From Sinomonas sp. ASV322 (lineage in GTDB: Bacteria; Actinomycetota; Actinomycetes; Actinomycetales; Micrococcaceae), in contig NZ_JAVFJJ010000001.1 in NCBI RefSeq assembly GCF_030908245.1, positions 169,565 to 233,564 on the forward strand: a DNA stretch of 64,000 nucleotides, read 5' to 3'. Under the pieces are notes generated by a model. The model had not been told where the DNA came from, ran no database searches, and saw only the letters and a program-made list of their open reading frames with translations. Position numbers and translations under genes: made by a program. Positions 1 through 64,000 of the stretch are shown here, piece by piece (the first letter of the stretch is position 1; every line of letters starts with the position of its first letter).

Positions 1-65
1 GGTGGGGCGGCTCCCCGGGGGGGGTGGGGGGGGGGCGGGGGGGGGCCCCCCCCCCCCCCCCCCCC
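1..65. repeat. Low-complexity G-run then C-run
   Basis: The first 65 bases are almost only G (to about 45) and then only C (about 46-65), so the block is close to a perfect inverted repeat. Nothing is coded here. It lies just downstream of the aminopeptidase gene. It may be a contig-end or sequencing artefact, because the rest of the window has normal high-GC composition. Confidence 0.7.
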
Positions 66-103
66 TCTCGGGTCTTCGGGGACCGCAGATCGGTACGTGC
101 TCG

Positions 104-1639
104 TCAGGACGCGGCCGCGTCGGCGACGCCCTCGAGATAGCGCACGAGGGTGCGGACGATCGCTCCCGTGCCGAGCTTCGGGGTGTAGCCGTAGGCCGAA
201 GCTGTGTTGTACGAGGGGCCGGCGATGTCGATGTGTGCCCACGGGATCGGCGAGCCGTCTGCCCGGTCGCCCACGAACTCGCGCAGGAAGATGCCCGCCG
301 TGAGCATGCCGCCCGGCCGGTCGCCGACGTTCGCGATGTCCGCGACCGACGAGTCGAGTCCGGCTCTCAGCTCGTCGGGAAGCGGCATGGCCCACGCGGC
401 CTCGCCTTCGTCGTCGGCCGCCGCCTTGAGCGCGCCCGTCACCTCGGTGTCCCCCATGAGCCCCGCCGTCCGCATTCCCAGCGCGATGATGGCTGCGCCT
501 GTGAGTGTTGCGACGTCGATGATGGCGTCGGGGCCTTCTTCGCTTGCGGCGGCGAGCCCGTCTGCCATGACGAGGCGGCCTTCGGCGTCCGTGTTGAGCA
601 CCTCGACGCTCGTGCCGCCGCGCGTCACGATGACGTCGGACGGTCGCTGCGCGCTGCCCGAGGGCATGTTCTCCGCGATGCACAGCCACGCGGTGACCTT
701 GGCCTTGACCCCGAGGCGAGCCGCGGCGACGACCGCGGCGAGGGCCGATGCGGCGCCGGCCATGTCGCTCTTCATCTCGTCCATCTTTGCCGCAGGCTTG
801 ATGGAGATGCCGCCCGAGTCGAACGTGATCCCCTTGCCGACGAGATGGATGGACGGAGCCTTGGACGCCTGCGACGGCACGTATTCCATCTTGACGAGTC
901 GAGGCGGGCGCGCGCTGCCCTGGCCCACGGCGAGGATGCCGCCGAAGCCGTCCTTCTCGAGCCGCTTCTCATCCCACACGGTGATCTTGACGGGCAGGCC
1001 CTTGGCGAGGTCCTTCGCCGCGTCCGCGAAGGACGCGGGGAAGAGCTGGCTCGGCGGCATGTTCACGAGGCTTCGCGTCGTGTTGACCGCATGGCCGACG
1101 ACGACGGCCCGCGCGAGCGCAGCGTCGGCAGCAGCGCTGCCTGCCGCAGGGGAGAGGACGACGACGCGCGCGACGTTGGGCTTCGCGGCGGCGGACGAGC
1201 GCTTCCGGTGCTCGGTGTAGGAATACGCGCCGAGCGCCGCGCCTTCGGCGACGGCTGCGAGATCGTCGGCCGTCGGGGCCGGGAGCGCGAGGGCAACCGT
1301 CTTGAGGCCGGCGAGCTGCCTCACGGCGGAGCCGGACGTGCTGCGGAGCTGATCGCGGGAGGGGGCATCGCCGTCGAGCTTTCCGACCCCCGCGAGGGCG
1401 ATGACCTGGGTGTTCAGCTCGGGAACACCGGGAAGCCGCACGAGTGAATCGGCCGCGCCGGTGGCGCCGAGCATGGCGAGCGTGGCCTGGATTGCCTCGG
1501 CATTCTTGGCGCTCAGGGGGCTGTCGAGGAGGACGGGGCCCTCCGGCCCCTGGGCGACTCCGATGACTACCGCGTCGCTGGGGTGCTTGCGCAGATCCCG
1601 GGCGACGGCGCTCAGTGATGCTTCGGCGTTGGTGAACAC
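104..1639 (-). CDS. pepA: Leucyl aminopeptidase (M17 family)
   Basis: Cytosolic two-metal aminopeptidase that removes N-terminal residues from peptides. The 511-aa product has the M17 layout: a variable N-terminal domain followed by a catalytic domain. It carries the metal-binding and catalytic signatures LVGKGITFDSGG and NTDAEGRLVMADGL, then a C-terminal PWAHIDIAGPSYN segment. Length is normal for the family (about 500). The frame is open further upstream to 1879, but the extra 80 residues are Arg/Gly/Ser-rich and unlike the family. A GTG at 1639 is preceded by GAGG at a good distance, so I start there. It is divergent from the PAC2 gene, with about 215 bp between them for both promoters. 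Confidence 0.93.
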   Translation of the reverse strand: MFTNAEASLSAVARDLRKHPSDAVVIGVAQGPEGPVLLDSPLSAKNAEAIQATLAMLGATGAADSLVRLPGVPELNTQVIALAGVGKLDGDAPSRDQLRSTSGSAVRQLAGLKTVALALPAPTADDLAAVAEGAALGAYSYTEHRKRSSAAAKPNVARVVVLSPAAGSAAADAALARAVVVGHAVNTTRSLVNMPPSQLFPASFADAAKDLAKGLPVKITVWDEKRLEKDGFGGILAVGQGSARPPRLVKMEYVPSQASKAPSIHLVGKGITFDSGGISIKPAAKMDEMKSDMAGAASALAAVVAAARLGVKAKVTAWLCIAENMPSGSAQRPSDVIVTRGGTSVEVLNTDAEGRLVMADGLAAASEEGPDAIIDVATLTGAAIIALGMRTAGLMGDTEVTGALKAAADDEGEAAWAMPLPDELRAGLDSSVADIANVGDRPGGMLTAGIFLREFVGDRADGSPIPWAHIDIAGPSYNTASAYGYTPKLGTGAIVRTLVRYLEGVADAAAS

Positions 1640-1854
1640 GGTGTGGGGCCTCGATTCTTCGCGTGCGGGCAGAATGCCTGCGGGCCCGTCAGGCGTCGTG
1701 CGTCCCCTTCCGTGCCCGGACTTCCGATCGTAGTCGGTGGTGGAATGATGGAACGCCGTGCGCCGTTGTCCTTGAGGAGACCGTCGCTGCGGCACGCCCT
1801 GTCGGTTCTCGTAACAGCTGCCGCCAAGCCGTCGCCGAGAGGAGCGAACGCCAC

Positions 1855-2874
1855 ATGAACGACCCCCTGGGTGGGCCACGCCAGGATCCTGCCGGCCTGT
1901 ACGCTGCGGCGCAGGAGCTCTTGGATGATCCGGAGCTCAAGGGGCTTCCGATGCTCATGGGCTTCACGGGGTTCGCCGACGCGGGCCACGCGGTCGAGCA
2001 GATCACGACCGAGCTCCTCCGCTCCGGATCCCCGCGGACTCTCGCCGAGTTCGACGTCGACCAGCTCGTCGACTACCGCGCGCGGCGTCCGCGCATCACG
2101 TTCGTCGAAGACCACCTCGAGGACTATGCGCCGCCTCGGCTCGCCCTCCACGTGCTCGACGACGGGCTCGGCCAGCCGTATCTCCTCCTCGCCGGCCCCG
2201 AGCCCGACTTCCAATGGGAGCGGTTCGCGCGCGCCGTCGTCGGCCTCGTCGAGGAACTCGACGTGCGGCTGGTGGTGTGGACCCACTCGATACCCATGCC
2301 CGTCCCGCACACGCGGCCCCTAGGCGTCACGGTGCACGGGAATAGGCCCGAGCTCATCGAGGGCATCTCGCGATGGAAGCCGGTCGTGAGCGTGCCAGCC
2401 GCGATTGGCCATCTTCTCGAGCTCCGGCTCGTCGAAGCCGGCCGAGGCGTCGCGGGGTTCGTCGTCCACACACCCCACTACCTGGCCGAGGCGGAGTACC
2501 CCGCAACGGCTGTGGCGGGCCTCGAGCACCTGGGGGCGGCGGCGTCGCTCATGCTCCCCACCGACCGTCTGCGGGAAGCCAACCGGGAGATCGAGCGCCA
2601 GATCGCCGAGCAGGTTGCCTCCTCGGACGAGGTCCGCGAGCTCGTCGAGGGGCTTGAAGCGCGATTCGACGAGCGCAGCGAGGACGTCCCGCGCCGCTCG
2701 CTGCTCGCGGCCATGAGCGGAGAGCTTCCGGACGCCGAGGTGCTTGGCGCCGCGGTCGAGGCGTACCTTGCGACCCAGGACGGAGGGCGCGAAGAGCCCG
2801 GCTTCCGAGATGAGACGCACGACGACGCCGCCGACGACGGCGGGACTGCGGAAGGAGCTGCGCCCGCCGACTAG
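1855..2874 (+). CDS. PAC2 family protein
   Basis: This 339-aa protein matches the PAC2 (proteasome assembly chaperone 2-like) family common in actinobacteria. The start MNDPLGGPRQDPAGLY leads into the conserved core GLPMLMGFTGFADAGHAV and a later VWTHSIPMPVPHTRP stretch. The C-terminus is acidic and probably flexible. The biochemical role in bacteria is not established. ATG 1855 follows GAGAGGAG at SD distance. The MFS gene starts 10 nt after its stop, so the two are probably cotranscribed. Confidence 0.85.
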   Translation: MNDPLGGPRQDPAGLYAAAQELLDDPELKGLPMLMGFTGFADAGHAVEQITTELLRSGSPRTLAEFDVDQLVDYRARRPRITFVEDHLEDYAPPRLALHVLDDGLGQPYLLLAGPEPDFQWERFARAVVGLVEELDVRLVVWTHSIPMPVPHTRPLGVTVHGNRPELIEGISRWKPVVSVPAAIGHLLELRLVEAGRGVAGFVVHTPHYLAEAEYPATAVAGLEHLGAAASLMLPTDRLREANREIERQIAEQVASSDEVRELVEGLEARFDERSEDVPRRSLLAAMSGELPDAEVLGAAVEAYLATQDGGREEPGFRDETHDDAADDGGTAEGAAPAD

Positions 2875-2884
2875 GATCGGTGGG

Positions 2885-4216
2885 GTGAACAGCTGGCGCG
2901 CGTGGACAGTGTGGGGGATCGGGGTCTTCGCGTACCTCGTGGCAGTCGTTCAGAGGACCTCGTTCGGCGTGGTCGGGCTCGAAGCTTCGGACCGGTTCCA
3001 CGTCGGCGGTGCCGTCCTCTCGGCGTTCACGGTGCTCCAGCTCGTCGTGTATGCCTCGCTCCAAATCCCGGTCGGCATGCTCGTGGACAGGTTCGGCTCC
3101 CGCGTCATGGTCTCGACTGGCGCCGTCTTCATGGCGCTCGGCCAGCTCCAGATTTCGGTGGCCGAGTCGGTCGTGACAGGCATCATCGGGCGCATGCTGG
3201 TCGGCATGGGGGACGCGATGACGTTCGTCTCGGTCCTGCGCCTCGTCCCACTCTGGTTCAATGCCAAGCGGGCGCCGCTTCTCACTCAGCTCACGGGGAT
3301 GCTCGGCATGCTCGGCCAACTCGTGAGCGTCATCCCGTTTCTCGCGCTCCTGCACGCGCGCGGCTGGAGCACGGGCTTCCTTTCGCTTGCCGCCCTGTCC
3401 GTCCTCGTCGTCGTCCTCGTCCTCGCGGCGTTGCGCGATGCCCCGCAGGGAAGCGCACGGACCGCCGAGGGGACGCCTGAGGGGACCAAGGCGGTGTTGG
3501 CGGCGGCCTGGCGGCAGCCGGGAACGCGGCTCGGCTTGTGGAGTCACTTCACCGTGCAGTTCAGCGGGACCGTGTTCGCGCTTGCCTGGGGCTTTCCGTT
3601 CATGGTCGCCGGCCAGGGCTACGACTCCGGGACCGCGGCCGCGCTCATGTCCTTCTTCGTCGTCGTGGCGCTCCTGGCTGGCCCGCCCATGGGCCGTTTC
3701 GTGTCCCGCCACCCTCTGCGCCGCTCGACCCTCGTCCTGCTCATCACGGGGCTCACGGCCCTCGTATGGGCGGTCGTGCTGCTGTATCCCGGGCGGGCGC
3801 CGCTATGGCTCATGGTCATCCTCGTCGCGGTGCTCGCTGTCGGCGGCCCGTCGTCGATGATCGGTTTCGACTTCGCGCGGACGTTCAATCCCTCGCACCG
3901 CCTCGGCACGGCGACCGGCATCGTCAATTCGGGCGGCTTTGTTGCGGCCCTCGCGACCATGTTCCTCGTGGGGTACCTGCTGGACCTCCAGCATGCGCTC
4001 GGCATGTCCCCAGCAGGCCTGTATTCGCTTGATGCGTTCCGGGTCGCGCTCGCGGTCCAGCTCGTCGTCATGGGCTTCGGCTCGGCGATGATCTTCGGTG
4101 TGAGACGCAAGGTGCGACGCCAGCTCGCCGCAAGCGGCGTACACGTCGCTCCTCTCAAGGTGGCCTTGGGCGTCGCGCTCGCCGACGCGCGGGCGAGGCG
4201 TCTCGCCCGCCGCTGA
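2885..4216 (+). CDS. MFS transporter
   Basis: A 443-aa membrane protein with about 12 hydrophobic segments and the major facilitator layout. The conserved loop-2/3 motif is visible as GMLVDRFGSRVMV, and a matching cytoplasmic loop RFVSRHPLRRST sits near the middle. The substrate cannot be told from the sequence. GTG 2885 is chosen because it gives the short N-terminus NSWRAWTVWGIGVFAY, which enters the first helix at once, and because AGGA lies about 10 nt upstream. Longer upstream frames overlap the PAC2 coding sequence. Confidence 0.88.
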   Translation: MNSWRAWTVWGIGVFAYLVAVVQRTSFGVVGLEASDRFHVGGAVLSAFTVLQLVVYASLQIPVGMLVDRFGSRVMVSTGAVFMALGQLQISVAESVVTGIIGRMLVGMGDAMTFVSVLRLVPLWFNAKRAPLLTQLTGMLGMLGQLVSVIPFLALLHARGWSTGFLSLAALSVLVVVLVLAALRDAPQGSARTAEGTPEGTKAVLAAAWRQPGTRLGLWSHFTVQFSGTVFALAWGFPFMVAGQGYDSGTAAALMSFFVVVALLAGPPMGRFVSRHPLRRSTLVLLITGLTALVWAVVLLYPGRAPLWLMVILVAVLAVGGPSSMIGFDFARTFNPSHRLGTATGIVNSGGFVAALATMFLVGYLLDLQHALGMSPAGLYSLDAFRVALAVQLVVMGFGSAMIFGVRRKVRRQLAASGVHVAPLKVALGVALADARARRLARR

Positions 4217-4349
4217 GGACCCTTCGACCGCGCCGTGCCCCTCCGCGGGATCGGGCCGTATGTCCTCCCCAGAAATTGCCTCCCGCGTGTCGTCCACATA
4301 GGGCTCATCGCGCAGGGCCGGCGCCGTGCCGCGCCGGAAGACTAGCGGC

Positions 4350-5678
4350 ATGGACAAGGCGATTCACGACGACGCAGACGGCACCGGACCCCTCGACGCG
4401 CCCGGACCGGCACCGGGTGCCCTCTCGATCCGAGAGCCGGAAGATCTCCTGGGATTCATTCCCCACACGATCGGGGAGTGGCCGCGCGAGAGCCTCGTGG
4501 CGGTATCCGTCGGAGCCGGGTCGATCGGCGTGACGGTTCGGGTGGACCTCCCGCCACCGGGTCGGGACGGAGACCTCGGCGCCTATGCGGCAGCGGTCCG
4601 GGACTACCTCCTGACCGATGTTCTCGCGGAGGGCGCCGTTCTCGCGGTCTACACGGCAGAGCCCTGGGTGGTCGTGGGGTCGCCGCCGCAGGGCAGCCTC
4701 GTCGGAGCGCTTCGGGAAGCTCTTGCGGAGGCAGGGCTCCCTCTTCTCGACGCGTGGATCGTGGGCGAACGCTTCTGGCGGAGCCTCCTGTGCGAACGCA
4801 GCTCGTGCTGCCCCTGGCCGGGGAAGCCGCTCGACGCCATCACCTCGAGCCAGCTCGGAACGGAACTCGTCTACCGCGGCAGCACGTATGAATCGTGGGA
4901 GCCGTCCGGTGGTTCGGCCGAGGGGGAACCACCTCGCCACGCCGATCCTGCCGCACCTGCGCGCTCGGGGGCGCCGCCGGGGCCCGTGCCCTCGGACGCC
5001 GCCGCTGAGGCGCTCCTCGAGCGGCTTCGCGGCGCTGAGGATGCGTGGTGGGAGCCTCCCGTCTTTGCCGCGGCTCTTGCGGCCTGGGACGATACGCTCA
5101 GCAGCGACCGCGCCCCTGAGGCTCGCCGCGTGGCGCTCCTGGCGGCAACACTGGCCCGCCCAGCCGTCCGCGATGCCGCGATGGTGTCGGCATCCATCGG
5201 AGCCTCTGCGGCGTGGCGCGGGTCCCCCGCAATCGGGATGGTCCACAGCGCGGACGGGCCGATTCCTGAGCTCCCGGGCGGGCTGAGCGCGCGGGACGTC
5301 GAGCGCTTGATCTTGGCGTGGACCGAAGGCGAAGGCGACTGGCCCGAAGGCGCCGTGCTCGAGTTCGGGGCCGTGTTGCTCGGCGCCACGCGCGCTGCAC
5401 CCGATTGGAGGCGGATCGCGCGCCTCGAACGCCAGGCACGGCGCCTTACCGAGTTCGAGGACCCAGAGGTTCGTGCTCCCGCCCTGTCCCTTCTCGGCTG
5501 GATCTGCTGGGCGCGCGGCCGCGGATCGAAGGCGGCCGGATATCTCAGGCGTGCCCTGACCGTCCAGCCCGGATATCGTTTCGCGGAGCTTTTCGCGGGA
5601 ATGATCGATGGTGGAGAGCTCGCGGGCTGGGCGAAGCGCCCCGAGACAGCGTGGCGGCGGCTTGAGGATGTCGCATAG
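4350..5678 (+). CDS. DUF4192 domain-containing protein
   Basis: A 442-aa actinobacterial DUF4192 protein. The family signature is near the start: REPEDLLGFIPHTIGEWPRE followed by SLVAVSV. The C-terminal third (about 310-440) is helical and Ala/Arg-rich, including LLGWICWARGRGSKAAGYL and a following tetratricopeptide-like stretch. No catalytic motif is recognised and the function is unknown. ATG 4350 has GGAAG upstream. It lies just before the primary sigma factor gene but is separated from it by 219 bp with its own promoter signals. Confidence 0.85.
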   Translation: MDKAIHDDADGTGPLDAPGPAPGALSIREPEDLLGFIPHTIGEWPRESLVAVSVGAGSIGVTVRVDLPPPGRDGDLGAYAAAVRDYLLTDVLAEGAVLAVYTAEPWVVVGSPPQGSLVGALREALAEAGLPLLDAWIVGERFWRSLLCERSSCCPWPGKPLDAITSSQLGTELVYRGSTYESWEPSGGSAEGEPPRHADPAAPARSGAPPGPVPSDAAAEALLERLRGAEDAWWEPPVFAAALAAWDDTLSSDRAPEARRVALLAATLARPAVRDAAMVSASIGASAAWRGSPAIGMVHSADGPIPELPGGLSARDVERLILAWTEGEGDWPEGAVLEFGAVLLGATRAAPDWRRIARLERQARRLTEFEDPEVRAPALSLLGWICWARGRGSKAAGYLRRALTVQPGYRFAELFAGMIDGGELAGWAKRPETAWRRLEDVA

Positions 5679-5793
5679 CCGCGATTGCGTGGTGAATGCC
5701 GTGGAGACGGGAAGGGCGTGCGACAATGGACGACAGACCCGGTCGGGTCCGAGCACCGGAAGCCAGATTGTCCCTCGCGAATATTCCGTCGGC

Positions 5794-5823
5794 GGGAACG
5801 AATCAGGCTGCTGGAGGGTTGTT
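5794..5823 (+). promoter_or_regulatory. SigR/SigH-like promoter upstream of rpoD
   Basis: GGGAAC (5794-5799) is followed by an 18-nt spacer and GTTGTT (5818-5823). This fits the pattern of actinobacterial thiol-oxidative-stress ECF sigma promoters (about GGGAAT-N18-GTTG). It lies 75 nt before the sigma gene. Streptomyces hrdB is known to have such a promoter. The match is by eye only. No good vegetative -10/-35 pair was found; the TTGACA at 5870 lacks a partner -10. Confidence 0.4.
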
Positions 5824-5897
5824 ATTTGAGACCCTTCGGTCCGGATCGCGCATGGCGCGTCGCACGGACTTGACAGGGTCATAGTGGTGTTGCCCTC

Positions 5898-7229
5898 ATG
5901 GTGACGCCGGACAGCAGCAGGAAGGTGATCGTGACGCCCCCCACGGAGAAGGAAACGGCTCAGAAGGCCACGGCTGAGACCGAGGCGCTCAAGGCTGCAT
6001 CCACCAAGCGCGCGACGGCGGGCCCGCGCTCCAAGGCCTTGGCGGCAACCAAGGCCAAGGCACCGGCGCGGAAGACCGCGAGTGTGAAGGATGGGGACGC
6101 GAAAGACGCCCCGACGGACGGCGCGGCCGCACCCGCAGAGGCGGAAGAGCTCGAGGCCGCGGATCTCGATGCAGTGACTCCCGGCGACGAAGAGCTCGCT
6201 GCCGAGACCGACGCCGAGGAAGCCGACGAGGAGAAGGAGACGCGCGGTTCGGCCGCGATGGTCATCTCCGACGCCGACGAGGACGATGCCCCGGTCCAGC
6301 AGGTCACGTCTGCAGGTGCGACGGCGGACCCGGTCAAGGACTACCTCAAGCAGATCGGCAAGGTCGCGCTGCTCAACGCGGAACAGGAGGTCGATCTCGC
6401 GCTGCGGATCGAGGCCGGCCTGTTCGCGAAGCACAAGCTCGATGAAGATGGCGGGACGTACGACGCCCAGTATCGGCACGATCTCGAACGGATCGTGCAC
6501 GACGGCGAGCGGGCAAAGAACCACCTGCTCGAGGCCAACCTGCGCCTCGTCGTCTCGCTTGCGAAGCGCTACACGGGGCGCGGCATGCTCTTCCTGGATC
6601 TCATCCAGGAAGGGAACCTCGGCCTCATCCGCGCAGTCGAGAAGTTCGACTACACCAAGGGCTTCAAGTTCTCGACCTACGCGACGTGGTGGATCCGCCA
6701 GGCGATTACGCGCGCCATGGCGGACCAGGCTCGCACCATTCGCATCCCTGTCCACATGGTCGAGGTCATCAACAAGCTCGCCCGCGTTCAGCGCCAGATG
6801 CTCCAGGACCTGGGCCGCGAACCCACCCCGGAAGAACTCGCCAAGGAACTCGACATGACCCCCGAAAAGGTCGTCGAGGTGCAGAAGTACGGCCGCGAGC
6901 CGATCTCGCTGCACACCCCGCTCGGCGAGGATGGCGACTCCGAGTTCGGCGACCTCATCGAGGACTCCGAGGCAGTCGTCCCGGCCGACGCCGTGAGCTT
7001 CACGCTCCTCCAGGAGCAGCTGCACTCCGTCCTCGACACGCTCTCCGAGCGCGAGGCCGGCGTCGTCGCGATGCGTTTCGGATTGACCGACGGCCAGCCG
7101 AAGACGTTAGACGAGATTGGCAAGGTCTATGGGGTGACGCGTGAGCGGATCCGCCAGATCGAGTCCAAGACGATGTCGAAACTTCGGCACCCGTCGCGCT
7201 CCCAGGTGCTGCGCGACTACCTCGACTAG
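5898..7229 (+). CDS. rpoD: RNA polymerase primary sigma factor
   Basis: Housekeeping sigma-70 (SigA/HrdB/RpoD) that directs RNA polymerase to vegetative promoters. The 443-aa protein has a long low-complexity N-terminus (about 1-140, Lys/Ala then acidic), as usual for actinobacteria. Region 1.2 follows ([17 protein letters not shown]), then region 2 with [16 protein letters not shown] and the [20 protein letters not shown] helix that melts and reads the -10. Region 3 follows, and region 4 ends with [20 protein letters not shown], the -35 reader. The start is ATG 5898 or the adjacent GTG 5901; neither has a strong SD. A strong hairpin follows the stop. Confidence 0.96.
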
Positions 7230-7268
7230 GCACCGCCCGGCCAGGCGCTGCCTGGTGGGCACCCCACG

Positions 7269-7319
7269 GCGAAGCGCCGGGGCCACCGCGGTTTCAACCG
7301 CGGGGTCCCGGCGCTTCGC
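7269..7319. terminator. Nested hairpin between convergent rpoD and propeller gene
   Basis: An outer stem GCGAAGCGCCGGG / CCCGGCGCTTCGC encloses an inner stem CCGCGGTT-TC-AACCGCGG. Only a G-U pair and one bulged base interrupt the combined stem of about 24 bp. It sits between two convergent genes (stops at 7229 and 7395), so it can serve both strands. There is no clear T-run, as is common in high-GC actinobacteria. Confidence 0.8.
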
Positions 7320-7394
7320 TGTTGATGCGTTCAGAGTGCGGGTCGTTGCCCCGTCATCCAAGCCTCACCGGCCTAGGCACCACTGACTCAGGAG

Positions 7395-8522
7395 TCATTG
7401 GCCGAAGCCGAACGGCGGCGTCAAGCCCGTGTAGTCGCCCACAACCTTCGCGTCATAGGGCGCGAAGAGTCCGACCGTCGTCGTGCTGGGGCTGTACCCG
7501 GACACGTTGAGCAGCCCTTCCTGGCGGACGATCATGCCGGCCGGGTTGACCTCGATGACCCGGTTGTTGAACTGATCGCTGATGAGCGTGTTGCCGGTCG
7601 CGAGGCGGACCGCCCGCGTGGGCAGAGGGGCCCGGTTGCTGCCCTTCTGGAGGTCGGTCGTGTAGCTGAAGACGACCTCGCCTGCCATGGTCACCTCGAT
7701 GACCCGGTTGTTGTTGGAATCCGTGATGAGCGTGTTCCCGCTGGGAAGCCGGCTTGCGAACGCCGCCCCGCTCAGGAGCTCGCGGCGCGGGTCCTCGGGG
7801 TACTGCCACACGATGTCGTGCTGGCGGTTGACCTCGATGACCCGGTTGTTGTTCTCGTCGGAGATGAGGATGTTCCCGTTGGCGAGCAGTTCAGCGCTGT
7901 TGGGGTTGTTGAGCTGATCGAATCCGATCCCCGTGACGCCCGTCATGCCGTACTGCCACACGATCTCCTTGGACTGCGTGACTTCGATGATCCGCTCGTT
8001 GGACTGGTCGGTGATGAGGACGTCCGTATTGGGCAGCCACGTCGATTGGACCGGCGTATTGAGCTGGTTCGGGCCCGAGCCGGTCACCCCGAACTGCCCG
8101 TACTGCCAGACGATCTGCCCGGACCGGTTGACGAGGATCACCCTGTTGTCAGGGCAGCCCTGCGGGCACTCGGGCACCGTGCTGGGTGGTGTCCCGGTGC
8201 CGGCCATCAGAGTGAAGGACCCGACTCGCTGGGCGTCGTTGGTGCCGATGATCGAGCGGGCCGAGAAATCGTTGGGGCCAAGGCCGAACTGCCACACGAT
8301 CTGGTGGGCAGCGTTGACCTCGATGACGCGATTGTTGAATTGGTCGGCGATCAGGAGGTCGCCGGGTTGGTTGAACGTGGTGGAATCGGCTGAGGATCCT
8401 GCCGAGGCGAGGGCTTGGGCGACGGCGGGAGCGGCCGTGCCCATCGCGACGACGAGGACCGAGAGGCTCGCCGCGGAGAGCCAACGGCGGAGCCGGCCAG
8501 TGCGGGCCGGTGCATTGAACAT
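7395..8522 (-). CDS. Secreted NHL/beta-propeller repeat protein
   Basis: A 375-aa protein with a Sec-type signal peptide (Arg-rich start, hydrophobic core about 15-35, AVA-QA-like cleavage region). Six related repeats of about 45-60 residues follow, each with the pattern LITD-x-x-NNRVIEV and then IVWQYG. This suggests a six-bladed beta-propeller. No catalytic residues or anchor are visible, so binding of a ligand or protein outside the cell is the likely role. ATG 8522 has AAGGA about 8 nt upstream. The gene is monocistronic and convergent with rpoD. The function is not known. Confidence 0.8.
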   Translation of the reverse strand: MFNAPARTGRLRRWLSAASLSVLVVAMGTAAPAVAQALASAGSSADSTTFNQPGDLLIADQFNNRVIEVNAAHQIVWQFGLGPNDFSARSIIGTNDAQRVGSFTLMAGTGTPPSTVPECPQGCPDNRVILVNRSGQIVWQYGQFGVTGSGPNQLNTPVQSTWLPNTDVLITDQSNERIIEVTQSKEIVWQYGMTGVTGIGFDQLNNPNSAELLANGNILISDENNNRVIEVNRQHDIVWQYPEDPRRELLSGAAFASRLPSGNTLITDSNNNRVIEVTMAGEVVFSYTTDLQKGSNRAPLPTRAVRLATGNTLISDQFNNRVIEVNPAGMIVRQEGLLNVSGYSPSTTTVGLFAPYDAKVVGDYTGLTPPFGFGQ

Positions 8523-8653
8523 CGGGTTGTCCTTTCCAGGGGCACGACCGCACCGCCGGAAGGAGAGAGCGGCGGCAAACGGGCCTGGGTCCCTATAGAC
8601 GATTCTCCCGGCCCGATGGTTCACGTCCTACGCCCGGCGAAGCCCAGAGAACG

Positions 8654-8692
8654 CGGATAGGCCCGGACACCATCGGTGTCCGGGCCTATCCG
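8654..8692. terminator. 18-bp perfect hairpin after the DUF7455 gene
   Basis: Arms 8654-8671 and 8675-8692 are perfect complements around a 3-nt ATC loop. The core is GGCCCGGACACC / GGTGTCCGGGCC. It lies about 70 nt past the stop of the minus-strand gene ending at 8759, so it is best read as its terminator. No T-run follows. Confidence 0.75.
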
Positions 8693-8758
8693 GCGGCTGT
8701 TCGGGCTACGAACGGCGAGGCGTGACGCGCGAGGCGACGGACGCCGTCGTCCGGCAGG

Positions 8759-8980
8759 TCAGTCCTCCGGAAGGGCGGCCTTCTCGCTCAGGCGGTCCGT
8801 CTCGTCGTGCCACTCGGATGCGAGAGGGCGCAAGGTCGTCTCCACGGCGCGCGCGTGGTGCCCACAGAACATGAGCTCTCCGCCGGACGCCTCGAGGACC
8901 ACAAGCACGTAGGCCTGGGCTCCGCAGCGGTCGCAGCGGTCGACTGCGGTCAGGGTGCGATCCGCAAGGGCTGAAGTCAT
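8759..8980 (-). CDS. Small zinc-ribbon-like protein (DUF7455 type)
   Basis: A 73-aa protein with CDRCGAQAYVLV followed by LMFCGHHAR. The C-x2-C plus C-x2-H set probably binds one zinc. Small proteins of this pattern sit near the sigma factor and topoisomerase genes in many actinobacteria; the function is unknown. I start at ATG 8980 because AAGGAGG lies 5-6 nt upstream. A second ATG five codons earlier (8995) lacks such a site. It is divergent from the topoisomerase gene, with 265 bp between them and no recognised feature. Confidence 0.75.
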   Translation of the reverse strand: MTSALADRTLTAVDRCDRCGAQAYVLVVLEASGGELMFCGHHARAVETTLRPLASEWHDETDRLSEKAALPED

Positions 8981-9245
8981 CTTGGCCTCCTTCACTTCAC
9001 CGGGCAGTTCCGCGGTTCATCTCATCTAACACCCCACTGCCAGTTGTCCCATCCCACGAAACGGCTACTTTCGCTCGCGGCGTATCAAGCTTCTGTAACG
9101 AGGAGGACCTGATTCGGGGCCGTGGGTCCCGATTCGGTCTCCGCCAGAGTGGCAGAACCGCTGAAACGCGGGTTGCGATTACCCTGTGGAATAGCGCGTG
9201 TCCCGACCGCCCACCCACATGCCTTGATGAAGGAGCCCCTCGAGC

Positions 9246-11354
9246 GTGACCCCGAGCTCTGAATACACCGCCCGACACCTGTCGGTCCTCGAAGGTCTTG
9301 AGGCCGTGCGCAAGCGACCGGGCATGTACATCGGTTCAACGGATTCCCGCGGGCTCATGCACTGCCTGTGGGAGATCATCGACAACTCCGTCGACGAGGC
9401 CCTCGCGGGCTTCGGGCATGACATCAAGGTCATCCTGCACCCGGACGGATCCGTCGAGGTCCACGACGACGGTCGCGGCATCCCCGTCGACGTCGAGCCC
9501 AAGACGGGCCTCACGGGCGTCGAGGTCGTGTTCACGAAGCTCCACGCGGGCGGGAAGTTCGGCGGCGGCTCGTACACGGCCTCGGGCGGCCTCCACGGCG
9601 TCGGCGCGTCCGTCGTCAACGCACTCTCGGCGCGCCTCGACGTCCAAGTGGACCGCGGCGGCAAGACCTACCAGATGTCGTTCCGTCGCGGAGAGCCCGG
9701 CCGCTTCGCGGACACCGGGTCACGTCTCAATCCAGAAGCCCCGTTCGAGCCGTTCGTCGAGGATTCGGTGCTCGACGTCGTCGCGAAGGCCAAGCGGGGC
9801 GTGACCGGCACGCGCATCCGCTACTGGGCGGATCGCCAGATCTTCACCTCCGACGCACGGTTCTCCTACGACGATCTCGTGGGGCGCGCGCGCCAGACGT
9901 CGTTCCTCGTGCCTGGCCTCAAGATCACGGTGCGCGACGAGCGGCGGCTGGCTGGGACGCCGGGGGAATCGGGCCCGCACGAGGAAGTCTTCCATCACGA
10001 CGGCGGGATCTCGGAGTTCGTGGACTTCCTCGCGATCGACGCCCCGGTCACCGACACGTGGCGGTTCCACGGCTCGGGGACGTTCAAGGAGACGGTGCCG
10101 GTGCTCGACGACCAGGGGCACAGCCGGATCGCCGAGGTCGAGCGCGACTGCGACGTCGACCTCGCCGTCCGCTGGGGGGTCGGCTACGACACGGCGGTCC
10201 GGACCTTCGTCAACATCATCGCGACGCCCAAGGGCGGAACCCATCAGGCCGGATTCGAGGCTTCGCTCCTCAAGGTGTTCCGCAAGGCGGTGGAGACCAA
10301 TGCGCGCAAGCTCAAGGCCGGAAGCGACAAGATCGAAAAGGACGACGTTCTCGCGGGCATGACGGCCGTGCTCACGGTCCGCCTCGCCGAGCCCCAGTTC
10401 GAGGGCCAGACGAAGGAGATCCTGGGAACCCCGGCGGTCCGGCAGATCGTCTCGCGCGTCATCGAGAAGGAACTCGCGGCGAAGCTCAACTCGACTGCAC
10501 GGGCGGACCGGAACCAGAGTTCCGTTCTGCTCGAGAAGGTGGTCAACGAGATGAAGTCGCGCGTGACAGCGCGGCTCCACAAGGAGACCCAGCGCCGCAA
10601 GACGGCGCTCGAGACCTCGACCCTCCCGGCGAAGCTCATCGACTGCCGGACCGACGACGTCACGCGGTCCGAGCTGTTCATCGTCGAGGGCGATTCGGCC
10701 CTCGGGACAGCACGCCATGCGCGCTCGTCCGAATTCCAGGCGCTTCTGCCCATCCGGGGCAAGATCCTCAACGTCCAGAAGGCCTCGGTCGGCGACATGC
10801 TCTCCAACGCCGAATGCGCGGCCCTCATCCAGGTGGTCGGGGCGGGCTCCGGCCGCAGCTTCGACATCGACGCGGCGCGGTACGGTCGCGTGATTCTCAT
10901 GACGGATGCCGACGTCGACGGCGCCCACATCCGCACCCTCCTGCTGACGCTGTTCTTCCGCTACATGCGGCCCATGATCGAGGCGGGGCGCGTCTACGCG
11001 GCCGTCCCGCCGCTCCACCGCGTCGAGGTCGTCAACCCGGGCAGCAAGGCCAATGAGCTCGTCTACACGTACTCGGACGCCCAGCTCCACGCGCTCCTCA
11101 AGCGCCTCGCGTCCGAGGGCCGGAAGCACAAGGAGCCACCGCAGCGCTACAAGGGCCTTGGCGAGATGGACGCGGACCAGCTCGCCGAGACGACCATGGA
11201 CCCGCGCCATCGGAGCCTGCGGCGCGTGACGATCGAGAGCGCGCAGCGCGCGGAGGAGGTCTTCGAGCTGCTCATGGGGTCCGATGTGGCCCCGCGCAAG
11301 GACTTCATCGTCTCGGGCAGCGCGAACCTCGACCGGGACCGGATCGACGCGTAG
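9246..11354 (+). CDS. parE: Type IIA topoisomerase subunit B (ParE/GyrB-like)
   Basis: ATPase/TOPRIM subunit of a DNA topoisomerase IV or second gyrase. The 702-aa product begins with a GHKL ATPase (RKRPGMYIGS, EIIDNSVDEA, DDGRGIPVD, GGLHGVGASVVNAL). A transducer domain follows, then TOPRIM with VEGDSALG (Glu about 480) and MTDADVDGAHIRTLL (about 550), and the C-terminal RYKGLGEMDADQL motif. GTG 9246 follows AAGGAG. The A subunit is encoded on the opposite strand at 23.3-25.8 kb, not in the same operon. From sequence alone ParE and a GyrB paralogue are hard to separate; the absence of a gyrA neighbour favours ParE. Confidence 0.92.
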   Translation: MTPSSEYTARHLSVLEGLEAVRKRPGMYIGSTDSRGLMHCLWEIIDNSVDEALAGFGHDIKVILHPDGSVEVHDDGRGIPVDVEPKTGLTGVEVVFTKLHAGGKFGGGSYTASGGLHGVGASVVNALSARLDVQVDRGGKTYQMSFRRGEPGRFADTGSRLNPEAPFEPFVEDSVLDVVAKAKRGVTGTRIRYWADRQIFTSDARFSYDDLVGRARQTSFLVPGLKITVRDERRLAGTPGESGPHEEVFHHDGGISEFVDFLAIDAPVTDTWRFHGSGTFKETVPVLDDQGHSRIAEVERDCDVDLAVRWGVGYDTAVRTFVNIIATPKGGTHQAGFEASLLKVFRKAVETNARKLKAGSDKIEKDDVLAGMTAVLTVRLAEPQFEGQTKEILGTPAVRQIVSRVIEKELAAKLNSTARADRNQSSVLLEKVVNEMKSRVTARLHKETQRRKTALETSTLPAKLIDCRTDDVTRSELFIVEGDSALGTARHARSSEFQALLPIRGKILNVQKASVGDMLSNAECAALIQVVGAGSGRSFDIDAARYGRVILMTDADVDGAHIRTLLLTLFFRYMRPMIEAGRVYAAVPPLHRVEVVNPGSKANELVYTYSDAQLHALLKRLASEGRKHKEPPQRYKGLGEMDADQLAETTMDPRHRSLRRVTIESAQRAEEVFELLMGSDVAPRKDFIVSGSANLDRDRIDA

Positions 11355-11368
11355 GGCCGGGGCCGTGC

Positions 11369-12352
11369 CTAGCTCGTGAGCCCCGGGACGAGAAGAAGCA
11401 CTGTGGGGACGGCGAGAAGAAGCGCAGAAGCCGCGAGCACGGCCGTCCTCGCGGCCCCGCCGAGCGGCGGCCGCGGGCTCAGGAGACGGCCGACCCTCGA
11501 CGCGAGGGACGCTTCGCCTTCGTCCGGCATCCCGCTCTCGGAGCGGGCGTCGGCCACAGTCGTTGTGACGGCGGCGGCCCCGCCTTCCGATGCCCCTTCG
11601 CTGCGGCCGAGCGCGACGAGTGCGATGGCGCGGACGAGGACACCGTCGGGCGTAGTCCGGCGTGCGACGTCGTCCGCGAGCATCTCGACGAGCGAGGACA
11701 CAGCCTGCCGGGAGAGGCGAGAGGTCGGGAGCCACGGAAGTGCCTGGCGCCACGCCTCGAACGCCCAGAGGAGCAGGTGGTGGCGTTGCGTCAGGTGGGC
11801 CCGTTCGTGGTCGACGACGGCGGCGAGCTCATCCGGCGTGAGGACCTCCATGAGCCCGTCGGAGAGGACCGTGACGGACCGCGAGCCCCCGGGAAGACAG
11901 TATGCGACCGGAGCCGGATGGCTGATGACGAGCGTGCGTTCCATGGCTCCCGACGGCGAGCTGAGCACTTCGAGGAGCTCTCGGTGCCGCCGGCGCTGGG
12001 TCGTGATGCGCGCATACGTGAGCCCGAGCGTGAACACGAGGTGTGTTCCGAGCAGCGCCGCAGCGCACAGGGCGAAGAAGTGCCAGAAGGGCAGTTCCGC
12101 CGACGAGCGATTGCCCAAGATGATCTCGGCGGCTCGCCGCACCGCGTGGATGAGGTTGTCCCCGAGCGGTTCGAGGCCGTAGACGAGCATCGCGCCGATC
12201 ATCGAGAGCCCGCCCGCGAGCGCGATCGACTGCCACAGGACCATCGCCGTAAAAGGTGACCGCGATGTCCAACGCGCGCGGGAGAGGGCCACTGGCACCG
12301 GCCATGCGAGCAGGACTGCCAGCAGTGCGAGGAGGTACGCGGTCAGGAGCAC
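11369..12352 (-). CDS. M56 family (BlaR1-like) membrane metallopeptidase
   Basis: A 327-aa protein with N-terminal membrane helices (about 1-20, 35-60, 90-115), a cytoplasmic zinc protease domain with HERAH in VVDHERAHLTQRHH, and a C-terminal hydrophobic segment. There is no penicillin-binding sensor domain, unlike true BlaR1. The expected role is to cleave the partner BlaI repressor when a signal is sensed. It follows blaI by 27 nt in one operon. The signal is unknown; the adjacent bd oxidase operon suggests a respiratory or redox cue. Confidence 0.85.
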   Translation of the reverse strand: MLLTAYLLALLAVLLAWPVPVALSRARWTSRSPFTAMVLWQSIALAGGLSMIGAMLVYGLEPLGDNLIHAVRRAAEIILGNRSSAELPFWHFFALCAAALLGTHLVFTLGLTYARITTQRRRHRELLEVLSSPSGAMERTLVISHPAPVAYCLPGGSRSVTVLSDGLMEVLTPDELAAVVDHERAHLTQRHHLLLWAFEAWRQALPWLPTSRLSRQAVSSLVEMLADDVARRTTPDGVLVRAIALVALGRSEGASEGGAAAVTTTVADARSESGMPDEGEASLASRVGRLLSPRPPLGGAARTAVLAASALLLAVPTVLLLVPGLTS

Positions 12353-12379
12353 GGCCGGTCCGGAAGGACTGAGCTCGGG

Positions 12380-12751
12380 TCAGCCGCGCGACAGAAGCCT
12401 GCGCAGAGTCGCGGCCTCGGCCTCGCTCACGCTGCCGATGAAGCGGGCGAGGACGGCCTCGCGGTCGGGCGCCGTGCCGAGGGCTTCGTGCATGAGCCGG
12501 GCCGTGTGGTCTTCGCGCGTCGAGACGGCGCGGTAGCGATGCGGACGCGTTCCGCGCTCGCGCTCCACGAGGCCCTTCTTCTCGAGCCGGGAGAGGACGG
12601 TCAGGACCGTCGTGACCGCGAGATCCTTCGCCTCGTGATCCTGCCCCTCGCTCTGGGCCAGGCGGTCCCGCAGCTCATTTGCGGTGGAGGCCTCCGATGT
12701 GGACCACAGCTGGTCCATCACTGAACGCTCGAGCTCCCCGAGGCTTGCCAT
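12380..12751 (-). CDS. BlaI/MecI/CopY family repressor
   Basis: A 123-aa winged-helix repressor. The N-terminal DNA-binding domain covers about 1-80, with LAVTTVLTVLSRLEKKGLVE and the wing RGTRPHRYRAV. A short dimerisation tail ends LLSRG. BlaI proteins bind TAC-N-GTA dyads as dimers and are inactivated by a partner M56 protease, which is encoded directly downstream. Three 17-bp TTCTAC-N5-GTAGAA dyads lie between this gene and cydA. They are the likely binding sites, implying autoregulation and control of cydA-cydB-cydDC. Confidence 0.9.
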   Translation of the reverse strand: MASLGELERSVMDQLWSTSEASTANELRDRLAQSEGQDHEAKDLAVTTVLTVLSRLEKKGLVERERGTRPHRYRAVSTREDHTARLMHEALGTAPDREAVLARFIGSVSEAEAATLRRLLSRG

Positions 12752-12826
12752 CGTTCTGTCCTCCCCTGATGATCGTCCCGGGTCCGGGTGCCAGCCGACA
12801 GGATGGATCCGAAACCCTGACCCTCA

Positions 12827-12843
12827 TTCTACGTGAGGTAGAA
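12827..12843. promoter_or_regulatory. BlaI-type operator in front of blaI
   Basis: TTCTACGTGAGGTAGAA is a dyad of 6-bp arms around 5 nt, 76 nt before the blaI start. On the minus strand it overlaps TAGAAT, a plausible -10. It shares both arms with the two sites next to cydA. Confidence 0.7.
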
Positions 12844-12953
12844 GAAGGGCGCAGCACAAGCCTAGCGTGTTCGCTGTCGGCGGCACGCGTGGCGCGACAG
12901 TGCCGGTGCGCCGGCGCGGAAGTGCTGTGGGGGTGCGGGGCCCGACCGAAGTG

Positions 12954-12970
12954 TTCTACACTCTGTAGAA
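12954..12970. promoter_or_regulatory. BlaI-type operator 1 upstream of cydA
   Basis: TTCTACACTCTGTAGAA has 7-bp perfect arms (TTCTACA / TGTAGAA). It lies 53 nt before the cydA ATG and matches the site in front of blaI. Confidence 0.75.
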
Positions 12971-12977
12971 GAATCAT

Positions 12978-12994
12978 TTCTACGGAACGTAGAA
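12978..12994. promoter_or_regulatory. BlaI-type operator 2 upstream of cydA
   Basis: TTCTACGGAACGTAGAA has 7-bp perfect arms (TTCTACG / CGTAGAA), centred 24 bp from operator 1 and 29 nt before the cydA ATG. The spacing of just over two helical turns would let two repressor dimers sit on about the same face. Confidence 0.75.
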
Positions 12995-13022
12995 GATTCT
13001 CGAGCCGTCGACAGGAGCGCAG

Positions 13023-14609
13023 ATGGACGCCTTGGAAATCGCCCGCTGGCAGTTCGGCATCACGACTGTCTACCACTTCATGATGGTTCCGCTGACCATC
13101 GGACTCGGCCTCGTCGTCGCCGTCATGCAGACGGCCTGGAAACGCACCGGCAAGGCCGAATACCTCAGGATGACCAAGTTCTGGGGCAAGCTCTTCCTCA
13201 TCAACTTCATCATGGGCGTCGCGACGGGCATCGTGCAGGAGTTCCAGTTCGGCATGGCGTGGAGCGAGTACAGCCGCTTCGTCGGTGATGTCTTCGGGGC
13301 GCCGCTCGCCATGGAGGCGCTCCTCGCGTTCTTCGTCGAGTCGACGTTCCTCGGGCTCTGGATCTTCGGATGGAAGCTCCTGCGCCCGGGCCTCCACCTC
13401 GCCGCCCTGTGGTGTGCCGTCATCGGCTCGGCCGTCTCGGCGTATTTCATCATCGTCGCGAACAGCTGGATGCAGCATCCGGTGGGCGTGACCGTCGTCA
13501 ACGGCCGGCCGGTCATGACCGACCCCTGGGCCGTCTTCACGAACAACACGGCACTTGTCGCCGTGCCCCACACGCTCCTCGGCGCCCTCGGCGTCGCGGG
13601 AGCGTTCCTCCTCGGCATCTCGTGGTACCACCTGTGGCAGCGCCGGCGCGACGGCATCGACACGGCGGGCGCCGACGGGCGCGTGATCCCCGGGGAGGAC
13701 CTCGAGCTCCCGGGCCGCGACCGGACCGACCACCGCGTGTGGCTGCGCAGCCTGCGCATCGGTGCCGTCGTCGCCATGATCTCCTTTGCCGGCACGGCGA
13801 TCACGGGTGACATTCAAGGCAAGCTCATGTTCGAGCAGCAGCCCATGAAGATGGCCGCGGCCGAGGCCGCGTGCCACGACGGGACGAGCTTCTCCGTCCT
13901 GTCCGTTGGCGACGTCGGCTCGAAGGACTGCTCGAACGTGGCCGCGGTCATCGAGATCCCGGGCCTCCTCTCCTTCCTCGCAAAGGGCGACTTCTCGACC
14001 GACGTCAAGGGCGTCAACAGCCTCCAGAGCCAGTACAGGCACGCCTACGGCACGAACCTTCCGAACAATCCCATCTACGGCGACCGGGCCGGCCAGCCGA
14101 TCCAGTACGTACCCGTCATGGAGGTCACCTATTGGGGCTTCCGGATGATGATCGGCTTCGGCGGGCTCGCAGCCCTTGCTGCCGCCGTCGCGCTCTATCT
14201 CACGCGCAAGGGCACGGTGCCGCAGTCGCGGTGGCTCATGCGGCTCGCCGTCGTCGGCATCCTCGCGCCTTTCGGCGCGAACGCTGCGGGCTGGATCTTC
14301 ACCGAGATGGGCCGCCAGCCGTTCGTCGTCGCGCCGAATCCCGCCATGGCCGGGAGCGTGGATCAGGTGTTCATGTTCACCGCGGCCGCCGTCTCGCCGG
14401 GCGTGAGCGCAGGAGAGATTCTCACCTCTCTCATCGTCCTCACACTCATCTACGCGGCCCTCATGGTCGTCGAGGTCCGGCTTCTGTGGCGCTACACGCG
14501 CGGCGGCGTCGCCTCCGCGATGCCCGAGCTCACGGCCCCGCACAGTGGCAAAGGGGACGGGCCGGGAGACGGCAAGCAGTCCGACGACGTCCTGGCCTTC
14601 GCCTACTAG
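13023..14609 (+). CDS. cydA: Cytochrome bd oxidase subunit I
   Basis: Quinol-oxidising, haem-bearing subunit of cytochrome bd, a high-affinity terminal oxidase in the plasma membrane. The 528-aa protein has about nine hydrophobic helices. Candidate haem ligands are His18 (TTVYHFMMVP), His183 (VAVPHTLLGALG) and a Met at 375/376 (WGFRMMIGFGG). The quinol-site GRQPF motif is present in FTEMGRQPFVVAPN. The periplasmic loop is of moderate length. ATG 13023 follows AGGAG. It is first in the cydA-cydB-cydDC operon, and two BlaI-like operators lie in its promoter region. Confidence 0.96.
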   Translation: MDALEIARWQFGITTVYHFMMVPLTIGLGLVVAVMQTAWKRTGKAEYLRMTKFWGKLFLINFIMGVATGIVQEFQFGMAWSEYSRFVGDVFGAPLAMEALLAFFVESTFLGLWIFGWKLLRPGLHLAALWCAVIGSAVSAYFIIVANSWMQHPVGVTVVNGRPVMTDPWAVFTNNTALVAVPHTLLGALGVAGAFLLGISWYHLWQRRRDGIDTAGADGRVIPGEDLELPGRDRTDHRVWLRSLRIGAVVAMISFAGTAITGDIQGKLMFEQQPMKMAAAEAACHDGTSFSVLSVGDVGSKDCSNVAAVIEIPGLLSFLAKGDFSTDVKGVNSLQSQYRHAYGTNLPNNPIYGDRAGQPIQYVPVMEVTYWGFRMMIGFGGLAALAAAVALYLTRKGTVPQSRWLMRLAVVGILAPFGANAAGWIFTEMGRQPFVVAPNPAMAGSVDQVFMFTAAAVSPGVSAGEILTSLIVLTLIYAALMVVEVRLLWRYTRGGVASAMPELTAPHSGKGDGPGDGKQSDDVLAFAY

Positions 14610-14618
14610 GAGCGCACC

Positions 14619-15704
14619 ATGTCTTCAGAAGTTCTGCCCACCGTCTGGTTCTCCGCGGTCGCCGTCCTCTGGATCGGCTACCTCTTCCTCGAAGGCTTCG
14701 ACCTCGGGGTCGGTATGCTCATGAAGCTCTTCGCCCGCAGCGATGCCGAGCGGCGCGTGCTGCTCAACACGATCGGCCCCGTGTGGGACGGCAACGAGGT
14801 GTGGCTCCTCACCGCGGGCGGCGCCACCTTCGCAGCGTTCCCGCGCTGGTACGCGTCGCTGTTCTCTGGCCTGTACCTGCCGCTCACCCTGGCCCTCGTC
14901 GCGCTCATCTTCCGCGCTGTCGCGTTCGAATACCGCGGCAAGATCGTCTCGGAGCGGTGGACGCGCGCATGGGACTGGGCCATAGCGCTCGGCTCGGGAG
15001 TTGCGGCGTTCTGCGTCGGGGCCATGCTCGCCCTCACGACGACCGGCCTCCCCCTCAACGCGAACGGCGACCGGGTGGGAGGGCCGTTCGCGTGGCTCAA
15101 CGGGTACGCCGTGCTCGGCGGCGTGGCCGTCGTCGCCTTTGCGCTCGTCCACGCGCTCGCCTTCCTCGCGCTCAAGACCGACGGTGAGATCCGTTCGAGG
15201 GCCCACCGCTCGTTCCGCCGTTGGATGCCCCTCGGGCTCCTTCCGCTCGTCGCGTGGGTCGCCGTCGTCCAGCTCGCCGACGGCAAGTGGTGGAGCTGGG
15301 TCCTCACGGGCCTCGCGGCCGTCGCGGCATTGGCATCGTGGATGCTCGCGAACAGGGGATCGGAAGGCCGCGCGTTTCTGCTCCTCGCGGGCTTCCTCGC
15401 GACCGGCGCGGCAGCGATCTTCAGCGCCGTGTTTCCCGTCGTGCTTCCCTCGACCCTCGACGCGGCGCACAGCCTCACGGTCACGAACGCGTCGTCGTCC
15501 GCGACGACGCTCGGGCTCATGACGGTCGTCGCGCTCATCGGCCTCCCGCTCGTCCTCGCGTATCAGAGCTGGACCTACTGGGTGTTCCGCAAGCGGATCA
15601 CGGTGGGCAGCATCCCGAGCGCACACAACGTCGTGCCCGCGTTTGTCGCCCGGATCGTGACGGGCCGCAGCCCCGCGGATGGCTCGCCCGCGGCAGGAGC
15701 CTGA
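14619..15704 (+). CDS. cydB: Cytochrome bd oxidase subunit II
   Basis: Second structural subunit of cytochrome bd. The 361-aa protein has about eight membrane helices and the family signatures WIGYLFLEGFDLGVGML near the N-terminus and GPVWDGNEVWLLTAGGATFA soon after. It starts 9 nt after the cydA stop with AGGAG upstream. The transporter gene follows 4 nt after its stop, so the three genes are one transcript. Confidence 0.96.
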   Translation: MSSEVLPTVWFSAVAVLWIGYLFLEGFDLGVGMLMKLFARSDAERRVLLNTIGPVWDGNEVWLLTAGGATFAAFPRWYASLFSGLYLPLTLALVALIFRAVAFEYRGKIVSERWTRAWDWAIALGSGVAAFCVGAMLALTTTGLPLNANGDRVGGPFAWLNGYAVLGGVAVVAFALVHALAFLALKTDGEIRSRAHRSFRRWMPLGLLPLVAWVAVVQLADGKWWSWVLTGLAAVAALASWMLANRGSEGRAFLLLAGFLATGAAAIFSAVFPVVLPSTLDAAHSLTVTNASSSATTLGLMTVVALIGLPLVLAYQSWTYWVFRKRITVGSIPSAHNVVPAFVARIVTGRSPADGSPAAGA

Positions 15705-15708
15705 GCCC

Positions 15709-18700
15709 ATGCGCCCCAGCGTCCCGCCCGGCCGCACGACCAAGGCCGCGCTCGCCGTCCTCGGCGTCCTCGCGGTCGCCAAGGCCGCTGGCCTCGTGCT
15801 CGTCGCGCAGGGCCTCGCGACCGGCCTCTCCGACGCGTTCGCCGGCGCGCCCGACGGGCCGGGCGCGTGGCGCGGGGCGGCGCTCATGGCGGCTGCCGGC
15901 GTCGTCGTGCGCGCGGTGGCGGAGTGGGGCTCGCTCCAGGCGGGGCGCTGGGCCGCAGTGGGCGTGCGCGAAGAGCTCCGAGCACGGCTCGTGGGCGGGG
16001 CCCTCGAGCACGGCGGCCGCGCCGCGCCGGACGGGCCGGCGGGGGCAGAGGACGACGGCGCTGCCCGCGTCGCGTCGTCGGCTGCCGCGACCGCCGTGCT
16101 TGCCGTGCGCGGCCTCGACGCCCTCGACGCGTACTACACGGCGTACCTCCCGGCCCTTGTGCAATGCGCCGCGATTCCGCTGCTCGTCGGCGCGCGCGTC
16201 CTGGGAGCCGACTGGGTGAGTGCGCTCATCATCGCGCTCACTCTGCCGCTCGTCCCCGTCTTCATGATCCTCATCGGCAAGCACACCGAGAATCGCGTCG
16301 CGGCGGCGCAGCACGCCCTCGCCCGCCTCGGCACACACCTCGTCGAGCTCGCCCAGGGGCTCCCCGTCCTCGTCGGCCTCGGAAGGGCCGGCGAGCAGCG
16401 CAGGGCGCTCCGTTCCATCTCGGAGGAGTTCTCGGCCCGAACGATGGCGACGCTGAGGGTCGCGTTCATGTCCTCACTCGCGCTCGAACTTCTCTCGACC
16501 ATCTCGGTCGCGGTCGTCGCGGTCTTCATCGGGGTTCGGCTCGTCAACGGCGAGCTCCCGCTTGAGACCGGCATCCTGGCCCTCGTCCTCGCCCCCGAGT
16601 GCTTCCAGCCAGTGCGCGACCTTGGAACCGCGCACCATGCGAGCCAGGACGGAATCGAGGCCCTTCGGCGGGCCGAGGACGCGATCGCCCGTCCGCACGG
16701 CACCCCGCTCGCGCGAGCCGCCGGCATCGCGTCTGATCAACCTGGCCTTTCGGCGCCGACCGCCCTGCGCGCCGAAGGCCTCCGCGTCCGGTATGACGGC
16801 CGCGACGACGCGGTGCTCGACGGCATCTCCTTCACGGCCCCCGCGGGGGAGATCACGCTGCTCGCGGGGCCGAGCGGGGCCGGCAAGACGACGCTCCTGC
16901 ACGTCGTCGCCGGACTCGTCTGTGACGGCGCCGCGGCGAGCGTCCGCGGCGCGCTCGCGGGGGCAGAGCCCGAGCGCATCGCCTACGTTCCGCAGCATCC
17001 GCAGTTCACCGAGCCGAGCGTCGGCGCCGAGCTCGCCCTCGCCGCAGAGGGGATCCCCGGGGATCAGGCTGAAGCCGCCGTCGCCCACGTGCTCGATGCC
17101 GTCCTGTGCACGGGACTCGCCTCGGCCGCCCCCGCGGAGCTGAGCCCCGGGCAGCAGCGGCGCATCGCCGTCGCCCGCGGCCTCCTCCGCGTCCGCGCGG
17201 GCGCGACCCTCGTGCTCCTCGACGAGCCCACCGCCCATCTCGACGCGCGATCGGCCAGCGCCGTCGAGGCCGCTATCGCGGCTCTCCGCGGAAGCGCGAC
17301 CGTGCTGCTCATCGCCCACGATCCCGCGACGGCGGCGCTCGCCACCACTCGCGTCGAGCTCGCGGCCGCGCCACGCGAGGTCGCGGAGCCCGCGACTCCA
17401 CCCGTCGCGGGCCGCTTCGAGGTGGACTCGTTCGCGCCGGATGAGAGTGCCGCGCGCGCGGGGTCAATACCGTGCGACGACGGGGCGGCGGCGCCCGGAG
17501 CGACCCTCCGCGCGCTGTGGAGCCTCACCCGCCCTGACCTGGCCCGGTATCTCCTCGCCGCCTTCGCAGGGCTCGGGTCCGCGTCGGCGGCCGCGGCGCT
17601 CGCGGGCCTCTCCGGCTGGCTCATTGTGCGCGCCGCCGAACATCCGCCGATCCTGTACCTTCTCGCGGCGATCGTCGGCGTGCGGTTCTTCGGGATCGCG
17701 CGCGCGGTGCTCCGCTACGCCGAGCGGCTCGCGACCCACGCCGCCGTCTTCGCGACCCTCACGGCACTGCGCGACAGGCTCTGGCGCTCGCTCGCGTCCC
17801 GTGGCCTGAGCGCGCGTCGGCTCCTCGTCCCGGGCGCCGCGCTGGAAAGCCTTATCGGGGACGCCGAGTCCGTCCGGGACGAGCTTCCGCGCGTCGTCCA
17901 GCCCGTCGCGACAGCTGTCCTCGTTGGCGTGGCTTCGCTTGTCGCGATTGGCTGGCTCCTGCCGGGGCAGGTTCCCCCGCTGGCGTGCGCCGAACTGGCG
18001 GCACTCGTGGTTGCACCGATCGCAACCCTCTGGGCGGACCGCCGTGCCGCACGCGACATCCAGGCCGGGCGAGCGCGCCTGCTCGAAAGGATCGGGCAGG
18101 TGCTCTCGGCGGCCAACGACATCAAGGCCAACGGGCTCGCGCCGCGAGTCCTCGCGTCCATCACGGCGGACGATCGCCGACTGGCCGCATTCGAGCGCCG
18201 CGGAATCGCCGCGGAGGGGCTCGGCAAGTCCCTCGTCGTCTTGGCCATGGGGTTCGCCGCCGTCGCAACGCTCGCGCCGGGCAGCGCGCCCGCGCCGGTC
18301 CTGGCCGCCGTCGTCATGCTGCAGCTCGCGCTCGCCGAGCCGTTCGCGGCGGCGAGCACCGCGGCCCAGCGGGTTCCCGCACTCCGTTCAGCCCTGCGTG
18401 GCCTAGTGCAGGCCTCGCGCGAGGGCGACGCGCGGGCCGTGCAGCCTTCCGCGGGGCCGCACCCCGAAATGCCCCGGCCCTCTGAGGGGTTGGCGATCGA
18501 GGGCTTGGCGGCGGGATGGCCAGGGGGCCATGACGTCTTCGGTGGCCTCGACGCCGTCGTTGACCCGGGGGAGTGGCTCATCGTGGCAGGACCATCGGGA
18601 AGCGGCAAGACCACGCTTCTCGCGGTGCTCCTCGGCTTCCTTGCGCCGCGCGCCGGGGCCGTCCGCGTCGGCGGCCGCGTCGCATGGTGCCCCCAGGAGT

Positions 18701-19128
18701 CCCATCTGTTCGACTCGACCTTCCGTGGGAACCTTGCCGTCGCGCGTGCCCGTGAGGATGCACCGGACGACGACGAGCTGTGGGCCGTGCTCGACCGCGT
18801 CGGCCTCGGCGACCATGTCCGCGGGCTTCCCGGCGGGCTCGACGCGCGGATCGGAAGCCGCGGCTCCCAGCTCTCGGGAGGCCAGCGCCAGCGGCTCGCC
18901 GTCGCACGCACGCTCGTCGCGGGCGCCGCCGTCGTCCTCCTCGACGAGCCGACGGCGCACTTGGATCCCGAAGCTGCCCACGAGCTCGTCTCCGCCCTGC
19001 ACACGGCCCTCGCCGACCGCGCCGTCATCATGGTCACCCACCGCGCGGCGGAGCTTCGGGACGGGGATCTGCTCGTCCGGCTGGACGCCCTCGGCGATGG
19101 CGTCCGGCGGTTCGCGCTCGCGAGCTGA
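15709..19128 (+). CDS. cydDC: Fused CydDC thiol reductant ABC exporter
   Basis: CydD and CydC, separate in E. coli, are fused here into one 1139-aa protein with the order TMD-NBD-TMD-NBD. It exports cysteine/glutathione-type reductant, or handles haem, for bd oxidase assembly. NBD1 has Walker A GPSGAGKTTLL (about 387), an altered signature LSPGQQRR (about 479) and Walker B VLLDEPTAHLD (about 503). NBD2 has GPSGSGKTTLL (about 961), a normal LSGGQRQRLAVART (about 1055) and VLLDEPTAHLD (about 1077). ATG 15709 is chosen over ATG 15679, which lies inside cydB, because AGGAG precedes it. Fused forms are usual in actinobacteria. Confidence 0.92.
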   Translation: MRPSVPPGRTTKAALAVLGVLAVAKAAGLVLVAQGLATGLSDAFAGAPDGPGAWRGAALMAAAGVVVRAVAEWGSLQAGRWAAVGVREELRARLVGGALEHGGRAAPDGPAGAEDDGAARVASSAAATAVLAVRGLDALDAYYTAYLPALVQCAAIPLLVGARVLGADWVSALIIALTLPLVPVFMILIGKHTENRVAAAQHALARLGTHLVELAQGLPVLVGLGRAGEQRRALRSISEEFSARTMATLRVAFMSSLALELLSTISVAVVAVFIGVRLVNGELPLETGILALVLAPECFQPVRDLGTAHHASQDGIEALRRAEDAIARPHGTPLARAAGIASDQPGLSAPTALRAEGLRVRYDGRDDAVLDGISFTAPAGEITLLAGPSGAGKTTLLHVVAGLVCDGAAASVRGALAGAEPERIAYVPQHPQFTEPSVGAELALAAEGIPGDQAEAAVAHVLDAVLCTGLASAAPAELSPGQQRRIAVARGLLRVRAGATLVLLDEPTAHLDARSASAVEAAIAALRGSATVLLIAHDPATAALATTRVELAAAPREVAEPATPPVAGRFEVDSFAPDESAARAGSIPCDDGAAAPGATLRALWSLTRPDLARYLLAAFAGLGSASAAAALAGLSGWLIVRAAEHPPILYLLAAIVGVRFFGIARAVLRYAERLATHAAVFATLTALRDRLWRSLASRGLSARRLLVPGAALESLIGDAESVRDELPRVVQPVATAVLVGVASLVAIGWLLPGQVPPLACAELAALVVAPIATLWADRRAARDIQAGRARLLERIGQVLSAANDIKANGLAPRVLASITADDRRLAAFERRGIAAEGLGKSLVVLAMGFAAVATLAPGSAPAPVLAAVVMLQLALAEPFAAASTAAQRVPALRSALRGLVQASREGDARAVQPSAGPHPEMPRPSEGLAIEGLAAGWPGGHDVFGGLDAVVDPGEWLIVAGPSGSGKTTLLAVLLGFLAPRAGAVRVGGRVAWCPQESHLFDSTFRGNLAVARAREDAPDDDELWAVLDRVGLGDHVRGLPGGLDARIGSRGSQLSGGQRQRLAVARTLVAGAAVVLLDEPTAHLDPEAAHELVSALHTALADRAVIMVTHRAAELRDGDLLVRLDALGDGVRRFALAS

Positions 19129-19186
19129 CGCTCCCTCGGGCCGAACCCGTGCCGAGGCGGAACGAAATCGACGCCTCCAAGCGAAC

Positions 19187-19224
19187 ATGTCAAATTATTC
19201 TGGCATCTGAAATGCCTTTGACAT
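19187..19224. promoter_or_regulatory. Nested inverted repeat overlapping a -35 box
   Basis: Outer arms ATGTCAAA (19187-19194) and TTTGACAT (19217-19224) are perfect complements. Inner arms GGCAT (19202-19206) and ATGCC (19212-19216) form a small hairpin. The right outer arm contains the -35 box of the peptidase gene, so this could be an operator. It could also act as the end of the cydDC transcript. The patch is AT-rich against a very GC-rich background. Confidence 0.55.
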
Positions 19225-19246
19225 GACAGGAATTGCAATTTAGTTT
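19218..19246 (+). promoter_or_regulatory. Strong vegetative promoter for the glutamic peptidase
   Basis: TTGACA (19218-19223), a 17-nt spacer and TAGTTT (19241-19246) make a near-consensus promoter. The GTG start lies only 8 nt after the -10, so transcription should begin at or next to the start codon and give a leaderless mRNA. No Shine-Dalgarno sequence is present, which fits. Confidence 0.75.
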
Positions 19247-19254
19247 ACAGAATT

Positions 19255-20202
19255 GTGAAAACGCGTCTGGGAATTCTCGTGACCGTCGTAAGCCTCATTT
19301 CGTTCGTGCTCATCGCGGCCAGCGGCGCCGCCGCAGACGCGCATCCCACCGCCGTCGCCCACCGGGCCCCGAGCTGCGGGCCCCATGTTTCTGTGCTCAC
19401 GCCGACGTCCCCAGACGGGGCGATGGCCGCCTCCGACGCGGGCATGCCGAAGGGCGCCGCGCTCTTCGCGAAGGCGGCGGCCCACCATGCGACGTGGCGC
19501 TCCGCGCTCCAGTGCACGGCCATGAGGTCGCGGCACGAACGGGCGGCTGCGCCCTCCGCGACCAAATATTCGCTCAACTGGTCCGGATATATCGCCGCCG
19601 CGACCGCACCGACCTACGCGCAGGCCGAATGGGGCGTGCCGGCCGTGACCTCGACGGGGAGCGGGCCCGCCTACTCGTCCATCTGGCCCGGGATCGGCGG
19701 GGCCGGCGGAACGTCCGGAACGCTCATCCAAGCGGGAACGGAACAGGACGTGACAGGAGGCAGCCAGTCGACGTTCTTCTGGATCGAGGTCGTTCCGAAC
19801 GACCCGTACGAGCTCAGGATCTCGAACCTCGTCCCCGCCGTGGGCGACGACGTTGCGGCCGCCGTGTCATGGAACAACGGGACGGCCTACTTCACGCTGT
19901 GCGACTACACGCAGCAGTCGTGCGTCACGGCGCAGCAGACCGGCGTCGCGGCGCCCGGGAACAGCGCCGAATGGGTCGTCGAGCGGCCCACTCTGGGCAG
20001 CGGCGCAGTCGCGGACCTCGCAGGCTTCGGCACCGTCTCCCTCAGCAATGCGTATTACGGCGCGGGAGGGACGTACTACGCGGCCTCGGCGGGCGGCGAA
20101 GCGACGGTCATGCTCAATTCATCAGGGAATGCCCTCGCGTATCCCGGCGCGTTCACGCCCGCAGGGGCAGGATTCACTGACTACTGGCTTTCCTACAACT
20201 AG
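19255..20202 (+). CDS. Secreted G1-family (eqolisin-like) glutamic peptidase
   Basis: A 315-aa exported protein: signal peptide about 1-28 (hydrophobic core, ASGAAADA end), a propeptide-like region to about 103, then a G1/A4-type beta-sandwich domain starting YSLNWSGYIA. The expected catalytic Gln is Gln159 in LIQAGTEQD. The Glu is in AEWVVERPTLG (Glu239 or Glu243). Cys216 and Cys223 may form a disulfide. Fungal members are acid endopeptidases, so an extracellular acid-active protease is inferred. The GTG start fits a leaderless transcript. It overlaps the convergent DinB gene by 4 bp. Its AT-rich leader suggests an acquired or separately regulated gene. Confidence 0.85.
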   Translation: MKTRLGILVTVVSLISFVLIAASGAAADAHPTAVAHRAPSCGPHVSVLTPTSPDGAMAASDAGMPKGAALFAKAAAHHATWRSALQCTAMRSRHERAAAPSATKYSLNWSGYIAAATAPTYAQAEWGVPAVTSTGSGPAYSSIWPGIGGAGGTSGTLIQAGTEQDVTGGSQSTFFWIEVVPNDPYELRISNLVPAVGDDVAAAVSWNNGTAYFTLCDYTQQSCVTAQQTGVAAPGNSAEWVVERPTLGSGAVADLAGFGTVSLSNAYYGAGGTYYAASAGGEATVMLNSSGNALAYPGAFTPAGAGFTDYWLSYN

Positions 20203-20717
20203 CCCCGGACGTCGTGCAGATGATGCTCGACGTCGTGGAGGAAGTACTGGGCGAGGGTCACGACCGTGAACTCCGAGCCGTTGCTCCGCAGCCCTCGGCG
20301 CCCGTAGGACTCCTCGGGCACCGCGGCGAACGCGTCGCGCGCGGACGCGCCCCGTTCCGCCAGCTCAGCCCGCACCGCTTCCGGGTCCGAGTCCGCGTAG
20401 GCCTTCTCGAGCGCCGTCGCGTCCTGATCCCAGTTCGCGAACCTCGCGCCGTCCTCGGCGAGCATGAGCTCGAGCCGGTGCCGGAAGAGTTCGAAGACGT
20501 CCCGCACGTGGCAGCCGTATTCGAGTGGCGACCAGGTCTGCTCGTCGGGGCGCTTGCGGACCTCCGCATGGCGGAGCGCCGCGTCCCAGCGAGGCAGGGT
20601 GGAGTCCACCCGCCGGGCGACGTCACGGGGTGTGAGGCCGGTCGCCTCGAAGCCGCATTCGGGGCACCGCTCGGTGAGGACCCAAGTCCAGTCCTTGGTG
20701 TCAGGGGTGATCGCCAT
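20199..20717 (-). CDS. DinB-like four-helix metal-binding protein
   Basis: A 172-aa protein of the DinB/YfiT-like superfamily. An N-terminal CPECGFEATGLTP knuckle precedes the helical bundle. Likely metal-ligand histidines are in SPLEYGCHVRDV and near the end in YFLHDVEHHLHDV. Actinobacterial relatives include mycothiol-dependent enzymes, but substrate and activity are unknown here. It starts 9 nt after the dehydrogenase stop on the same strand, so it may be the last gene of that operon. Confidence 0.8.
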   Translation of the reverse strand: MAITPDTKDWTWVLTERCPECGFEATGLTPRDVARRVDSTLPRWDAALRHAEVRKRPDEQTWSPLEYGCHVRDVFELFRHRLELMLAEDGARFANWDQDATALEKAYADSDPEAVRAELAERGASARDAFAAVPEESYGRRGLRSNGSEFTVVTLAQYFLHDVEHHLHDVRG

Positions 20718-20726
20718 GCCCGCAGT

Positions 20727-21656
20727 CTACTGGCCGGCTGCGGTGCGCTTCTCCGGCGCGATGACCTTGATGACAGCGGAATCGTCATGCGCAGCGAGGC
20801 CCTGCGCCTGCCCGAGGAGGTAGAGCTGCTCGGCCGCTGCCGCGACCGGCGACGCGAGACCCGCGGCCCGGGCCGCCTTGCCCACGATCCCCATGTCCTT
20901 CACGAAGATGTCGAGGCGACTCAGGACCTCCGCGCCGGCGCCGGCGTAGGCCTCGAGCATGCGGGGGCCGCGATTCGCGAGCATGAATGATCCCGCGGCC
21001 CCCGCGTTGAGCGCTTCGAGCGTCGTCGCCTGGTCGAGGCCGAGGGCATCCGCGAGGGCGAGGGCCTCGGCTGCGGCCGCGATGTGCACCCCGCACAGGA
21101 GCTGGTTGACCGTCTTGAGCGCCTGGCCGTCGCCGGGCCGATTCCCTACGACCGTGAGCGTCGACGCGAGGAGTTCGAGCACGGGTCGTGCCTTCTCGAG
21201 GTCCTCGGGCGCCGCTCCGACGACGATGAGCAGATCGCCCTCGCCGGCGCGGACGGGGCCGCCCGAGAGCGGCGCGTCGACGAGGCCGACGCCGAGCGCG
21301 GCCAGGCCCTCAGCCGCCGCCCGCACGGCCTCGATGCCGACAGTGCTCGTGAGGATGACGACGGAGCCTCGCCTGAGCGAGCTCGCGACGCCCTCCGCGC
21401 CGAACAGGACATCATCGAGCTGCTCGCCGGTGCGGACGGCGAGGACCAGGGCGTCGGCCCCTTCCGCGGCGGCACGACCCGACGTAAAAGTCGCGACGCC
21501 CGCCTCGGCCGCGAGGTCGAGGCGCGCTTGGGCGATGTCGAAGCCGTGCACCGTGAGCTGGCTTGCAAGGCGTGCGGCCATGGGCAGGCCCATGGCCCCT
21601 AGCCCGAGGACTGCGACGACGGACGTTCGGGCGGACGCGATGAAATTCTCGGACAT
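20727..21656 (-). CDS. NAD(P)-dependent beta-hydroxyacid dehydrogenase (threonate dehydrogenase-like)
   Basis: A 309-aa enzyme of the 3-hydroxyisobutyrate dehydrogenase superfamily. The N-terminal Rossmann motif is VLGLGAMGLPMAARL, the substrate loop is VDAPLSGGPVRAGEGDL, and the catalytic-lysine helix reads ALKTVNQLLCGVHI. The partner gene upstream is a four-carbon sugar-acid kinase. That pairing is typical of L-threonate/D-erythronate catabolism (LtnD + OtnK), in which this enzyme oxidises C2 of the acid. The substrate is inferred from context. The kinase ends 25 nt before it; one operon. Confidence 0.88.
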   Translation of the reverse strand: MSENFIASARTSVVAVLGLGAMGLPMAARLASQLTVHGFDIAQARLDLAAEAGVATFTSGRAAAEGADALVLAVRTGEQLDDVLFGAEGVASSLRRGSVVILTSTVGIEAVRAAAEGLAALGVGLVDAPLSGGPVRAGEGDLLIVVGAAPEDLEKARPVLELLASTLTVVGNRPGDGQALKTVNQLLCGVHIAAAAEALALADALGLDQATTLEALNAGAAGSFMLANRGPRMLEAYAGAGAEVLSRLDIFVKDMGIVGKAARAAGLASPVAAAAEQLYLLGQAQGLAAHDDSAVIKVIAPEKRTAAGQ

Positions 21657-21681
21657 GGTGTCTCCTGGGGGCGGGCGGGGA

Positions 21682-23166
21682 TCAGAACGTGCGGCTGAGC
21701 GTGCGGGTCACGTCCGCGAGCGATTCGTCGTCGCCCACGTTGCCCGCGAACACGACGTAGGGGATTCCACGCGCAGGGCCGTCGACAGGCTCCCAGAGCG
21801 AGACGATTCCCGGGAGCATGGGTCCCCGGACGATCGCGCGGCGGATCTCGAGCCCGTGTGCAGCGACATCCGAGGACGTGATGCCGCCCTTGGCGATGAC
21901 GAAGCGCGGCGGCGTCGTCGTGAGCACGCGGTTGACGAGGCGTACGACGGCGGCGCTCACCGTGCGAGCGATCCGCAGGCTCTCGGCCGGGTCGTCCGAG
22001 CGCACGAGTGTGCGGCTCGTGTGGACGATGACGTCGCCCGCAGCGAGGGCCTCAATGACGACCGCGACGCGTGCGTCGAGGTAGGCCTCGGCCCGCGGCG
22101 GGTCGAGGAGGTGCTCGACGTCGAGCTCGACGATGCGGGATGACGAATGCTGTTCCGTGAGCCGCGCGAGCTGGCGGGTCGTCTGTCCGACATGCGAGCC
22201 GACGACGATGAGCCCGCCCGCGGCAGCGCCCCCGAGGGCGCGGTCTTGGCCGTGGAAGATCTCGTCCGCGGTGAGGGGCTTTCGTTCTTCCTGGCCGATC
22301 CGGCCTCGCACAAACGGTGGACCCACGCGGTAGAGGAGCTTCTTCCCGCGGCCTTCGGCGGCCTCGAGCCCGAGGGCCAGGGCGCGGAAGTCGGACTCGG
22401 CCACGATGTCCGCGACGATGGGCGTCGACGATTCGGCGGGCGCGATCGCGTCGGCGATGGCCTCGGCGCCCGCGCGGATCGTGCCGAGGTCGAGGACGAT
22501 GACGTCGGAGGAGGCGAGCCGCCCGGCCGACTTCTCCTCGACGTACGCGGGAAGGTACGACGTGGAGAAGCCGAAGCTCGCGTCCCGGGCGAACTCGGTC
22601 TCGCTCACGCGGGTCAGCGCGGCAGCGCCGTCTGGGCCGCTCGTCCGCATGTAGTGCTCCCCGCCGATCGTGACGCGTCCCGCGTCGGGGAATGCGGGGA
22701 CGATGACGATCCCGTCGACGGCGCCGCGGCCGCCGTCGGCCGTACCGTGCTCGGCGAGGGCCTCCGAGATCACGTCGGTCTCGAGCGGGAAGTGGCCCCG
22801 GAGCGTCGAGTCGCTGCGGCTCACGAAGGCGATCTCGGTGCCGCTCTCGGCCGCAGCCTCGAGGGCGGCGCCCACCACTTCGCGGTTTCGGCGCGCGGCC
22901 TCGTCCGGGTCGAGACTGCGGGTGTTGGTGAGGACATAGACGGCGGACGCGCGCGACCCCGAGAGCTCGACGCCGAATGCCCACCGGAAGTCGTCGACCT
23001 CCCAGCTCGTGAGCACGGGCAGATCCGCGACGGACTGGGTTCCGGTCGGATCGTCGTCGAGCACGACGAGGACGCGGCCCGAGCGGGCGACGGCGGAGGC
23101 GACTGCCGCGGCGGGTATCAGCGATTCGGCGGGATACGGGGCAAGCGCATCGGCTTCGAGGAGCAA
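21682..23166 (-). CDS. Four-carbon acid sugar kinase (OtnK/DtnK family)
   Basis: Kinase of the DUF1537 family that phosphorylates 3-oxo-tetronate in the breakdown of threonate or erythronate. The N-terminal signature VVLDDDPTGTQSVADLPVLT and the internal FVSRSDSTLRGHFPLE are present. The C-terminal nucleotide-binding part has FVIAKGGITSSDVA and PGIVSLWEP. The frame is open to an ATG at 23226, but that ATG lies inside a promoter/operator at 23208-23235. A TTG at 23166 has AAGGAAG at ideal distance and gives a 494-aa protein, so I start there. ATGs at 23208 and 23205 are alternatives. Confidence 0.88.
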   Translation of the reverse strand: MLLEADALAPYPAESLIPAAAVASAVARSGRVLVVLDDDPTGTQSVADLPVLTSWEVDDFRWAFGVELSGSRASAVYVLTNTRSLDPDEAARRNREVVGAALEAAAESGTEIAFVSRSDSTLRGHFPLETDVISEALAEHGTADGGRGAVDGIVIVPAFPDAGRVTIGGEHYMRTSGPDGAAALTRVSETEFARDASFGFSTSYLPAYVEEKSAGRLASSDVIVLDLGTIRAGAEAIADAIAPAESSTPIVADIVAESDFRALALGLEAAEGRGKKLLYRVGPPFVRGRIGQEERKPLTADEIFHGQDRALGGAAAGGLIVVGSHVGQTTRQLARLTEQHSSSRIVELDVEHLLDPPRAEAYLDARVAVVIEALAAGDVIVHTSRTLVRSDDPAESLRIARTVSAAVVRLVNRVLTTTPPRFVIAKGGITSSDVAAHGLEIRRAIVRGPMLPGIVSLWEPVDGPARGIPYVVFAGNVGDDESLADVTRTLSRTF

Positions 23167-23207
23167 AGTGACACTTCCTTGTGCTGGGCGTTCGGCCACA
23201 GACATCA

Positions 23208-23235
23208 TTTGTAAGATGTCTGACATCTACCTCAA
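23208..23235 (-). promoter_or_regulatory. Promoter with central operator for the four-carbon acid operon
   Basis: On the minus strand, TTGAGG (23235-23230), a 16-nt spacer and TACAAA (23213-23208) form a promoter. A perfect 15-bp palindrome AGATGTCAGACATCT (23228-23214) fills the spacer exactly. Binding there would block RNA polymerase directly. The TGTCNGACA-like core suggests a GntR- or DeoR-family regulator, not encoded in this window. A second overlapping repeat, AGACATC / GATGTCT (23200-23221), extends it. Confidence 0.6.
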
Positions 23236-23278
23236 GGGTGGCACATCCTCGATCGGACCGCAAACGGTCCGAAACCGA

Positions 23279-25789
23279 TCAGCCGAAGCTCGGGCCGACC
23301 TCTTCGACGCCCTGCGAGAGCGGGACGCCCGAGCCGTCGCGCCGACCATGCTCGCTGGGGAGCGAGCGCGCGACGCCCGCCGTCGAGGAGGCCTTCGCGG
23401 GCCCGTGGCCCGCCCAGGCCACGAGGAGAACATCCTCGCCCTTGAGATAGCGGTGCGAGCGCACGCCGCCCGTCGCGCGCCCCTTTGCGGGGTACTCGGC
23501 GAACGGCGTCACCTTCGCTGTTCCCGGCGCGGTACCCGGGAGCGCGCCGCGGCTCCCCGCGATCGTGACGACGACGGCGGCCTCGTCGCCCGGCGCCACG
23601 ACGCCGAAGTACAGCACCTTGTCCCCCTCCGCGAGCTTGATGCCGGCCATGCCGCCAGCGACCCGGCCCTGGGGCCGCACGCTTGACGCGGGATAGTGGA
23701 GGAGCTGGGCCTGCTCCGTGATGAAGGCGAGCGAATCGTCGTCGGCCGCCGGCGCGGCACCGATGACACGGTCGCCTGCCTTGAGCGTGATCCCCTCCCA
23801 GTCCTCGCGGTTGAGCGGGTATTCGGGCGTGACACGCTTGACGATGCCCTGCTCCGTCCCGAGCGCAAGCACCGTGTCGAGCGGGACGAGCGCGACCAGC
23901 GCCTCGCCCTTCTCGAGCGTCACGAAGTCCTTCGCGGGCACGCCGCCCGCAAGGTTCGGGAGTCCCGCGGCCGGGGCGAGGACCGGGAGGTCGACGGCCT
24001 GAAGCCGCACCATGCGCCCTGCCGACGTCACGGCACCCAGCTCGCCGCGCGCCGTCGTCCGCACGACTGAGCGGAAGACGTCGTGCTTGACGCGCGGGCC
24101 GCCCTCGGCGAGCGGCTCGGCGGTCGCGGTGCGGGCCATGACCCCCGACGCCGAAAGGACCGCCCAGCATGGTTCGTCGGCGATCTCGAGCGCGAGGGCG
24201 GGCGCCTTGCCCGGGGCCTTCTTGGCGTCGCCGTCGCCCGAAGCGGCGAGCGCGGACGCCGGCCGTGCCTCGGACTCGAGCAGCACCGTGCGGCGCGGCG
24301 TGCCGTACTTCGCCGCGACGTCGCCGAGCTCCCCCGACACGAGCTCGCGCAGGAGCAGGTCCGAGCCGAGGATCGCCTCGAGCGCCTCGATCTCGCGGCG
24401 CAGCTCGTCCTGCTCCTTCTCGAGCTCGATGCGCGAGTACTTCGTGAGCTGGCGGAGGCGCAGCTCGAGGATGTAGTTGGCCTGGATCTCGGAGAGGTCG
24501 TACACGGCCATGAGCCGTTCGCGCGCGACGGCGGCCTCGTCCGAGGTCCGGATGATCTGGATCACCTCGTCGATGTCCATGATCGCCACGAGGAGGCCCT
24601 CGACCAGGTGGAGGCGGTCCTTGCGCTTGCCCAGCCGGAACGCTGTGCGCCGGCGCACGACCATGAGACGGTGGCCCGCGTAGACGCGCAGGAGCCCGAG
24701 GAGGCCGAGCGTCTGGGGCTGCCCGTCGACGAGCGCCACGTTGTTGATGCCGAACGAGTCCTCGAGGGGCGTGTAGCGGTAGAGCTGCTCGAGGACGGCG
24801 TGCGGATTGAACCCGTTCTTGAGCTCGATCACGAGGCGCAGCCCGTGGTTGCGGTCCGTGAGGTCGACGACGTCGCTGATGCCCTGGAGCTTTTTCGAGT
24901 TGACCGCGTCCTTGATCTTCTCGATGACCTTCTCGGGCCCGATCGTGTACGGGAGCTCGGTCACGACGAGTCCCGTGCGGCGCGCCGAGAGCTGTTCGAT
25001 CGCGACGGTCGCGCGCGTGCGGAACGAGCCGCGTCCCGTGCGGTACGCGTCCCGGATGCCCTCGAGGCCCACGATGCGCCCGCCCGAGGGAAGGTCCGGT
25101 CCCGGCACGAGCTGCATGACGTCGTCGAGGGTCGCGTCGGCGTTCGCGATCACAAGCTGCGCGGCCGCGACGACCTCGACGAGATTGTGGGGCGCCATGT
25201 TAGTGGCCATGCCGACGGCGATGCCCGTCGCTCCGTTGACAAGCAGGCTCGGGAACGCGGCCGGGAGGACCTCGGGCTGCATGAGCTGGCCGTCGTAATT
25301 CGGGACGAAGTCGACGACATCCTCGTCGAGATCATCCGTGAGCGCGAGCGCGGCGGCGGCCATGCGGGCCTCGGTGTAGCGGGGCGCGGCGGGACCGTCG
25401 TCGAGCGAGCCGAAGTTCCCGTGCCCGTCGATGAGGGGCAGGCGCAGCGAGAAGTCCTGCGCCATACGCACCATCGCGTCGTAGATCGCGGCGTCGCCGT
25501 GCGGGTGGAGCTTGCCCATGACCTCGCCGACGACGCGGGCGCTCTTGACGTGCGCGCGGTCGGGCCGCAGGCCCATGTCGCTCATCATGTAGAGGATGCG
25601 CCGCTGCACGGGCTTGAGCCCGTCGCGCGCGTCCGGAAGGGCGCGCGAATAGATCACGGAATACGCGTATTCGAGGAACGACGTCTCCATCTCGGACGCG
25701 ACATCGATGTCCGTGATGTTCTCGGCCGGGGCGTCGCCCAGGGGCAGCATTTCGGAGGACTTCCCGGACGGGGACGATCGACGTGCCAA
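23279..25789 (-). CDS. parC: Type IIA topoisomerase subunit A (ParC/GyrA-like)
   Basis: DNA cleavage-religation subunit that pairs with the ParE-like subunit at 9.2 kb. The 836-aa protein has the winged-helix domain with catalytic Tyr138 in APRYTEARM, the tower and coiled-coil regions, and a C-terminal beta-pinwheel. The quinolone-site helix reads [17 protein letters not shown], with Ala at the position that is Ser83 in E. coli GyrA. No clear GyrA box (QRRGGKG) is seen in the pinwheel, which favours topoisomerase IV. TTG 25789 is used because it gives the usual MARR start; ATG 25750 is an alternative with GGGAAG upstream. Confidence 0.92.
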
Positions 25790-25854
25790 CGCTTGCTGAA
25801 TCCTTACAGTTGAGATGACGAGGGGGAGAACGGGGCCTGAACTAGGCTAAGCCT

Positions 25855-28581
25855 ATGGCGGATCAGGGCTCTGTCAGCGCATATCCCCAGCACTGGGAAG
25901 CCGATGTCGTGCTCCGGGACGGCGGGACGGCCCATTTGAGGCCTATTCGCCCGAGCGATGCCGAGGCGCTTCAGGCATTCCACCTCGGCCAGTCGGAGAA
26001 CTCGGTCTACCTGCGCTTCTTCAGCTACAAGGCGCGTCTCACCGACGCCGAGCTCAAGCGCTTCACGGAAGTGGACTACCGCGATCGCGTGGCCCTCGTC
26101 ATCACCATCGGGGACGAGATCCTCGGCGTGGGCCGCTACGACCGGCTCGACGATCCCGCCGAGGCCGAGGTCGCGTTCAACATCTCCGACCGCCACCAGG
26201 GGCGCGGACTCGGCTCGATTCTCCTCGAGCACCTAGCGGCCGCGGCCCGCGAGCGCGGAATCCGCCGCTTCACCGCGGAGGTCCTGCCCGAGAACCGCAA
26301 GATGCTCACCGTCTTCGCCGAGGCTGGCTATGCGGTCGAGCGGCATTTCGACGACGGCGTCGTCATGGTCGCGTTCGAGATCGACCCGACCGAGAAGTCC
26401 CGTGCCGTCATGGAATCGCGCGAGCATCGTGCCGAGGCCCTCTCGGTGCGGGGCCTCCTCGCTCCCAGGTCGGTCGCGATCGTCGGCGCGAGCCGGCGCT
26501 GGGGCTCGATCGGTCAGCAGCTCCTCGCCCATATCGTCGAGGGCGGCTTCCCGGGCGGGGTTGCCGCGGTCAACCGGGAGGCCCTCGAGCTCGGGGGGAT
26601 GCTCACCTACGCGGGCATTCGGGACGTCCCCGGGCCGGTCGACGTCGCCCTCGTCGCGGTGCCGTACGACGACGTCGCCGAGGTCGTCGCGGAATGCGCC
26701 GCCGCGGGGGTCAGGGGAGTCGTCGTCGCCTCCGCGGGCCACGCGGAGGACGGCGAACGCGGCCTCGCACGCCAGCGCGAGCTCGTGCGGGACGCCCGCG
26801 CGCGCGGCATGCGCGTCGTCGGTCCGGGCTCGCTCGGCATCGTCAACACGGACCCGGACGTGCGGCTCAACGCGTCCCTCGCCCCCGACATGCCGCGCCG
26901 TGGCACGCTCGGCCTGTTCAGCCAGTCCGCCGCGATCGGCATCGCGCTCTATGCGGCGGCCGCGCGCCGCAGGCTCGGCTTCTCGACCATCGTCTCTGCG
27001 GGAAACCGCGCGGACGTCTCGGGCAACGACGTCATGCAGTTCTGGGAGGACGACGCCGCGACGAGCGCCGTCGCCCTGTACCTCGAATCCTTCGGCAACC
27101 CGCGCAAGTTCTCGCGCATCGCGAGGCGCCTCGCCCGGACCAAGCCCGTCGTCGTCGCGAAGAGCGACGTGCTCGGGGTCCGGCTGCCCCCCGGGCACGC
27201 CGTGCGGGCCTCCGAGGCCCCGCCGGGGGCCCTCGATGCGATGCTGCGGCAGGCCGGGGTCATCCGCGTCTCGACGCTCGAGGAGCTCGTCGACGTGGCC
27301 CAGGTGCTCCAGGGCCCGTTGCCAGCGGGTCCCCGGGTTGCCGTGGTCGCGAACGCCGTCTCGCTCGGCCGCGTCGTCGCGGACACCTCGGAGTCGCGTG
27401 GGCTTGTCGTACGGCTCAACGCGTGGGACGTCGACCTCTCGGGCCCCTCGACCGCGCTTCCCGAGTTCACGGCGCGGGTGCTCGAGATCATGGACAGCGG
27501 AGAGGTGGACGCCGTCGTCGTCGCCCTCGTGCCCACGGCGGGCGTCCGGCCGCACGCCGTGGCCGAGGCCCTCGCGGAGTGCGCCGCGTCCCGGTCGAAG
27601 CCCGTCGTCGCGGCGTTCACGGGCATCCTCGGCCACCCCGAGGACGCCGAGGGCATGATCCCCGATGACTCCGGCGCGGAGCTGACTCCTGCACGGATTC
27701 CCGCCTTCACGAGTGCCGGCGACGCGGTCGCGGCCCTCGGCGCCGTCGTGCGCTACAGCGAATGGCTCGCGCGGGAAGAGGGGACCCAGTTCGAGGCCGA
27801 GCACGACGCCGCCGCGGCGGACGCGCTCATCGCGCGGGTGCTCGCCCAGGCCGGAGCCGCGGGCACTGACCTCGTCCGGCTCGAGCCGGACCTTTCGGCG
27901 GCCCTCCTCGCGTGCTACGGCATCTCGGTCCTCCCGTCCCGTCCCGTCGTGAGCGCGGAAGAGGCTGTCGCGGCGGCCGACGAGCTCGGCTGGCCGGTCG
28001 CTGTCAAGTCCACCGCGGCGAGCCTCCGCCATCGCCTCGATCTCGGGACCGTGCGGCTGGACATCCGCGACGAGGCATCGCTGCGTTCGGCCGTGGGCGT
28101 CATGGAGGAGTCGCTCGCCGCGTACGGACCGCTCGCCGAGGCACCGGGCGAGGCGGCGAAGCTCGAGGTCCAGCGGATGGCTCCCCTCGGCGAGGCCTGT
28201 GTCGTCCGGGCGATCGAGGATCCGCTGCTCGGCCCGGTTGTCTCGTTCGGGCTCGCGGGGGATGCCGTCGCGCTGCTCGACGACTGGGCGCACCGCGTCC
28301 CGCCGCTCACGACGCAGGACGTGGGCGACCTCGTCAGGGCACCGCGCGCCGCGCAGAAGCTCTTCGGCTACGAGGGGCTGCCGGCGCTCGACGTCGCCGC
28401 CCTCGAAGGGCTCGTGGGTCGCGTCGCCCTCCTCAAGGACACGCACCCCGAAGTGTCGGTGCTCGAGCTCAGGCCCGTCGTCGTGAGCGAAACGGGACTC
28501 ACCGTCCTCCACGCCGACGTGTGGCTCGGCAATGCCGCCCACCGCACGGACACCGCCCGCAGGGCGATGTCCGAGCAGTAG
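25855..28581 (+). CDS. N-terminal GNAT / NDP-forming acyl-CoA synthetase fusion (Pat-type acetyltransferase)
   Basis: A 908-aa protein lysine acetyltransferase-like fusion. The GNAT domain comes first (about 1-175, acetyl-CoA loop HQGRGLGSILLEHL). A CoA-binding Rossmann domain follows (about 195-320, RSVAIVGASRRWGSIG), then ligase-like domains (FSQSAAIGIALYAAA, NRADVSGNDVMQFWEDD), and a C-terminal ATP-grasp (about 680-895, GWPVAVKSTAASLRHR). E. coli PatZ has the reverse order; GNAT-first is the form known from Streptomyces Pat. The segment that usually reads SHTGA in active synthetases is altered here (RASEAPPGAL), so the synthetase part may only sense acyl-CoA. Confidence 0.88.
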   Translation: MADQGSVSAYPQHWEADVVLRDGGTAHLRPIRPSDAEALQAFHLGQSENSVYLRFFSYKARLTDAELKRFTEVDYRDRVALVITIGDEILGVGRYDRLDDPAEAEVAFNISDRHQGRGLGSILLEHLAAAARERGIRRFTAEVLPENRKMLTVFAEAGYAVERHFDDGVVMVAFEIDPTEKSRAVMESREHRAEALSVRGLLAPRSVAIVGASRRWGSIGQQLLAHIVEGGFPGGVAAVNREALELGGMLTYAGIRDVPGPVDVALVAVPYDDVAEVVAECAAAGVRGVVVASAGHAEDGERGLARQRELVRDARARGMRVVGPGSLGIVNTDPDVRLNASLAPDMPRRGTLGLFSQSAAIGIALYAAAARRRLGFSTIVSAGNRADVSGNDVMQFWEDDAATSAVALYLESFGNPRKFSRIARRLARTKPVVVAKSDVLGVRLPPGHAVRASEAPPGALDAMLRQAGVIRVSTLEELVDVAQVLQGPLPAGPRVAVVANAVSLGRVVADTSESRGLVVRLNAWDVDLSGPSTALPEFTARVLEIMDSGEVDAVVVALVPTAGVRPHAVAEALAECAASRSKPVVAAFTGILGHPEDAEGMIPDDSGAELTPARIPAFTSAGDAVAALGAVVRYSEWLAREEGTQFEAEHDAAAADALIARVLAQAGAAGTDLVRLEPDLSAALLACYGISVLPSRPVVSAEEAVAAADELGWPVAVKSTAASLRHRLDLGTVRLDIRDEASLRSAVGVMEESLAAYGPLAEAPGEAAKLEVQRMAPLGEACVVRAIEDPLLGPVVSFGLAGDAVALLDDWAHRVPPLTTQDVGDLVRAPRAAQKLFGYEGLPALDVAALEGLVGRVALLKDTHPEVSVLELRPVVVSETGLTVLHADVWLGNAAHRTDTARRAMSEQ

Positions 28582-28648
28582 GGTAGGCCCGCGCGAGCCC
28601 ACCATGGCAGAACGCGTGCTCGACGTGGGTTCTGGGACAATGGTGCGC

Positions 28649-29359
28649 ATGAGCCATACGCCGTCCCCCCGCGTGCCCGGACAGGAGACCGCGGCGCCGA
28701 GGACCCTGAGCGCCGACCTCGAGCGAACCGGCTTCTACCCGCGGCTCGTCGCCGACGTCGTCGACGACGCCCTCGACGGCGCGCCGACGCTCGCCCACCT
28801 CGTGCATCTCGAGACCCACTTCGAGCGCGCCGAGGTCCGTCGCCATGTGACCGTCCTCGCGCTCACGGACGAGCTGCTCGTCATCACCCACGTCGACGAA
28901 GCGCCGCTCGAGGCGGACCCGCAGAGCACCACGGCACAGGTCTCGACCGAATCGGTTCCGCTCGCCCAGATTGCGACGGTGGTCTTGAGCTACGTGTTCT
29001 CCGAGCCCGCCGCGTACCAGCCGGGGGATCCGGTCCGCGAGGTCACGCTCGCGATCGCGTGGTCTGGCGGCCAGCGGGTCGACATGCTCCCGGCCTCGTG
29101 CGGCGACCCGAACTGCGACGCCGACCACGGGTACACAGGGACCATTGCGCAGGAAGACATTGTGCTGAGAATCAGCGCCGAGGCGGACGGGCCGGAGGCG
29201 GTCAGCACCGCGAAGCACTTCGCTCGGCTCCTGCGCGCCGCGAACGCGGCGAGCCCGTCGGGTCCGGCAGGAGGCGCGGCGGGCGCCGCGGCCGATTCCC
29301 CGCGGCCCAGGCTCGCAGGCTTCGGCGGGCGCGTCCGCGGCCACGGGGGCCGCCAGTGA
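28649..29359 (+). CDS. DUF5998 family protein
   Basis: A 236-aa actinobacterial protein of unknown function that matches DUF5998 from LERTGFYPRLVADVVDDALDG onward. The middle has an all-beta character (HVTVLALTDELLVITHVDE), then a CGDPNCDADHGYTG segment with two cysteines and a His that could hold a metal. ATG 28649 has no SD. The sequence GACAAT 7 nt upstream could be a -10, giving a leaderless mRNA. Its stop overlaps the next GTG by 4 bp, so it is translationally coupled to the phosphatase-superfamily gene. Confidence 0.8.
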   Translation: MSHTPSPRVPGQETAAPRTLSADLERTGFYPRLVADVVDDALDGAPTLAHLVHLETHFERAEVRRHVTVLALTDELLVITHVDEAPLEADPQSTTAQVSTESVPLAQIATVVLSYVFSEPAAYQPGDPVREVTLAIAWSGGQRVDMLPASCGDPNCDADHGYTGTIAQEDIVLRISAEADGPEAVSTAKHFARLLRAANAASPSGPAGGAAGAAADSPRPRLAGFGGRVRGHGGRQ

Positions 29360-30558
29360 CGGCTGTCGGGCAACCGCTGCCCGAGCCGCCCGCGTATGGT
29401 CGCCGCAGCCTTACCGAAGTGCTTCCGAGCTGCGCCGCCGCGCTCGGCCTCCCGGGCTTCGACAATGCTCTCGGCCTGCCCGCGGCCTCTCGGGTCTGCG
29501 TCGTCATGGTCGACGGACTCGGCCGCTCGCTTCTCACCCAGCGGGCGGCCCACACGCCATTTCTGCGCGCCAAGCTGCAAGAGGGCCAGGGCGGGATCCC
29601 GACGACGCTCGACGCAGCATTTCCCAGCACGACGGCGTCGTCCCTCGCGAGCTTCGGAACGGGACTGCCGCCGGGGCAGCACGGGATGGTCGGCTACGAC
29701 GTGCTCGCGCCGCACCTCGACCGCGTCGTGAACCAGCTCGGGGGATGGGACCCGGACGTCGATCCGGACCGATGGCAGCCCTTCCCCACCATCTTCGAGC
29801 GCATGGCCGGGACCATCCCGGTCGCGACCGTGAGCCTCCCGCAGTTCGAGCGCTCGGCGATGACACGCGCGGCTCTGCGGGGCAGCCGGTTCATCGGGGC
29901 CGAAACTCTCCATGCACGCTCGACGGCCGCGGCCCAGACGATGGCCGCGACACCGCGCATGCTCCTCTACTTCTACCTCAACGATCTCGACAAGGCAGGC
30001 CATCTCTCGGGCTGTGGGTCGAGGGCCTGGGAGGAGGCCCTCGAGGAAGTCGACTCGTGCGTCCGACGCCTCGACGCCCAGCTTCCCGGCGGGACGCTGG
30101 TCCTCGTCACGGGCGATCACGGCATGGTGGATATTCCCGAGCACCGGCGCATCGACTTCGGGGCGGAAGCCGACCTCATCGAAGGGGTGCGGCATACCGC
30201 GGGCGAGCCCCGCATGGTCCATCTGCACGTCGAGGATCCCGCGCGCGACGGCGCGGTGCAGCGCGTGATCGACCGCTGGCGCGAGCGCTTCGGCAGCCAG
30301 GCCTGGGTCATGACGCGGAAGGAGGCCGTCGAGGCGGGCTTCTTCGGCGACGTGCGCGAGGAGGTCCTGCCGCGCATCGGCGACATCCTGGTCGCCGTCC
30401 ACGGCGAAATCGCCCTGTACGACGGCCGCCGCGTCCGCCCCACCGCGTTCTCGATGGTGGGCCAGCACGGCTCGCTCACGAAGGCGGAGCGCCTCGTCCC
30501 GCTCGTCGTCTTCCGGGCCGGTGGCCCGACGAAGGCGAAGCGGAGGCGGCGTGGCTGA
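29356..30558 (+). CDS. Alkaline phosphatase superfamily / nucleotide pyrophosphatase-like protein
   Basis: A 400-aa cytosolic enzyme of the nucleotide pyrophosphatase/phosphodiesterase branch. Metal and nucleophile signatures are VCVVMVDGLGRSLL, AAFPSTTASSLASFGTG (Thr nucleophile region), YFYLNDLDKAGH and LVLVTGDHGMVDIPEHRRID. No signal peptide is seen. The substrate is unknown. The GTG start lies in a GTGA overlap with the DUF5998 stop, and the thymidine kinase start overlaps its own end by 8 bp, so the three genes form one operon. Confidence 0.88.
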   Translation: MTAVGQPLPEPPAYGRRSLTEVLPSCAAALGLPGFDNALGLPAASRVCVVMVDGLGRSLLTQRAAHTPFLRAKLQEGQGGIPTTLDAAFPSTTASSLASFGTGLPPGQHGMVGYDVLAPHLDRVVNQLGGWDPDVDPDRWQPFPTIFERMAGTIPVATVSLPQFERSAMTRAALRGSRFIGAETLHARSTAAAQTMAATPRMLLYFYLNDLDKAGHLSGCGSRAWEEALEEVDSCVRRLDAQLPGGTLVLVTGDHGMVDIPEHRRIDFGAEADLIEGVRHTAGEPRMVHLHVEDPARDGAVQRVIDRWRERFGSQAWVMTRKEAVEAGFFGDVREEVLPRIGDILVAVHGEIALYDGRRVRPTAFSMVGQHGSLTKAERLVPLVVFRAGGPTKAKRRRRG

Positions 30559-31216
30559 GCTCGTCTTCTTCACGGGAACAATGGACAGCGGGAAATCGAC
30601 CCTTGCGCTCCAGATGGACTACAACCACCGAGCGGGCGGGCGCCGCGGAGTCCTCTTCACGAAGCACGACCGGGCGGGGGAGGCCGTGATCACGAGCCGG
30701 CTCGGGCTGCGGGTCGGCGCGACCGAAGTCACGGGCGGGCTGAGCTTCTGGGACGAGGTCGTGCGGCTGCGCACATCCGGCCACGAGGTCGACTATCTCG
30801 TGTGCGACGAGGCCCAGTTCTACGAACCCGCCCAGGTCGACGAGCTCGCGCGGGTCGTGGACGAGCTTGAGGCGGACGTGTACGCGTTCGGGATCCTCAC
30901 GGACTTCCGCACCGAGCTCTTCCCGGGATCGCGGCGCCTCGTCGAGCTCGCCGACCGCATCGAGGTGCTCCAGGTCGAGACGCTGTGCTGGTGCGGGCGC
31001 CGGGCGACCCACAACGCGCGCACCGTGGGCGGCCGCATGGTCCTCGAGGGGGACCAGGTGGTCATCGCGGACGTGAACGCCGCACAGGACGAGGGGAAGG
31101 TGGGGGAGGAGGTCGGCTACGAGACGCTGTGCCGCCGGCACCATCGCGAAGGCCGGACGGCTGCGACTGCCAACGTCCTCCGCGAGGAAGAGCAGCTCTT
31201 GCCGTTCGGCGACTGA
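30551..31216 (+). CDS. tdk: Thymidine kinase
   Basis: Type II thymidine kinase of the pyrimidine salvage pathway, making dTMP from thymidine. The 221-aa protein has Walker A FTGTMDSGKST, the DEAQ box LVCDEAQFY and the lasso region. The structural zinc site uses CWCGRRATHNAR and the later CRRHH. GTG 30551 is chosen because GGAGG-like CGGAGGCGGC precedes it. Length is typical for the family (about 200-220). The dUTPase gene at 33.7 kb also feeds dTMP supply but is in a different operon. Confidence 0.95.
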   Translation: MAELVFFTGTMDSGKSTLALQMDYNHRAGGRRGVLFTKHDRAGEAVITSRLGLRVGATEVTGGLSFWDEVVRLRTSGHEVDYLVCDEAQFYEPAQVDELARVVDELEADVYAFGILTDFRTELFPGSRRLVELADRIEVLQVETLCWCGRRATHNARTVGGRMVLEGDQVVIADVNAAQDEGKVGEEVGYETLCRRHHREGRTAATANVLREEEQLLPFGD

Positions 31217-31249
31217 CCCGCGCGTCGACGATGGCCGATGCGGACGGCG

Positions 31250-32605
31250 CTAGTCGCCCTTCGTGCCGAAGACGATTTCGTCCCAGCTGGGGATCGACGA
31301 GCGCTTGGGCCGCGACGAACGCCGTTGCGGCTCTGCGGCGGGTTCGTCGGTCGCAGAGGATTCGGCTCCGCCCGATTCCGACGTCTCCGCCGTAGCCGGG
31401 GCGCTCGCGGGTGCGGGTGCCTCGTGGTCGCCGTCCGCGGGTTCGGAGTCCCCTCCCGATGCAGGCGGTTCCGCCGCGGCGTCGGTCGAGTCTTCCGGCT
31501 CGGACGGCGCGTCCTGCTCGGTGTCGCTCCGCTCCGGACGCAGGGTCGGGGCGGCGGGCAGGATGGTGACTTCCCGGGTCGCCGTCAAGATGCCCGGGGC
31601 CAAGCGCAGATGTCCGTCCTCGGACGAACGGCTCGCCTCGTCCTCGCGGGGCAGACGCGGGAAGATCGGGGTGATGCTGTCGCGGACGGGCTCGAGCCGG
31701 CGCGGGCGCGGCTCGCCGTCGCGTCCTTCGCGCTCGGACTGGCCCTCGGCCGGTCGGGGATGCGCGGCCGGAATGCCCTGCGTGAGCAGGAGCGCGAGGG
31801 CGTCGTCCGCGTTTTCGTCGACCCCGAGGCGCTGGCCCCGACGGGCCCGGAGCATGTCGAGGAGATCGGTTTCTGCGTCGTGCGCATCCTGCTGGGCCGG
31901 CTCGGCTTCGACATCGAAGGGACGGTCGACGACGGAGAGGCGCCGCGGCGACGTCGGGCCGTCCAAGGGCTCGAGCTCGCTCAGCTGCTGCGCCCAGCGG
32001 TTCGCGTTCGCGACGGTCCGGCGCACGGGATTGAAGGTCCAGGTTGCGGGGGGCTCCTCGCCGATTGACGACGGGGCTCCTTCGGAGAGCTCGAATCGTG
32101 CGACGACGGTCCACAGGCCGTCCCGTCGACGCCACGAGTCCCACTCGACCGTGGACGCGTCCACGCCGTGGACGGCGAGCCGATGAGCGACCATGTCGCC
32201 AAGATGCGCGGGACCCTCCCCGAATTCGGCGGCAAAGGCGGACTGTGCGGGCGGCGGAGGCCCGACTTCCGCGGCCTGGGCGAGGCGCACCATGTGCTCC
32301 CGCTCGGCGAGGACCGGCGTCTCATACCGCTGGACCCTCGCGAGCGGTATCCCGGAGGCTTCGGCGATGCTCTCCGCTGAGGCGCCGGCACGGATCTCGG
32401 CTTGGATCTGGCGGGGGGACATGTTCGCGGCGCCGGACGGCGCCGGCCGCTGGGGAGCCGGGCGTGCGATAGCGCGCCGGAGCGCCTCGTCGAGGGGCAG
32501 GCGGAATGTCCCGCCCGAGCCGGCGGTCAGCAGAAGGTGCTGGCCGTCGTCGTGCACTCCGACGAGGCGAAGTTCCTGCAGATGATCCTGCGGCTGATCC
32601 CGCAT
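31250..32605 (-). CDS. sepH: Septation protein SepH (DUF3071)
   Basis: Actinobacterial cell-division protein that binds FtsZ and favours filament assembly. The 451-aa product begins with the conserved DUF3071 domain, including LRLVGVHDDGQHLLLT. Its helix-turn-helix is RQIQAEIRAGASAESIAEAS, and the PVLAEREHMVRLAQ segment follows. The rest (about 250-430) is disordered, acidic and proline-rich. A basic C-terminal patch (RRSSRPKRSSIPSWDEIVFG) ends the protein, as in known SepH. It is divergent from the DUF4193 gene across 245 bp. Confidence 0.92.
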   Translation of the reverse strand: MRDQPQDHLQELRLVGVHDDGQHLLLTAGSGGTFRLPLDEALRRAIARPAPQRPAPSGAANMSPRQIQAEIRAGASAESIAEASGIPLARVQRYETPVLAEREHMVRLAQAAEVGPPPPAQSAFAAEFGEGPAHLGDMVAHRLAVHGVDASTVEWDSWRRRDGLWTVVARFELSEGAPSSIGEEPPATWTFNPVRRTVANANRWAQQLSELEPLDGPTSPRRLSVVDRPFDVEAEPAQQDAHDAETDLLDMLRARRGQRLGVDENADDALALLLTQGIPAAHPRPAEGQSEREGRDGEPRPRRLEPVRDSITPIFPRLPREDEASRSSEDGHLRLAPGILTATREVTILPAAPTLRPERSDTEQDAPSEPEDSTDAAAEPPASGGDSEPADGDHEAPAPASAPATAETSESGGAESSATDEPAAEPQRRSSRPKRSSIPSWDEIVFGTKGD

Positions 32606-32799
32606 CGACGCCTCCAGCGTTGCCTAGTCCTCGACAGAACTTTGCCATCCTCTTCCTCGGATTTCCGGGCAATCGCTCGGTGTGCCGCGACATCGGCACG
32701 GTCAATTTCTGTTCCCGAGTGGCGAAACCGGCGCCGATCGGGAACAATCTCCCCGTCACTGGGCACAAAATGGGGGCCGAGTGCGTTAGAGAGTGGACT

Positions 32800-32816
32800 A
32801 CGTGGAGTGACCACGT
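32800..32816. promoter_or_regulatory. Inverted repeat upstream of the DUF4193 gene
   Basis: ACGTGG-AGTGA-CCACGT, 35 nt before the DUF4193 start and within the sepH/DUF4193 divergent region. It could be a regulator site or a leader hairpin. No binding protein can be proposed. Confidence 0.35.
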
Positions 32817-32850
32817 GACGAAGCGATAACCGGAGCGTGAACGAAGAACT

Positions 32851-33150
32851 ATGGCGACCGATTACGATGCGCCGCGCAAGAACGAGGAAGAGCTCAACGA
32901 GGATTCGATCGAAGAGCTGAAGACGCGGCGCACGGACAAGCAGTCCGCCTCGGTGGACGAGGACGAGGCCGAGGCCGCAGACAGCTATGAGCTGCCCGGC
33001 GCGGATCTGTCCGGCGAGGAGCTGCTCGTGCGAGTCCTGCCCGCGCAGGCGGACGAATTCACGTGCGCATCGTGCTTCCTCGTGCGCCACAGGTCGCAGA
33101 TCGCCCGTGAGAAGAACGGCCTGTACTACTGCAAGGAATGCGAGGGCTGA
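32851..33150 (+). CDS. DUF4193 zinc-ribbon protein
   Basis: A 99-aa acidic protein with a disordered N-terminal half and a C-terminal zinc ribbon (CASCFLVRHRSQIARE then YYCKECEG, C-x2-C twice). It is conserved across actinobacteria close to the primary sigma factor. Some relatives are described as RNA polymerase-associated, but this is not established here. ATG 32851 follows GAACGAAGAA, a weak SD. Its stop lies inside a palindrome shared with the convergent DUF3093 gene. Confidence 0.9.
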   Translation: MATDYDAPRKNEEELNEDSIEELKTRRTDKQSASVDEDEAEAADSYELPGADLSGEELLVRVLPAQADEFTCASCFLVRHRSQIAREKNGLYYCKECEG

Positions 33151-33162
33151 CGCGCGTCAGCC
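33145..33162. terminator. Palindrome carrying both stop codons of convergent genes
   Basis: GGCTGACGCGCGTCAGCC is a perfect 18-bp palindrome. Its left arm contains the TGA of the DUF4193 gene and its right arm the TGA of the DUF3093 gene. With only 6 nt between the two stops, it probably acts as a minimal two-way terminator. Confidence 0.55.
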
Positions 33163-33642
33163 TTGCGTGACGGCCAGTGCAGCGACGAGCTGCGCTGGCC
33201 GTCGCGTTGAGACGAGCCAGTACGGCGTGGGGTCGTCCGGATCGTCGAGCTGGACGCGGACGACGGGCGAGATCCATCCGCGCAGGCACAGGTAGGCCCT
33301 GCCGTCGAGCCGTGTGCCGCGCTCGGCGGTGGCTTCGTCGCCCATGAATCCCTCGGCCGAGGCGACGAACTCGCGGGGCAGGACGGCGCGGCCCGCGCGG
33401 AACTCCTGCGGGGTCACGACGACGGCGGGCGTCGTCGCGACGAGGATCCCGCACAGCACGACGAAGACGATGGCGGCGCCCGTGAAGCCCGCAGCAACGC
33501 TGATCGGCGCGAGCACGAGGACGCACGCGCACGCGATGCCGAAGACGACCACCCACACCCACCACGCGGGCCAGAGCTTCTCACTGAAGACGGCTCCCGC
33601 GGATTCTCGGGGCAGGGGTGCGGCGGAGGACGAATCAGACAT
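33157..33642 (-). CDS. DUF3093 membrane protein
   Basis: A 161-aa actinobacterial protein with two adjacent membrane helices (about 24-45 and 50-70, starting [14 protein letters not shown]). A PH-like C-terminal domain follows with [19 protein letters not shown] and [14 protein letters not shown]. Function unknown. It keeps its conserved place next to dut and is divergent from it, with 76 bp between the starts. Confidence 0.88.
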
Positions 33643-33682
33643 GGTTCCAGCTTTCCATTACGCGCTCGCAAGCGCCAAAGCG

Positions 33683-33712
33683 GGCGGACAGGCCCGCGCC
33701 AGCCGATACAGT
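33683..33712 (+). promoter_or_regulatory. Promoter for dut, probably leaderless
   Basis: CGGACA (33683-33688) and TACAGT (33707-33712) are 18 nt apart. The GTG at 33719 is 6 nt after the -10, so transcription would start about at the start codon. The -35 is weak. Confidence 0.45.
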
Positions 33713-33718
33713 GGATGG

Positions 33719-34258
33719 GTGACCGCAGCCCAGACGACTGACGACCAGCCCGACGCCATGGCTGACCCGGCCGAGATCGCCCGTTCGGCGGCCCACGACG
33801 CGTGGCGGCCGACCCTCGACGTCGAGGTGGTGATGCTCGACGACGGCCTGCCGGCGCCGTCGTACGCTCACCCCGGCGACGCGGGCGCCGACCTGCGCTC
33901 GCGCATCGACTTCACCCTCGCTCCGGGGGAGCGCCGCCTCGTCCCGACCGGGGTGAGCATCGCGCTGCCGTTCGGCTACGTCGCCCTCATCCACCCGCGG
34001 TCCGGCCTCGCGACGAAGCACGGCCTCACCGTGGTCAACGCGCCGGGCACCGTCGACGCCGGCTACCGCGGCGAAATCGCGGTGACGCTCCTGAACACGG
34101 ATGTCCGCGAGACACTCAGCCTCCAGCGCGGCGATAGAATTGCACAGATGGTGATCCAGCGCGTCGAGTACGCGCGCTTCGTCCCTGTCGCCGAGCTCTC
34201 GGAGTCGGCGCGGGGGACCGGCGGCTTCGGCTCCACCGGGGGATTCTCGGCGCAATAG
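33719..34258 (+). CDS. dut: dUTP diphosphatase
   Basis: Trimeric dUTPase that converts dUTP to dUMP plus diphosphate, keeping uracil out of DNA and feeding dTMP synthesis. All five family motifs are visible: [40 protein letters not shown] and the C-terminal [14 protein letters not shown] 33719 gives 179 aa and fits a nearby -10. ATG 33758 would give a shorter protein closer to the usual length of about 150. It is the first gene of a run with the DUF3710 and OB-fold genes. Confidence 0.95.
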
Positions 34259-34323
34259 CGCCTGCACGGACCGGGCCCCGCCCTGCGGGAGCGCCAGGAC
34301 GGCTGACTGAAGGAGTTGTAGAC

Positions 34324-35049
34324 GTGCTGTTCGGACGTGGCAAGAACGCCAAGCTGACGGCCGAGGACCCCACGGTCCTCGGCGCCCCTCGGCGGCGCCC
34401 CGAGCCAGACAAGAGCGGCTATGGCCGGCCTGACAAGGGCCCCTTCGACGCGAGCGAGAAGGACACCGCCGTCGGCTACGTCGATCTCGGTGCCATCCTC
34501 ATCCGGCCCATCGAGGGCCTCCAGATCCGTCTCGAGGTCGAGGAGGCGACGCGCCGCGTCGTCGCCGTCACGATGGACCTCAACGGCTCGAGCCTTCAGG
34601 TCCAGGCCTTTGCGGCTCCGCGCTCTGAGGGACTGTGGGGTGAGATCCGGGCGCAGATCGCGCAGTCGGTCGAGAGCCAGGGCGGCACGGTCGAGGAGGT
34701 CGAGGGAAGCTTCGGCGCCGAGCTCATCGCGAAGCTCCCGACGTCGATGGCAGACGGCCGCCGCGGCCACCGCGTCGCACACTTCATGGGGGTCGACGGC
34801 CCGCGGTGGTTCCTCCGCGGCGTGATCTCGGGCAACGCCACGACGGATCGCGGAGCGGCGGCGGAACTCGAGGAGCTCTTCCGATCGGTCGTCGTCGACC
34901 GCGGCGAGTCGCCGCTCCCGCCCAGCGAGCTCCTGCCCCTGCGGCTCCCGGTCGATCAGGCGCAGGCCGAGGGCGAGGCGTCGGACGCGTCGCCGGATCA
35001 AGCTCCGAGCGCGCCGGAACGCGGCCCGGAGATCACGCATCTTGGCTGA
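34324..35049 (+). CDS. DUF3710 domain-containing protein
   Basis: A 241-aa actinobacterial protein starting MLFGRGKNAKLTAEDP. The conserved core is YVDLGAILIRPIEGLQIRLE, then LWGEIRAQIAQS, and the C-terminal third has FMGVDGPRWFLRGVISG. The tail is acidic and Pro-rich. Function unknown. GTG 34324 has GAAGGAG upstream. It overlaps the OB-fold gene by 8 bp, so translation is coupled. Confidence 0.9.
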   Translation: MLFGRGKNAKLTAEDPTVLGAPRRRPEPDKSGYGRPDKGPFDASEKDTAVGYVDLGAILIRPIEGLQIRLEVEEATRRVVAVTMDLNGSSLQVQAFAAPRSEGLWGEIRAQIAQSVESQGGTVEEVEGSFGAELIAKLPTSMADGRRGHRVAHFMGVDGPRWFLRGVISGNATTDRGAAAELEELFRSVVVDRGESPLPPSELLPLRLPVDQAQAEGEASDASPDQAPSAPERGPEITHLG

Positions 35050-35359
35050 CGGTCCGACCGCGATCCCGTCGGATTTCTCCCGGCTCCCGGATCGGGGCCG
35101 AGTCGCGGGGGAGGGCGTCATCCGCTCGGTGACGTTCGTGCCACCGTCGGAGGCTCCCAGCTTCAGCGCCCTCATCGAATCGAGGAGCGCGCCGCATCCG
35201 GGTCGCGGCCCCGCCGTCCGCCTCATCTGGCTCGGCCGTCGGCGTCTTCGCGGGGTCAGTGCCGGCACGCCCCTGCGGTTCTCGGGCATGCTCTCGACGC
35301 ACCGGGGCGAGCCGACCATCTACAACCCCCGCTACGAGATCCTCGCGAAGGAAGACTAA
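35042..35359 (+). CDS. OB-fold nucleic-acid-binding domain protein
   Basis: A 105-aa protein with a single OB-fold-like strand pattern (GRVAGEGVIRSVTFVP, PAVRLIWLGRRRLRGV, TPLRFSGMLST). It has the same place and size as the OB-fold protein found next to dut/DUF3710 in other actinobacteria. It probably binds single-stranded nucleic acid, but partners are unknown. The TTG start at 35042 overlaps the end of the DUF3710 gene, with GGAG about 11 nt upstream. Confidence 0.82.
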   Translation: MADGPTAIPSDFSRLPDRGRVAGEGVIRSVTFVPPSEAPSFSALIESRSAPHPGRGPAVRLIWLGRRRLRGVSAGTPLRFSGMLSTHRGEPTIYNPRYEILAKED

Positions 35360-35380
35360 GAAGGACTAGGAGAGGCAGCC

Positions 35381-36133
35381 ATGGGCCCCGCCGGAGAGCA
35401 CAAGGAACACGAGGACCGGGAGGCCGGGCGCTCGGGCTTCGCCCGGGAGATCGCGAGCGCATATGCCGCGAAGGCCGGACTGCATCGTCACGAGGACGGT
35501 CGCATCGACGTGCTCCGCAGCGCGGGCGGCATCCGCGGCGTCGTCGAAAGCGTGCTCCCGGGGCTCGTCTTCCTCGTCGCGTTCACGGCTCTCAAGGACC
35601 TCGTGCTCTCCGCCGTTCTTTCGGTGGCTGTCGCCGCCGTCTTCGTCGTCGCCCGCCTCGCAGGGCGATCGACGCCGACCCAGGCGTTCGCGGGCATCGT
35701 CGGCATCGGCGTGTCCGCGGCTCTCGCGCTCTTCACCGGCAAGGCCGAGAACTTCTACGTGTCGGGGTTCGTCACGAACGCGGCCTACATCCTCGTGCTC
35801 GCCATCTCGATCGCGGTCCGCTGGCCGCTCATCGGTGTCCTGTTCGGCTTCCTGCGCAACGAGGGCCTCCACTGGCGTGGGGACGCCGTCAGAGCCCGGC
35901 AGTACCGGATCGGCACGTGGATCATGGTTGCCGTGCTCGCGCTGCGGCTCGTCGTCGAAGTTCCGCTCTACCTCATGGGCGACGCCGGGCTCGTCGCCCT
36001 CGGCGCGATGCGGCTCATCCTCGGGGTGCCCCTCTACGCGCTCGGCCTCTGGCTTGCCTGGCTTGTGACTCGCGTGATCGCGAGCGCGCCGGAGGACGCC
36101 GCCCGCGCCGCGGAGGGCGACGCGCGCCCCTAA
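35381..36133 (+). CDS. DUF3159 membrane protein
   Basis: A 250-aa protein with five or six membrane helices between about 45 and 230. The conserved core is GGIRGVVESVLPGLVFLVAF, and LIGVLFGFLRNEGLHWR lies in the middle. Known only as a conserved actinobacterial membrane protein next to the TrkA genes. ATG 35381 has AGGAGAGG upstream. It follows the OB-fold gene by 21 nt in the same operon and converges on the TrkA pair. Confidence 0.9.
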   Translation: MGPAGEHKEHEDREAGRSGFAREIASAYAAKAGLHRHEDGRIDVLRSAGGIRGVVESVLPGLVFLVAFTALKDLVLSAVLSVAVAAVFVVARLAGRSTPTQAFAGIVGIGVSAALALFTGKAENFYVSGFVTNAAYILVLAISIAVRWPLIGVLFGFLRNEGLHWRGDAVRARQYRIGTWIMVAVLALRLVVEVPLYLMGDAGLVALGAMRLILGVPLYALGLWLAWLVTRVIASAPEDAARAAEGDARP

Positions 36134-36157
36134 GGGTCGACCGCCGACGCGGTCGCG

Positions 36158-36880
36158 TCAGCCGTCGAAGCCGTCGTCCTCGGTCTCGTCGGACACGAGC
36201 TCGTCGGATTCCGCATCGCCGGCGCCGGGCGAGAGGAGCACGCGGAGCTCGTCCTCGGCAGCGATCGTCGAGACGAAGAAGAGCTCGTCGCGGTGGTCGA
36301 TGACGTCGTCGCTGCTCGGCGCGAGAGGTGCCTGATCCCGCAGGATCGCGACAAGGGTCGCGTCCGTGGGCCAGTCGATCTGGCCGACGGTCCGGCCGAT
36401 GAGGTCGGAGCCGTGCGGCACCGTGAACTCGACGAGTGACGCGACGCCGGTCTGGAGCGTCAGGAGCCGCACGACGTCGCCGATCTCGACCGCCTCCTCG
36501 ACTAGCGCGGTCATGAGGCGCGGCGTGTTGACCGCGACGTCGACGCCCCACGAGCCATCGAACATCCAGTCGTTCTTGGGATTGTTGACGCGACCCACCG
36601 TGCGGCCCACGCCGAACTCGGTCTTGGCCAGAAGGGAGACGACGAGGTTGACCTTGTCGTCGCCCGTCGCGGCGACGACGACGTCGGCGCCGTCGACCTG
36701 GGCCTCCTTGAGCGTCGAGAGCTCGCACGCGTCGCCGATGAGCCACTTGGCGCCCCTGAGCCCGCTCCGTCCGATGACTTCGGGCTTCGGGTCGATGAGG
36801 AGGACCTCGTGCCGGTGGGCGAGGAGTTCGCGCGCGATGGAGGAGCCCACGCTTCCGGCTCCCGCGATGATGACTTTCAC
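36158..36880 (-). CDS. TrkA/RCK-type potassium regulatory protein (second of pair)
   Basis: A 240-aa cytosolic RCK protein: an N-terminal Rossmann domain (KVIIAGAGSVGSSIARELL, glycine motif GAGSVG) and a C-terminal RCK-C-like domain (VPHGSDLIGRTVGQIDWP), with an acidic tail. Such proteins sense nucleotides or ions and gate potassium channels or transporters. GTG 36880 lies in a GTGA overlap with the upstream TrkA stop. The pair corresponds in order to CeoC/TrkB of mycobacteria. Confidence 0.9.
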   Translation of the reverse strand: MKVIIAGAGSVGSSIARELLAHRHEVLLIDPKPEVIGRSGLRGAKWLIGDACELSTLKEAQVDGADVVVAATGDDKVNLVVSLLAKTEFGVGRTVGRVNNPKNDWMFDGSWGVDVAVNTPRLMTALVEEAVEIGDVVRLLTLQTGVASLVEFTVPHGSDLIGRTVGQIDWPTDATLVAILRDQAPLAPSSDDVIDHRDELFFVSTIAAEDELRVLLSPGAGDAESDELVSDETEDDGFDG

Positions 36881-37551
36881 ATGCCCTCCTTGGCGGGCGG
36901 CGCGGCGAGGATGCGGGCCACCTCGGACGAATCGTCGAGGCGCATCATGACGTGGACCGTGTCGCCCTCCTGATAGCCCGTGCCCGGGCCGGGGATGATC
37001 CCCTCGCCGAACCGGGTCAGATACGCGACCCTGACTCGCGCGGCGCTCTCGATCGCCGACACCGGCTGGCCCAGCCACGAGGGGTCGAGGTCCACCTCGG
37101 TCAGCACAAGCTGGCCCGACGCGTCGCGGAAATCGCCCGCGATCCCGGCCTCTGGGAGGATGCGGCGCAGCACCTGATCGGCGCTCCAGCGAACCGCGGC
37201 GACCGTCGGGATTCCGAGCCGCTGGTAGATCTCGGCGCGGCCCGGGTCGTAGATGCGGGCGACGACATGGGGCACATGGAATGTCTCGCGCGCAACGCGC
37301 GTCGCGAGGATGTTGGAGTTGTCTCCGCTCGAGACGGCCGCGAAGGCGTAGGCCCCCTCGATGCCGGCCTGCTTCATCGTGTCGCGGTCGAAGCCGATTC
37401 CCGTGACCTTCCGGCCGCCGAACGTCCGGCGCAGGCGGCGGAACGCCCGGTCGTCCTGGTCGATGATGGCCACCGAGTGCCCCGAGTCCTCGAGCGTGTG
37501 GGCGAGGGAGACGCCGACGCGCCCGCACCCCATGATCACGTAATGCGCCAC
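36877..37551 (-). CDS. TrkA/RCK-type potassium regulatory protein (first of pair)
   Basis: A 224-aa RCK protein beginning MAHYVIMGCGRVGVSLA (glycine motif GCGRVG), with AIIDQDDRAFRRLR as the second strand. The C-terminal RCK-C-like half includes TEVDLDPSWLGQPVSAIE. It matches mycobacterial CeoB/TrkA in order and length. It is cotranscribed with the second RCK gene and faces a KimA-like importer gene 149 bp away, so both sides of this divergent promoter serve potassium balance. No TrkH or channel pore gene is in the window. Confidence 0.9.
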   Translation of the reverse strand: MAHYVIMGCGRVGVSLAHTLEDSGHSVAIIDQDDRAFRRLRRTFGGRKVTGIGFDRDTMKQAGIEGAYAFAAVSSGDNSNILATRVARETFHVPHVVARIYDPGRAEIYQRLGIPTVAAVRWSADQVLRRILPEAGIAGDFRDASGQLVLTEVDLDPSWLGQPVSAIESAARVRVAYLTRFGEGIIPGPGTGYQEGDTVHVMMRLDDSSEVARILAAPPAKEGM

Positions 37552-37700
37552 GCATGCTCCTTGCTTCCTCAGCCGACATCAAGCCGGCCCGCCTCCGTGC
37601 ATGGAGGCTCGAGACCCAATCTATCGAATCGGCCGCCGGTCGCGTCGTGTCCCGCGGGCGCAGACTATGACTTGCCGCGCGCAGCGCATACCGTGTCAGA

Positions 37701-39674
37701 GTGCTGCAGATACTCAACGCGGTCAAACGGGTGCTCGTCGGGCGGCCTTACCGCAACGACCGGATGAGCCACACGCTTCTTCCGAAGCGGATCGCCCTCC
37801 CGATCTTCGCCTCGGACGCGCTCTCGTCCGTCGCGTACGCCCCGGATGAGATCCTCCTGACGCTCGCACTCGCGGGCGTGGGTGCTGTGGCCTTCTCGCC
37901 GTGGGTCGGGATCGCCGTCATCCTTGTTCTGCTCACGGTGGTCGCGTCGTATCGCCAGAACGTCCACGCCTACCCCTCAGGCGGAGGCGACTACGAGATC
38001 GCGACTACCAACCTCGGCCGCGTTGCGGGTCTCACCGTCGCGTCCGCCCTGCTCGTCGACTATGTCCTGACCGTGGCGGTCTCGATCTCGTCTGCCGCGA
38101 GCTACCTCACGACCGCGCTCCCGTTCCTGGCCGGCCAGCGGTCGGCGATCGCCGTCATCGGCGTCCTCGTCCTCGCCCTCGTCAATCTGAGAGGCGTCAA
38201 GGAAGCCGGCACCGTCTTCGCAGCACCGACCTATGTCTTCATGGCCTCGATCCTCGGCATGACGCTCGTGGGGCTCGTGCAGTTCCTCACGGGCAACCTC
38301 AAGCCGGCTGCGAGCGCGGCCTTCGAGATCGTTCCTTCCCCGGATTTCGACCAGGGCCTTGTGGGCCTCGCCGGCGGGTTCCTCCTCCTGCGGGCGTTCT
38401 CCTCGGGTGCCGCGGCGCTCACGGGCGTCGAAGCCATCAGCAACGGCGTGCCGAACTTCAGGGCGCCCAAGAGCGAGAACGCGGCGAAGACGCTGCTTCT
38501 CCTCGGCGCTGTCGCGGCGAGCATGCTCGCCGGAATCCTGTTCCTCGCGAACACGACCCACGTCCACCTCGTGCAGGATCCCGCCATGGGGCTCCGACAG
38601 AACGGGCAGCCGCTTCCGGCCGACTACGTCCAGACCCCGGCCATCGGTCAGATCGCCGACGCCGTCTTCGGCAGCGGGAGCATCGCGTTCTACATCGTCG
38701 TCGTGGCGACGGGCGTCATCCTCGTCTTTGCGTCCAACACGGCCTTCAACGGCTTCCCGATCCTCGGGTCGATCCTCGCGCAGGACGGCTATCTCCCGCG
38801 CCAGCTCCGGACCCGCGGCGACCGCCTCGCGTTCAGCAACGGGGTACTCGCGCTCGCGGCGGGCGCCCTCGTGCTCATCATCGCCTTCGACGCCGACGTC
38901 ACCAAGCTCATCCAGCTCTACATCGTCGGCGTCTTCGTTTCCTTCACGTCAAGCCAGTTCGGCATGATCCGGCACTGGACCCGCGAGCTCAAGCGCGTCA
39001 AGGACCGTCATGTCCGGCAGCGCATGGTGCGCTCGCGGGTTGTGAACTCGATCGGCTTCGCCATGACCGCGACGGTGCTGGTGATCGTGCTCATTACGAA
39101 GTTCGAGCACGGAGCATGGATCGCGATCCTCGCGATGGTCGTCCTGTTCCTCATCATGTGGAGCATCCGCGCGCACTACGACAGGGTCGCGCGCGAGCTC
39201 GCGGTCGGCGACGACTCGTCGGCGCGTGCCCTCCCGAGCCGTGTGCACGCCGTCCTCCTCGTCTCCCACGTGCGCAAGCCGGTTCTCCGCGCGCTCGCCT
39301 ACGCACGCGCGTCCCGCCCCTCGCGGCTCGACGCCGTCACCGTTGATATCAGCCCCGAGGAGACGGCCCAAACGGTCGCCGACTGGGAAAAGCTCGACAT
39401 CCCGGTGCCGCTCACGGTCCTCGCGAGTCCCTTCCGCGAGACCGTCACGCCACTGCTCGATTACATCGAGAACGTGCGGCGCGAGTCGCCACGCGACCTC
39501 ATCGTCGTGTATATCCCGGAGTACGTCGTCGGGAAATGGTGGGAGCAGCTCGTCCACAATCAGACGGCACTCCGGATCAAGGCCCGCCTCCACTTCGAGC
39601 CCGGCGTCATGGTCGCGAGCGTCCCGTGGCAGCTCAAGTCGTCGGAGCACGCACGGAGGTTCCAGGAGCTATGA
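37701..39674 (+). CDS. KimA-like potassium importer (APC/KUP-type permease)
   Basis: A 657-aa permease with about 12 membrane helices (about 35-500) and a cytosolic C-terminal domain. Many stretches resemble B. subtilis KimA, a high-affinity K+ symporter, from memory: SDALSSVAYAPDEIL, SYRQNVHAYPSGGGDYEI, LLVDYVLTVAVSISSAASY, RAFSSGAAALTGVEAISNGV, RGDRLAFSNGV and the ending HNQTALRIKARLHFEPGVMV. It would usually be annotated only as an amino acid permease. The divergent pair of TrkA/RCK genes supports a potassium role. GTG 37701 lies 6 nt after TACCGT, possibly leaderless. The methyltransferase gene overlaps its stop. Confidence 0.82.
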   Translation: MLQILNAVKRVLVGRPYRNDRMSHTLLPKRIALPIFASDALSSVAYAPDEILLTLALAGVGAVAFSPWVGIAVILVLLTVVASYRQNVHAYPSGGGDYEIATTNLGRVAGLTVASALLVDYVLTVAVSISSAASYLTTALPFLAGQRSAIAVIGVLVLALVNLRGVKEAGTVFAAPTYVFMASILGMTLVGLVQFLTGNLKPAASAAFEIVPSPDFDQGLVGLAGGFLLLRAFSSGAAALTGVEAISNGVPNFRAPKSENAAKTLLLLGAVAASMLAGILFLANTTHVHLVQDPAMGLRQNGQPLPADYVQTPAIGQIADAVFGSGSIAFYIVVVATGVILVFASNTAFNGFPILGSILAQDGYLPRQLRTRGDRLAFSNGVLALAAGALVLIIAFDADVTKLIQLYIVGVFVSFTSSQFGMIRHWTRELKRVKDRHVRQRMVRSRVVNSIGFAMTATVLVIVLITKFEHGAWIAILAMVVLFLIMWSIRAHYDRVARELAVGDDSSARALPSRVHAVLLVSHVRKPVLRALAYARASRPSRLDAVTVDISPEETAQTVADWEKLDIPVPLTVLASPFRETVTPLLDYIENVRRESPRDLIVVYIPEYVVGKWWEQLVHNQTALRIKARLHFEPGVMVASVPWQLKSSEHARRFQEL

Positions 39675-41002
39675 ACACACTTCTTGACCTGCAGCTTGGG
39701 GCCATCGCCCATGGCGGGCACACCGTCGCGCGCCACGAGGGCCGCGTCGTCTTCGTCCGCCATGGCCTTCCGGGCGAAGCCGTCCGGGTACGCCTCACGG
39801 AGGCGGAGGAAGGGAAGAAGTTCTGGCGGGCCGACGTCGTCGACGTGATCGAGGCCTCGCCGGCCCGGCGCCCGCACGTGTGGGCCCCGGCGGACGCGCT
39901 CGCGGCCTACGCCGAGGGCCGACTCCCCGTCGGAGGGGCCGAGTTCGGGCACATCGACCTCGCGGAGCAGCGCAGGCTCAAAGCCGCTGTCGTGCGCGAG
40001 CAGCTCGAGCGCCTGGCTCGCCTCGAGCTCGACGTCGAGGTCGAGGCGGTGCCAAGCGCGTCGCCACGCGCTGGCGCGGCCGACGACGACGGTCTCCGCT
40101 GGCGGACACGCTGCAGCTTCGCGGTCGACGACGGCGGGCGGCTCGCGATGCACGCCCATCGCTCGACTGAGACGATCGCGGTGCACGACATGCCGCTCGC
40201 GGTCGATGCGATCTCGAAGCTCGGGCTCTGGGACGTGGACCTGACCGGCGTCGAGCGGGTCGAGGTCGCGGCGCCCGCGGCCGGGACGCCGCCGCTCGTC
40301 GTCTTCACGCTCGCCGAGGAGCTTCCGTCCGCGCGACTCAAGGAGCTCGTCGAGGCCGTGGATCCGAGCGCGTCCGTGAGCGCCGTCGGGCCTCGCGGGA
40401 AGACACCGCTCACCCTCCGCGGCCACGGCTCTGTCGCCGAAGAAGCGGGGGGCTACCACTACACCGTGACGGGTGAAGGGTTCTGGCAGATCCACCGACG
40501 AGCGCCCGAAACGCTCATGGGTGCTGTGCTCGACGCCGTCGGTCCCGTTCTGGGCACGGGAGCGGCGGTCGCCGACCTGTACGCCGGCGCGGGGCTGTTC
40601 ACGGCGCCGCTCGCCGCGGCCGTCGGGCCGTCCGGCTCGGTCCTCTCCGTCGAGGGCTCGCCCGGGACGAGCAGGGACGCGCGCCGGACGTTCAAGCATC
40701 AGCGGCATGTCGACGTCGTCCAGGGACGCGTCGAACGGGTCCTGCGGCAGCGCTCGGGCGGGCGCTTCGACGCCGTCGTCCTCGACCCGCCGCGCGCGGG
40801 GGCCGGCCGCGAGGTCGTTCGCCAGCTCGTGGACGCCGCTCCCAGGGCCGTCGCGTACGTCGCATGCGACCCAGCGTCGTTCGCGCGAGACCTCGGCTGG
40901 TTCCGGGAGGCCGGATGGCGGCTCGAGTGGCTCCGGGCGTTCGATCTGTATCCGCAGACCCACCACGTAGAGACGGTCGCTCTGCTGCGGCCCGGATCCT
41001 GA
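39671..41002 (+). CDS. TRAM-domain RNA (uracil-5-)methyltransferase-like protein
   Basis: A 443-aa protein with an N-terminal TRAM RNA-binding domain (about 1-60) and a C-terminal class I SAM methyltransferase: VADLYAGAGLFTAPLA, VVLDPPRAGAGREVV and the catalytic region AVAYVACDPASFARDL. It belongs to the TrmA/RlmD (RumA) family of tRNA/rRNA m5U enzymes. The region where RlmD carries its Fe-S cysteines (about 78-105) has none here (HVWAPADALAAY), so no cluster is expected. ATG 39671 overlaps the KimA-like stop by 4 bp. The last codons are duplicated downstream. Confidence 0.88.
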   Translation: MNTLLDLQLGAIAHGGHTVARHEGRVVFVRHGLPGEAVRVRLTEAEEGKKFWRADVVDVIEASPARRPHVWAPADALAAYAEGRLPVGGAEFGHIDLAEQRRLKAAVVREQLERLARLELDVEVEAVPSASPRAGAADDDGLRWRTRCSFAVDDGGRLAMHAHRSTETIAVHDMPLAVDAISKLGLWDVDLTGVERVEVAAPAAGTPPLVVFTLAEELPSARLKELVEAVDPSASVSAVGPRGKTPLTLRGHGSVAEEAGGYHYTVTGEGFWQIHRRAPETLMGAVLDAVGPVLGTGAAVADLYAGAGLFTAPLAAAVGPSGSVLSVEGSPGTSRDARRTFKHQRHVDVVQGRVERVLRQRSGGRFDAVVLDPPRAGAGREVVRQLVDAAPRAVAYVACDPASFARDLGWFREAGWRLEWLRAFDLYPQTHHVETVALLRPGS

Positions 41003-41009
41003 GCCCGCC
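40972..41009 (+). repeat. Repeat A copy 1 (3' end of the methyltransferase gene)
   Basis: A 38-nt unit beginning GACGGTCGCTCTGCTGCGG that covers the last codons and stop of the methyltransferase gene. It is repeated at 41034-41071 with 36 of 38 bases the same, and less well at 42246-42272. Confidence 0.8.
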
Positions 41010-41033
41010 CGGATCAGGGTGGGGGACGGGGCG

Positions 41034-41071
41034 GACGGTCGCTCTGCTGCGGCCCGGCGCCTGAGCCCGCC
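41034..41071 (+). repeat. Repeat A copy 2
   Basis: A near-identical copy of the methyltransferase gene end, 62 nt after copy 1. It still reads TVALLRPGA-stop in the same frame. It lies just left of repeat B1, at the left border of the DUF559 cassette. Confidence 0.8.
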
Positions 41072-41087
41072 TCGCGCCGCCCGCGGT

Positions 41088-41176
41088 CCAGTCCGGTTGA
41101 TTCTCCTCGATCGGTCGAAACGCGGCGTGTCCCGCCAGAGCACGATTCCGAGGGCAGATGAACCGGACTGGAACGC
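41088..41176. repeat. Repeat B copy 1 (89 nt, palindromic ends)
   Basis: It begins CCAGTCCGGTTGATTCTCCT and ends with AACCGGACTGG plus AACGC, so the two ends are inverted repeats of each other. The outer 25 nt on the left and 16 nt on the right match copy 2 at 42153-42241; the centre keeps only GCGGCGTGTC. Total length is 89 nt in both copies. It looks like a small mobile or structured intergenic element. Confidence 0.75.
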
Positions 41177-41283
41177 GCGCCTCGACGTGCCGCAATCGCC
41201 CTCCCCAGAAGTGGAATGGGCGTGTTGTCCACATGGGCCGGCTTGCGTCCCCACGGCGATGACTGACGTGAACTGCTTGGGGG

Positions 41284-42132
41284 ATGGACCCTCTTAAGCT
41301 CTTGCAGTCGCTCGGCGGTGTGGCCCGTGCCAGGACGCTCCTTGACGCCGGCCTCGGGCGGAGCGATCTGGTTTTTCTCTCAAGCCATGTTGCGAGACCG
41401 AAGCGAGGTGTCTACGCGATGCCTGACTGCCGCAGCGATTACCTCGCGGCGATCATGCACAACGGAGTAGTCAGCTGCGCGTCGGCTGCGCGTGACTACG
41501 GGCTCTGGATTCGCAGCGCTCCTCGGCAGGTCCATCTCGGGTGTCCTCACGGATACCTGCGCGGGACTTCGGGCCCCGCGACCCCGTTGTTCCACCGAGG
41601 CCTTCGATACCCCGCTCACCACACGCTCCCCTTGGCGGCCGTCGAGGACGTCGTGTTTCACGCCCTTCGCTGCCTCCCAGCCAACGTGGCCGTTCCGCTT
41701 GTTGCATCGGCCGTCAGGGTGCACGGCCTCCGGATTGAGCTCCTCGAGGAGGACCTCTTGGCGCGCAAATCTGGCCGGGTCCTCACAACGCTCCGACTCG
41801 TCGATCCTCGAGTCGAATCGCTGCCGGAGGCTGAGGCCCTCCTCCTCCTCTTGGAGATCGCGCGCGAATTAGGTGTGGACGTGGAACCCCAGGCATTCGT
41901 TCCGGGCGTCGGTCGGGTCGACTTCCTCATCGCCGGGTTCCTCATTATTGAGATCGACGGGTTGGCCTATCACAGCGACCGGGCGTCGGCGCGGCGCGAC
42001 CGCGGGCGGAACAATGCGGCGACCTTGTATGGCTACCGCTGCCTCCGATACGTACCGGAGACCGTGTGGAACGAGCCCGAGCGGATCGTTGCCGAGATTC
42101 GGGCGGCGCTGACGGGGCGCGTCATGCGGTGA
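41284..42132 (+). CDS. AbiEi-like N-domain plus DUF559 nuclease-fold protein
   Basis: A 282-aa protein with two parts. The N-terminal half (about 1-80) resembles the winged-helix domain of AbiEi-type proteins (QSLGGVARARTLLDAGL, VARPKRGVYAMPD, NGVVSCASAARDYGLW). The C-terminal part is a Vsr-like DUF559 fold with likely PD-(D/E)xK residues: Glu184, Asp213 (GVGRVDFLIAGF), Glu223 and Asp225 (IIEIDGLAYH), then RRDRGRNNA and GYRCLRY. DNA cleavage is possible but unproved, and no partner toxin or methylase is adjacent. It is bracketed by repeats B1/B2 and A2/A3. Codon use looks less GC-biased than in neighbours. Confidence 0.8.
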   Translation: MDPLKLLQSLGGVARARTLLDAGLGRSDLVFLSSHVARPKRGVYAMPDCRSDYLAAIMHNGVVSCASAARDYGLWIRSAPRQVHLGCPHGYLRGTSGPATPLFHRGLRYPAHHTLPLAAVEDVVFHALRCLPANVAVPLVASAVRVHGLRIELLEEDLLARKSGRVLTTLRLVDPRVESLPEAEALLLLLEIARELGVDVEPQAFVPGVGRVDFLIAGFLIIEIDGLAYHSDRASARRDRGRNNAATLYGYRCLRYVPETVWNEPERIVAEIRAALTGRVMR

Positions 42133-42152
42133 GGGTGAGGCGGACCCCCATT

Positions 42153-42241
42153 CCAGTCCGGTTGATTCTCCTCGATCAGTTGAATAGGCGGCGTGTCGGG
42201 CGGGACGCGTCCTGGTGGCCTGAAGAACCGGACTGGAACGC
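42153..42241. repeat. Repeat B copy 2 (89 nt, palindromic ends)
   Basis: Second 89-nt copy, 20 nt after the DUF559 gene stop and in the same orientation as copy 1. Its ends extend to 13-bp inverted arms TTCCAGTCCGGTT / AACCGGACTGGAA. The inner part has diverged from copy 1. Confidence 0.75.
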
Positions 42242-42245
42242 ATGT

Positions 42246-42272
42246 GACGGTCGCTCTGCCCAGGCCCGGCGC
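42246..42272 (+). repeat. Repeat A copy 3 (imperfect)
   Basis: GACGGTCGCTCTGC followed by a three-base change and GGCCCGGCGC; 24 of 27 bases match copy 2. It lies 4 nt after repeat B2, at the right border of the cassette. Copies 2 and 3 therefore form direct repeats around a segment of about 1.17 kb. Confidence 0.65.
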
Positions 42273-42324
42273 GCGGAACTAGGATGGGCGGTGGCGCCGG
42301 GAGCCAGTGCGCGGCGGGCGCAAG

Positions 42325-42343
42325 CTAGCTTAGGCTCACCTAA
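42325..42343. promoter_or_regulatory. DtxR/IdeR-like iron box upstream of acnA
   Basis: CTAGCTTAGGCTCACCTAA matches 17 of 19 positions of the known iron-repressor box TTAGGTTAGGCTCACCTAA. The right half is perfect and the left half weak. It lies 57 nt before the aconitase start, so iron-dependent control of an Fe-S enzyme is plausible. Confidence 0.6.
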
Positions 42344-42399
42344 CTAGCAACGGCCCTTCCGCGCGGCAAAGATGGCAGTGTTGCGAGAGGAGTGGTGCA

Positions 42400-45267
<2,868 letters not shown>

Positions 45268-45305
45268 CGTATCACGCTGACGTAGCCAATCGCTGAGCAG
45301 GTCGC

Positions 45306-45340
45306 GCGAGGGCCCCCACCGCAACGGTGGGGGCCCTCGC
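45306..45340. terminator. 16-bp perfect hairpin after acnA
   Basis: Arms 45306-45321 (GCGAGGGCCCCCACCG) and 45325-45340 are exact complements around a CAA loop, 38 nt after the acnA stop and before dxs on the same strand. It separates the two transcription units. Confidence 0.85.
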
Positions 45341-45428
45341 CCGTTCGGCCCGATTCCGGGCGGATTCCGGGGCCTGCGAGGCCCAGGCGCTAGAGTGGGT
45401 TGAGCACGATTCGAGCAAGGAGCCGCCG

Positions 45429-47411
45429 TTGGGCATTCTGGAGAGCATTCGGGGACCGAAGGACCTCGACCGACTCACCTCCCACGAGCTGACGGATCTG
45501 GCCGAAGAGATCCGCCGGTTCCTTATCCGCAACGTCGCCCAGACCGGGGGGCATCTCGGCCCGAATCTCGGGGTCGTGGAGCTCACGCTCGCAATCCACC
45601 GCGTCTTCGACTCGCCGCGCGACAGCGTCGTCTTCGACACGGGACATCAGTCGTACGTGCACAAGCTCCTCACGGGGCGCCAGGACTTCTCAACCCTTCG
45701 GCAGCAGGGCGGTCTCTCGGGGTACCCTTCGCGGGCCGAGAGCGAGCACGACATCGTCGAGTCTTCGCACGCGTCGTCGTCCCTCTCCTGGGCGGACGGC
45801 ATCTCGAAGGCCCGCAAGCTCACGGGCCAGGGCGACCGCTACGTCGTCGCCGTCGTGGGGGACGGCGCGCTCACTGGCGGCATGGCCTGGGAGGCCCTCA
45901 ACAACATCGCGGCAGACAAGGACCGCCGCGTCGTCATCGTGGTCAACGACAATGGGCGGTCCTACGCGCCGACCGTCGGCGGCTTCGCCGATTACCTTGC
46001 GTCGCTGCGGCCGGCGATCGACGCCGTGCGCACGGCTGCCGCGTACGAGGGCACGCTCGAATTCTGGAAGAAGCGTCTCCAGGAGGGCGGGCCCGTGGGC
46101 CGCTTCGCGTACAAGAGCCTTCACGCCGCGAAGAAGGGCGTCAAGGACTGGTGGGCGCCGCAGGGCATGTTCGAGGACCTTGGGCTCAAGTACCTCGGCC
46201 CCGTCGATGGACACGATGAGAGGGCCCTCGAGAACGCCCTCACGACGGCGAAGAATTTCGCGGGGCCCGTGATCGTCCACGCGATCACCGAGAAGGGCCG
46301 CGGCTACGCCCCGGCCCGGGCCGATGAGGCGGACCAGTTCCACGCCGTCGGCATCATCGACCCGGACACGGGCCAGCCCGTCTCGGCGAGCGGGGCCGCC
46401 TCGTGGACGAGCGTCTTCGCCGACGAGATCGCGGCCATCGCCGACGAGCGGCCTGACGTCGTCGGCATCACCGGGGCGATGCTCATTCCAGTCGGCCTGC
46501 ACAAGTTTGCCGAGCGTCACCCGGAGAGGGTCTTCGACGTCGGCATTGCCGAGCAGCACGCGATCACGAGTGCCGCCGGAATGGCGTTCGGCGGTCTGCA
46601 TCCCGTCGTCGCCGTGTACTCGACGTTCCTCAACCGCGCGTACGACCAGCTGCTCATGGACGTCGCGCTCCACAAGGCGGGAGTCACGATCGTGCTCGAC
46701 CGCGCCGGGGTCACGGGACCCGACGGCGCGAGCCACCACGGCCAGTGGGACATGGCGCTCGTCCAGAGCGTCCCGGGCCTGCACCTCGCGGCGCCGCGCG
46801 ACGCGACGCGGCTCCGCGAGGAGCTGCGCGAGGCGGTCGCGATCTCCGACGCCCCGAGCGTCGTGCGCTTCTCGAAGGGGACAGTCGGCCCCGAGACGCA
46901 GGCGATCGAGCGCCTCGCCGACGGCGTCGACGTGCTTCGCCGCATGGGCACCGGGGGACCGGGGCAGCCCGGACCCGACGTCCTCCTCGTCGCCGTGGGC
47001 GCCATGAGCGATCTCGCGCTCGATGTCGCGGAGCGGCTCGATCACCAGGGCATCAGCTCGACGGTCGTCGACCCCCGCTGGGTCCTCCCGGTCCCGAAGA
47101 GCGTCATCCGGCTCGCGGCCGAGCACCGCATTGTCGTATGCCTTGAGGACGGGGTGCGCGCGGGCGGCGTCGGCTCGCGGATCCGGCAGGAGATGCGTGC
47201 GGCAGGCGTCGACACCGCGCTCAACGAGGTGGGCCTCCCGGCCGAGTTCCTCGACCACGGGACCCGAACGGAAGTCCTCGCGCGCGTGGGGCTCACGGGC
47301 CAGCAGATCACGCACGACATCGTCGCCCAGGTGCTCGGCACCAAGGTTCCGTTCGCGCGCCCGCTCCCGGGACAGACCGCGCCGCGGACCGGAAGCCTCC
47401 CGCAGCTGTGA
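45429..47411 (+). CDS. dxs: 1-deoxy-D-xylulose-5-phosphate synthase
   Basis: Thiamine-diphosphate enzyme that joins pyruvate and glyceraldehyde 3-phosphate in the first step of the MEP isoprenoid pathway. The 660-aa protein has the N-terminal [14 protein letters not shown] and the ThDP motif [16 protein letters not shown]. The transketolase pyrimidine domain carries [17 protein letters not shown] and [18 protein letters not shown], and a C-terminal domain follows. The TTG start at 45429 follows AAGGAG; upstream in-frame residues overlap the terminator region and are not family-like. The DUF402 gene overlaps its stop by 4 bp. Confidence 0.95.
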
Positions 47412-48025
47412 GCTCTGGAGCGAAGCCCGACTCGGCGGCCTGGCTCGACGGTGACCTCCCGCGCCAAGGAGAGCTCGTCGTCGCCCGCAACCGCAAGTGG
47501 GACGGGAGCGCCCATTGGGTCGTTCCGGGGTTCCACCTCGGCGAGGACGAGCACGGCGCATGGATCTACCAGGGGCGCGGGGAGTTCATCTCGCGGCCCG
47601 GCGTCGCCCTCCACACCCTTGCCGATGCGGTCCTGCTGGTGCCCCGGGAGGGGAAGTACGCCGCGACCTTCTACGACGACGAGAATCCGGGCGAGTTCCG
47701 CATCTATGTCGACCTCGCGTGGGACCTCGCGTGGCGTCGGATCAGGGCGGCGTCGGCCGGCCGCAGGGGTGCCGTCGAGTTCCACATGATCGACATGGAC
47801 CTTGACGTGATCCGCTCCGCGACGCGCGGCGTGTTCGTGGATGACGAGGACGAGTTCGAGGAGCACGCCGCGAGCATGGCGTACCCCGAGTGGCTCGTAG
47901 GCGCCGTGCGCGACGAGTGCGCGCGGCTGTACGAGGCCGTTCGGAATGGAACAGGGCCCTTCGGAGGCGCGGCCGACGCATGGCTCGCCCGGGGCCGGCA
48001 GCATACAAGAGAGGACCGTTCATGA
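47408..48025 (+). CDS. DUF402 domain-containing protein
   Basis: A 205-aa protein with a DUF402-type fold (related to RNase E/G-associated and FomD-like phosphohydrolases). Conserved stretches are [22 protein letters not shown], split over the first 55 residues, and later [12 protein letters not shown] and [16 protein letters not shown]402 enzymes can hydrolyse nucleoside diphosphate derivatives; the activity here is unknown. The GTG start lies in a GTGA overlap with dxs, and its own stop overlaps the next ATG, so dxs, this gene and the next are coupled. Confidence 0.85.
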
Positions 48026-48579
48026 GCTTCCTGCGCTTCTACCGTCGCCGCGGCGACGGCACACTCGAATTCCGGGAGGCATGGCACGACGCCGAAGCGG
48101 CGCAGTTCGTCGTCAACCACGGCACCGTGGGCCACGTCTCGACGTCCAAGTCCACGGACGACGTCGACGCTGCCGCCGGCGAGGCGCTGCTCGGCGCCTT
48201 TGCTGCCCAGTGCGGCGAGGACGGGTACGCGGAGATCCCGGAGTCGGAGCTGCACCGCGTCGTCGCCCAGTTCTCGCTCAAGACCCAGGACGGGACGGAG
48301 CGCGACAGGTTCCTCGAGCGTCAGGCCGTCGGCGCCCTCGCGGCCTACCTCGCGTGGCGGGGCCTCGGCACGGTCGATGGCAGCTCGCTCGGATCAGGCA
48401 AGCTCACGATCTTCACGCGATGCGTCGAGCCGAACAAGGCCGTCGCGGCGGTCAAGACGTGCCTGCGCGAGGCGACGAGCGATTTCACGAAGCTCTCGAT
48501 CGCCGTCGCCGGCCCCGACGAGCCCGAGGCATTCAAGCTCAAGCACGCGCCCGCGGGCGTCCGCAGCTTCTCACTCTGA
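48022..48579 (+). CDS. Conserved hypothetical protein
   Basis: A 185-aa protein not recognised by family. It starts [17 protein letters not shown] and has a mixed alpha/beta pattern. Segments likely to be conserved are VVNHGTVGHVSTSKST, GYAEIPESELHRVVAQFSLK and the end KLKHAPAGVRSFSL. No signal peptide or membrane helix is seen. It overlaps the DUF402 stop by 4 bp (ATGA) with GAGAGGA upstream, so it is the third gene of the dxs operon. No function can be proposed. Confidence 0.75.
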   Translation: MSFLRFYRRRGDGTLEFREAWHDAEAAQFVVNHGTVGHVSTSKSTDDVDAAAGEALLGAFAAQCGEDGYAEIPESELHRVVAQFSLKTQDGTERDRFLERQAVGALAAYLAWRGLGTVDGSSLGSGKLTIFTRCVEPNKAVAAVKTCLREATSDFTKLSIAVAGPDEPEAFKLKHAPAGVRSFSL

Positions 48580-48621
48580 CCGGGGCGCGCGGGCCCCAGC
48601 GGGCCCGAGTAGGCTGGCGCT

Positions 48622-49599
48622 ATGACTGACTACCGCCGCCTCGGCCGCTCCGGCCTGACCGTCTCGACCGTTGGCCTCGGGTGCAACAACTTGGGCCGCG
48701 CCAACACCCCCACCGAATCGCAGGAGGGGACCGACGCCGTCGTCCACGCCGCGATCGAGGCCGGCATCACGCTCTTCGACGTCGCCGACGTGTATGGGAA
48801 GACGCCCGGCCTGAGCGAGGAGATGCTCGGCCGTGCGCTCAAGGGCCGTCGTGACGACGTCATCGTCGCGACGAAGTTCGGCATGGACATGCACGGCGCC
48901 AACGGGAAGGACTTCGGTGCGCGCGGCTCGCGGCGGTATATCCAGCAAGCCGTCGAGGCGTCCCTGCGCCGCCTCGGAACCGACTGGATCGACCTGTACC
49001 AGTTCCACACGCCGGACCCCGAGACGCCGATCGAGGAGACGCTCTCGGCCCTCGACGACCTCGTGCGCGAGGGCAAGGTGCGATACATCGGGCACTCGAA
49101 TCGCGCGGGGTGGCAGATCGCCGAGGCCGAGTTCGTTGCGCGCATGGGCGGCTACACGCCATTCATCTCGAGCCAGAACCACTACAACCTCCTCGACCGT
49201 CGCGCCGAGCTCGAGGTGACGGAGGCGGCCGAGGCGTACGGCCTCGGCGTCCTGCCCTACTTCCCACTCGCGAATGGGCTCCTCACCGGAAAGTACTCGC
49301 GCGGAATCGCGCCAGAGGGTTCGCGGCTCTCGCACTCGAGGACCAACCTCGTCCACGACGCCGACTGGGACCAGCTCGACCGATTCTCGGCCTTCGCGGA
49401 GGAGCGGGGTCTCACCGAGCTCCAGGTCGCGTTCTCGTGGCTCGCGGCCCAGCCGTCGGTCGCGAGCGTCATCGCCGGCGCGACGCGGCCCGAACAGATC
49501 CGCGAGAACGCCGAGGCCGCGTCGTGGCAGCCGAGTGCGGAGGACCTCGCCGAACTCGACGAGATCTTCCCGCGCACGCCCAAGGTCGCGCTGTTCTGA
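48622..49599 (+). CDS. Aldo/keto reductase
   Basis: A 325-aa NADPH-dependent (beta/alpha)8 reductase. The tetrad residues are visible in ITLFDVADVYGKTPGLSEEM (Asp and Tyr), VIVATKFGM (Lys) and DLYQFHTPDP (His). The coenzyme end has FSWLAAQPSVASVIAGATRPEQ. The substrate is unknown. ATG 48622 is 42 nt after the previous stop, with a short spacer that may carry its own promoter. Confidence 0.93.
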   Translation: MTDYRRLGRSGLTVSTVGLGCNNLGRANTPTESQEGTDAVVHAAIEAGITLFDVADVYGKTPGLSEEMLGRALKGRRDDVIVATKFGMDMHGANGKDFGARGSRRYIQQAVEASLRRLGTDWIDLYQFHTPDPETPIEETLSALDDLVREGKVRYIGHSNRAGWQIAEAEFVARMGGYTPFISSQNHYNLLDRRAELEVTEAAEAYGLGVLPYFPLANGLLTGKYSRGIAPEGSRLSHSRTNLVHDADWDQLDRFSAFAEERGLTELQVAFSWLAAQPSVASVIAGATRPEQIRENAEAASWQPSAEDLAELDEIFPRTPKVALF

Positions 49600-49638
49600 G
49601 CCGGCGCCAGCCAGCCTGCTCCTTTCGGGGCGAACCCT

Positions 49639-50709
49639 ATGCATGACGCCTCACGCCCCGTCCCGCACGAGCCGAGCCGAGATCCCGTGGCCATCCTCCT
49701 CGACTGCGACACCGGCATCGACGACGCGCTCGCGCTCATCTACCTATGCAGCCAGCCGCACGTCGAGCTCGTGGCGGTCACGAGCACGCCCGGCAACGTG
49801 GACGCCGCGCAGGCGGCGCGCAACAACCTCGCGCTCCTCGAGCTGTGCGGCCGTCCCGACGTGCCCGTGGTCATCGGCGCGAGCTCGCCCCTGCGCGTCC
49901 CGCTCGTGACGACGCCCGAGACCCACGGACCGCAGGGGATCGGCTACGCCGAGCTCCCGCCCGCGCGTCGCACGCTGGACGCACGGGACGCCGTCGAGCT
50001 CTGGGTCGAGGCCGCCCGGGCACGCCCGGGGGAGCTCACCGCGCTCCTCACAGCGCCGCTCACGAACTTCGCGTTGGCGTTGCGCGCCGAGCCGCGGCTC
50101 CCAGAGCTCCTCAGGCGAACCGTCATCATGGGCGGCTCGTACTACTACCAGGGGAACACGACCCCGACGGCCGAGTGGAACGCCCACGTGGATCCGCATG
50201 CGGCGGCTGAGGTCTTCGCGGCGTTCGCGGGCCAGCCCGAGGAGCGGCTCCCGACGGTGTGCGCGCTCGAGACCACTGAGCGGATTGAGCTGCGCCCCGA
50301 ACACGTCGCGGCGCTCGCCGAGGCCGCCGGGTGCGCCGACCCCGAGCTCGTGCTTCCAGAGCAGCCCGAGGGGCTGCGGAGCCGCGCCTCGAACGGGCTC
50401 GTGCGGCACGTGAGTGACATGCTGCGGTTCTACTTCGAGTTCCATCGCGGCTACGACCAGGGCTACGTCGCGCACGTGCACGACTACTTCGCCGCGAGCG
50501 TCGCGGCCGGGACGGCTTACTGCGCGACGCGGACCGCAAGCGTGCACGTCGAGACCGAAGCCCCGCGGCTCATGGGGACCACGGTTGCGGACTACCGTGG
50601 GCTGTGGGGAGAGCCGCCGAACGCCCGGATCGTGAGCGACAACCGGCCGGACGAGTCGTTCGCCGAGTTCGTCCGTTCGGTCGGGGCGCTCGCGCGAACG
50701 CTCGGCTAG
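49639..50709 (+). CDS. Nucleoside hydrolase
   Basis: Inosine-uridine-type N-ribohydrolase, 356 aa, which splits nucleosides into base and ribose. The calcium-binding motif is ILLDCDTGIDDALALIYL. The active-site segment WNAHVDPHAAAEVFA and the RTVIMGGSYYYQGN strand are typical. No signal peptide, so it acts inside the cell. ATG 49639 is the only good start. A complete ECF transporter follows 122 nt later on the same strand, suggesting that imported nucleosides or bases are its substrates. Confidence 0.92.
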   Translation: MHDASRPVPHEPSRDPVAILLDCDTGIDDALALIYLCSQPHVELVAVTSTPGNVDAAQAARNNLALLELCGRPDVPVVIGASSPLRVPLVTTPETHGPQGIGYAELPPARRTLDARDAVELWVEAARARPGELTALLTAPLTNFALALRAEPRLPELLRRTVIMGGSYYYQGNTTPTAEWNAHVDPHAAAEVFAAFAGQPEERLPTVCALETTERIELRPEHVAALAEAAGCADPELVLPEQPEGLRSRASNGLVRHVSDMLRFYFEFHRGYDQGYVAHVHDYFAASVAAGTAYCATRTASVHVETEAPRLMGTTVADYRGLWGEPPNARIVSDNRPDESFAEFVRSVGALARTLG

Positions 50710-50831
50710 ACTCGCAACCGGGCCCCCGCGAGGGACCTCCGCCGAGGTGACATGAGGCGGAACCCCAGTCCATCCGCAGCATCGAAGGCCGCCATCGAGG
50801 GCCTTCCCATCATCGAAGGACAAAGTCCGTC
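50710..50831 (+). other. Leader with hairpins before the ECF operon
   Basis: This 122-nt stretch holds two possible stems: GAAGGCC / GGCCTTC around a 9-nt loop near 50785-50810, and GGAC-AAA-GTCC directly before the start, which would cover the AAGGA ribosome site. A CCGCC/GGCGG pair lies further upstream. It does not match any riboswitch class I know, so a regulatory role is only possible. Confidence 0.3.
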
Positions 50832-51668
50832 ATGTCACATCAGCTCACTGTTGATGCGCCCCGCCGTTCGCCCCTGAGGGTCGTCCTCACGATCCTCGGC
50901 GTCGCGGCGGTCGTCGCGACCTACGCGTTCCTCATCGTGTCCCAGCCGGCCGACGTCGTGAATGGGCCTACAGCCGCCTCGGCGCTCGTCGCACTCGCCG
51001 GCTTCGGCCTCGCGATGGTGCTGCTCTTCGTCGGCATCCTGCCGACATTGCCGACGACGACGCTCGCCCTCATCCCCGTCGCGCTTGTGCTCAACATCGT
51101 TCTCGGCCAATTCGTCGGAAGCACCCTCGTCCCCATCTATCTCGACTCGATCGGCACCGTGCTCGTCGGCTTTCTCGCGGGGCCTTCGGCCGGCGCCGCG
51201 ACCGGGCTGTTGAGCAACCTCGTCTGGTCGTTCTTCAATCCGTCGGTCCTCCCGTTCGCCGCGGGCGCGGCGGCAATCGGCGCCCTGGCCGGCGTCGCGG
51301 CCCGCCTCGGCATCGTGCGCCGCTTCTACCTGGTGCCTGTCGCGGGGGTCGTCACGGGCTTCGTCGCGGCGGCTATCGCGGCGCCCATCGCGGTGATCGT
51401 CTTCGGTGGAACCGCGACGGGCGCCACCGGGGCCGTTATCGCGCTCTTCCGTGCAGCTGGGGACAGCCTCGTCCAATCCGTGACCACGGGAGCTTTCACG
51501 TCGGATCTCCCCGACAAGCTCGTGACCTTCTCTCTCGCGGCCGCGTTGGCGTACGCGCTCCCGCGGCGGAGCACGCGGCGCTTCGAGTTCGTCCGCCGCC
51601 ACCGCGTGCTCGCGGGCGCGAAGCGCTCGGTGGAGACCGCGGACACCAAGGCGGCACCTGCTGCCTGA
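50832..51668 (+). CDS. ECF transporter S component
   Basis: A 278-aa membrane protein with about seven hydrophobic helices, including LVALAGFGLAMVLLFVGILP, IPVALVLNIVLGQFVG and FAAGAAAIGALAGVAARLG. This is the layout of a substrate-binding S protein of an energy-coupling factor importer. The family does not reveal the ligand; the upstream nucleoside hydrolase suggests a base or nucleoside. The C-terminus is basic and cytosolic. T and A components follow without a gap. Confidence 0.85.
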   Translation: MSHQLTVDAPRRSPLRVVLTILGVAAVVATYAFLIVSQPADVVNGPTAASALVALAGFGLAMVLLFVGILPTLPTTTLALIPVALVLNIVLGQFVGSTLVPIYLDSIGTVLVGFLAGPSAGAATGLLSNLVWSFFNPSVLPFAAGAAAIGALAGVAARLGIVRRFYLVPVAGVVTGFVAAAIAAPIAVIVFGGTATGATGAVIALFRAAGDSLVQSVTTGAFTSDLPDKLVTFSLAAALAYALPRRSTRRFEFVRRHRVLAGAKRSVETADTKAAPAA

Positions 51669-52491
51669 GTTTCCCGCGCACCATCCCGAGCCCGGCGATG
51701 GCGGTCCCCTCGACCGCGACTCGACGCCGAAGCAGCGCCTGAATCCCCTCACCGGGCTTGTCCTCGCGGGCTCCGGGGCGCTGGCGTGCCTGGCGTGGGC
51801 CCATTGGGCCGTGTGGCTTGCGGTGCTCGCGGCCTCCGCGGGCGCAGCCGCGGCGGGTCGAGTGCTCGGAAAGGTCGCGGCCGCGGCGTCGATCGTCGTC
51901 GTGCCGTTCGCGCTGTGGGCCTTCGTGATCCACGGCCTGTTCTTCCCCGAGGGACGCGCTGTGCTCGCCGCCCTCGGCCCAGCCCGCGTGACCGCGGAGG
52001 GCCTCGCGTACGCGGGCGGGATCGTGCTGCGCACCGCAGCGCTCGTCGTCGTCATGCTCGCGTTCTCGACGTGGGTCGAGGTGCCCGTGCTCCGGGCCGC
52101 GCTTGTCCGTCGCGGTGTGCCGGCACAGCTTGGGTACGTGCTCGCGACTGCGTTGGGCCTTGCATCCACCGTCGCGGAGCGTCTCGAGCGGATCCGCGAG
52201 GCGCAGGAGGCGCGAGGGCTCATCGTGCGGCAGAGCCTCGGGGGTCGGTTCGTCGCAGCGCGGCTCCAGGTGGTGCCCCTTGTCCTCCAGCTTGTCGACG
52301 AGGCCGGCGAACGAGCCGCGGCCCTCGAGGCCCGCGGGCAGGCTCTCCCGGGCCGCCGCACGTCGTACGTCGACGAGCCGGACTCGCGCGCCCAGCGCAC
52401 GCTCCGCTGGGTCCTCGCGACGGCGAGCCTCGCCGTCGTCCTCTCCGTCGTGGTGCCCGCCGTCGCGGGCGTCCTCGGGGGCGGGCGATGA
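51658..52491 (+). CDS. ECF transporter T component (start codon unclear)
   Basis: Membrane scaffold that links S protein and ATPases. The two coupling motifs are visible as EAQEARGLI and ALEARGQAL, and four or more helices are present. Family-like sequence begins well before the first GTG at 51811 (RLNPLTGLVLAGSGAL, from 51736). Back to the stop at 51481 the frame has no ATG, GTG or TTG. A CTG at 51658 or 51661, overlapping the S-gene stop, or a CTG at 51739, is the likely start; I use 51658 provisionally. The A component starts in an ATGA overlap with its stop. Confidence 0.7.
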   Translation: MLPEFPAHHPEPGDGGPLDRDSTPKQRLNPLTGLVLAGSGALACLAWAHWAVWLAVLAASAGAAAAGRVLGKVAAAASIVVVPFALWAFVIHGLFFPEGRAVLAALGPARVTAEGLAYAGGIVLRTAALVVVMLAFSTWVEVPVLRAALVRRGVPAQLGYVLATALGLASTVAERLERIREAQEARGLIVRQSLGGRFVAARLQVVPLVLQLVDEAGERAAALEARGQALPGRRTSYVDEPDSRAQRTLRWVLATASLAVVLSVVVPAVAGVLGGGR

Positions 52492-53999
52492 CGCCGGTCC
52501 TGACGGCGCACGTGCGGCGCTTCGCGTACGACGACGGGCCGGCGGCCGTCCGAGACGTGCACCTCGCGCTTGAGCGGGGTGCGCTTGTCGCCGTGCTCGG
52601 CGCGTCAGGGAGTGGCAAGTCGACGCTTGCGAAGATTATTGCGGGGTGGGCCCTCCAAGGCGGCCACGCGCGGTTCAGCGGGACACTTGAGCTGGCCCCC
52701 GGGCCGCGTGGCGCCGGGGGACGGCTCGACTTTGCCGGGGGTCATGACGATCCGAGGCTGCAGCTCGGCGCGTGGGGCGAACGCGTCGCGTACGCGCCGC
52801 AGAGGGCCGGCGACCTGCTGACCGGGGCGGCCGCGAGCGTGGGGGAGGAGCTCGCGTTCTCGCTCGAGCAGCGCGGGATCGAGCGGGGCGAAATGCGCGA
52901 CCGCGTGCGGCGGGGGGCCCGGGCAGTGGGGCTCGAGGATCTTCTGGACCGTCACCCGGGGCGGCTCTCGGGCGGTGAGCAGCGGCGTCTTGCGCTCGGC
53001 TGTGCGCTCGTGGAACGGCCCGACGTCGTTGTGCTCGATGAGCCGTCAGCATCGCTTGACGCCGCAGGTGCCGAGGCACTCGTCGAACTCGTGGCTAGGC
53101 TGCGCGGGGGCGGGGCGACCGTCGTGGTGTTCGCGACCGGCGTCGACGCCCTTGTCCGGCACGCGGACCGGTGCCTCCTGCTCGACGGCGGGACGGTGGC
53201 AGCGGAGGGCACACTGGACGACGTGTTCGCGTCGGCGGCGTTCGCGGAGTCTGGGGTGGTGCCCCAAGCCCGGGAGCGGGAGCCCGGCTGTCCGATGGTG
53301 GGCGCCGAGGTTCCGGCGACCGGCGTCCCGCTCGCCGAGCTCGAGCGGGTGACGTTCGCGTATGCGCCGCGCCGGTCTGGCCGGTCGGCGCGCACGGTGC
53401 TCGACGGAGCGTCCGTTGCGGTCCACGCCGGCCAGGTGATTGCGCTCACGGGGCCGAACGGAGCCGGCAAGTCCACGGCATTGCGGCACTTCGCGGGGCT
53501 TGCGCGGCCATCGTCCGGGACGGTCCGGATCGGCGGGTCGGACATCGCGGGCGTCCCGGCAGGCCGGGTTGCCGCGACGGTTGGGACGCTCTTCCAAGAC
53601 CCGCGCGATCAGCTCTTCGAACGGACGGCGCTCCGCGAGGTCTCATTCGGTCTCGGTGCCTTGGGCCTCGCAGGGGAGGCGGCGCGGTCGCGGGCTTTCG
53701 AGGCGCTCGATGCCGTGGGGCTCGCGCAGCGGGCCGACGTGCACCCGTATGAGCTCGCGGCGTCCGAGCAGCGGCTCGTGGCCCTCGCAACAGTCCTCGC
53801 GCGGCGCCCGAGGGTGCTGCTGCTCGACGAGCCGACCGTGGGGCTCGACGGCCGGGCGCTCGCCCGCCTCGACGCGGCGGTGACCGGCGCGGCCCAGGCG
53901 GGTTCCGCCGTCGTCCTCTCGACCCACGCGATCGCTTGGGCTCGGCGGATGTCCCACCAGGTTCTCGCACTCGACGGGGGCCGATTCGTGGGGGCATGA
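52488..53999 (+). CDS. ECF transporter duplicated ATPase (A-A' fusion)
   Basis: A 503-aa cytosolic protein with two ABC ATPase domains that power the ECF importer. Domain 1 has Walker A LGASGSGKSTL (about 43), signature LSGGEQRRLALG and Walker B VVVLDEPSASLD. Domain 2 (from about 280) has TGPNGAGKSTALRH and VLLLDEPTVGLDG, but its signature reads ELAASEQRLVALA instead of LSGGQ, so one composite ATP site may be weak. It overlaps the T gene by 4 bp. The fad genes converge on it. Confidence 0.92.
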   Translation: MTPVLTAHVRRFAYDDGPAAVRDVHLALERGALVAVLGASGSGKSTLAKIIAGWALQGGHARFSGTLELAPGPRGAGGRLDFAGGHDDPRLQLGAWGERVAYAPQRAGDLLTGAAASVGEELAFSLEQRGIERGEMRDRVRRGARAVGLEDLLDRHPGRLSGGEQRRLALGCALVERPDVVVLDEPSASLDAAGAEALVELVARLRGGGATVVVFATGVDALVRHADRCLLLDGGTVAAEGTLDDVFASAAFAESGVVPQAREREPGCPMVGAEVPATGVPLAELERVTFAYAPRRSGRSARTVLDGASVAVHAGQVIALTGPNGAGKSTALRHFAGLARPSSGTVRIGGSDIAGVPAGRVAATVGTLFQDPRDQLFERTALREVSFGLGALGLAGEAARSRAFEALDAVGLAQRADVHPYELAASEQRLVALATVLARRPRVLLLDEPTVGLDGRALARLDAAVTGAAQAGSAVVLSTHAIAWARRMSHQVLALDGGRFVGA

Positions 54000-54020
54000 C
54001 CGCGTCTCACCTGACGGATC

Positions 54021-56171
54021 TCACCCTTCGGCGTGGAACTTCCTTCCGTTGACGCGTTCGGAGGCGCCGACCCGGTCGAGGTACGGCGTGATGCCGCCGA
54101 GATGCATGGGCCAGCCCGCCCCGAGGATCATGCAGAGGTCGACGTCCTCCGGACCCGCGACGACCCCCTCTTCGAGGAGGAGCCCGATCTCCTGCGCGAG
54201 TGCGTCGTGGCACTGGACGAGGACCTGCTCGCTCGTCGATGGCGAGCTGCCGAAATGCAGGCGGGCGAGAGTTGAGGCCGGGATCTCGTGGCCGCCGTCT
54301 TCCGTTGGCGCCCAGAGCCCCTTGATTCCTGCGTCGATGAGGGCCTGCTGGTTCGCCGAGACGTGAAAGCGCTCGCCGAATGCGGCGTGGAGCGATTCGG
54401 ACACATGCTGCGCGACGGGAAGCCCCACCATGGCAGCGAGCGTGAACGGCGACATGGGCAGGCCCATCGGCTTGAGGGAGGCGTCCGCGACCTCCGCGGG
54501 CGTCCCCTCGTCGAACGCTGCCGTGACCTCGCCCATGAGACGCAAGAGGACCCGGTTCACCACGAAAGCGGCCGCGTCCTTGACGAGTACAGCGGTCTTC
54601 TTGAGCGACCTGGCGAGGGCGAACGCGGTTGCGAGGACGGCGTCCTCCGTCTTCGGGGCACGCACAATCTCGATGAGCGGCATGACCGCGACCGGGTTGA
54701 AGAAGTGGAAGCCGACCACGCGCTCGGGGTGCTGGAGGTCCTCGGCCATCGCCGTGACGGAGAGCGACGACGTGTTGGTCGCGAGGATGCACTCGGGCGA
54801 GACAACGGCTTCGACCTCGGCGAAGACCTGCTTCTTGACCGCAAGTTCCTCGAAGACCGCCTCGATCACGAAATCGGCGTCCGCGAACGCCTCCTTCGAG
54901 ACCGAGCCGGTCACGAGGGCCTTCGTGCGCGTCGCGGCGTCCGGGGAGAGGCGCCCCTTCGCGAGGAGCTTGTCGACTTCGGCGTGGACGTAGCCGACGC
55001 CCTTGCCCACGCGCGCATCATCGACGTCCGTCATGACGACCGGCACCTTGAGCTGGCGCGCGAAGAGGAGCGCGAGCTGGCTCGCCATGAGCCCCGCGCC
55101 CACGACGCCGACCTTCGTCACGGGGCGCGCAAGCTTCGCATCGGGCGCGCCTGCCGGCCGCTTCGCGCGGCGCTGGACGAGGTCGAGGAACGCGTACACC
55201 GTGTCTCGGAACTGGGGCGACTGCATGAGCTCCGTGAGGGCCCCGACCTCGAGCTCGGCGGACTCCTTCTGGGTTGCGAGTTTGCCGGCCTCGAAGACGT
55301 CGAGCACCTTGCTCGGCGCGGGAGCGGCGTCGCCGGACTTGGCGGCGACGAGGGCCCGCGCGGCTTTGGCTGCGGCGTCCCAGCGCTGGGCGACGGCGGG
55401 GTCGGTGGCGGGATCGACGGCGTGAGGGCGTTCGACGGCGGTGTTCCCCGCGAGCACTTCGCCCGCCCATGCGAGGGACTGCTCGAGGAAGTCGGCGGGT
55501 TCGAAGAGCGCGTCGGCGACGCCAAGTCCAAATGCCTCCGGGCCCGCGATCGTCCGGTTGTTGCTCAGCGGGTTCCCGATCATGACCTTGAGCGCGGCCT
55601 CGGGGCCGATGAGCCGAGGCAGCCGGTACACCCCGCCCCAGCCGGGAACGAGGCCGATGAACGCCTCGGGCAGCCCGATGCCGTTCGCCCCGGCCGAGAC
55701 GGTGCGGTACGTGCACGCGAGCGCGATTTCGAGGCCACCACCGAGCGCCACGCCGTTGATGAAGGCGAACGTCGGGACGCCGAGGTCGGCGAGCAGGTCG
55801 TAGGCCTCGTGGCCGAGCCGGGCCATCATGGCCCCGTGGGCCGGATCCTTCAGCTGCTTGACCGTCGTGAGATCGGCGCCCGCGACGAGGAAGTAGGGCT
55901 TGCCGGTGACGGCGACAGCGTCGATCTCCCCGGCGGCGGCGCGGTCCCGAAGCGTTTCGAGGGTGCGGCCGAGCTCGACGAGCGTGGAGGGCCCGAGCGT
56001 CGTCGGCTTGGAGTGGTCGAAGCCGTTGTCGAGGGTGACGAGCGCGATGCGGGCGCCCGCGGTTCCGCCCGCCCCCGGAACGACGATGTCCTTGACGAGG
56101 GAGTGCGTGACGATCTCGTGGGGCACTGCTGCCGTGAGCGCCGCGTACTGGTCGAATGCAGAGGCGGTCAT
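54021..56171 (-). CDS. fadB: Fatty acid oxidation complex alpha subunit (FadB-like)
   Basis: A 716-aa bifunctional beta-oxidation enzyme: an N-terminal enoyl-CoA hydratase (INGVALGGGLEIALACTYR oxyanion region, GLPEAFIGLVPGWGG catalytic Glu region) followed by an NAD-binding 3-hydroxyacyl-CoA dehydrogenase (KVGVVGAGLMASQLALLFA, VVGFHFFNPVAVMPLIEIV with the catalytic His) and two C-terminal helical domains. It starts directly after the thiolase stop, so the two subunits of the complex are made together. Confidence 0.94.
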   Translation of the reverse strand: MTASAFDQYAALTAAVPHEIVTHSLVKDIVVPGAGGTAGARIALVTLDNGFDHSKPTTLGPSTLVELGRTLETLRDRAAAGEIDAVAVTGKPYFLVAGADLTTVKQLKDPAHGAMMARLGHEAYDLLADLGVPTFAFINGVALGGGLEIALACTYRTVSAGANGIGLPEAFIGLVPGWGGVYRLPRLIGPEAALKVMIGNPLSNNRTIAGPEAFGLGVADALFEPADFLEQSLAWAGEVLAGNTAVERPHAVDPATDPAVAQRWDAAAKAARALVAAKSGDAAPAPSKVLDVFEAGKLATQKESAELEVGALTELMQSPQFRDTVYAFLDLVQRRAKRPAGAPDAKLARPVTKVGVVGAGLMASQLALLFARQLKVPVVMTDVDDARVGKGVGYVHAEVDKLLAKGRLSPDAATRTKALVTGSVSKEAFADADFVIEAVFEELAVKKQVFAEVEAVVSPECILATNTSSLSVTAMAEDLQHPERVVGFHFFNPVAVMPLIEIVRAPKTEDAVLATAFALARSLKKTAVLVKDAAAFVVNRVLLRLMGEVTAAFDEGTPAEVADASLKPMGLPMSPFTLAAMVGLPVAQHVSESLHAAFGERFHVSANQQALIDAGIKGLWAPTEDGGHEIPASTLARLHFGSSPSTSEQVLVQCHDALAQEIGLLLEEGVVAGPEDVDLCMILGAGWPMHLGGITPYLDRVGASERVNGRKFHAEG

Positions 56172-57389
56172 TCACTCGCCTTTCCGGTAGTCGGGGTGGA
56201 GGGGATTCTCCCAGATGACCGTGCCGCCCATGCCGAGCCCGATGCACATGGTCGTCATCCCAAAGCGCACGCTCGGGTCCTCGGCGAACTGTCGGGCGAG
56301 TTGGGTCATGAGGCGCACGCCTGACGAGGCGAGGGGATGCCCGACGGCGATCGCGCCGCCGTAGCGGTTGACGCGCGGGTCGTCGTCGGCGATGCCGAAG
56401 TGATCGAGGAAGCTCAGCACCTGGACCGCGAACGCCTCGTTGATCTCGAACAGCCCGATGTCCTCGATCGAGAGCCCTGCCTTCGCGAGCGCCTTCTCTG
56501 TCGCGGGCACTGGCCCGATGCCCATGACTTCGGGCTCGACTCCGGCGAACGCGAACGAGACGAGCCGCATGCGCGGCGTGAGCCCGAGTTCGTCGGCAGT
56601 CTCGGCCGAGGCGAGGAGGCACGCCGTCGCGCCGTCGTTGAGCCCGGCGGCGTTGCCCGCCGTGATGCGCCCGTGGGGACGGAACGGCGTCCTCAGGCCC
56701 GCGAGGTCCTCGAGCGTGGTCCCAGGCCGGGGCGGTTCGTCGGCCGTCGCGAGGCCAAAGCCCTCGCCGGGGCGGTGGGTTGCGATCGGCACGAGGTCCG
56801 GCTGGATCTGGCCGTTCTCGTAGGCCGCCGCGAGCTTCGCCTGCGACGCGACGGCATACCGGTCCGCGCGCTCCTTCGTGATGGCGGGGAAGCGGTCGTG
56901 GAGGTTCTCTGCGGTGCTGCCCATCGTGAGCGCGGTCGGGTCGACGAGCCGCTCGGCCATGAACCGAGGGTTCGGGTCCGTGCCTTGGCCCATGGGGTGG
57001 TTGCCCATGTGCTCGACGCCCCCAGCGATGACGACGTCGTACGCGCCGACCCCGATGCCGCTCGCCGTCGTCGTCACCGCGGTCATGGCACCTGCGCACA
57101 TGCGGTCGACGGCGAAGCCCGGCACGGTCTTCGGGAGGCCCGCGAGGAGCGCGGCGCTGCGTCCGATCGTGAGGCCCTGATCGCCCGTCTGGGTCGTTGC
57201 GGCGATCGAGACTTCGTCGACGCGCTCGGCCGGGAGCGTCGGGTTGCGACGCAGGAGCTCCCGGATCGTCTTGACGACGAGGTCGTCGGCGCGGGTGCCG
57301 TGATACATCCCCTTGTCGCCGGCCTTGCCGAAAGGGGTGCGGACGCCGTCGACGAAGACGACGTCCCTGATGTGCCTGGTGGTGGCCAT
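56172..57389 (-). CDS. fadA: Acetyl-CoA C-acyltransferase (thiolase)
   Basis: A 405-aa degradative thiolase that cleaves 3-oxoacyl-CoA. The nucleophile Cys is in VDRMCAGAMTAV. The His is in AVGHPLASSGVRLMTQL, and the second Cys is in TMCIGLGMGGTVIWE. It is the first gene of the fadA-fadB operon. A promoter with a dyad operator lies about 80-105 nt upstream, between this gene and fadD on the same strand. Confidence 0.94.
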   Translation of the reverse strand: MATTRHIRDVVFVDGVRTPFGKAGDKGMYHGTRADDLVVKTIRELLRRNPTLPAERVDEVSIAATTQTGDQGLTIGRSAALLAGLPKTVPGFAVDRMCAGAMTAVTTTASGIGVGAYDVVIAGGVEHMGNHPMGQGTDPNPRFMAERLVDPTALTMGSTAENLHDRFPAITKERADRYAVASQAKLAAAYENGQIQPDLVPIATHRPGEGFGLATADEPPRPGTTLEDLAGLRTPFRPHGRITAGNAAGLNDGATACLLASAETADELGLTPRMRLVSFAFAGVEPEVMGIGPVPATEKALAKAGLSIEDIGLFEINEAFAVQVLSFLDHFGIADDDPRVNRYGGAIAVGHPLASSGVRLMTQLARQFAEDPSVRFGMTTMCIGLGMGGTVIWENPLHPDYRKGE

Positions 57390-57467
57390 GGGCAGCTCCT
57401 GTGGGTGGAGGGGAATCAGATGATGGGAGGCAGGCGTGGAAACCTCGAGGCGTGTCGTGCTTCTTCC

Positions 57468-57496
57468 ATGTTACTAGTGAGTAACTTACGGGGCAA
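57468..57496 (-). promoter_or_regulatory. fadA promoter with TetR-like dyad
   Basis: On the minus strand, TTGCCC (57496-57491), a 17-nt spacer and TAACAT (57473-57468) form a promoter. A 16-bp dyad, GTTACTAGTGAGTAAC on the plus strand (57470-57485), overlaps the spacer and -10. A fatty-acid-responsive TetR-family repressor is a reasonable guess; none is encoded here. Confidence 0.5.
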
Positions 57497-57521
57497 TGGG
57501 TGTCGCGCCGTGCGGCTTCGC

Positions 57522-59114
57522 TCAGATCGCGGCCGGCGGCGCCGTCTCCGCGCCCTGAGCGTACCGGGCCGCAAGCTCGCGCTTGAGCACCTTTCCGCTG
57601 GGGCCCATCGGCAGCTCGGCCAGGAGTTCGATGATCCGGGGGTACTTGTAGGCCGCAAGGTGCTGCTTCGCGTACGCGCCAAGGTCGTCGACGGTAACCG
57701 AGCTCCCGGGGGCCACGACGATCGCTGCTGCAACTTCCTGGCCGTGCACCTCGTGCGGAACCCCGTACACCGCCGCGCTCACGACGTCGGGATGGTGGCT
57801 GAGGACCTCTTCGACCTCGCGGGGGTACACGTTGTAGCCGTTGCGGATGACCATGTCCTTCTTGCGGTCGAGGATGCGCAGGTACCCGTCATCGTCCTTG
57901 ATCCCCAGGTCTCCCGTGCGGAACCATCCGCCGACGACCGCCTCGGCGGTGGCCTCCGGCCGATTGAGATAGCCCGCGAAAAGGTTGTGTCCGCGGATGA
58001 CGAGCTCCCCGAGTTCGCCGCTGGGCAGCAGCTCGATCGCGTCGGCAACCTCAGGCCGCGCGATCTCGACCTCGACACCCCAGATCGGAATGCCGATCGT
58101 GCCCGGGCGCGGCGCTGTGCCGACGTGGTTGAAGCTCGCCACAGGAGAGGTCTCAGTGAGCCCGTAGCCTTCGTAGATCTCGGCGCCGAAGACCTCGCGG
58201 AACCTGTCGAGCACGGCCAGTGGCAGGGAGGCCCCGCCTGAGATTCCGTAGCGGAGGCTCCGGGGGCGCAGGGGGCTCGCCTTCGAGGCCTCGATGAGCG
58301 CCACGTACATCGTGGGCACGCCGAAGAAGACGTCGATGTCGTGCTGGTGGAGCAGCTCGAGCGCGGTCCCGCCGGTGAACTTGGGGCACATGACGATGGT
58401 CGCGCCGGCGCGCAGGCCTGCGTTGAGGACGCAGGTCTGGCCGAACGTGTGGAAGAGCGGGAGCCCGCCGAAGACCGTGTCCCCAGGGCGGACATCGAAG
58501 GTGCTCGTCAGGAGGACATTGACCTGTTCGACGAGTGCGAAATGCGTTCCGAGGGCCCCCTTCGGCTTGCCCGTGGTTCCCGAGGTGTAGAGGATCGTCG
58601 CGATGTCGGCAGGCTCGCGCGGGACGTAGCTCTCAAGAGGGTCCGCGGCACCCGCCTCGGCTTCGAGCCGGGACGGGCCCTCCGCGTCCTCGGGGGCCAT
58701 GACGGTCACGACGTCGATGCCCGCGGCGTCCGCTGCGGCGGCCCCTTCGCCCAGCAGAGGGGCCGCGCAGACGAGGAGCCGAGACGCGCTGTCGCGCAGC
58801 ATGTATTCGATCTCGCGGGCCCGTAGGAGTGCATGGACCGGAAGGACGATTCCCCCGAGCGCGAGTACCGCGTAATACACGCGCGCAAAGTCCGCGACGT
58901 TCGGAATGAGGATCGCGACCGTGTCGCCCGGTCCGACGCCCCGCGCGCGGAGCGCGCCAGCATATGCGCGGGTCTGGTCCCACAGCTCGCCGTAGGTGGT
59001 CTGTTCGTCGCCGACGACGAGGGCCGTGGCCTGCGGCATGCGAGCGGCGGATTCGGCGAGGATGGCCGCGACCGAGATCGTGCCGAATCGTCGGGGTGAA
59101 ATGGTGTCTGTCAT
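57522..59114 (-). CDS. fadD: Long-chain fatty acid-CoA ligase-like enzyme
   Basis: A 530-aa AMP-forming acyl-CoA synthetase that activates fatty acids for beta-oxidation. The P-loop-like motif is ILYTSGTTGKPKGALGTH, the A5 motif EGYGLTETSPVASF and the hinge region GWFRTGDLGIKDDDGYL. The C-terminal lysine lies in PMGPSGKVLKRELA. Its place beside fadA-fadB supports a catabolic role. The exact chain length is not predictable. It has its own promoter. Confidence 0.9.
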   Translation of the reverse strand: MTDTISPRRFGTISVAAILAESAARMPQATALVVGDEQTTYGELWDQTRAYAGALRARGVGPGDTVAILIPNVADFARVYYAVLALGGIVLPVHALLRAREIEYMLRDSASRLLVCAAPLLGEGAAAADAAGIDVVTVMAPEDAEGPSRLEAEAGAADPLESYVPREPADIATILYTSGTTGKPKGALGTHFALVEQVNVLLTSTFDVRPGDTVFGGLPLFHTFGQTCVLNAGLRAGATIVMCPKFTGGTALELLHQHDIDVFFGVPTMYVALIEASKASPLRPRSLRYGISGGASLPLAVLDRFREVFGAEIYEGYGLTETSPVASFNHVGTAPRPGTIGIPIWGVEVEIARPEVADAIELLPSGELGELVIRGHNLFAGYLNRPEATAEAVVGGWFRTGDLGIKDDDGYLRILDRKKDMVIRNGYNVYPREVEEVLSHHPDVVSAAVYGVPHEVHGQEVAAAIVVAPGSSVTVDDLGAYAKQHLAAYKYPRIIELLAELPMGPSGKVLKRELAARYAQGAETAPPAAI

Positions 59115-59159
59115 GGTGTGGGCTCCGTGCGGGGAGGGTGATCGGAATCACTTTCCGCC

Positions 59160-59205
59160 ATCATGCAGTGATACTCAGTTCCGTGTCAATTGAGACTTAG
59201 TGTCA
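59160..59205 (-). promoter_or_regulatory. fadD promoter region with dyads
   Basis: On the minus strand, TTGACA (59189-59184), an 18-nt spacer and CATGAT (59165-59160) form a promoter. Just upstream of the -35, on the plus strand, TGAGACTTAGTGTCA (59191-59205) is a 15-bp dyad with 6 of 7 arm bases paired. A wider pair GTGATACT / AGTGTCAC (59168-59206) encloses the region. Confidence 0.5.
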
Positions 59206-59259
59206 CCGTGCCGTCTCTGCGTACGATGGGCCCATCGCTGGACTAGGGAAGGAAGCCAC

Positions 59260-59604
59260 GTGAGCCAGGAGCCCAAAGACGAGCCGACAGCCAAGGCACC
59301 TGCGTCAGATCGAGCGGCCGGGCAGGCTGACGAGGTCAAGGTCACGCGTGCCGGCGCTGCGTGGACTGCCGTGGTCGTCGCGCTCGCCGTCCTGGTGTTC
59401 CTCATCGTGTTCTTCCTCCAGAACCAGGACACGGTGAGGGTTCGGTTCCTCGGGCTCGACGGGCAGGTCCCGCTCGGGCTCGCGCTGTTCATCGCCGCGG
59501 TGGCTGGCGGAATCCTGGTGGCGATCGCCGGCGCGGCACGGATCATTCAGCTGCGCATCGCTGCCGCACGCCGCCGTCGCCCGCCGCGACCCGACGCCCG
59601 CTGA
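59260..59604 (+). CDS. LapA-like (DUF1049) membrane protein
   Basis: A 114-aa protein with a charged N-terminus, two membrane helices (about 40-60 and 75-98), the linking segment QNQDTVRVRFLGLDGQVPLGL typical of the LapA/DUF1049 family, and a basic tail. It is probably a small envelope-assembly protein; the role in actinobacteria is unknown. GTG 59260 follows GGGAAGGAAG. It is divergent from fadD. Confidence 0.85.
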   Translation: MSQEPKDEPTAKAPASDRAAGQADEVKVTRAGAAWTAVVVALAVLVFLIVFFLQNQDTVRVRFLGLDGQVPLGLALFIAAVAGGILVAIAGAARIIQLRIAAARRRRPPRPDAR

Positions 59605-59688
59605 GCGAGGCAGAGTCACCCGTTCGGGGGACCCGAAGCCCCCTTGCGAGGGAACCGCGCGGCGTCCCGACTCGCGACGCTTGGGGGT

Positions 59689-60804
59689 ATGGAGAACCAG
59701 GCAGCACACCTCACAGCATCCCCACGTTCGGCCGTTCGGCGGCGCTGGCCAGAACTCGCGGCCCCGATCACCGCGATCTGCGCCGCTCTCTACGCCGCCG
59801 CTGCCGGCCTATGGCTCGCGCTCGGGCACCAATATCCGTTCGGCACCGGAACCTTCCAGTCTCCGAGCCTCCTGACCCGTGACTGGCCCTCCCAGTCGGC
59901 CGCCGTCCTGGCCATCGGCGCGGCCCTCGCGGGCTCGGTGCTCGCTGGGCTGGTCGCGCGCAGGAGGCGGCCGGGCCGGCTCCTCACGGGGGCCGTCGTC
60001 GTCTTCGCGACCGCCTTCGCCCTTGCCTTCCTGACGGTTGTCGCGGACACGAGCATGCTCGCCATCCTCGGCTATCTGCCGTTCATGATCGTCAAGCTCG
60101 TGAGTGACCCCGGCTGGTTCGCCGGCCGCGATATCCCCTGGGCGGGCGTCGCGAATGAGTACGCCGTGCTCGCCGGCTCGGTCCTCTGGATCGCCGTTGC
60201 GGTCGTCACCGTGAGACGGCGCGTCGGTGCGTGTCTCGTGTGCGGCCGCCCGGGCCTGGACGCTTCGCGCGCCCATAGGCCTGCCGCTCGCCGCAGCCCG
60301 GTCTGGGGCGCCGCCGCGGTGTGGACTGCGATTGCCATCCCGCTCATCTATGCCGCGACCCGGTTCGCGTGGGCCGTGGGCATTCCGCTAGGGCTCGACG
60401 ACGACTTCTACCGTTGGCTCCGCAGCGAGGGCGGGCTCAGTGCTGCCGTCGGGCTCGCGTCGATGGCCGCCGTCGGCGCCGTCCTCACGTGGGGGCTCAT
60501 CGCGCGGTGGGGCGAAAGGATCCCTGCGTGGGTTCCGGGGCTGGGAGGTCACGATGTTCCCGTGGCCGCGGCCGTTGTCCCGGCTCTCTTCGTCGCGAGC
60601 GTGATCTTCCCGGCTGGGCTCCAGATGATCCGCGAAGGGCTTGGGCTCGCACCGGGCCTCGTCAGCACCGTGACCCCAGCAGACTGGGGCGCGTACGGGC
60701 CGACGCTTCTGTGGCCTCTGTGGTCGGTCGCGCTCTCAGCCGGTGCCATCTCGTACTGGCTTCGGCGTCGCGGGGCCTGCCCACGATGCGGTCGTGCCGA
60801 CTGA
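59689..60804 (+). CDS. Membrane protein with two CxxC knuckles
   Basis: A 371-aa protein with eight or nine predicted membrane helices, family not recognised. Two short cysteine motifs, ACLVCGRPG (about 183-191) and ACPRCGRAD at the very C-terminus, lie in cytosolic-looking segments and together could bind one zinc. ATG 59689 has GGGGG upstream. It is followed 45 nt later by a histidine kinase gene with its own promoter, so it might supply or receive the signal of that system, but nothing shows this directly. Confidence 0.7.
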   Translation: MENQAAHLTASPRSAVRRRWPELAAPITAICAALYAAAAGLWLALGHQYPFGTGTFQSPSLLTRDWPSQSAAVLAIGAALAGSVLAGLVARRRRPGRLLTGAVVVFATAFALAFLTVVADTSMLAILGYLPFMIVKLVSDPGWFAGRDIPWAGVANEYAVLAGSVLWIAVAVVTVRRRVGACLVCGRPGLDASRAHRPAARRSPVWGAAAVWTAIAIPLIYAATRFAWAVGIPLGLDDDFYRWLRSEGGLSAAVGLASMAAVGAVLTWGLIARWGERIPAWVPGLGGHDVPVAAAVVPALFVASVIFPAGLQMIREGLGLAPGLVSTVTPADWGAYGPTLLWPLWSVALSAGAISYWLRRRGACPRCGRAD

Positions 60805-60812
60805 CCATGGCG

Positions 60813-60841
60813 CTGACATCAAGCAGGGCGCGGGACAGAAT
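60813..60841 (+). promoter_or_regulatory. Promoter for the two-component system, probably leaderless
   Basis: CTGACA (60813-60818), a 17-nt spacer and CAGAAT (60836-60841). The ATG lies 7 nt after the -10 with no SD, so a leaderless mRNA is likely. Confidence 0.55.
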
Positions 60842-60848
60842 GTGTGTC

Positions 60849-62150
60849 ATGCGGCAGTTCATTCTCCGCCCCGCGCCCCCTCGCTGGCGGCGGAGGCTCG
60901 GACGCGTGGCCTTCCTCGCGCTGGGTGCCCTGCTGTCTGCGCCCTACGTCCTCGTGACCGTCTGGGCGGCCGAGCTCTATCGGTTCGCCGCGGTCAACCC
61001 GATCGCCCCCGTCTTCGCGACCGCCGTCGGGCTCGGACTTTTCGCGGTGCCCGCGTCGCTGCGCGTCACGGCGGCGCTCGAACGAACTGCGTCCGACGAG
61101 CTCCTCGGGACGCGGCTCGGCGCCCAGACGGCGCGAGCCGAGCTCTCCGACGTCCTGCGAGCCGCCGCGTGGTTTGCCGCACATCTGGGCGCGGGGCTCC
61201 TGTTCGCCGTCGTCCTCGTGGTCCTCGTGCCGCTCGACGTACTCCTGGTGCTCACGTGGGCGGGAATCGCGCCTTCTGCCGACATCGCACGTGCCGCTCC
61301 CGGCTTCGACGGGCCGACGACGGCGGTGCTCGTCCTCGTAGGCACGGCGGCGTGCGGGACGCTCCTCGTGGGCGTCGGCACGCAGCTGCCGCGATGGGCC
61401 GTGCTCCTCCTCGGTCCCTCCACCGGCCAGCGCCTCGCCCTCGCGGAACGCTCGGCGCGCCTCCAGGCCCAGCGCAACAGGCTCGCGCGGGAACTCCACG
61501 ACTCTGTGGGGCACGCGCTCGCCGTCACGACGTTGCAGGCGGCCGCGGCCCGCGCGCACCTCCGCGACGACCCCGACGCGGCAGAGACCGCCCTTGAGGC
61601 CGTCGAGGAGACCGGGCGCCGCGCGCAGGCAGAGCTCGACGCCGCCCTCGCGATCCTGCGCGATCCGACGCCGGACCCAGGCCGGGACGGAAGTGCAGCG
61701 CAGCCGCCTGGACTCGACGAGCTCGACGCTCTCATCGGCTCCTTCCGGGCCGCGGGGCTCGCCGTCGAGACGGACCTGAGCCTCAACGCTTCCGTCAACG
61801 TGCCCGACGTCGTGTCCCACGAGGCCTATCGCCTCCTGCAGGAGGCCCTCACCAACGCGCTGCGGCACGGCGCGGGGCATCGGGCGTCCCTGCGGATGAC
61901 GGCAGACCACGGCGTCCTCCGGGTGCACGTCGACAACCCCTTCGCCTCGCAACCCGGCGAGCCTCTCAGGGGCCGAGTTCCCGAGCCGGGCCGGCCGGGC
62001 GGACTCGGGCTCATTGGCCTCCGGGAGCGGATCGTGCTTCTCGGCGGTCGGCTCGAGGCCGGGCCACGCGGCGCCCTGTGGGCTGTGGACGGCGAGCTTC
62101 CATTGGGAGCGCAGGCCGACGCAGCGCATGAAGGGGCCGTGCGATGGTGA
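60849..62150 (+). CDS. NarL-type sensor histidine kinase
   Basis: A 433-aa sensor with four membrane helices in the first 190 residues (two pairs: about 20-60 and 115-180) and little extracellular sequence. The dimerisation/phosphoacceptor helix (HisKA_3) has His217 in RNRLARELHDSVGHALAVT. The ATPase domain has EALTNALRHGAGHRA and GGLGLIGLRERIVLLGG. The signal is unknown; the lack of an external domain suggests sensing within the membrane. The response regulator overlaps its end by 7 bp. Confidence 0.92.
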   Translation: MRQFILRPAPPRWRRRLGRVAFLALGALLSAPYVLVTVWAAELYRFAAVNPIAPVFATAVGLGLFAVPASLRVTAALERTASDELLGTRLGAQTARAELSDVLRAAAWFAAHLGAGLLFAVVLVVLVPLDVLLVLTWAGIAPSADIARAAPGFDGPTTAVLVLVGTAACGTLLVGVGTQLPRWAVLLLGPSTGQRLALAERSARLQAQRNRLARELHDSVGHALAVTTLQAAAARAHLRDDPDAAETALEAVEETGRRAQAELDAALAILRDPTPDPGRDGSAAQPPGLDELDALIGSFRAAGLAVETDLSLNASVNVPDVVSHEAYRLLQEALTNALRHGAGHRASLRMTADHGVLRVHVDNPFASQPGEPLRGRVPEPGRPGGLGLIGLRERIVLLGGRLEAGPRGALWAVDGELPLGAQADAAHEGAVRW

Positions 62151-62818
62151 CGGTGCTCGTGGTTGACGACGACGCCCTCGTCCGCTCGGGGCTTCGCGCG
62201 ATCCTTGCCGGGCGGTGCGCGATCGACGTCGTGGGGGAGGCCGTCGACGGGGCCGACGCCGTGTCCCAGGCCCGTGTCCTTCGGCCCGACGTCGTGCTCA
62301 TGGACGTCCGCATGCCCGGCATCGACGGCATCCAGGCGACGCGCCTCATCCTCGGCGCTGGGCCCGCGGACGACGGCGGAAGGCGAACGCGGGTCCTCGT
62401 GCTCACGACGTTCGGCAGCGATGAATACGTCTACGAAGCACTCCGCGCGGGAGCGGCGGGATTCCTGCTCAAGCGCTCGCGGCCCGAGGAACTCGCCACG
62501 GCGATCGTCACGGTGGCGGAGGGGGAGAGCCTCGTCTTCCCCGAGGCGATCCGGACTCTCGCCGCTGCACATGTCGGCGCAGCGGGCAGGGGCCTCACGC
62601 GGGCCGGACTGACGCAGCGGGAAGAGGAGGTCCTTCGTGGCCTCGCGCGTGGGGGCAACAATGCGGAGATCGCGGCGGATCTCTACCTCTCGCCTGAGAC
62701 CGTCAAGACCCACGTGGCATCGCTCCTCGCGAAGCTCGGGGTGCGCGACCGCACGCAGGCCGTCATCGCGGCCTACGAGTCGGGCTTCATTGATCCTCGG
62801 CGTGGGCCTTCTTCTTGA
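62144..62818 (+). CDS. NarL/LuxR-family response regulator
   Basis: A 224-aa regulator. The receiver domain has phosphoacceptor Asp54 in VVLMDVRMPGIDG, with acidic residues in VLVVDDDALVR. The C-terminal LuxR-type helix-turn-helix reads LTQREEEVLRGLARGGNNAEI and then SPETVKTHVASLLAKLGVRD. It is the partner of the overlapping kinase gene. Its targets are not identifiable. Its end overlaps the convergent ribonuclease D gene by 32 bp. Confidence 0.93.
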   Translation: MVTVLVVDDDALVRSGLRAILAGRCAIDVVGEAVDGADAVSQARVLRPDVVLMDVRMPGIDGIQATRLILGAGPADDGGRRTRVLVLTTFGSDEYVYEALRAGAAGFLLKRSRPEELATAIVTVAEGESLVFPEAIRTLAAAHVGAAGRGLTRAGLTQREEEVLRGLARGGNNAEIAADLYLSPETVKTHVASLLAKLGVRDRTQAVIAAYESGFIDPRRGPSS

Positions 62819-64000
62819 CCGGGAGCGGCTCGGGGTGCTCGAAGGAATCGAGGACGGTCGGGAGCACGCGCTCGATCTGCCATTCGCGAGCGCCGAGATC
62901 GCGCAGCGCGGCGGCGAGGGACTCGGCCGTGAGCGGCACGGGCGGGCGCCACGCGATGCGCCGCAGATGATCGGGCGTCAGGAGGTTCTCCGTCGGCATC
63001 CCGAGATCCTCGGCGACGGCCGCGACGCGTGGCCGGGCCGTTTGCAGGCGGGCTGCGGCCTCTGGGTCGCGGTCCTCCCAGACGCGCGGCGGCGGGGGAG
63101 CATTCGTCTGCAGGTGCAGCGGCGGGAGCTCGTCCTCGGAGAGGCTTCGTGCCGTCGCGACAGCCCGGAGCCAGCGGGGCGCTTCACGCTGCGCGGCCCG
63201 GCCGTGGAAGCCCTTCGTCGCGATGAGCTGGGGAACGGTCGAGGGCATCGAACGGGCGACGGCGACGAGCGCCGAATCCGGGATGAGCTTGCCCGGCGCG
63301 ATATCTCGCTTCTGCGCGAGCGCGTCGCGTTCGGTCCACAGTTCGCGCACCGCGGCAAGTTGGCGGCGGCTGCGGATGTGGTGCACGCCGGACGTGCGGC
63401 GCCACGGATCCGGCTTGGCCCCCGGGAGTCCGGCCGCGAGAATGGCCGCGAACTCCTCCTCGGCGAACTCGAGCTTCCCCTGTGATGCGAGCAGCTCCGC
63501 GAGCTCGTCGCGCAGCTCGACGAGCACTTCCACATCGAGGGCCGCGTAGCGCAGCCATGGTTCCGGAAGAGGGCGGGTCGACCAATCGGCGGCCGAATGC
63601 TCCTTCGCGAGCCCGAAGCCGAGGAGCTGCTCGACGACGGCCGCGAGACCCACGCGGGGCAGGCCCGCGAGCCGGGCGGCCAGTTCAGTGTCGAAGAGCC
63701 GGTCAGGCCACATGCCGAGCTCGGCGAGGCACGGGAGATCCTGTGTCGAGGCGTGGACGACCCATTCGACGCCACGCAGCGCGTCGTTGAGGGCCGCGAG
63801 GTCTTCGAACGGCTCCGGGTCGATGAGCCACGTCCCGGCACCCTCGCGCCGGATCTGGACGAGAAAAGCCCGCTGGCCGTAGCGGAATCCCGAGGCACGT
63901 TCTGCGTCGACGCCGGCGGGGCCGCTTCCGCCCGCGATCGCCGCCGCAGCCCGCTTGAGCCCCTCGAGTGTATGGATGACGAGCGGCACGCCGTCGCGCG
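62787..64000 (-). CDS. Ribonuclease D / HRDC domain protein, 5' end cut by window
   Basis: Exoribonuclease of the DEDDy class with a C-terminal HRDC domain. The acidic residues are in GVDAERASG (D-x-E), STQDLPCLAELG and YAALDVEVL (Tyr and Asp). The HRDC region (about 205-290) has VRELWTERDALAQKRDIAPGK, given here in part. The frame stays open to the window edge. A GTG at 63989 exists, but the true start probably lies outside, because family members have a longer N-terminus. In M. tuberculosis this gene lies next to dxs1; here about 15 kb separates them. Confidence 0.9.
   Translation of the reverse strand, partial: RDGVPLVIHTLEGLKRAAAAIAGGSGPAGVDAERASGFRYGQRAFLVQIRREGAGTWLIDPEPFEDLAALNDALRGVEWVVHASTQDLPCLAELGMWPDRLFDTELAARLAGLPRVGLAAVVEQLLGFGLAKEHSAADWSTRPLPEPWLRYAALDVEVLVELRDELAELLASQGKLEFAEEEFAAILAAGLPGAKPDPWRRTSGVHHIRSRRQLAAVRELWTERDALAQKRDIAPGKLIPDSALVAVARSMPSTVPQLIATKGFHGRAAQREAPRWLRAVATARSLSEDELPPLHLQTNAPPPPRVWEDRDPEAAARLQTARPRVAAVAEDLGMPTENLLTPDHLRRIAWRPPVPLTAESLAAALRDLGAREWQIERVLPTVLDSFEHPEPLPVKKKAHAEDQ

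What the first reader, a model, noticed from the sequence alone, without database searches (positions are those of the whole stretch)
12827..12994. A BlaI/M56 pair appears to control the cytochrome bd operon
Three 17-bp dyads of one type, TTCTAC-N5-GTAGAA, lie in the 271-bp region between blaI and cydA: one 76 nt before blaI and two before cydA, centred 24 bp apart. BlaI proteins bind TAC/GTA dyads as dimers and are inactivated by a partner M56 protease, which is the next gene. The protease lacks the penicillin sensor of BlaR1. This suggests a protease-derepressed switch for a terminal oxidase instead of a beta-lactamase. No beta-lactamase gene is in the window.
Basis: partly seen in the sequence, partly recalled or inferred. 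Interest (0 to 1): 0.72.

Follow-up and report, generated by a model that had tools for sequence, protein, structure and literature searches.

The report
BlaI operator switch for respiratory oxidases
In Sinomonas, Arthrobacter and many related soil bacteria, a regulator best known from penicillin resistance has matching DNA landing sites in front of the genes for a backup respiratory enzyme and its helpers, which suggests that it switches respiration genes rather than resistance genes.

Summary
In 12 Sinomonas gaps the arms are invariant at 36 of 36 positions, the rest at 12 of 223. Where blaI is not beside cydA (two genomes), both keep dyads. Six genomes without BlaI have 0,0,0,0,0,1 dyads. 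All 71 perfect dyads in 12 genomes lie within 132 bp upstream of a few gene families: cydA, blaI, hemQ, flavohaemoglobin, cytochrome c maturation, copper genes and others. So this is a respiration and haem regulon, not a cydA-only switch. A motif variant sits before cydA and blaI in mycobacteria-like genomes. The protease folds like BlaR1 without the penicillin sensor. BlaI at cytochrome bd and ATP synthase promoters was already reported for M. tuberculosis (PMC5473688), so the link itself is not new; the adjacent operator layout, the breadth and the likely trigger appear to be. Repression, protease derepression and the signal are inferred, not shown.

The parts
12827..12843 (.). Dyad 1, TTCTAC-N5-GTAGAA, 75 nt before the blaI start: presumed BlaI operator of its own operon
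   Evidence: perfect match; arms invariant in 12 Sinomonas gaps; present in 80 of 80 relatives
12954..12970 (.). Dyad 2, distal of two before cydA: presumed BlaI operator
12978..12994 (.). Dyad 3, proximal, 28 nt before the cydA start: presumed BlaI operator
12380..12751 (-). blaI, 123-aa BlaI-family regulator
   Evidence: PF03965 76.6 bits, cut-off 22.6; closest solved structure 2g9w, E 3.7e-18
11369..12352 (-). 327-aa membrane zinc-metalloprotease, BlaR1-like without penicillin sensor
13023..14609 (+). cydA, cytochrome bd subunit I
   Evidence: PF01654 499 bits
14619..15704 (+). cydB, cytochrome bd subunit II
   Evidence: PF02322 330 bits; TIGR00203
15679..19128 (+). cydDC, fused thiol/haem ABC exporter; the longest frame overlaps cydB, so the true start is probably a little downstream
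   Evidence: TIGR02857 and TIGR02868 over cut-off

Best explanation
The dyads are operators of the BlaI encoded beside them. BlaI dimers sit on two tandem dyads at the cydABDC promoter and on one dyad at its own operon, and hold both down. The neighbouring membrane protease, built like BlaR1 but without the penicillin sensor, cuts BlaI when the main respiratory branch fails, and so releases cytochrome bd together with a small regulon for respiration, haem, cytochrome c, copper and nitric-oxide defence. Supported by comparison of sequences: the operators, their tie to BlaI, the regulon. Inferred from family knowledge: repression, and derepression by proteolysis (about 0.7). Inferred from published expression patterns in mycobacteria: the trigger is failure of the bcc:aa3 branch, for example by copper lack, cyanide or nitric oxide (about 0.4).
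For: 80 of 80 loci with three perfect dyads, blaI divergent from cydA and a protease match downstream of blaI. Footprint: arms 36 of 36 invariant, spacers 4 of 15, rest 12 of 223. 61 family genomes: 282 perfect dyads against 24 for the reversed pattern; the 6 genomes without BlaI hold 0,0,0,0,0,1, and the 3 of these with a full-length cydA have no dyad before it. In G004 and G034 blaI is unlinked from cydA and both genes keep dyads. 71 of 71 perfect dyads in 12 genomes lie within 132 bp upstream of an assigned gene start. Variant motif before cydA in 11 of 11 and before blaI in 7 of 9 mycobacteria-like loci, 0 in the other 19,520 bp. Protease. Trigger: copper deprivation of a chalkophore mutant of M. 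tuberculosis induces cydABDC, qcrABC and ATP synthase genes, a pattern its authors liken to bcc:aa3 inhibition (PMC12140626, one section); KCN induces cydA 388-fold in M. smegmatis (PMC7739888, passages).
Against: No binding, cleavage or expression data for this genus. No consensus promoter overlaps the cydA dyads, so the repressor role is inferred from position and family. In M. smegmatis cydA expression under KCN falls to 30% without Crp1, so BlaI would be only part of the control there. In the closest published pair, PetRP, copper activates the protease, the opposite sign to what induction of cydA by copper lack would need. Degenerate sites in this genome are not enriched as a class: up to 2 mismatches there are 96 matches against 160 for the reversed control. 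The BlaI-less genomes come from only three genera. Two genomes with only a 40% identical BlaI keep one dyad, before cydA.
Confidence: 0.78

Rival explanations
1. BlaI binds the dyads, but the pair answers to copper, as PetRP does in cyanobacteria: it balances a copper-free oxidase (bd) against the copper oxidase (aa3).
For: Copper-related CopC/orf206 genes carry the dyad at 3 of 71 sites in 12 genomes and, with one mismatch, in this genome; PetRP precedent; copper deprivation induces cydABDC in M. tuberculosis.
Against: Most targets are haem, cytochrome or globin genes rather than copper genes; Q203 and KCN, which do not remove copper, also induce cydA in mycobacteria; in PetRP copper activates the protease, the opposite sign.
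Confidence: 0.25
2. BlaI binds the dyads but works as an activator or dual regulator, or the protease no longer controls it.
For: PetR both represses and activates; no promoter could be placed relative to the dyads.
Against: Dyads lie 24-96 bp before cydA starts, where repressors usually act (recalled); the zinc-site residues are invariant in 61 proteases, so proteolysis is under selection.
Confidence: 0.15
3. Another transcription factor, not BlaI, binds the dyads.
For: No binding test was done; a few genomes with weak or no BlaI still hold one dyad.
Against: Dyad number tracks BlaI; dyads precede blaI itself even when unlinked from cydA; TAC/GTA dyads are the known BlaI type (recalled).
Confidence: 0.05
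4. The arms are RNA or DNA hairpins, for example a terminator.
For: One dyad scores as terminator-like on the minus strand.
Against: Arms are conserved by letter, not by pairing, and pair imperfectly in other families.
Confidence: 0.01

Closest known systems
BlaI-BlaR (Rv1846c-Rv1845c) of Mycobacterium tuberculosis
   Same: Sensor-less BlaR; BlaI reported at cytochrome bd and ATP synthase promoters (PMC5473688, passages; the primary paper Sala 2009 is not held). Variant dyads lie before cydA and blaI in mycobacteria-like genomes.
   Different: There blaI is unlinked to cydA and also controls the beta-lactamase gene blaC; here blaI lies against cydA and no class A beta-lactamase was found.
PetR-PetP of Synechocystis
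   Same: A BlaI-family factor and a BlaR1-family protease that switch an electron-transport component (PMC7896320, first of two parts of the text; PMC13421787, passages).
   Different: Targets are plastocyanin and cytochrome c6; copper activates the protease. Primary paper not held.
BlaI-BlaR1 of Staphylococcus aureus
   Different: BlaR1 senses beta-lactams with an extracellular domain and controls a beta-lactamase (PMC5473688, passages).
HrrSA of Corynebacterium glutamicum
   Same: Controls both oxidase branches and haem genes (PMC7337898, abstract).
   Different: A two-component system that responds to haem; unrelated proteins.

Membership tests
BlaI/MecI repressor family | Penicillinase_R (PF03965) domain over the curated cut-off | tested here: met
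   76.6 bits, cut-off 22.6
BlaI/MecI repressor family | TAC/GTA inverted repeat (recalled) at own and target promoters | tested here: met
   By sequence comparison only; binding itself not tested
BlaI/MecI repressor family | Cleavage next to a conserved Phe in the C-terminal part (recalled) | tested here: inconclusive
   A Phe is kept in at least 95% of 157 aligned sequences; that it marks the cleavage site is recalled
M56 / BlaR1 protease | HExxH zinc site plus downstream Glu | tested here: met
   H182, E183, H186, E223 invariant in 61 sequences
M56 / BlaR1 protease | Membrane and protease fold of BlaR1 | tested here: met
M56 / BlaR1 protease | Pfam M56 model over its cut-off | tested here: not met
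   PF05569 15.6 bits against 31; M48 (PF01435) is over its cut-off instead; 59 of 61 members match PF05569 at E up to 0.01
BlaR1 proper | C-terminal penicillin-sensor domain | tested here: not met
   327 aa, no sensor domain hit; alignment ends at residue 291 of a 556-residue BlaR1 chain. BlaR1-like, not a BlaR1
PetRP copper switch | Copper-activated proteolysis of the regulator | not testable with these tools
   Needs biochemistry
M. tuberculosis BlaI regulon | Operators at cytochrome bd and ATP synthase promoters | tested here: met
   cydA perfect; before atpI only a one-mismatch dyad, here and in 21 more of 30 BlaI-bearing family genomes chosen for the test
M. tuberculosis BlaI regulon | Control of a class A beta-lactamase | tested here: not met
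   No PF13354 match in this genome

The most novel reading that the evidence does not exclude
The BlaI-protease pair is an ancestral respiratory-failure switch of the class: a sensor-less BlaR1-like protease reads the state of the bcc:aa3 branch at the membrane, perhaps through the invariant cysteine of its AYCxPG strand, and releases cytochrome bd, the bcc:aa3 operon, ATP synthase, haem, cytochrome c and copper supply and NO-detoxifying globins together. It would be a missing regulator behind the copper-lack and Q203 response of mycobacteria.
Probability: 0.3. Interest if true: 0.82.

Novelty: new variant of a known kind. Interest (0 to 1): 0.62.

Why it matters
Cytochrome bd lets actinobacteria survive inhibition of their main oxidase, and how they sense that failure is only partly known. 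A conserved operator, a named regulator-protease pair and a list of co-regulated genes make the question directly testable in harmless soil bacteria. It also bears on annotation: neighbouring genes that carry the names penicillinase repressor and M56 or M48 peptidase are, in these bacteria, probably respiratory regulators.

Tried and rejected
Chance dyads: rejected. RNA hairpin: rejected, since arms are kept by letter, not by pairing, and pair imperfectly in other families. Beta-lactam role: class A beta-lactamase not found. One-mismatch sites taken alone as proof: rejected, because degenerate sites are not enriched in this genome; I leaned on them only where relatives keep them. At qcrC, this genome and the two other genomes of its genus have no site within one mismatch, so that target is not general; in mycobacteria-like genomes the six of genus g40 have none near qcrC, five of the other five have a one-mismatch site. 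Three dyads per gap is a feature of the closest relatives: in 35 of 35 family gaps read (of 46 neighbour pairs) there is at least one perfect dyad, but the number runs from one to three and some lack the blaI-side one. In f20 (large genomes, Streptomyces-like by size, a guess) the two cydA and two blaI upstream regions that I read have no dyad; also none before cydA in L293, L306 and L307, and in f18 four of the seven upstream regions read have only one-mismatch sites. In the class search 64 of 148 genomes have no BlaI match at E up to 1e-12. G011 and G040, with only a 40% identical BlaI, keep one dyad before cydA; the test counted them as without orthologue, and it ignores relatedness. AtpB matches in L391-L394 are weak (E 1e-7 to 3e-5) and three f7 genomes gave none. 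A Brachybacterium paper with a term hit for BlaI turned out to mean another gene. No report of the Micrococcaceae arrangement was seen in the searches; the library lacks most subscription journals. The plain Foldseek search against pdb was never run.

Full report
What is there. The window is from a Sinomonas-like genome (closest named BlaI 95% identical, Sinomonas albida). Between blaI (12380-12751, minus) and cydA (13023, plus) lie three perfect 17-bp dyads TTCTAC-N5-GTAGAA at 12827, 12954 and 12978. cydA, cydB and a fused cydDC follow. Behind blaI, after 27 nt, lies a 327-aa zinc-metalloprotease. The coordinates and spacings of the finding are right. At up to two mismatches the window has 4 matches, with 0.29 expected. 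The genome has two PF03965 matches; the other one is short and barely over the cut-off (24.3 bits against 22.6), so this BlaI is the only full-length one.

Conservation with gene order. A scan with BlaI kept the best 80 of 141 stretches that encode a relative, all from Sinomonas, Arthrobacter, Pseudarthrobacter and Paenarthrobacter records. In 80 of 80 cydA is divergent from blaI, a protease match lies downstream of blaI, and the gap holds three perfect dyads; the two cydA dyads stay 23-26 bp apart. In an alignment of 12 Sinomonas gaps including this one, dyad arms are invariant at 36 of 36 positions, the spacers at 4 of 15, all other positions at 12 of 223. This is what the footprint of a DNA-binding dimer looks like.

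Link to BlaI. In 61 genomes of the family the perfect dyad occurs 282 times against 24 for the reversed pattern. BlaI is found in 55 of 61. The six without BlaI have 0, 0, 0, 0, 0 and 1 dyads; two more with only a 40% identical BlaI have one each, which sits before cydA; the other 53 have 1-15, mean 5.3. The six come from three genera and so are not six independent losses, but two of these genera also hold a genome with BlaI and a dyad between blaI and cydA (G060, G043). Of the three BlaI-less genomes with a full-length cydA (G002, G035, G058) none has a dyad before it. By the coordinates, 46 of 48 genomes with both a BlaI of at least 50% identity and a full-length CydA have them as neighbours; in the 35 of these 46 gaps that read there is at least one perfect dyad. 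The two exceptions, G004 and G034 of one genus, have blaI on another contig, yet two dyads remain before cydA and one before blaI. Four genomes with BlaI but no CydA match still have 15, 5, 5 and 5 dyads. So the dyads follow BlaI, and cydA is one target among several.

The regulon. I read every perfect site of 12 of the 61 genomes (71 sites), the own one and 11 from the head of a listing that was cut. Each lies within 132 bp upstream of the start of a gene from a short list: cydA 23 (one of them, in L154, about as near to blaI), hemQ 9, blaI 7, an unknown membrane protein (orf126) 6, flavohaemoglobin 6, a pyridoxamine-oxidase-like protein 4, the gpm-resA cytochrome c maturation operon 3, a 117-aa membrane protein 3, copper-related CopC/orf206 genes 3, truncated haemoglobin 2, qcrC 2, a short unidentified protein 2, the ABC-ctaA operon 1. 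The query genes were drawn from neighbours of these same sites, so the full assignment is not an independent test; the recurrence of the same families across genera is. Family names come from Pfam where there was a hit; hemQ, truncated haemoglobin, SufR, AtpI and some others are recalled from sequence or gene order. In this genome the two perfect sites outside the window are before the cytochrome c maturation operon and orf126. One-mismatch sites lie before atpI, ABC-ctaA, hemQ and orf206; degenerate sites are not enriched here as a class, but the atpI one recurs: 22 of 30 BlaI-bearing family genomes, this one included. Around ctaE-qcrC 18 of 30 have a site within one mismatch, and this genome has none.

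Beyond the family. In 148 genomes of the class, 84 have a BlaI match at E up to 1e-12. Among the 28 best loci from outside the family (L239-L266), blaI is divergent from cydA in 4 of 4 of family f4 and 8 of 8 of f21; in f19 7 of 12 have a distant CydA-like gene (27-34%) nearby, and the four f18 loci have none. Three f26 loci and one f28 locus also show the divergent pair. In f21 the tandem dyads read TACTAC or TACGAC with GTCGTA or GTAGTA. I wrote one relaxed motif from this, TWCKACN5GTMGWA, and tested it on family f7, which had not been used to make it. f7 is mycobacteria-like: the first 55 residues of one of its BlaI proteins match PDB 2g9w at 2.9e-27; that 2g9w is M. tuberculosis BlaI is recalled. 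There blaI and cydA are far apart. The motif lies within 150 bp upstream of cydA in 11 of 11 loci and of blaI in 7 of 9, and nowhere in the other 19,520 bp; shuffles give 0.005 per set. Before ATP synthase it is matched fully in 4 of 8 f7 loci, some with weak AtpB matches. f20 loci lack it.

How it most likely works. BlaI represses cydABDC and its own operon from these dyads, and the protease removes it. Repression rests on position and family; no consensus promoter could be placed over the dyads. The signal is unknown. Published expression data fit failure of the bcc:aa3 branch: in M. tuberculosis copper deprivation of a chalkophore mutant induces cydABDC, qcrABC and ATP synthase genes, and inhibition of bcc:aa3, for example by Q203, induces cydAB and ATP synthase (PMC12140626, one section read); Q203 raises both cytochrome bcc and bd in M. 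smegmatis (PMC9498996, abstract). These operons carry the dyad or its variant in part of the genomes examined here. Against this, cydA under KCN falls to 30% without Crp1 in M. smegmatis, so another regulator carries most of that response, and in the related PetRP pair copper activates, not silences, the protease.

Novelty. The BlaI link to cytochrome bd and ATP synthase is in print for M. tuberculosis (PMC5473688, passages; the primary paper is not held), and sensor-less BlaR is described there too. A BlaI-protease pair that runs an electron-transport switch is in print for cyanobacteria. New here, as far as the searches named under Tried and rejected show, are the adjacent arrangement with invariant operators, the co-absence test, the wide respiration and haem regulon, and the reading of the pair as a respiratory-failure switch across the class.

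Noticed in passing
window 15679-19128: cydD and cydC are fused into one 1149-aa reading frame.
   Followed up: no
window 11369-12352 (protein residue C152): An invariant cysteine lies in the AYCxPG strand, 30 residues before the HExxH motif, in all 61 aligned proteases; a possible sensing residue.
   Followed up: partly
L248, L249, L254 (family f19): Two or three perfect dyads lie between blaI and a distant CydA-like gene (27-28% identity), so a different oxidase may have taken the same place.
   Followed up: no
G012 and G041 (genus g12): 15 and 13 perfect dyads, the largest sets in the 61 family genomes, with no or only a diverged CydA match: perhaps an expanded regulon.
   Followed up: no
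L005 1596-1976, L106 1116-1469, L175 1575-1835: Three protein families without Pfam hits (126, 117 and 86 aa) recur behind dyads and are candidates for unknown respiratory helpers.
   Followed up: partly
L112, L121, L130, L170, L181: Flavohaemoglobin genes with the dyad stand beside a small regulator gene (an Rrf2 protein in L112; the others look alike), which suggests double control of NO defence.
   Followed up: partly
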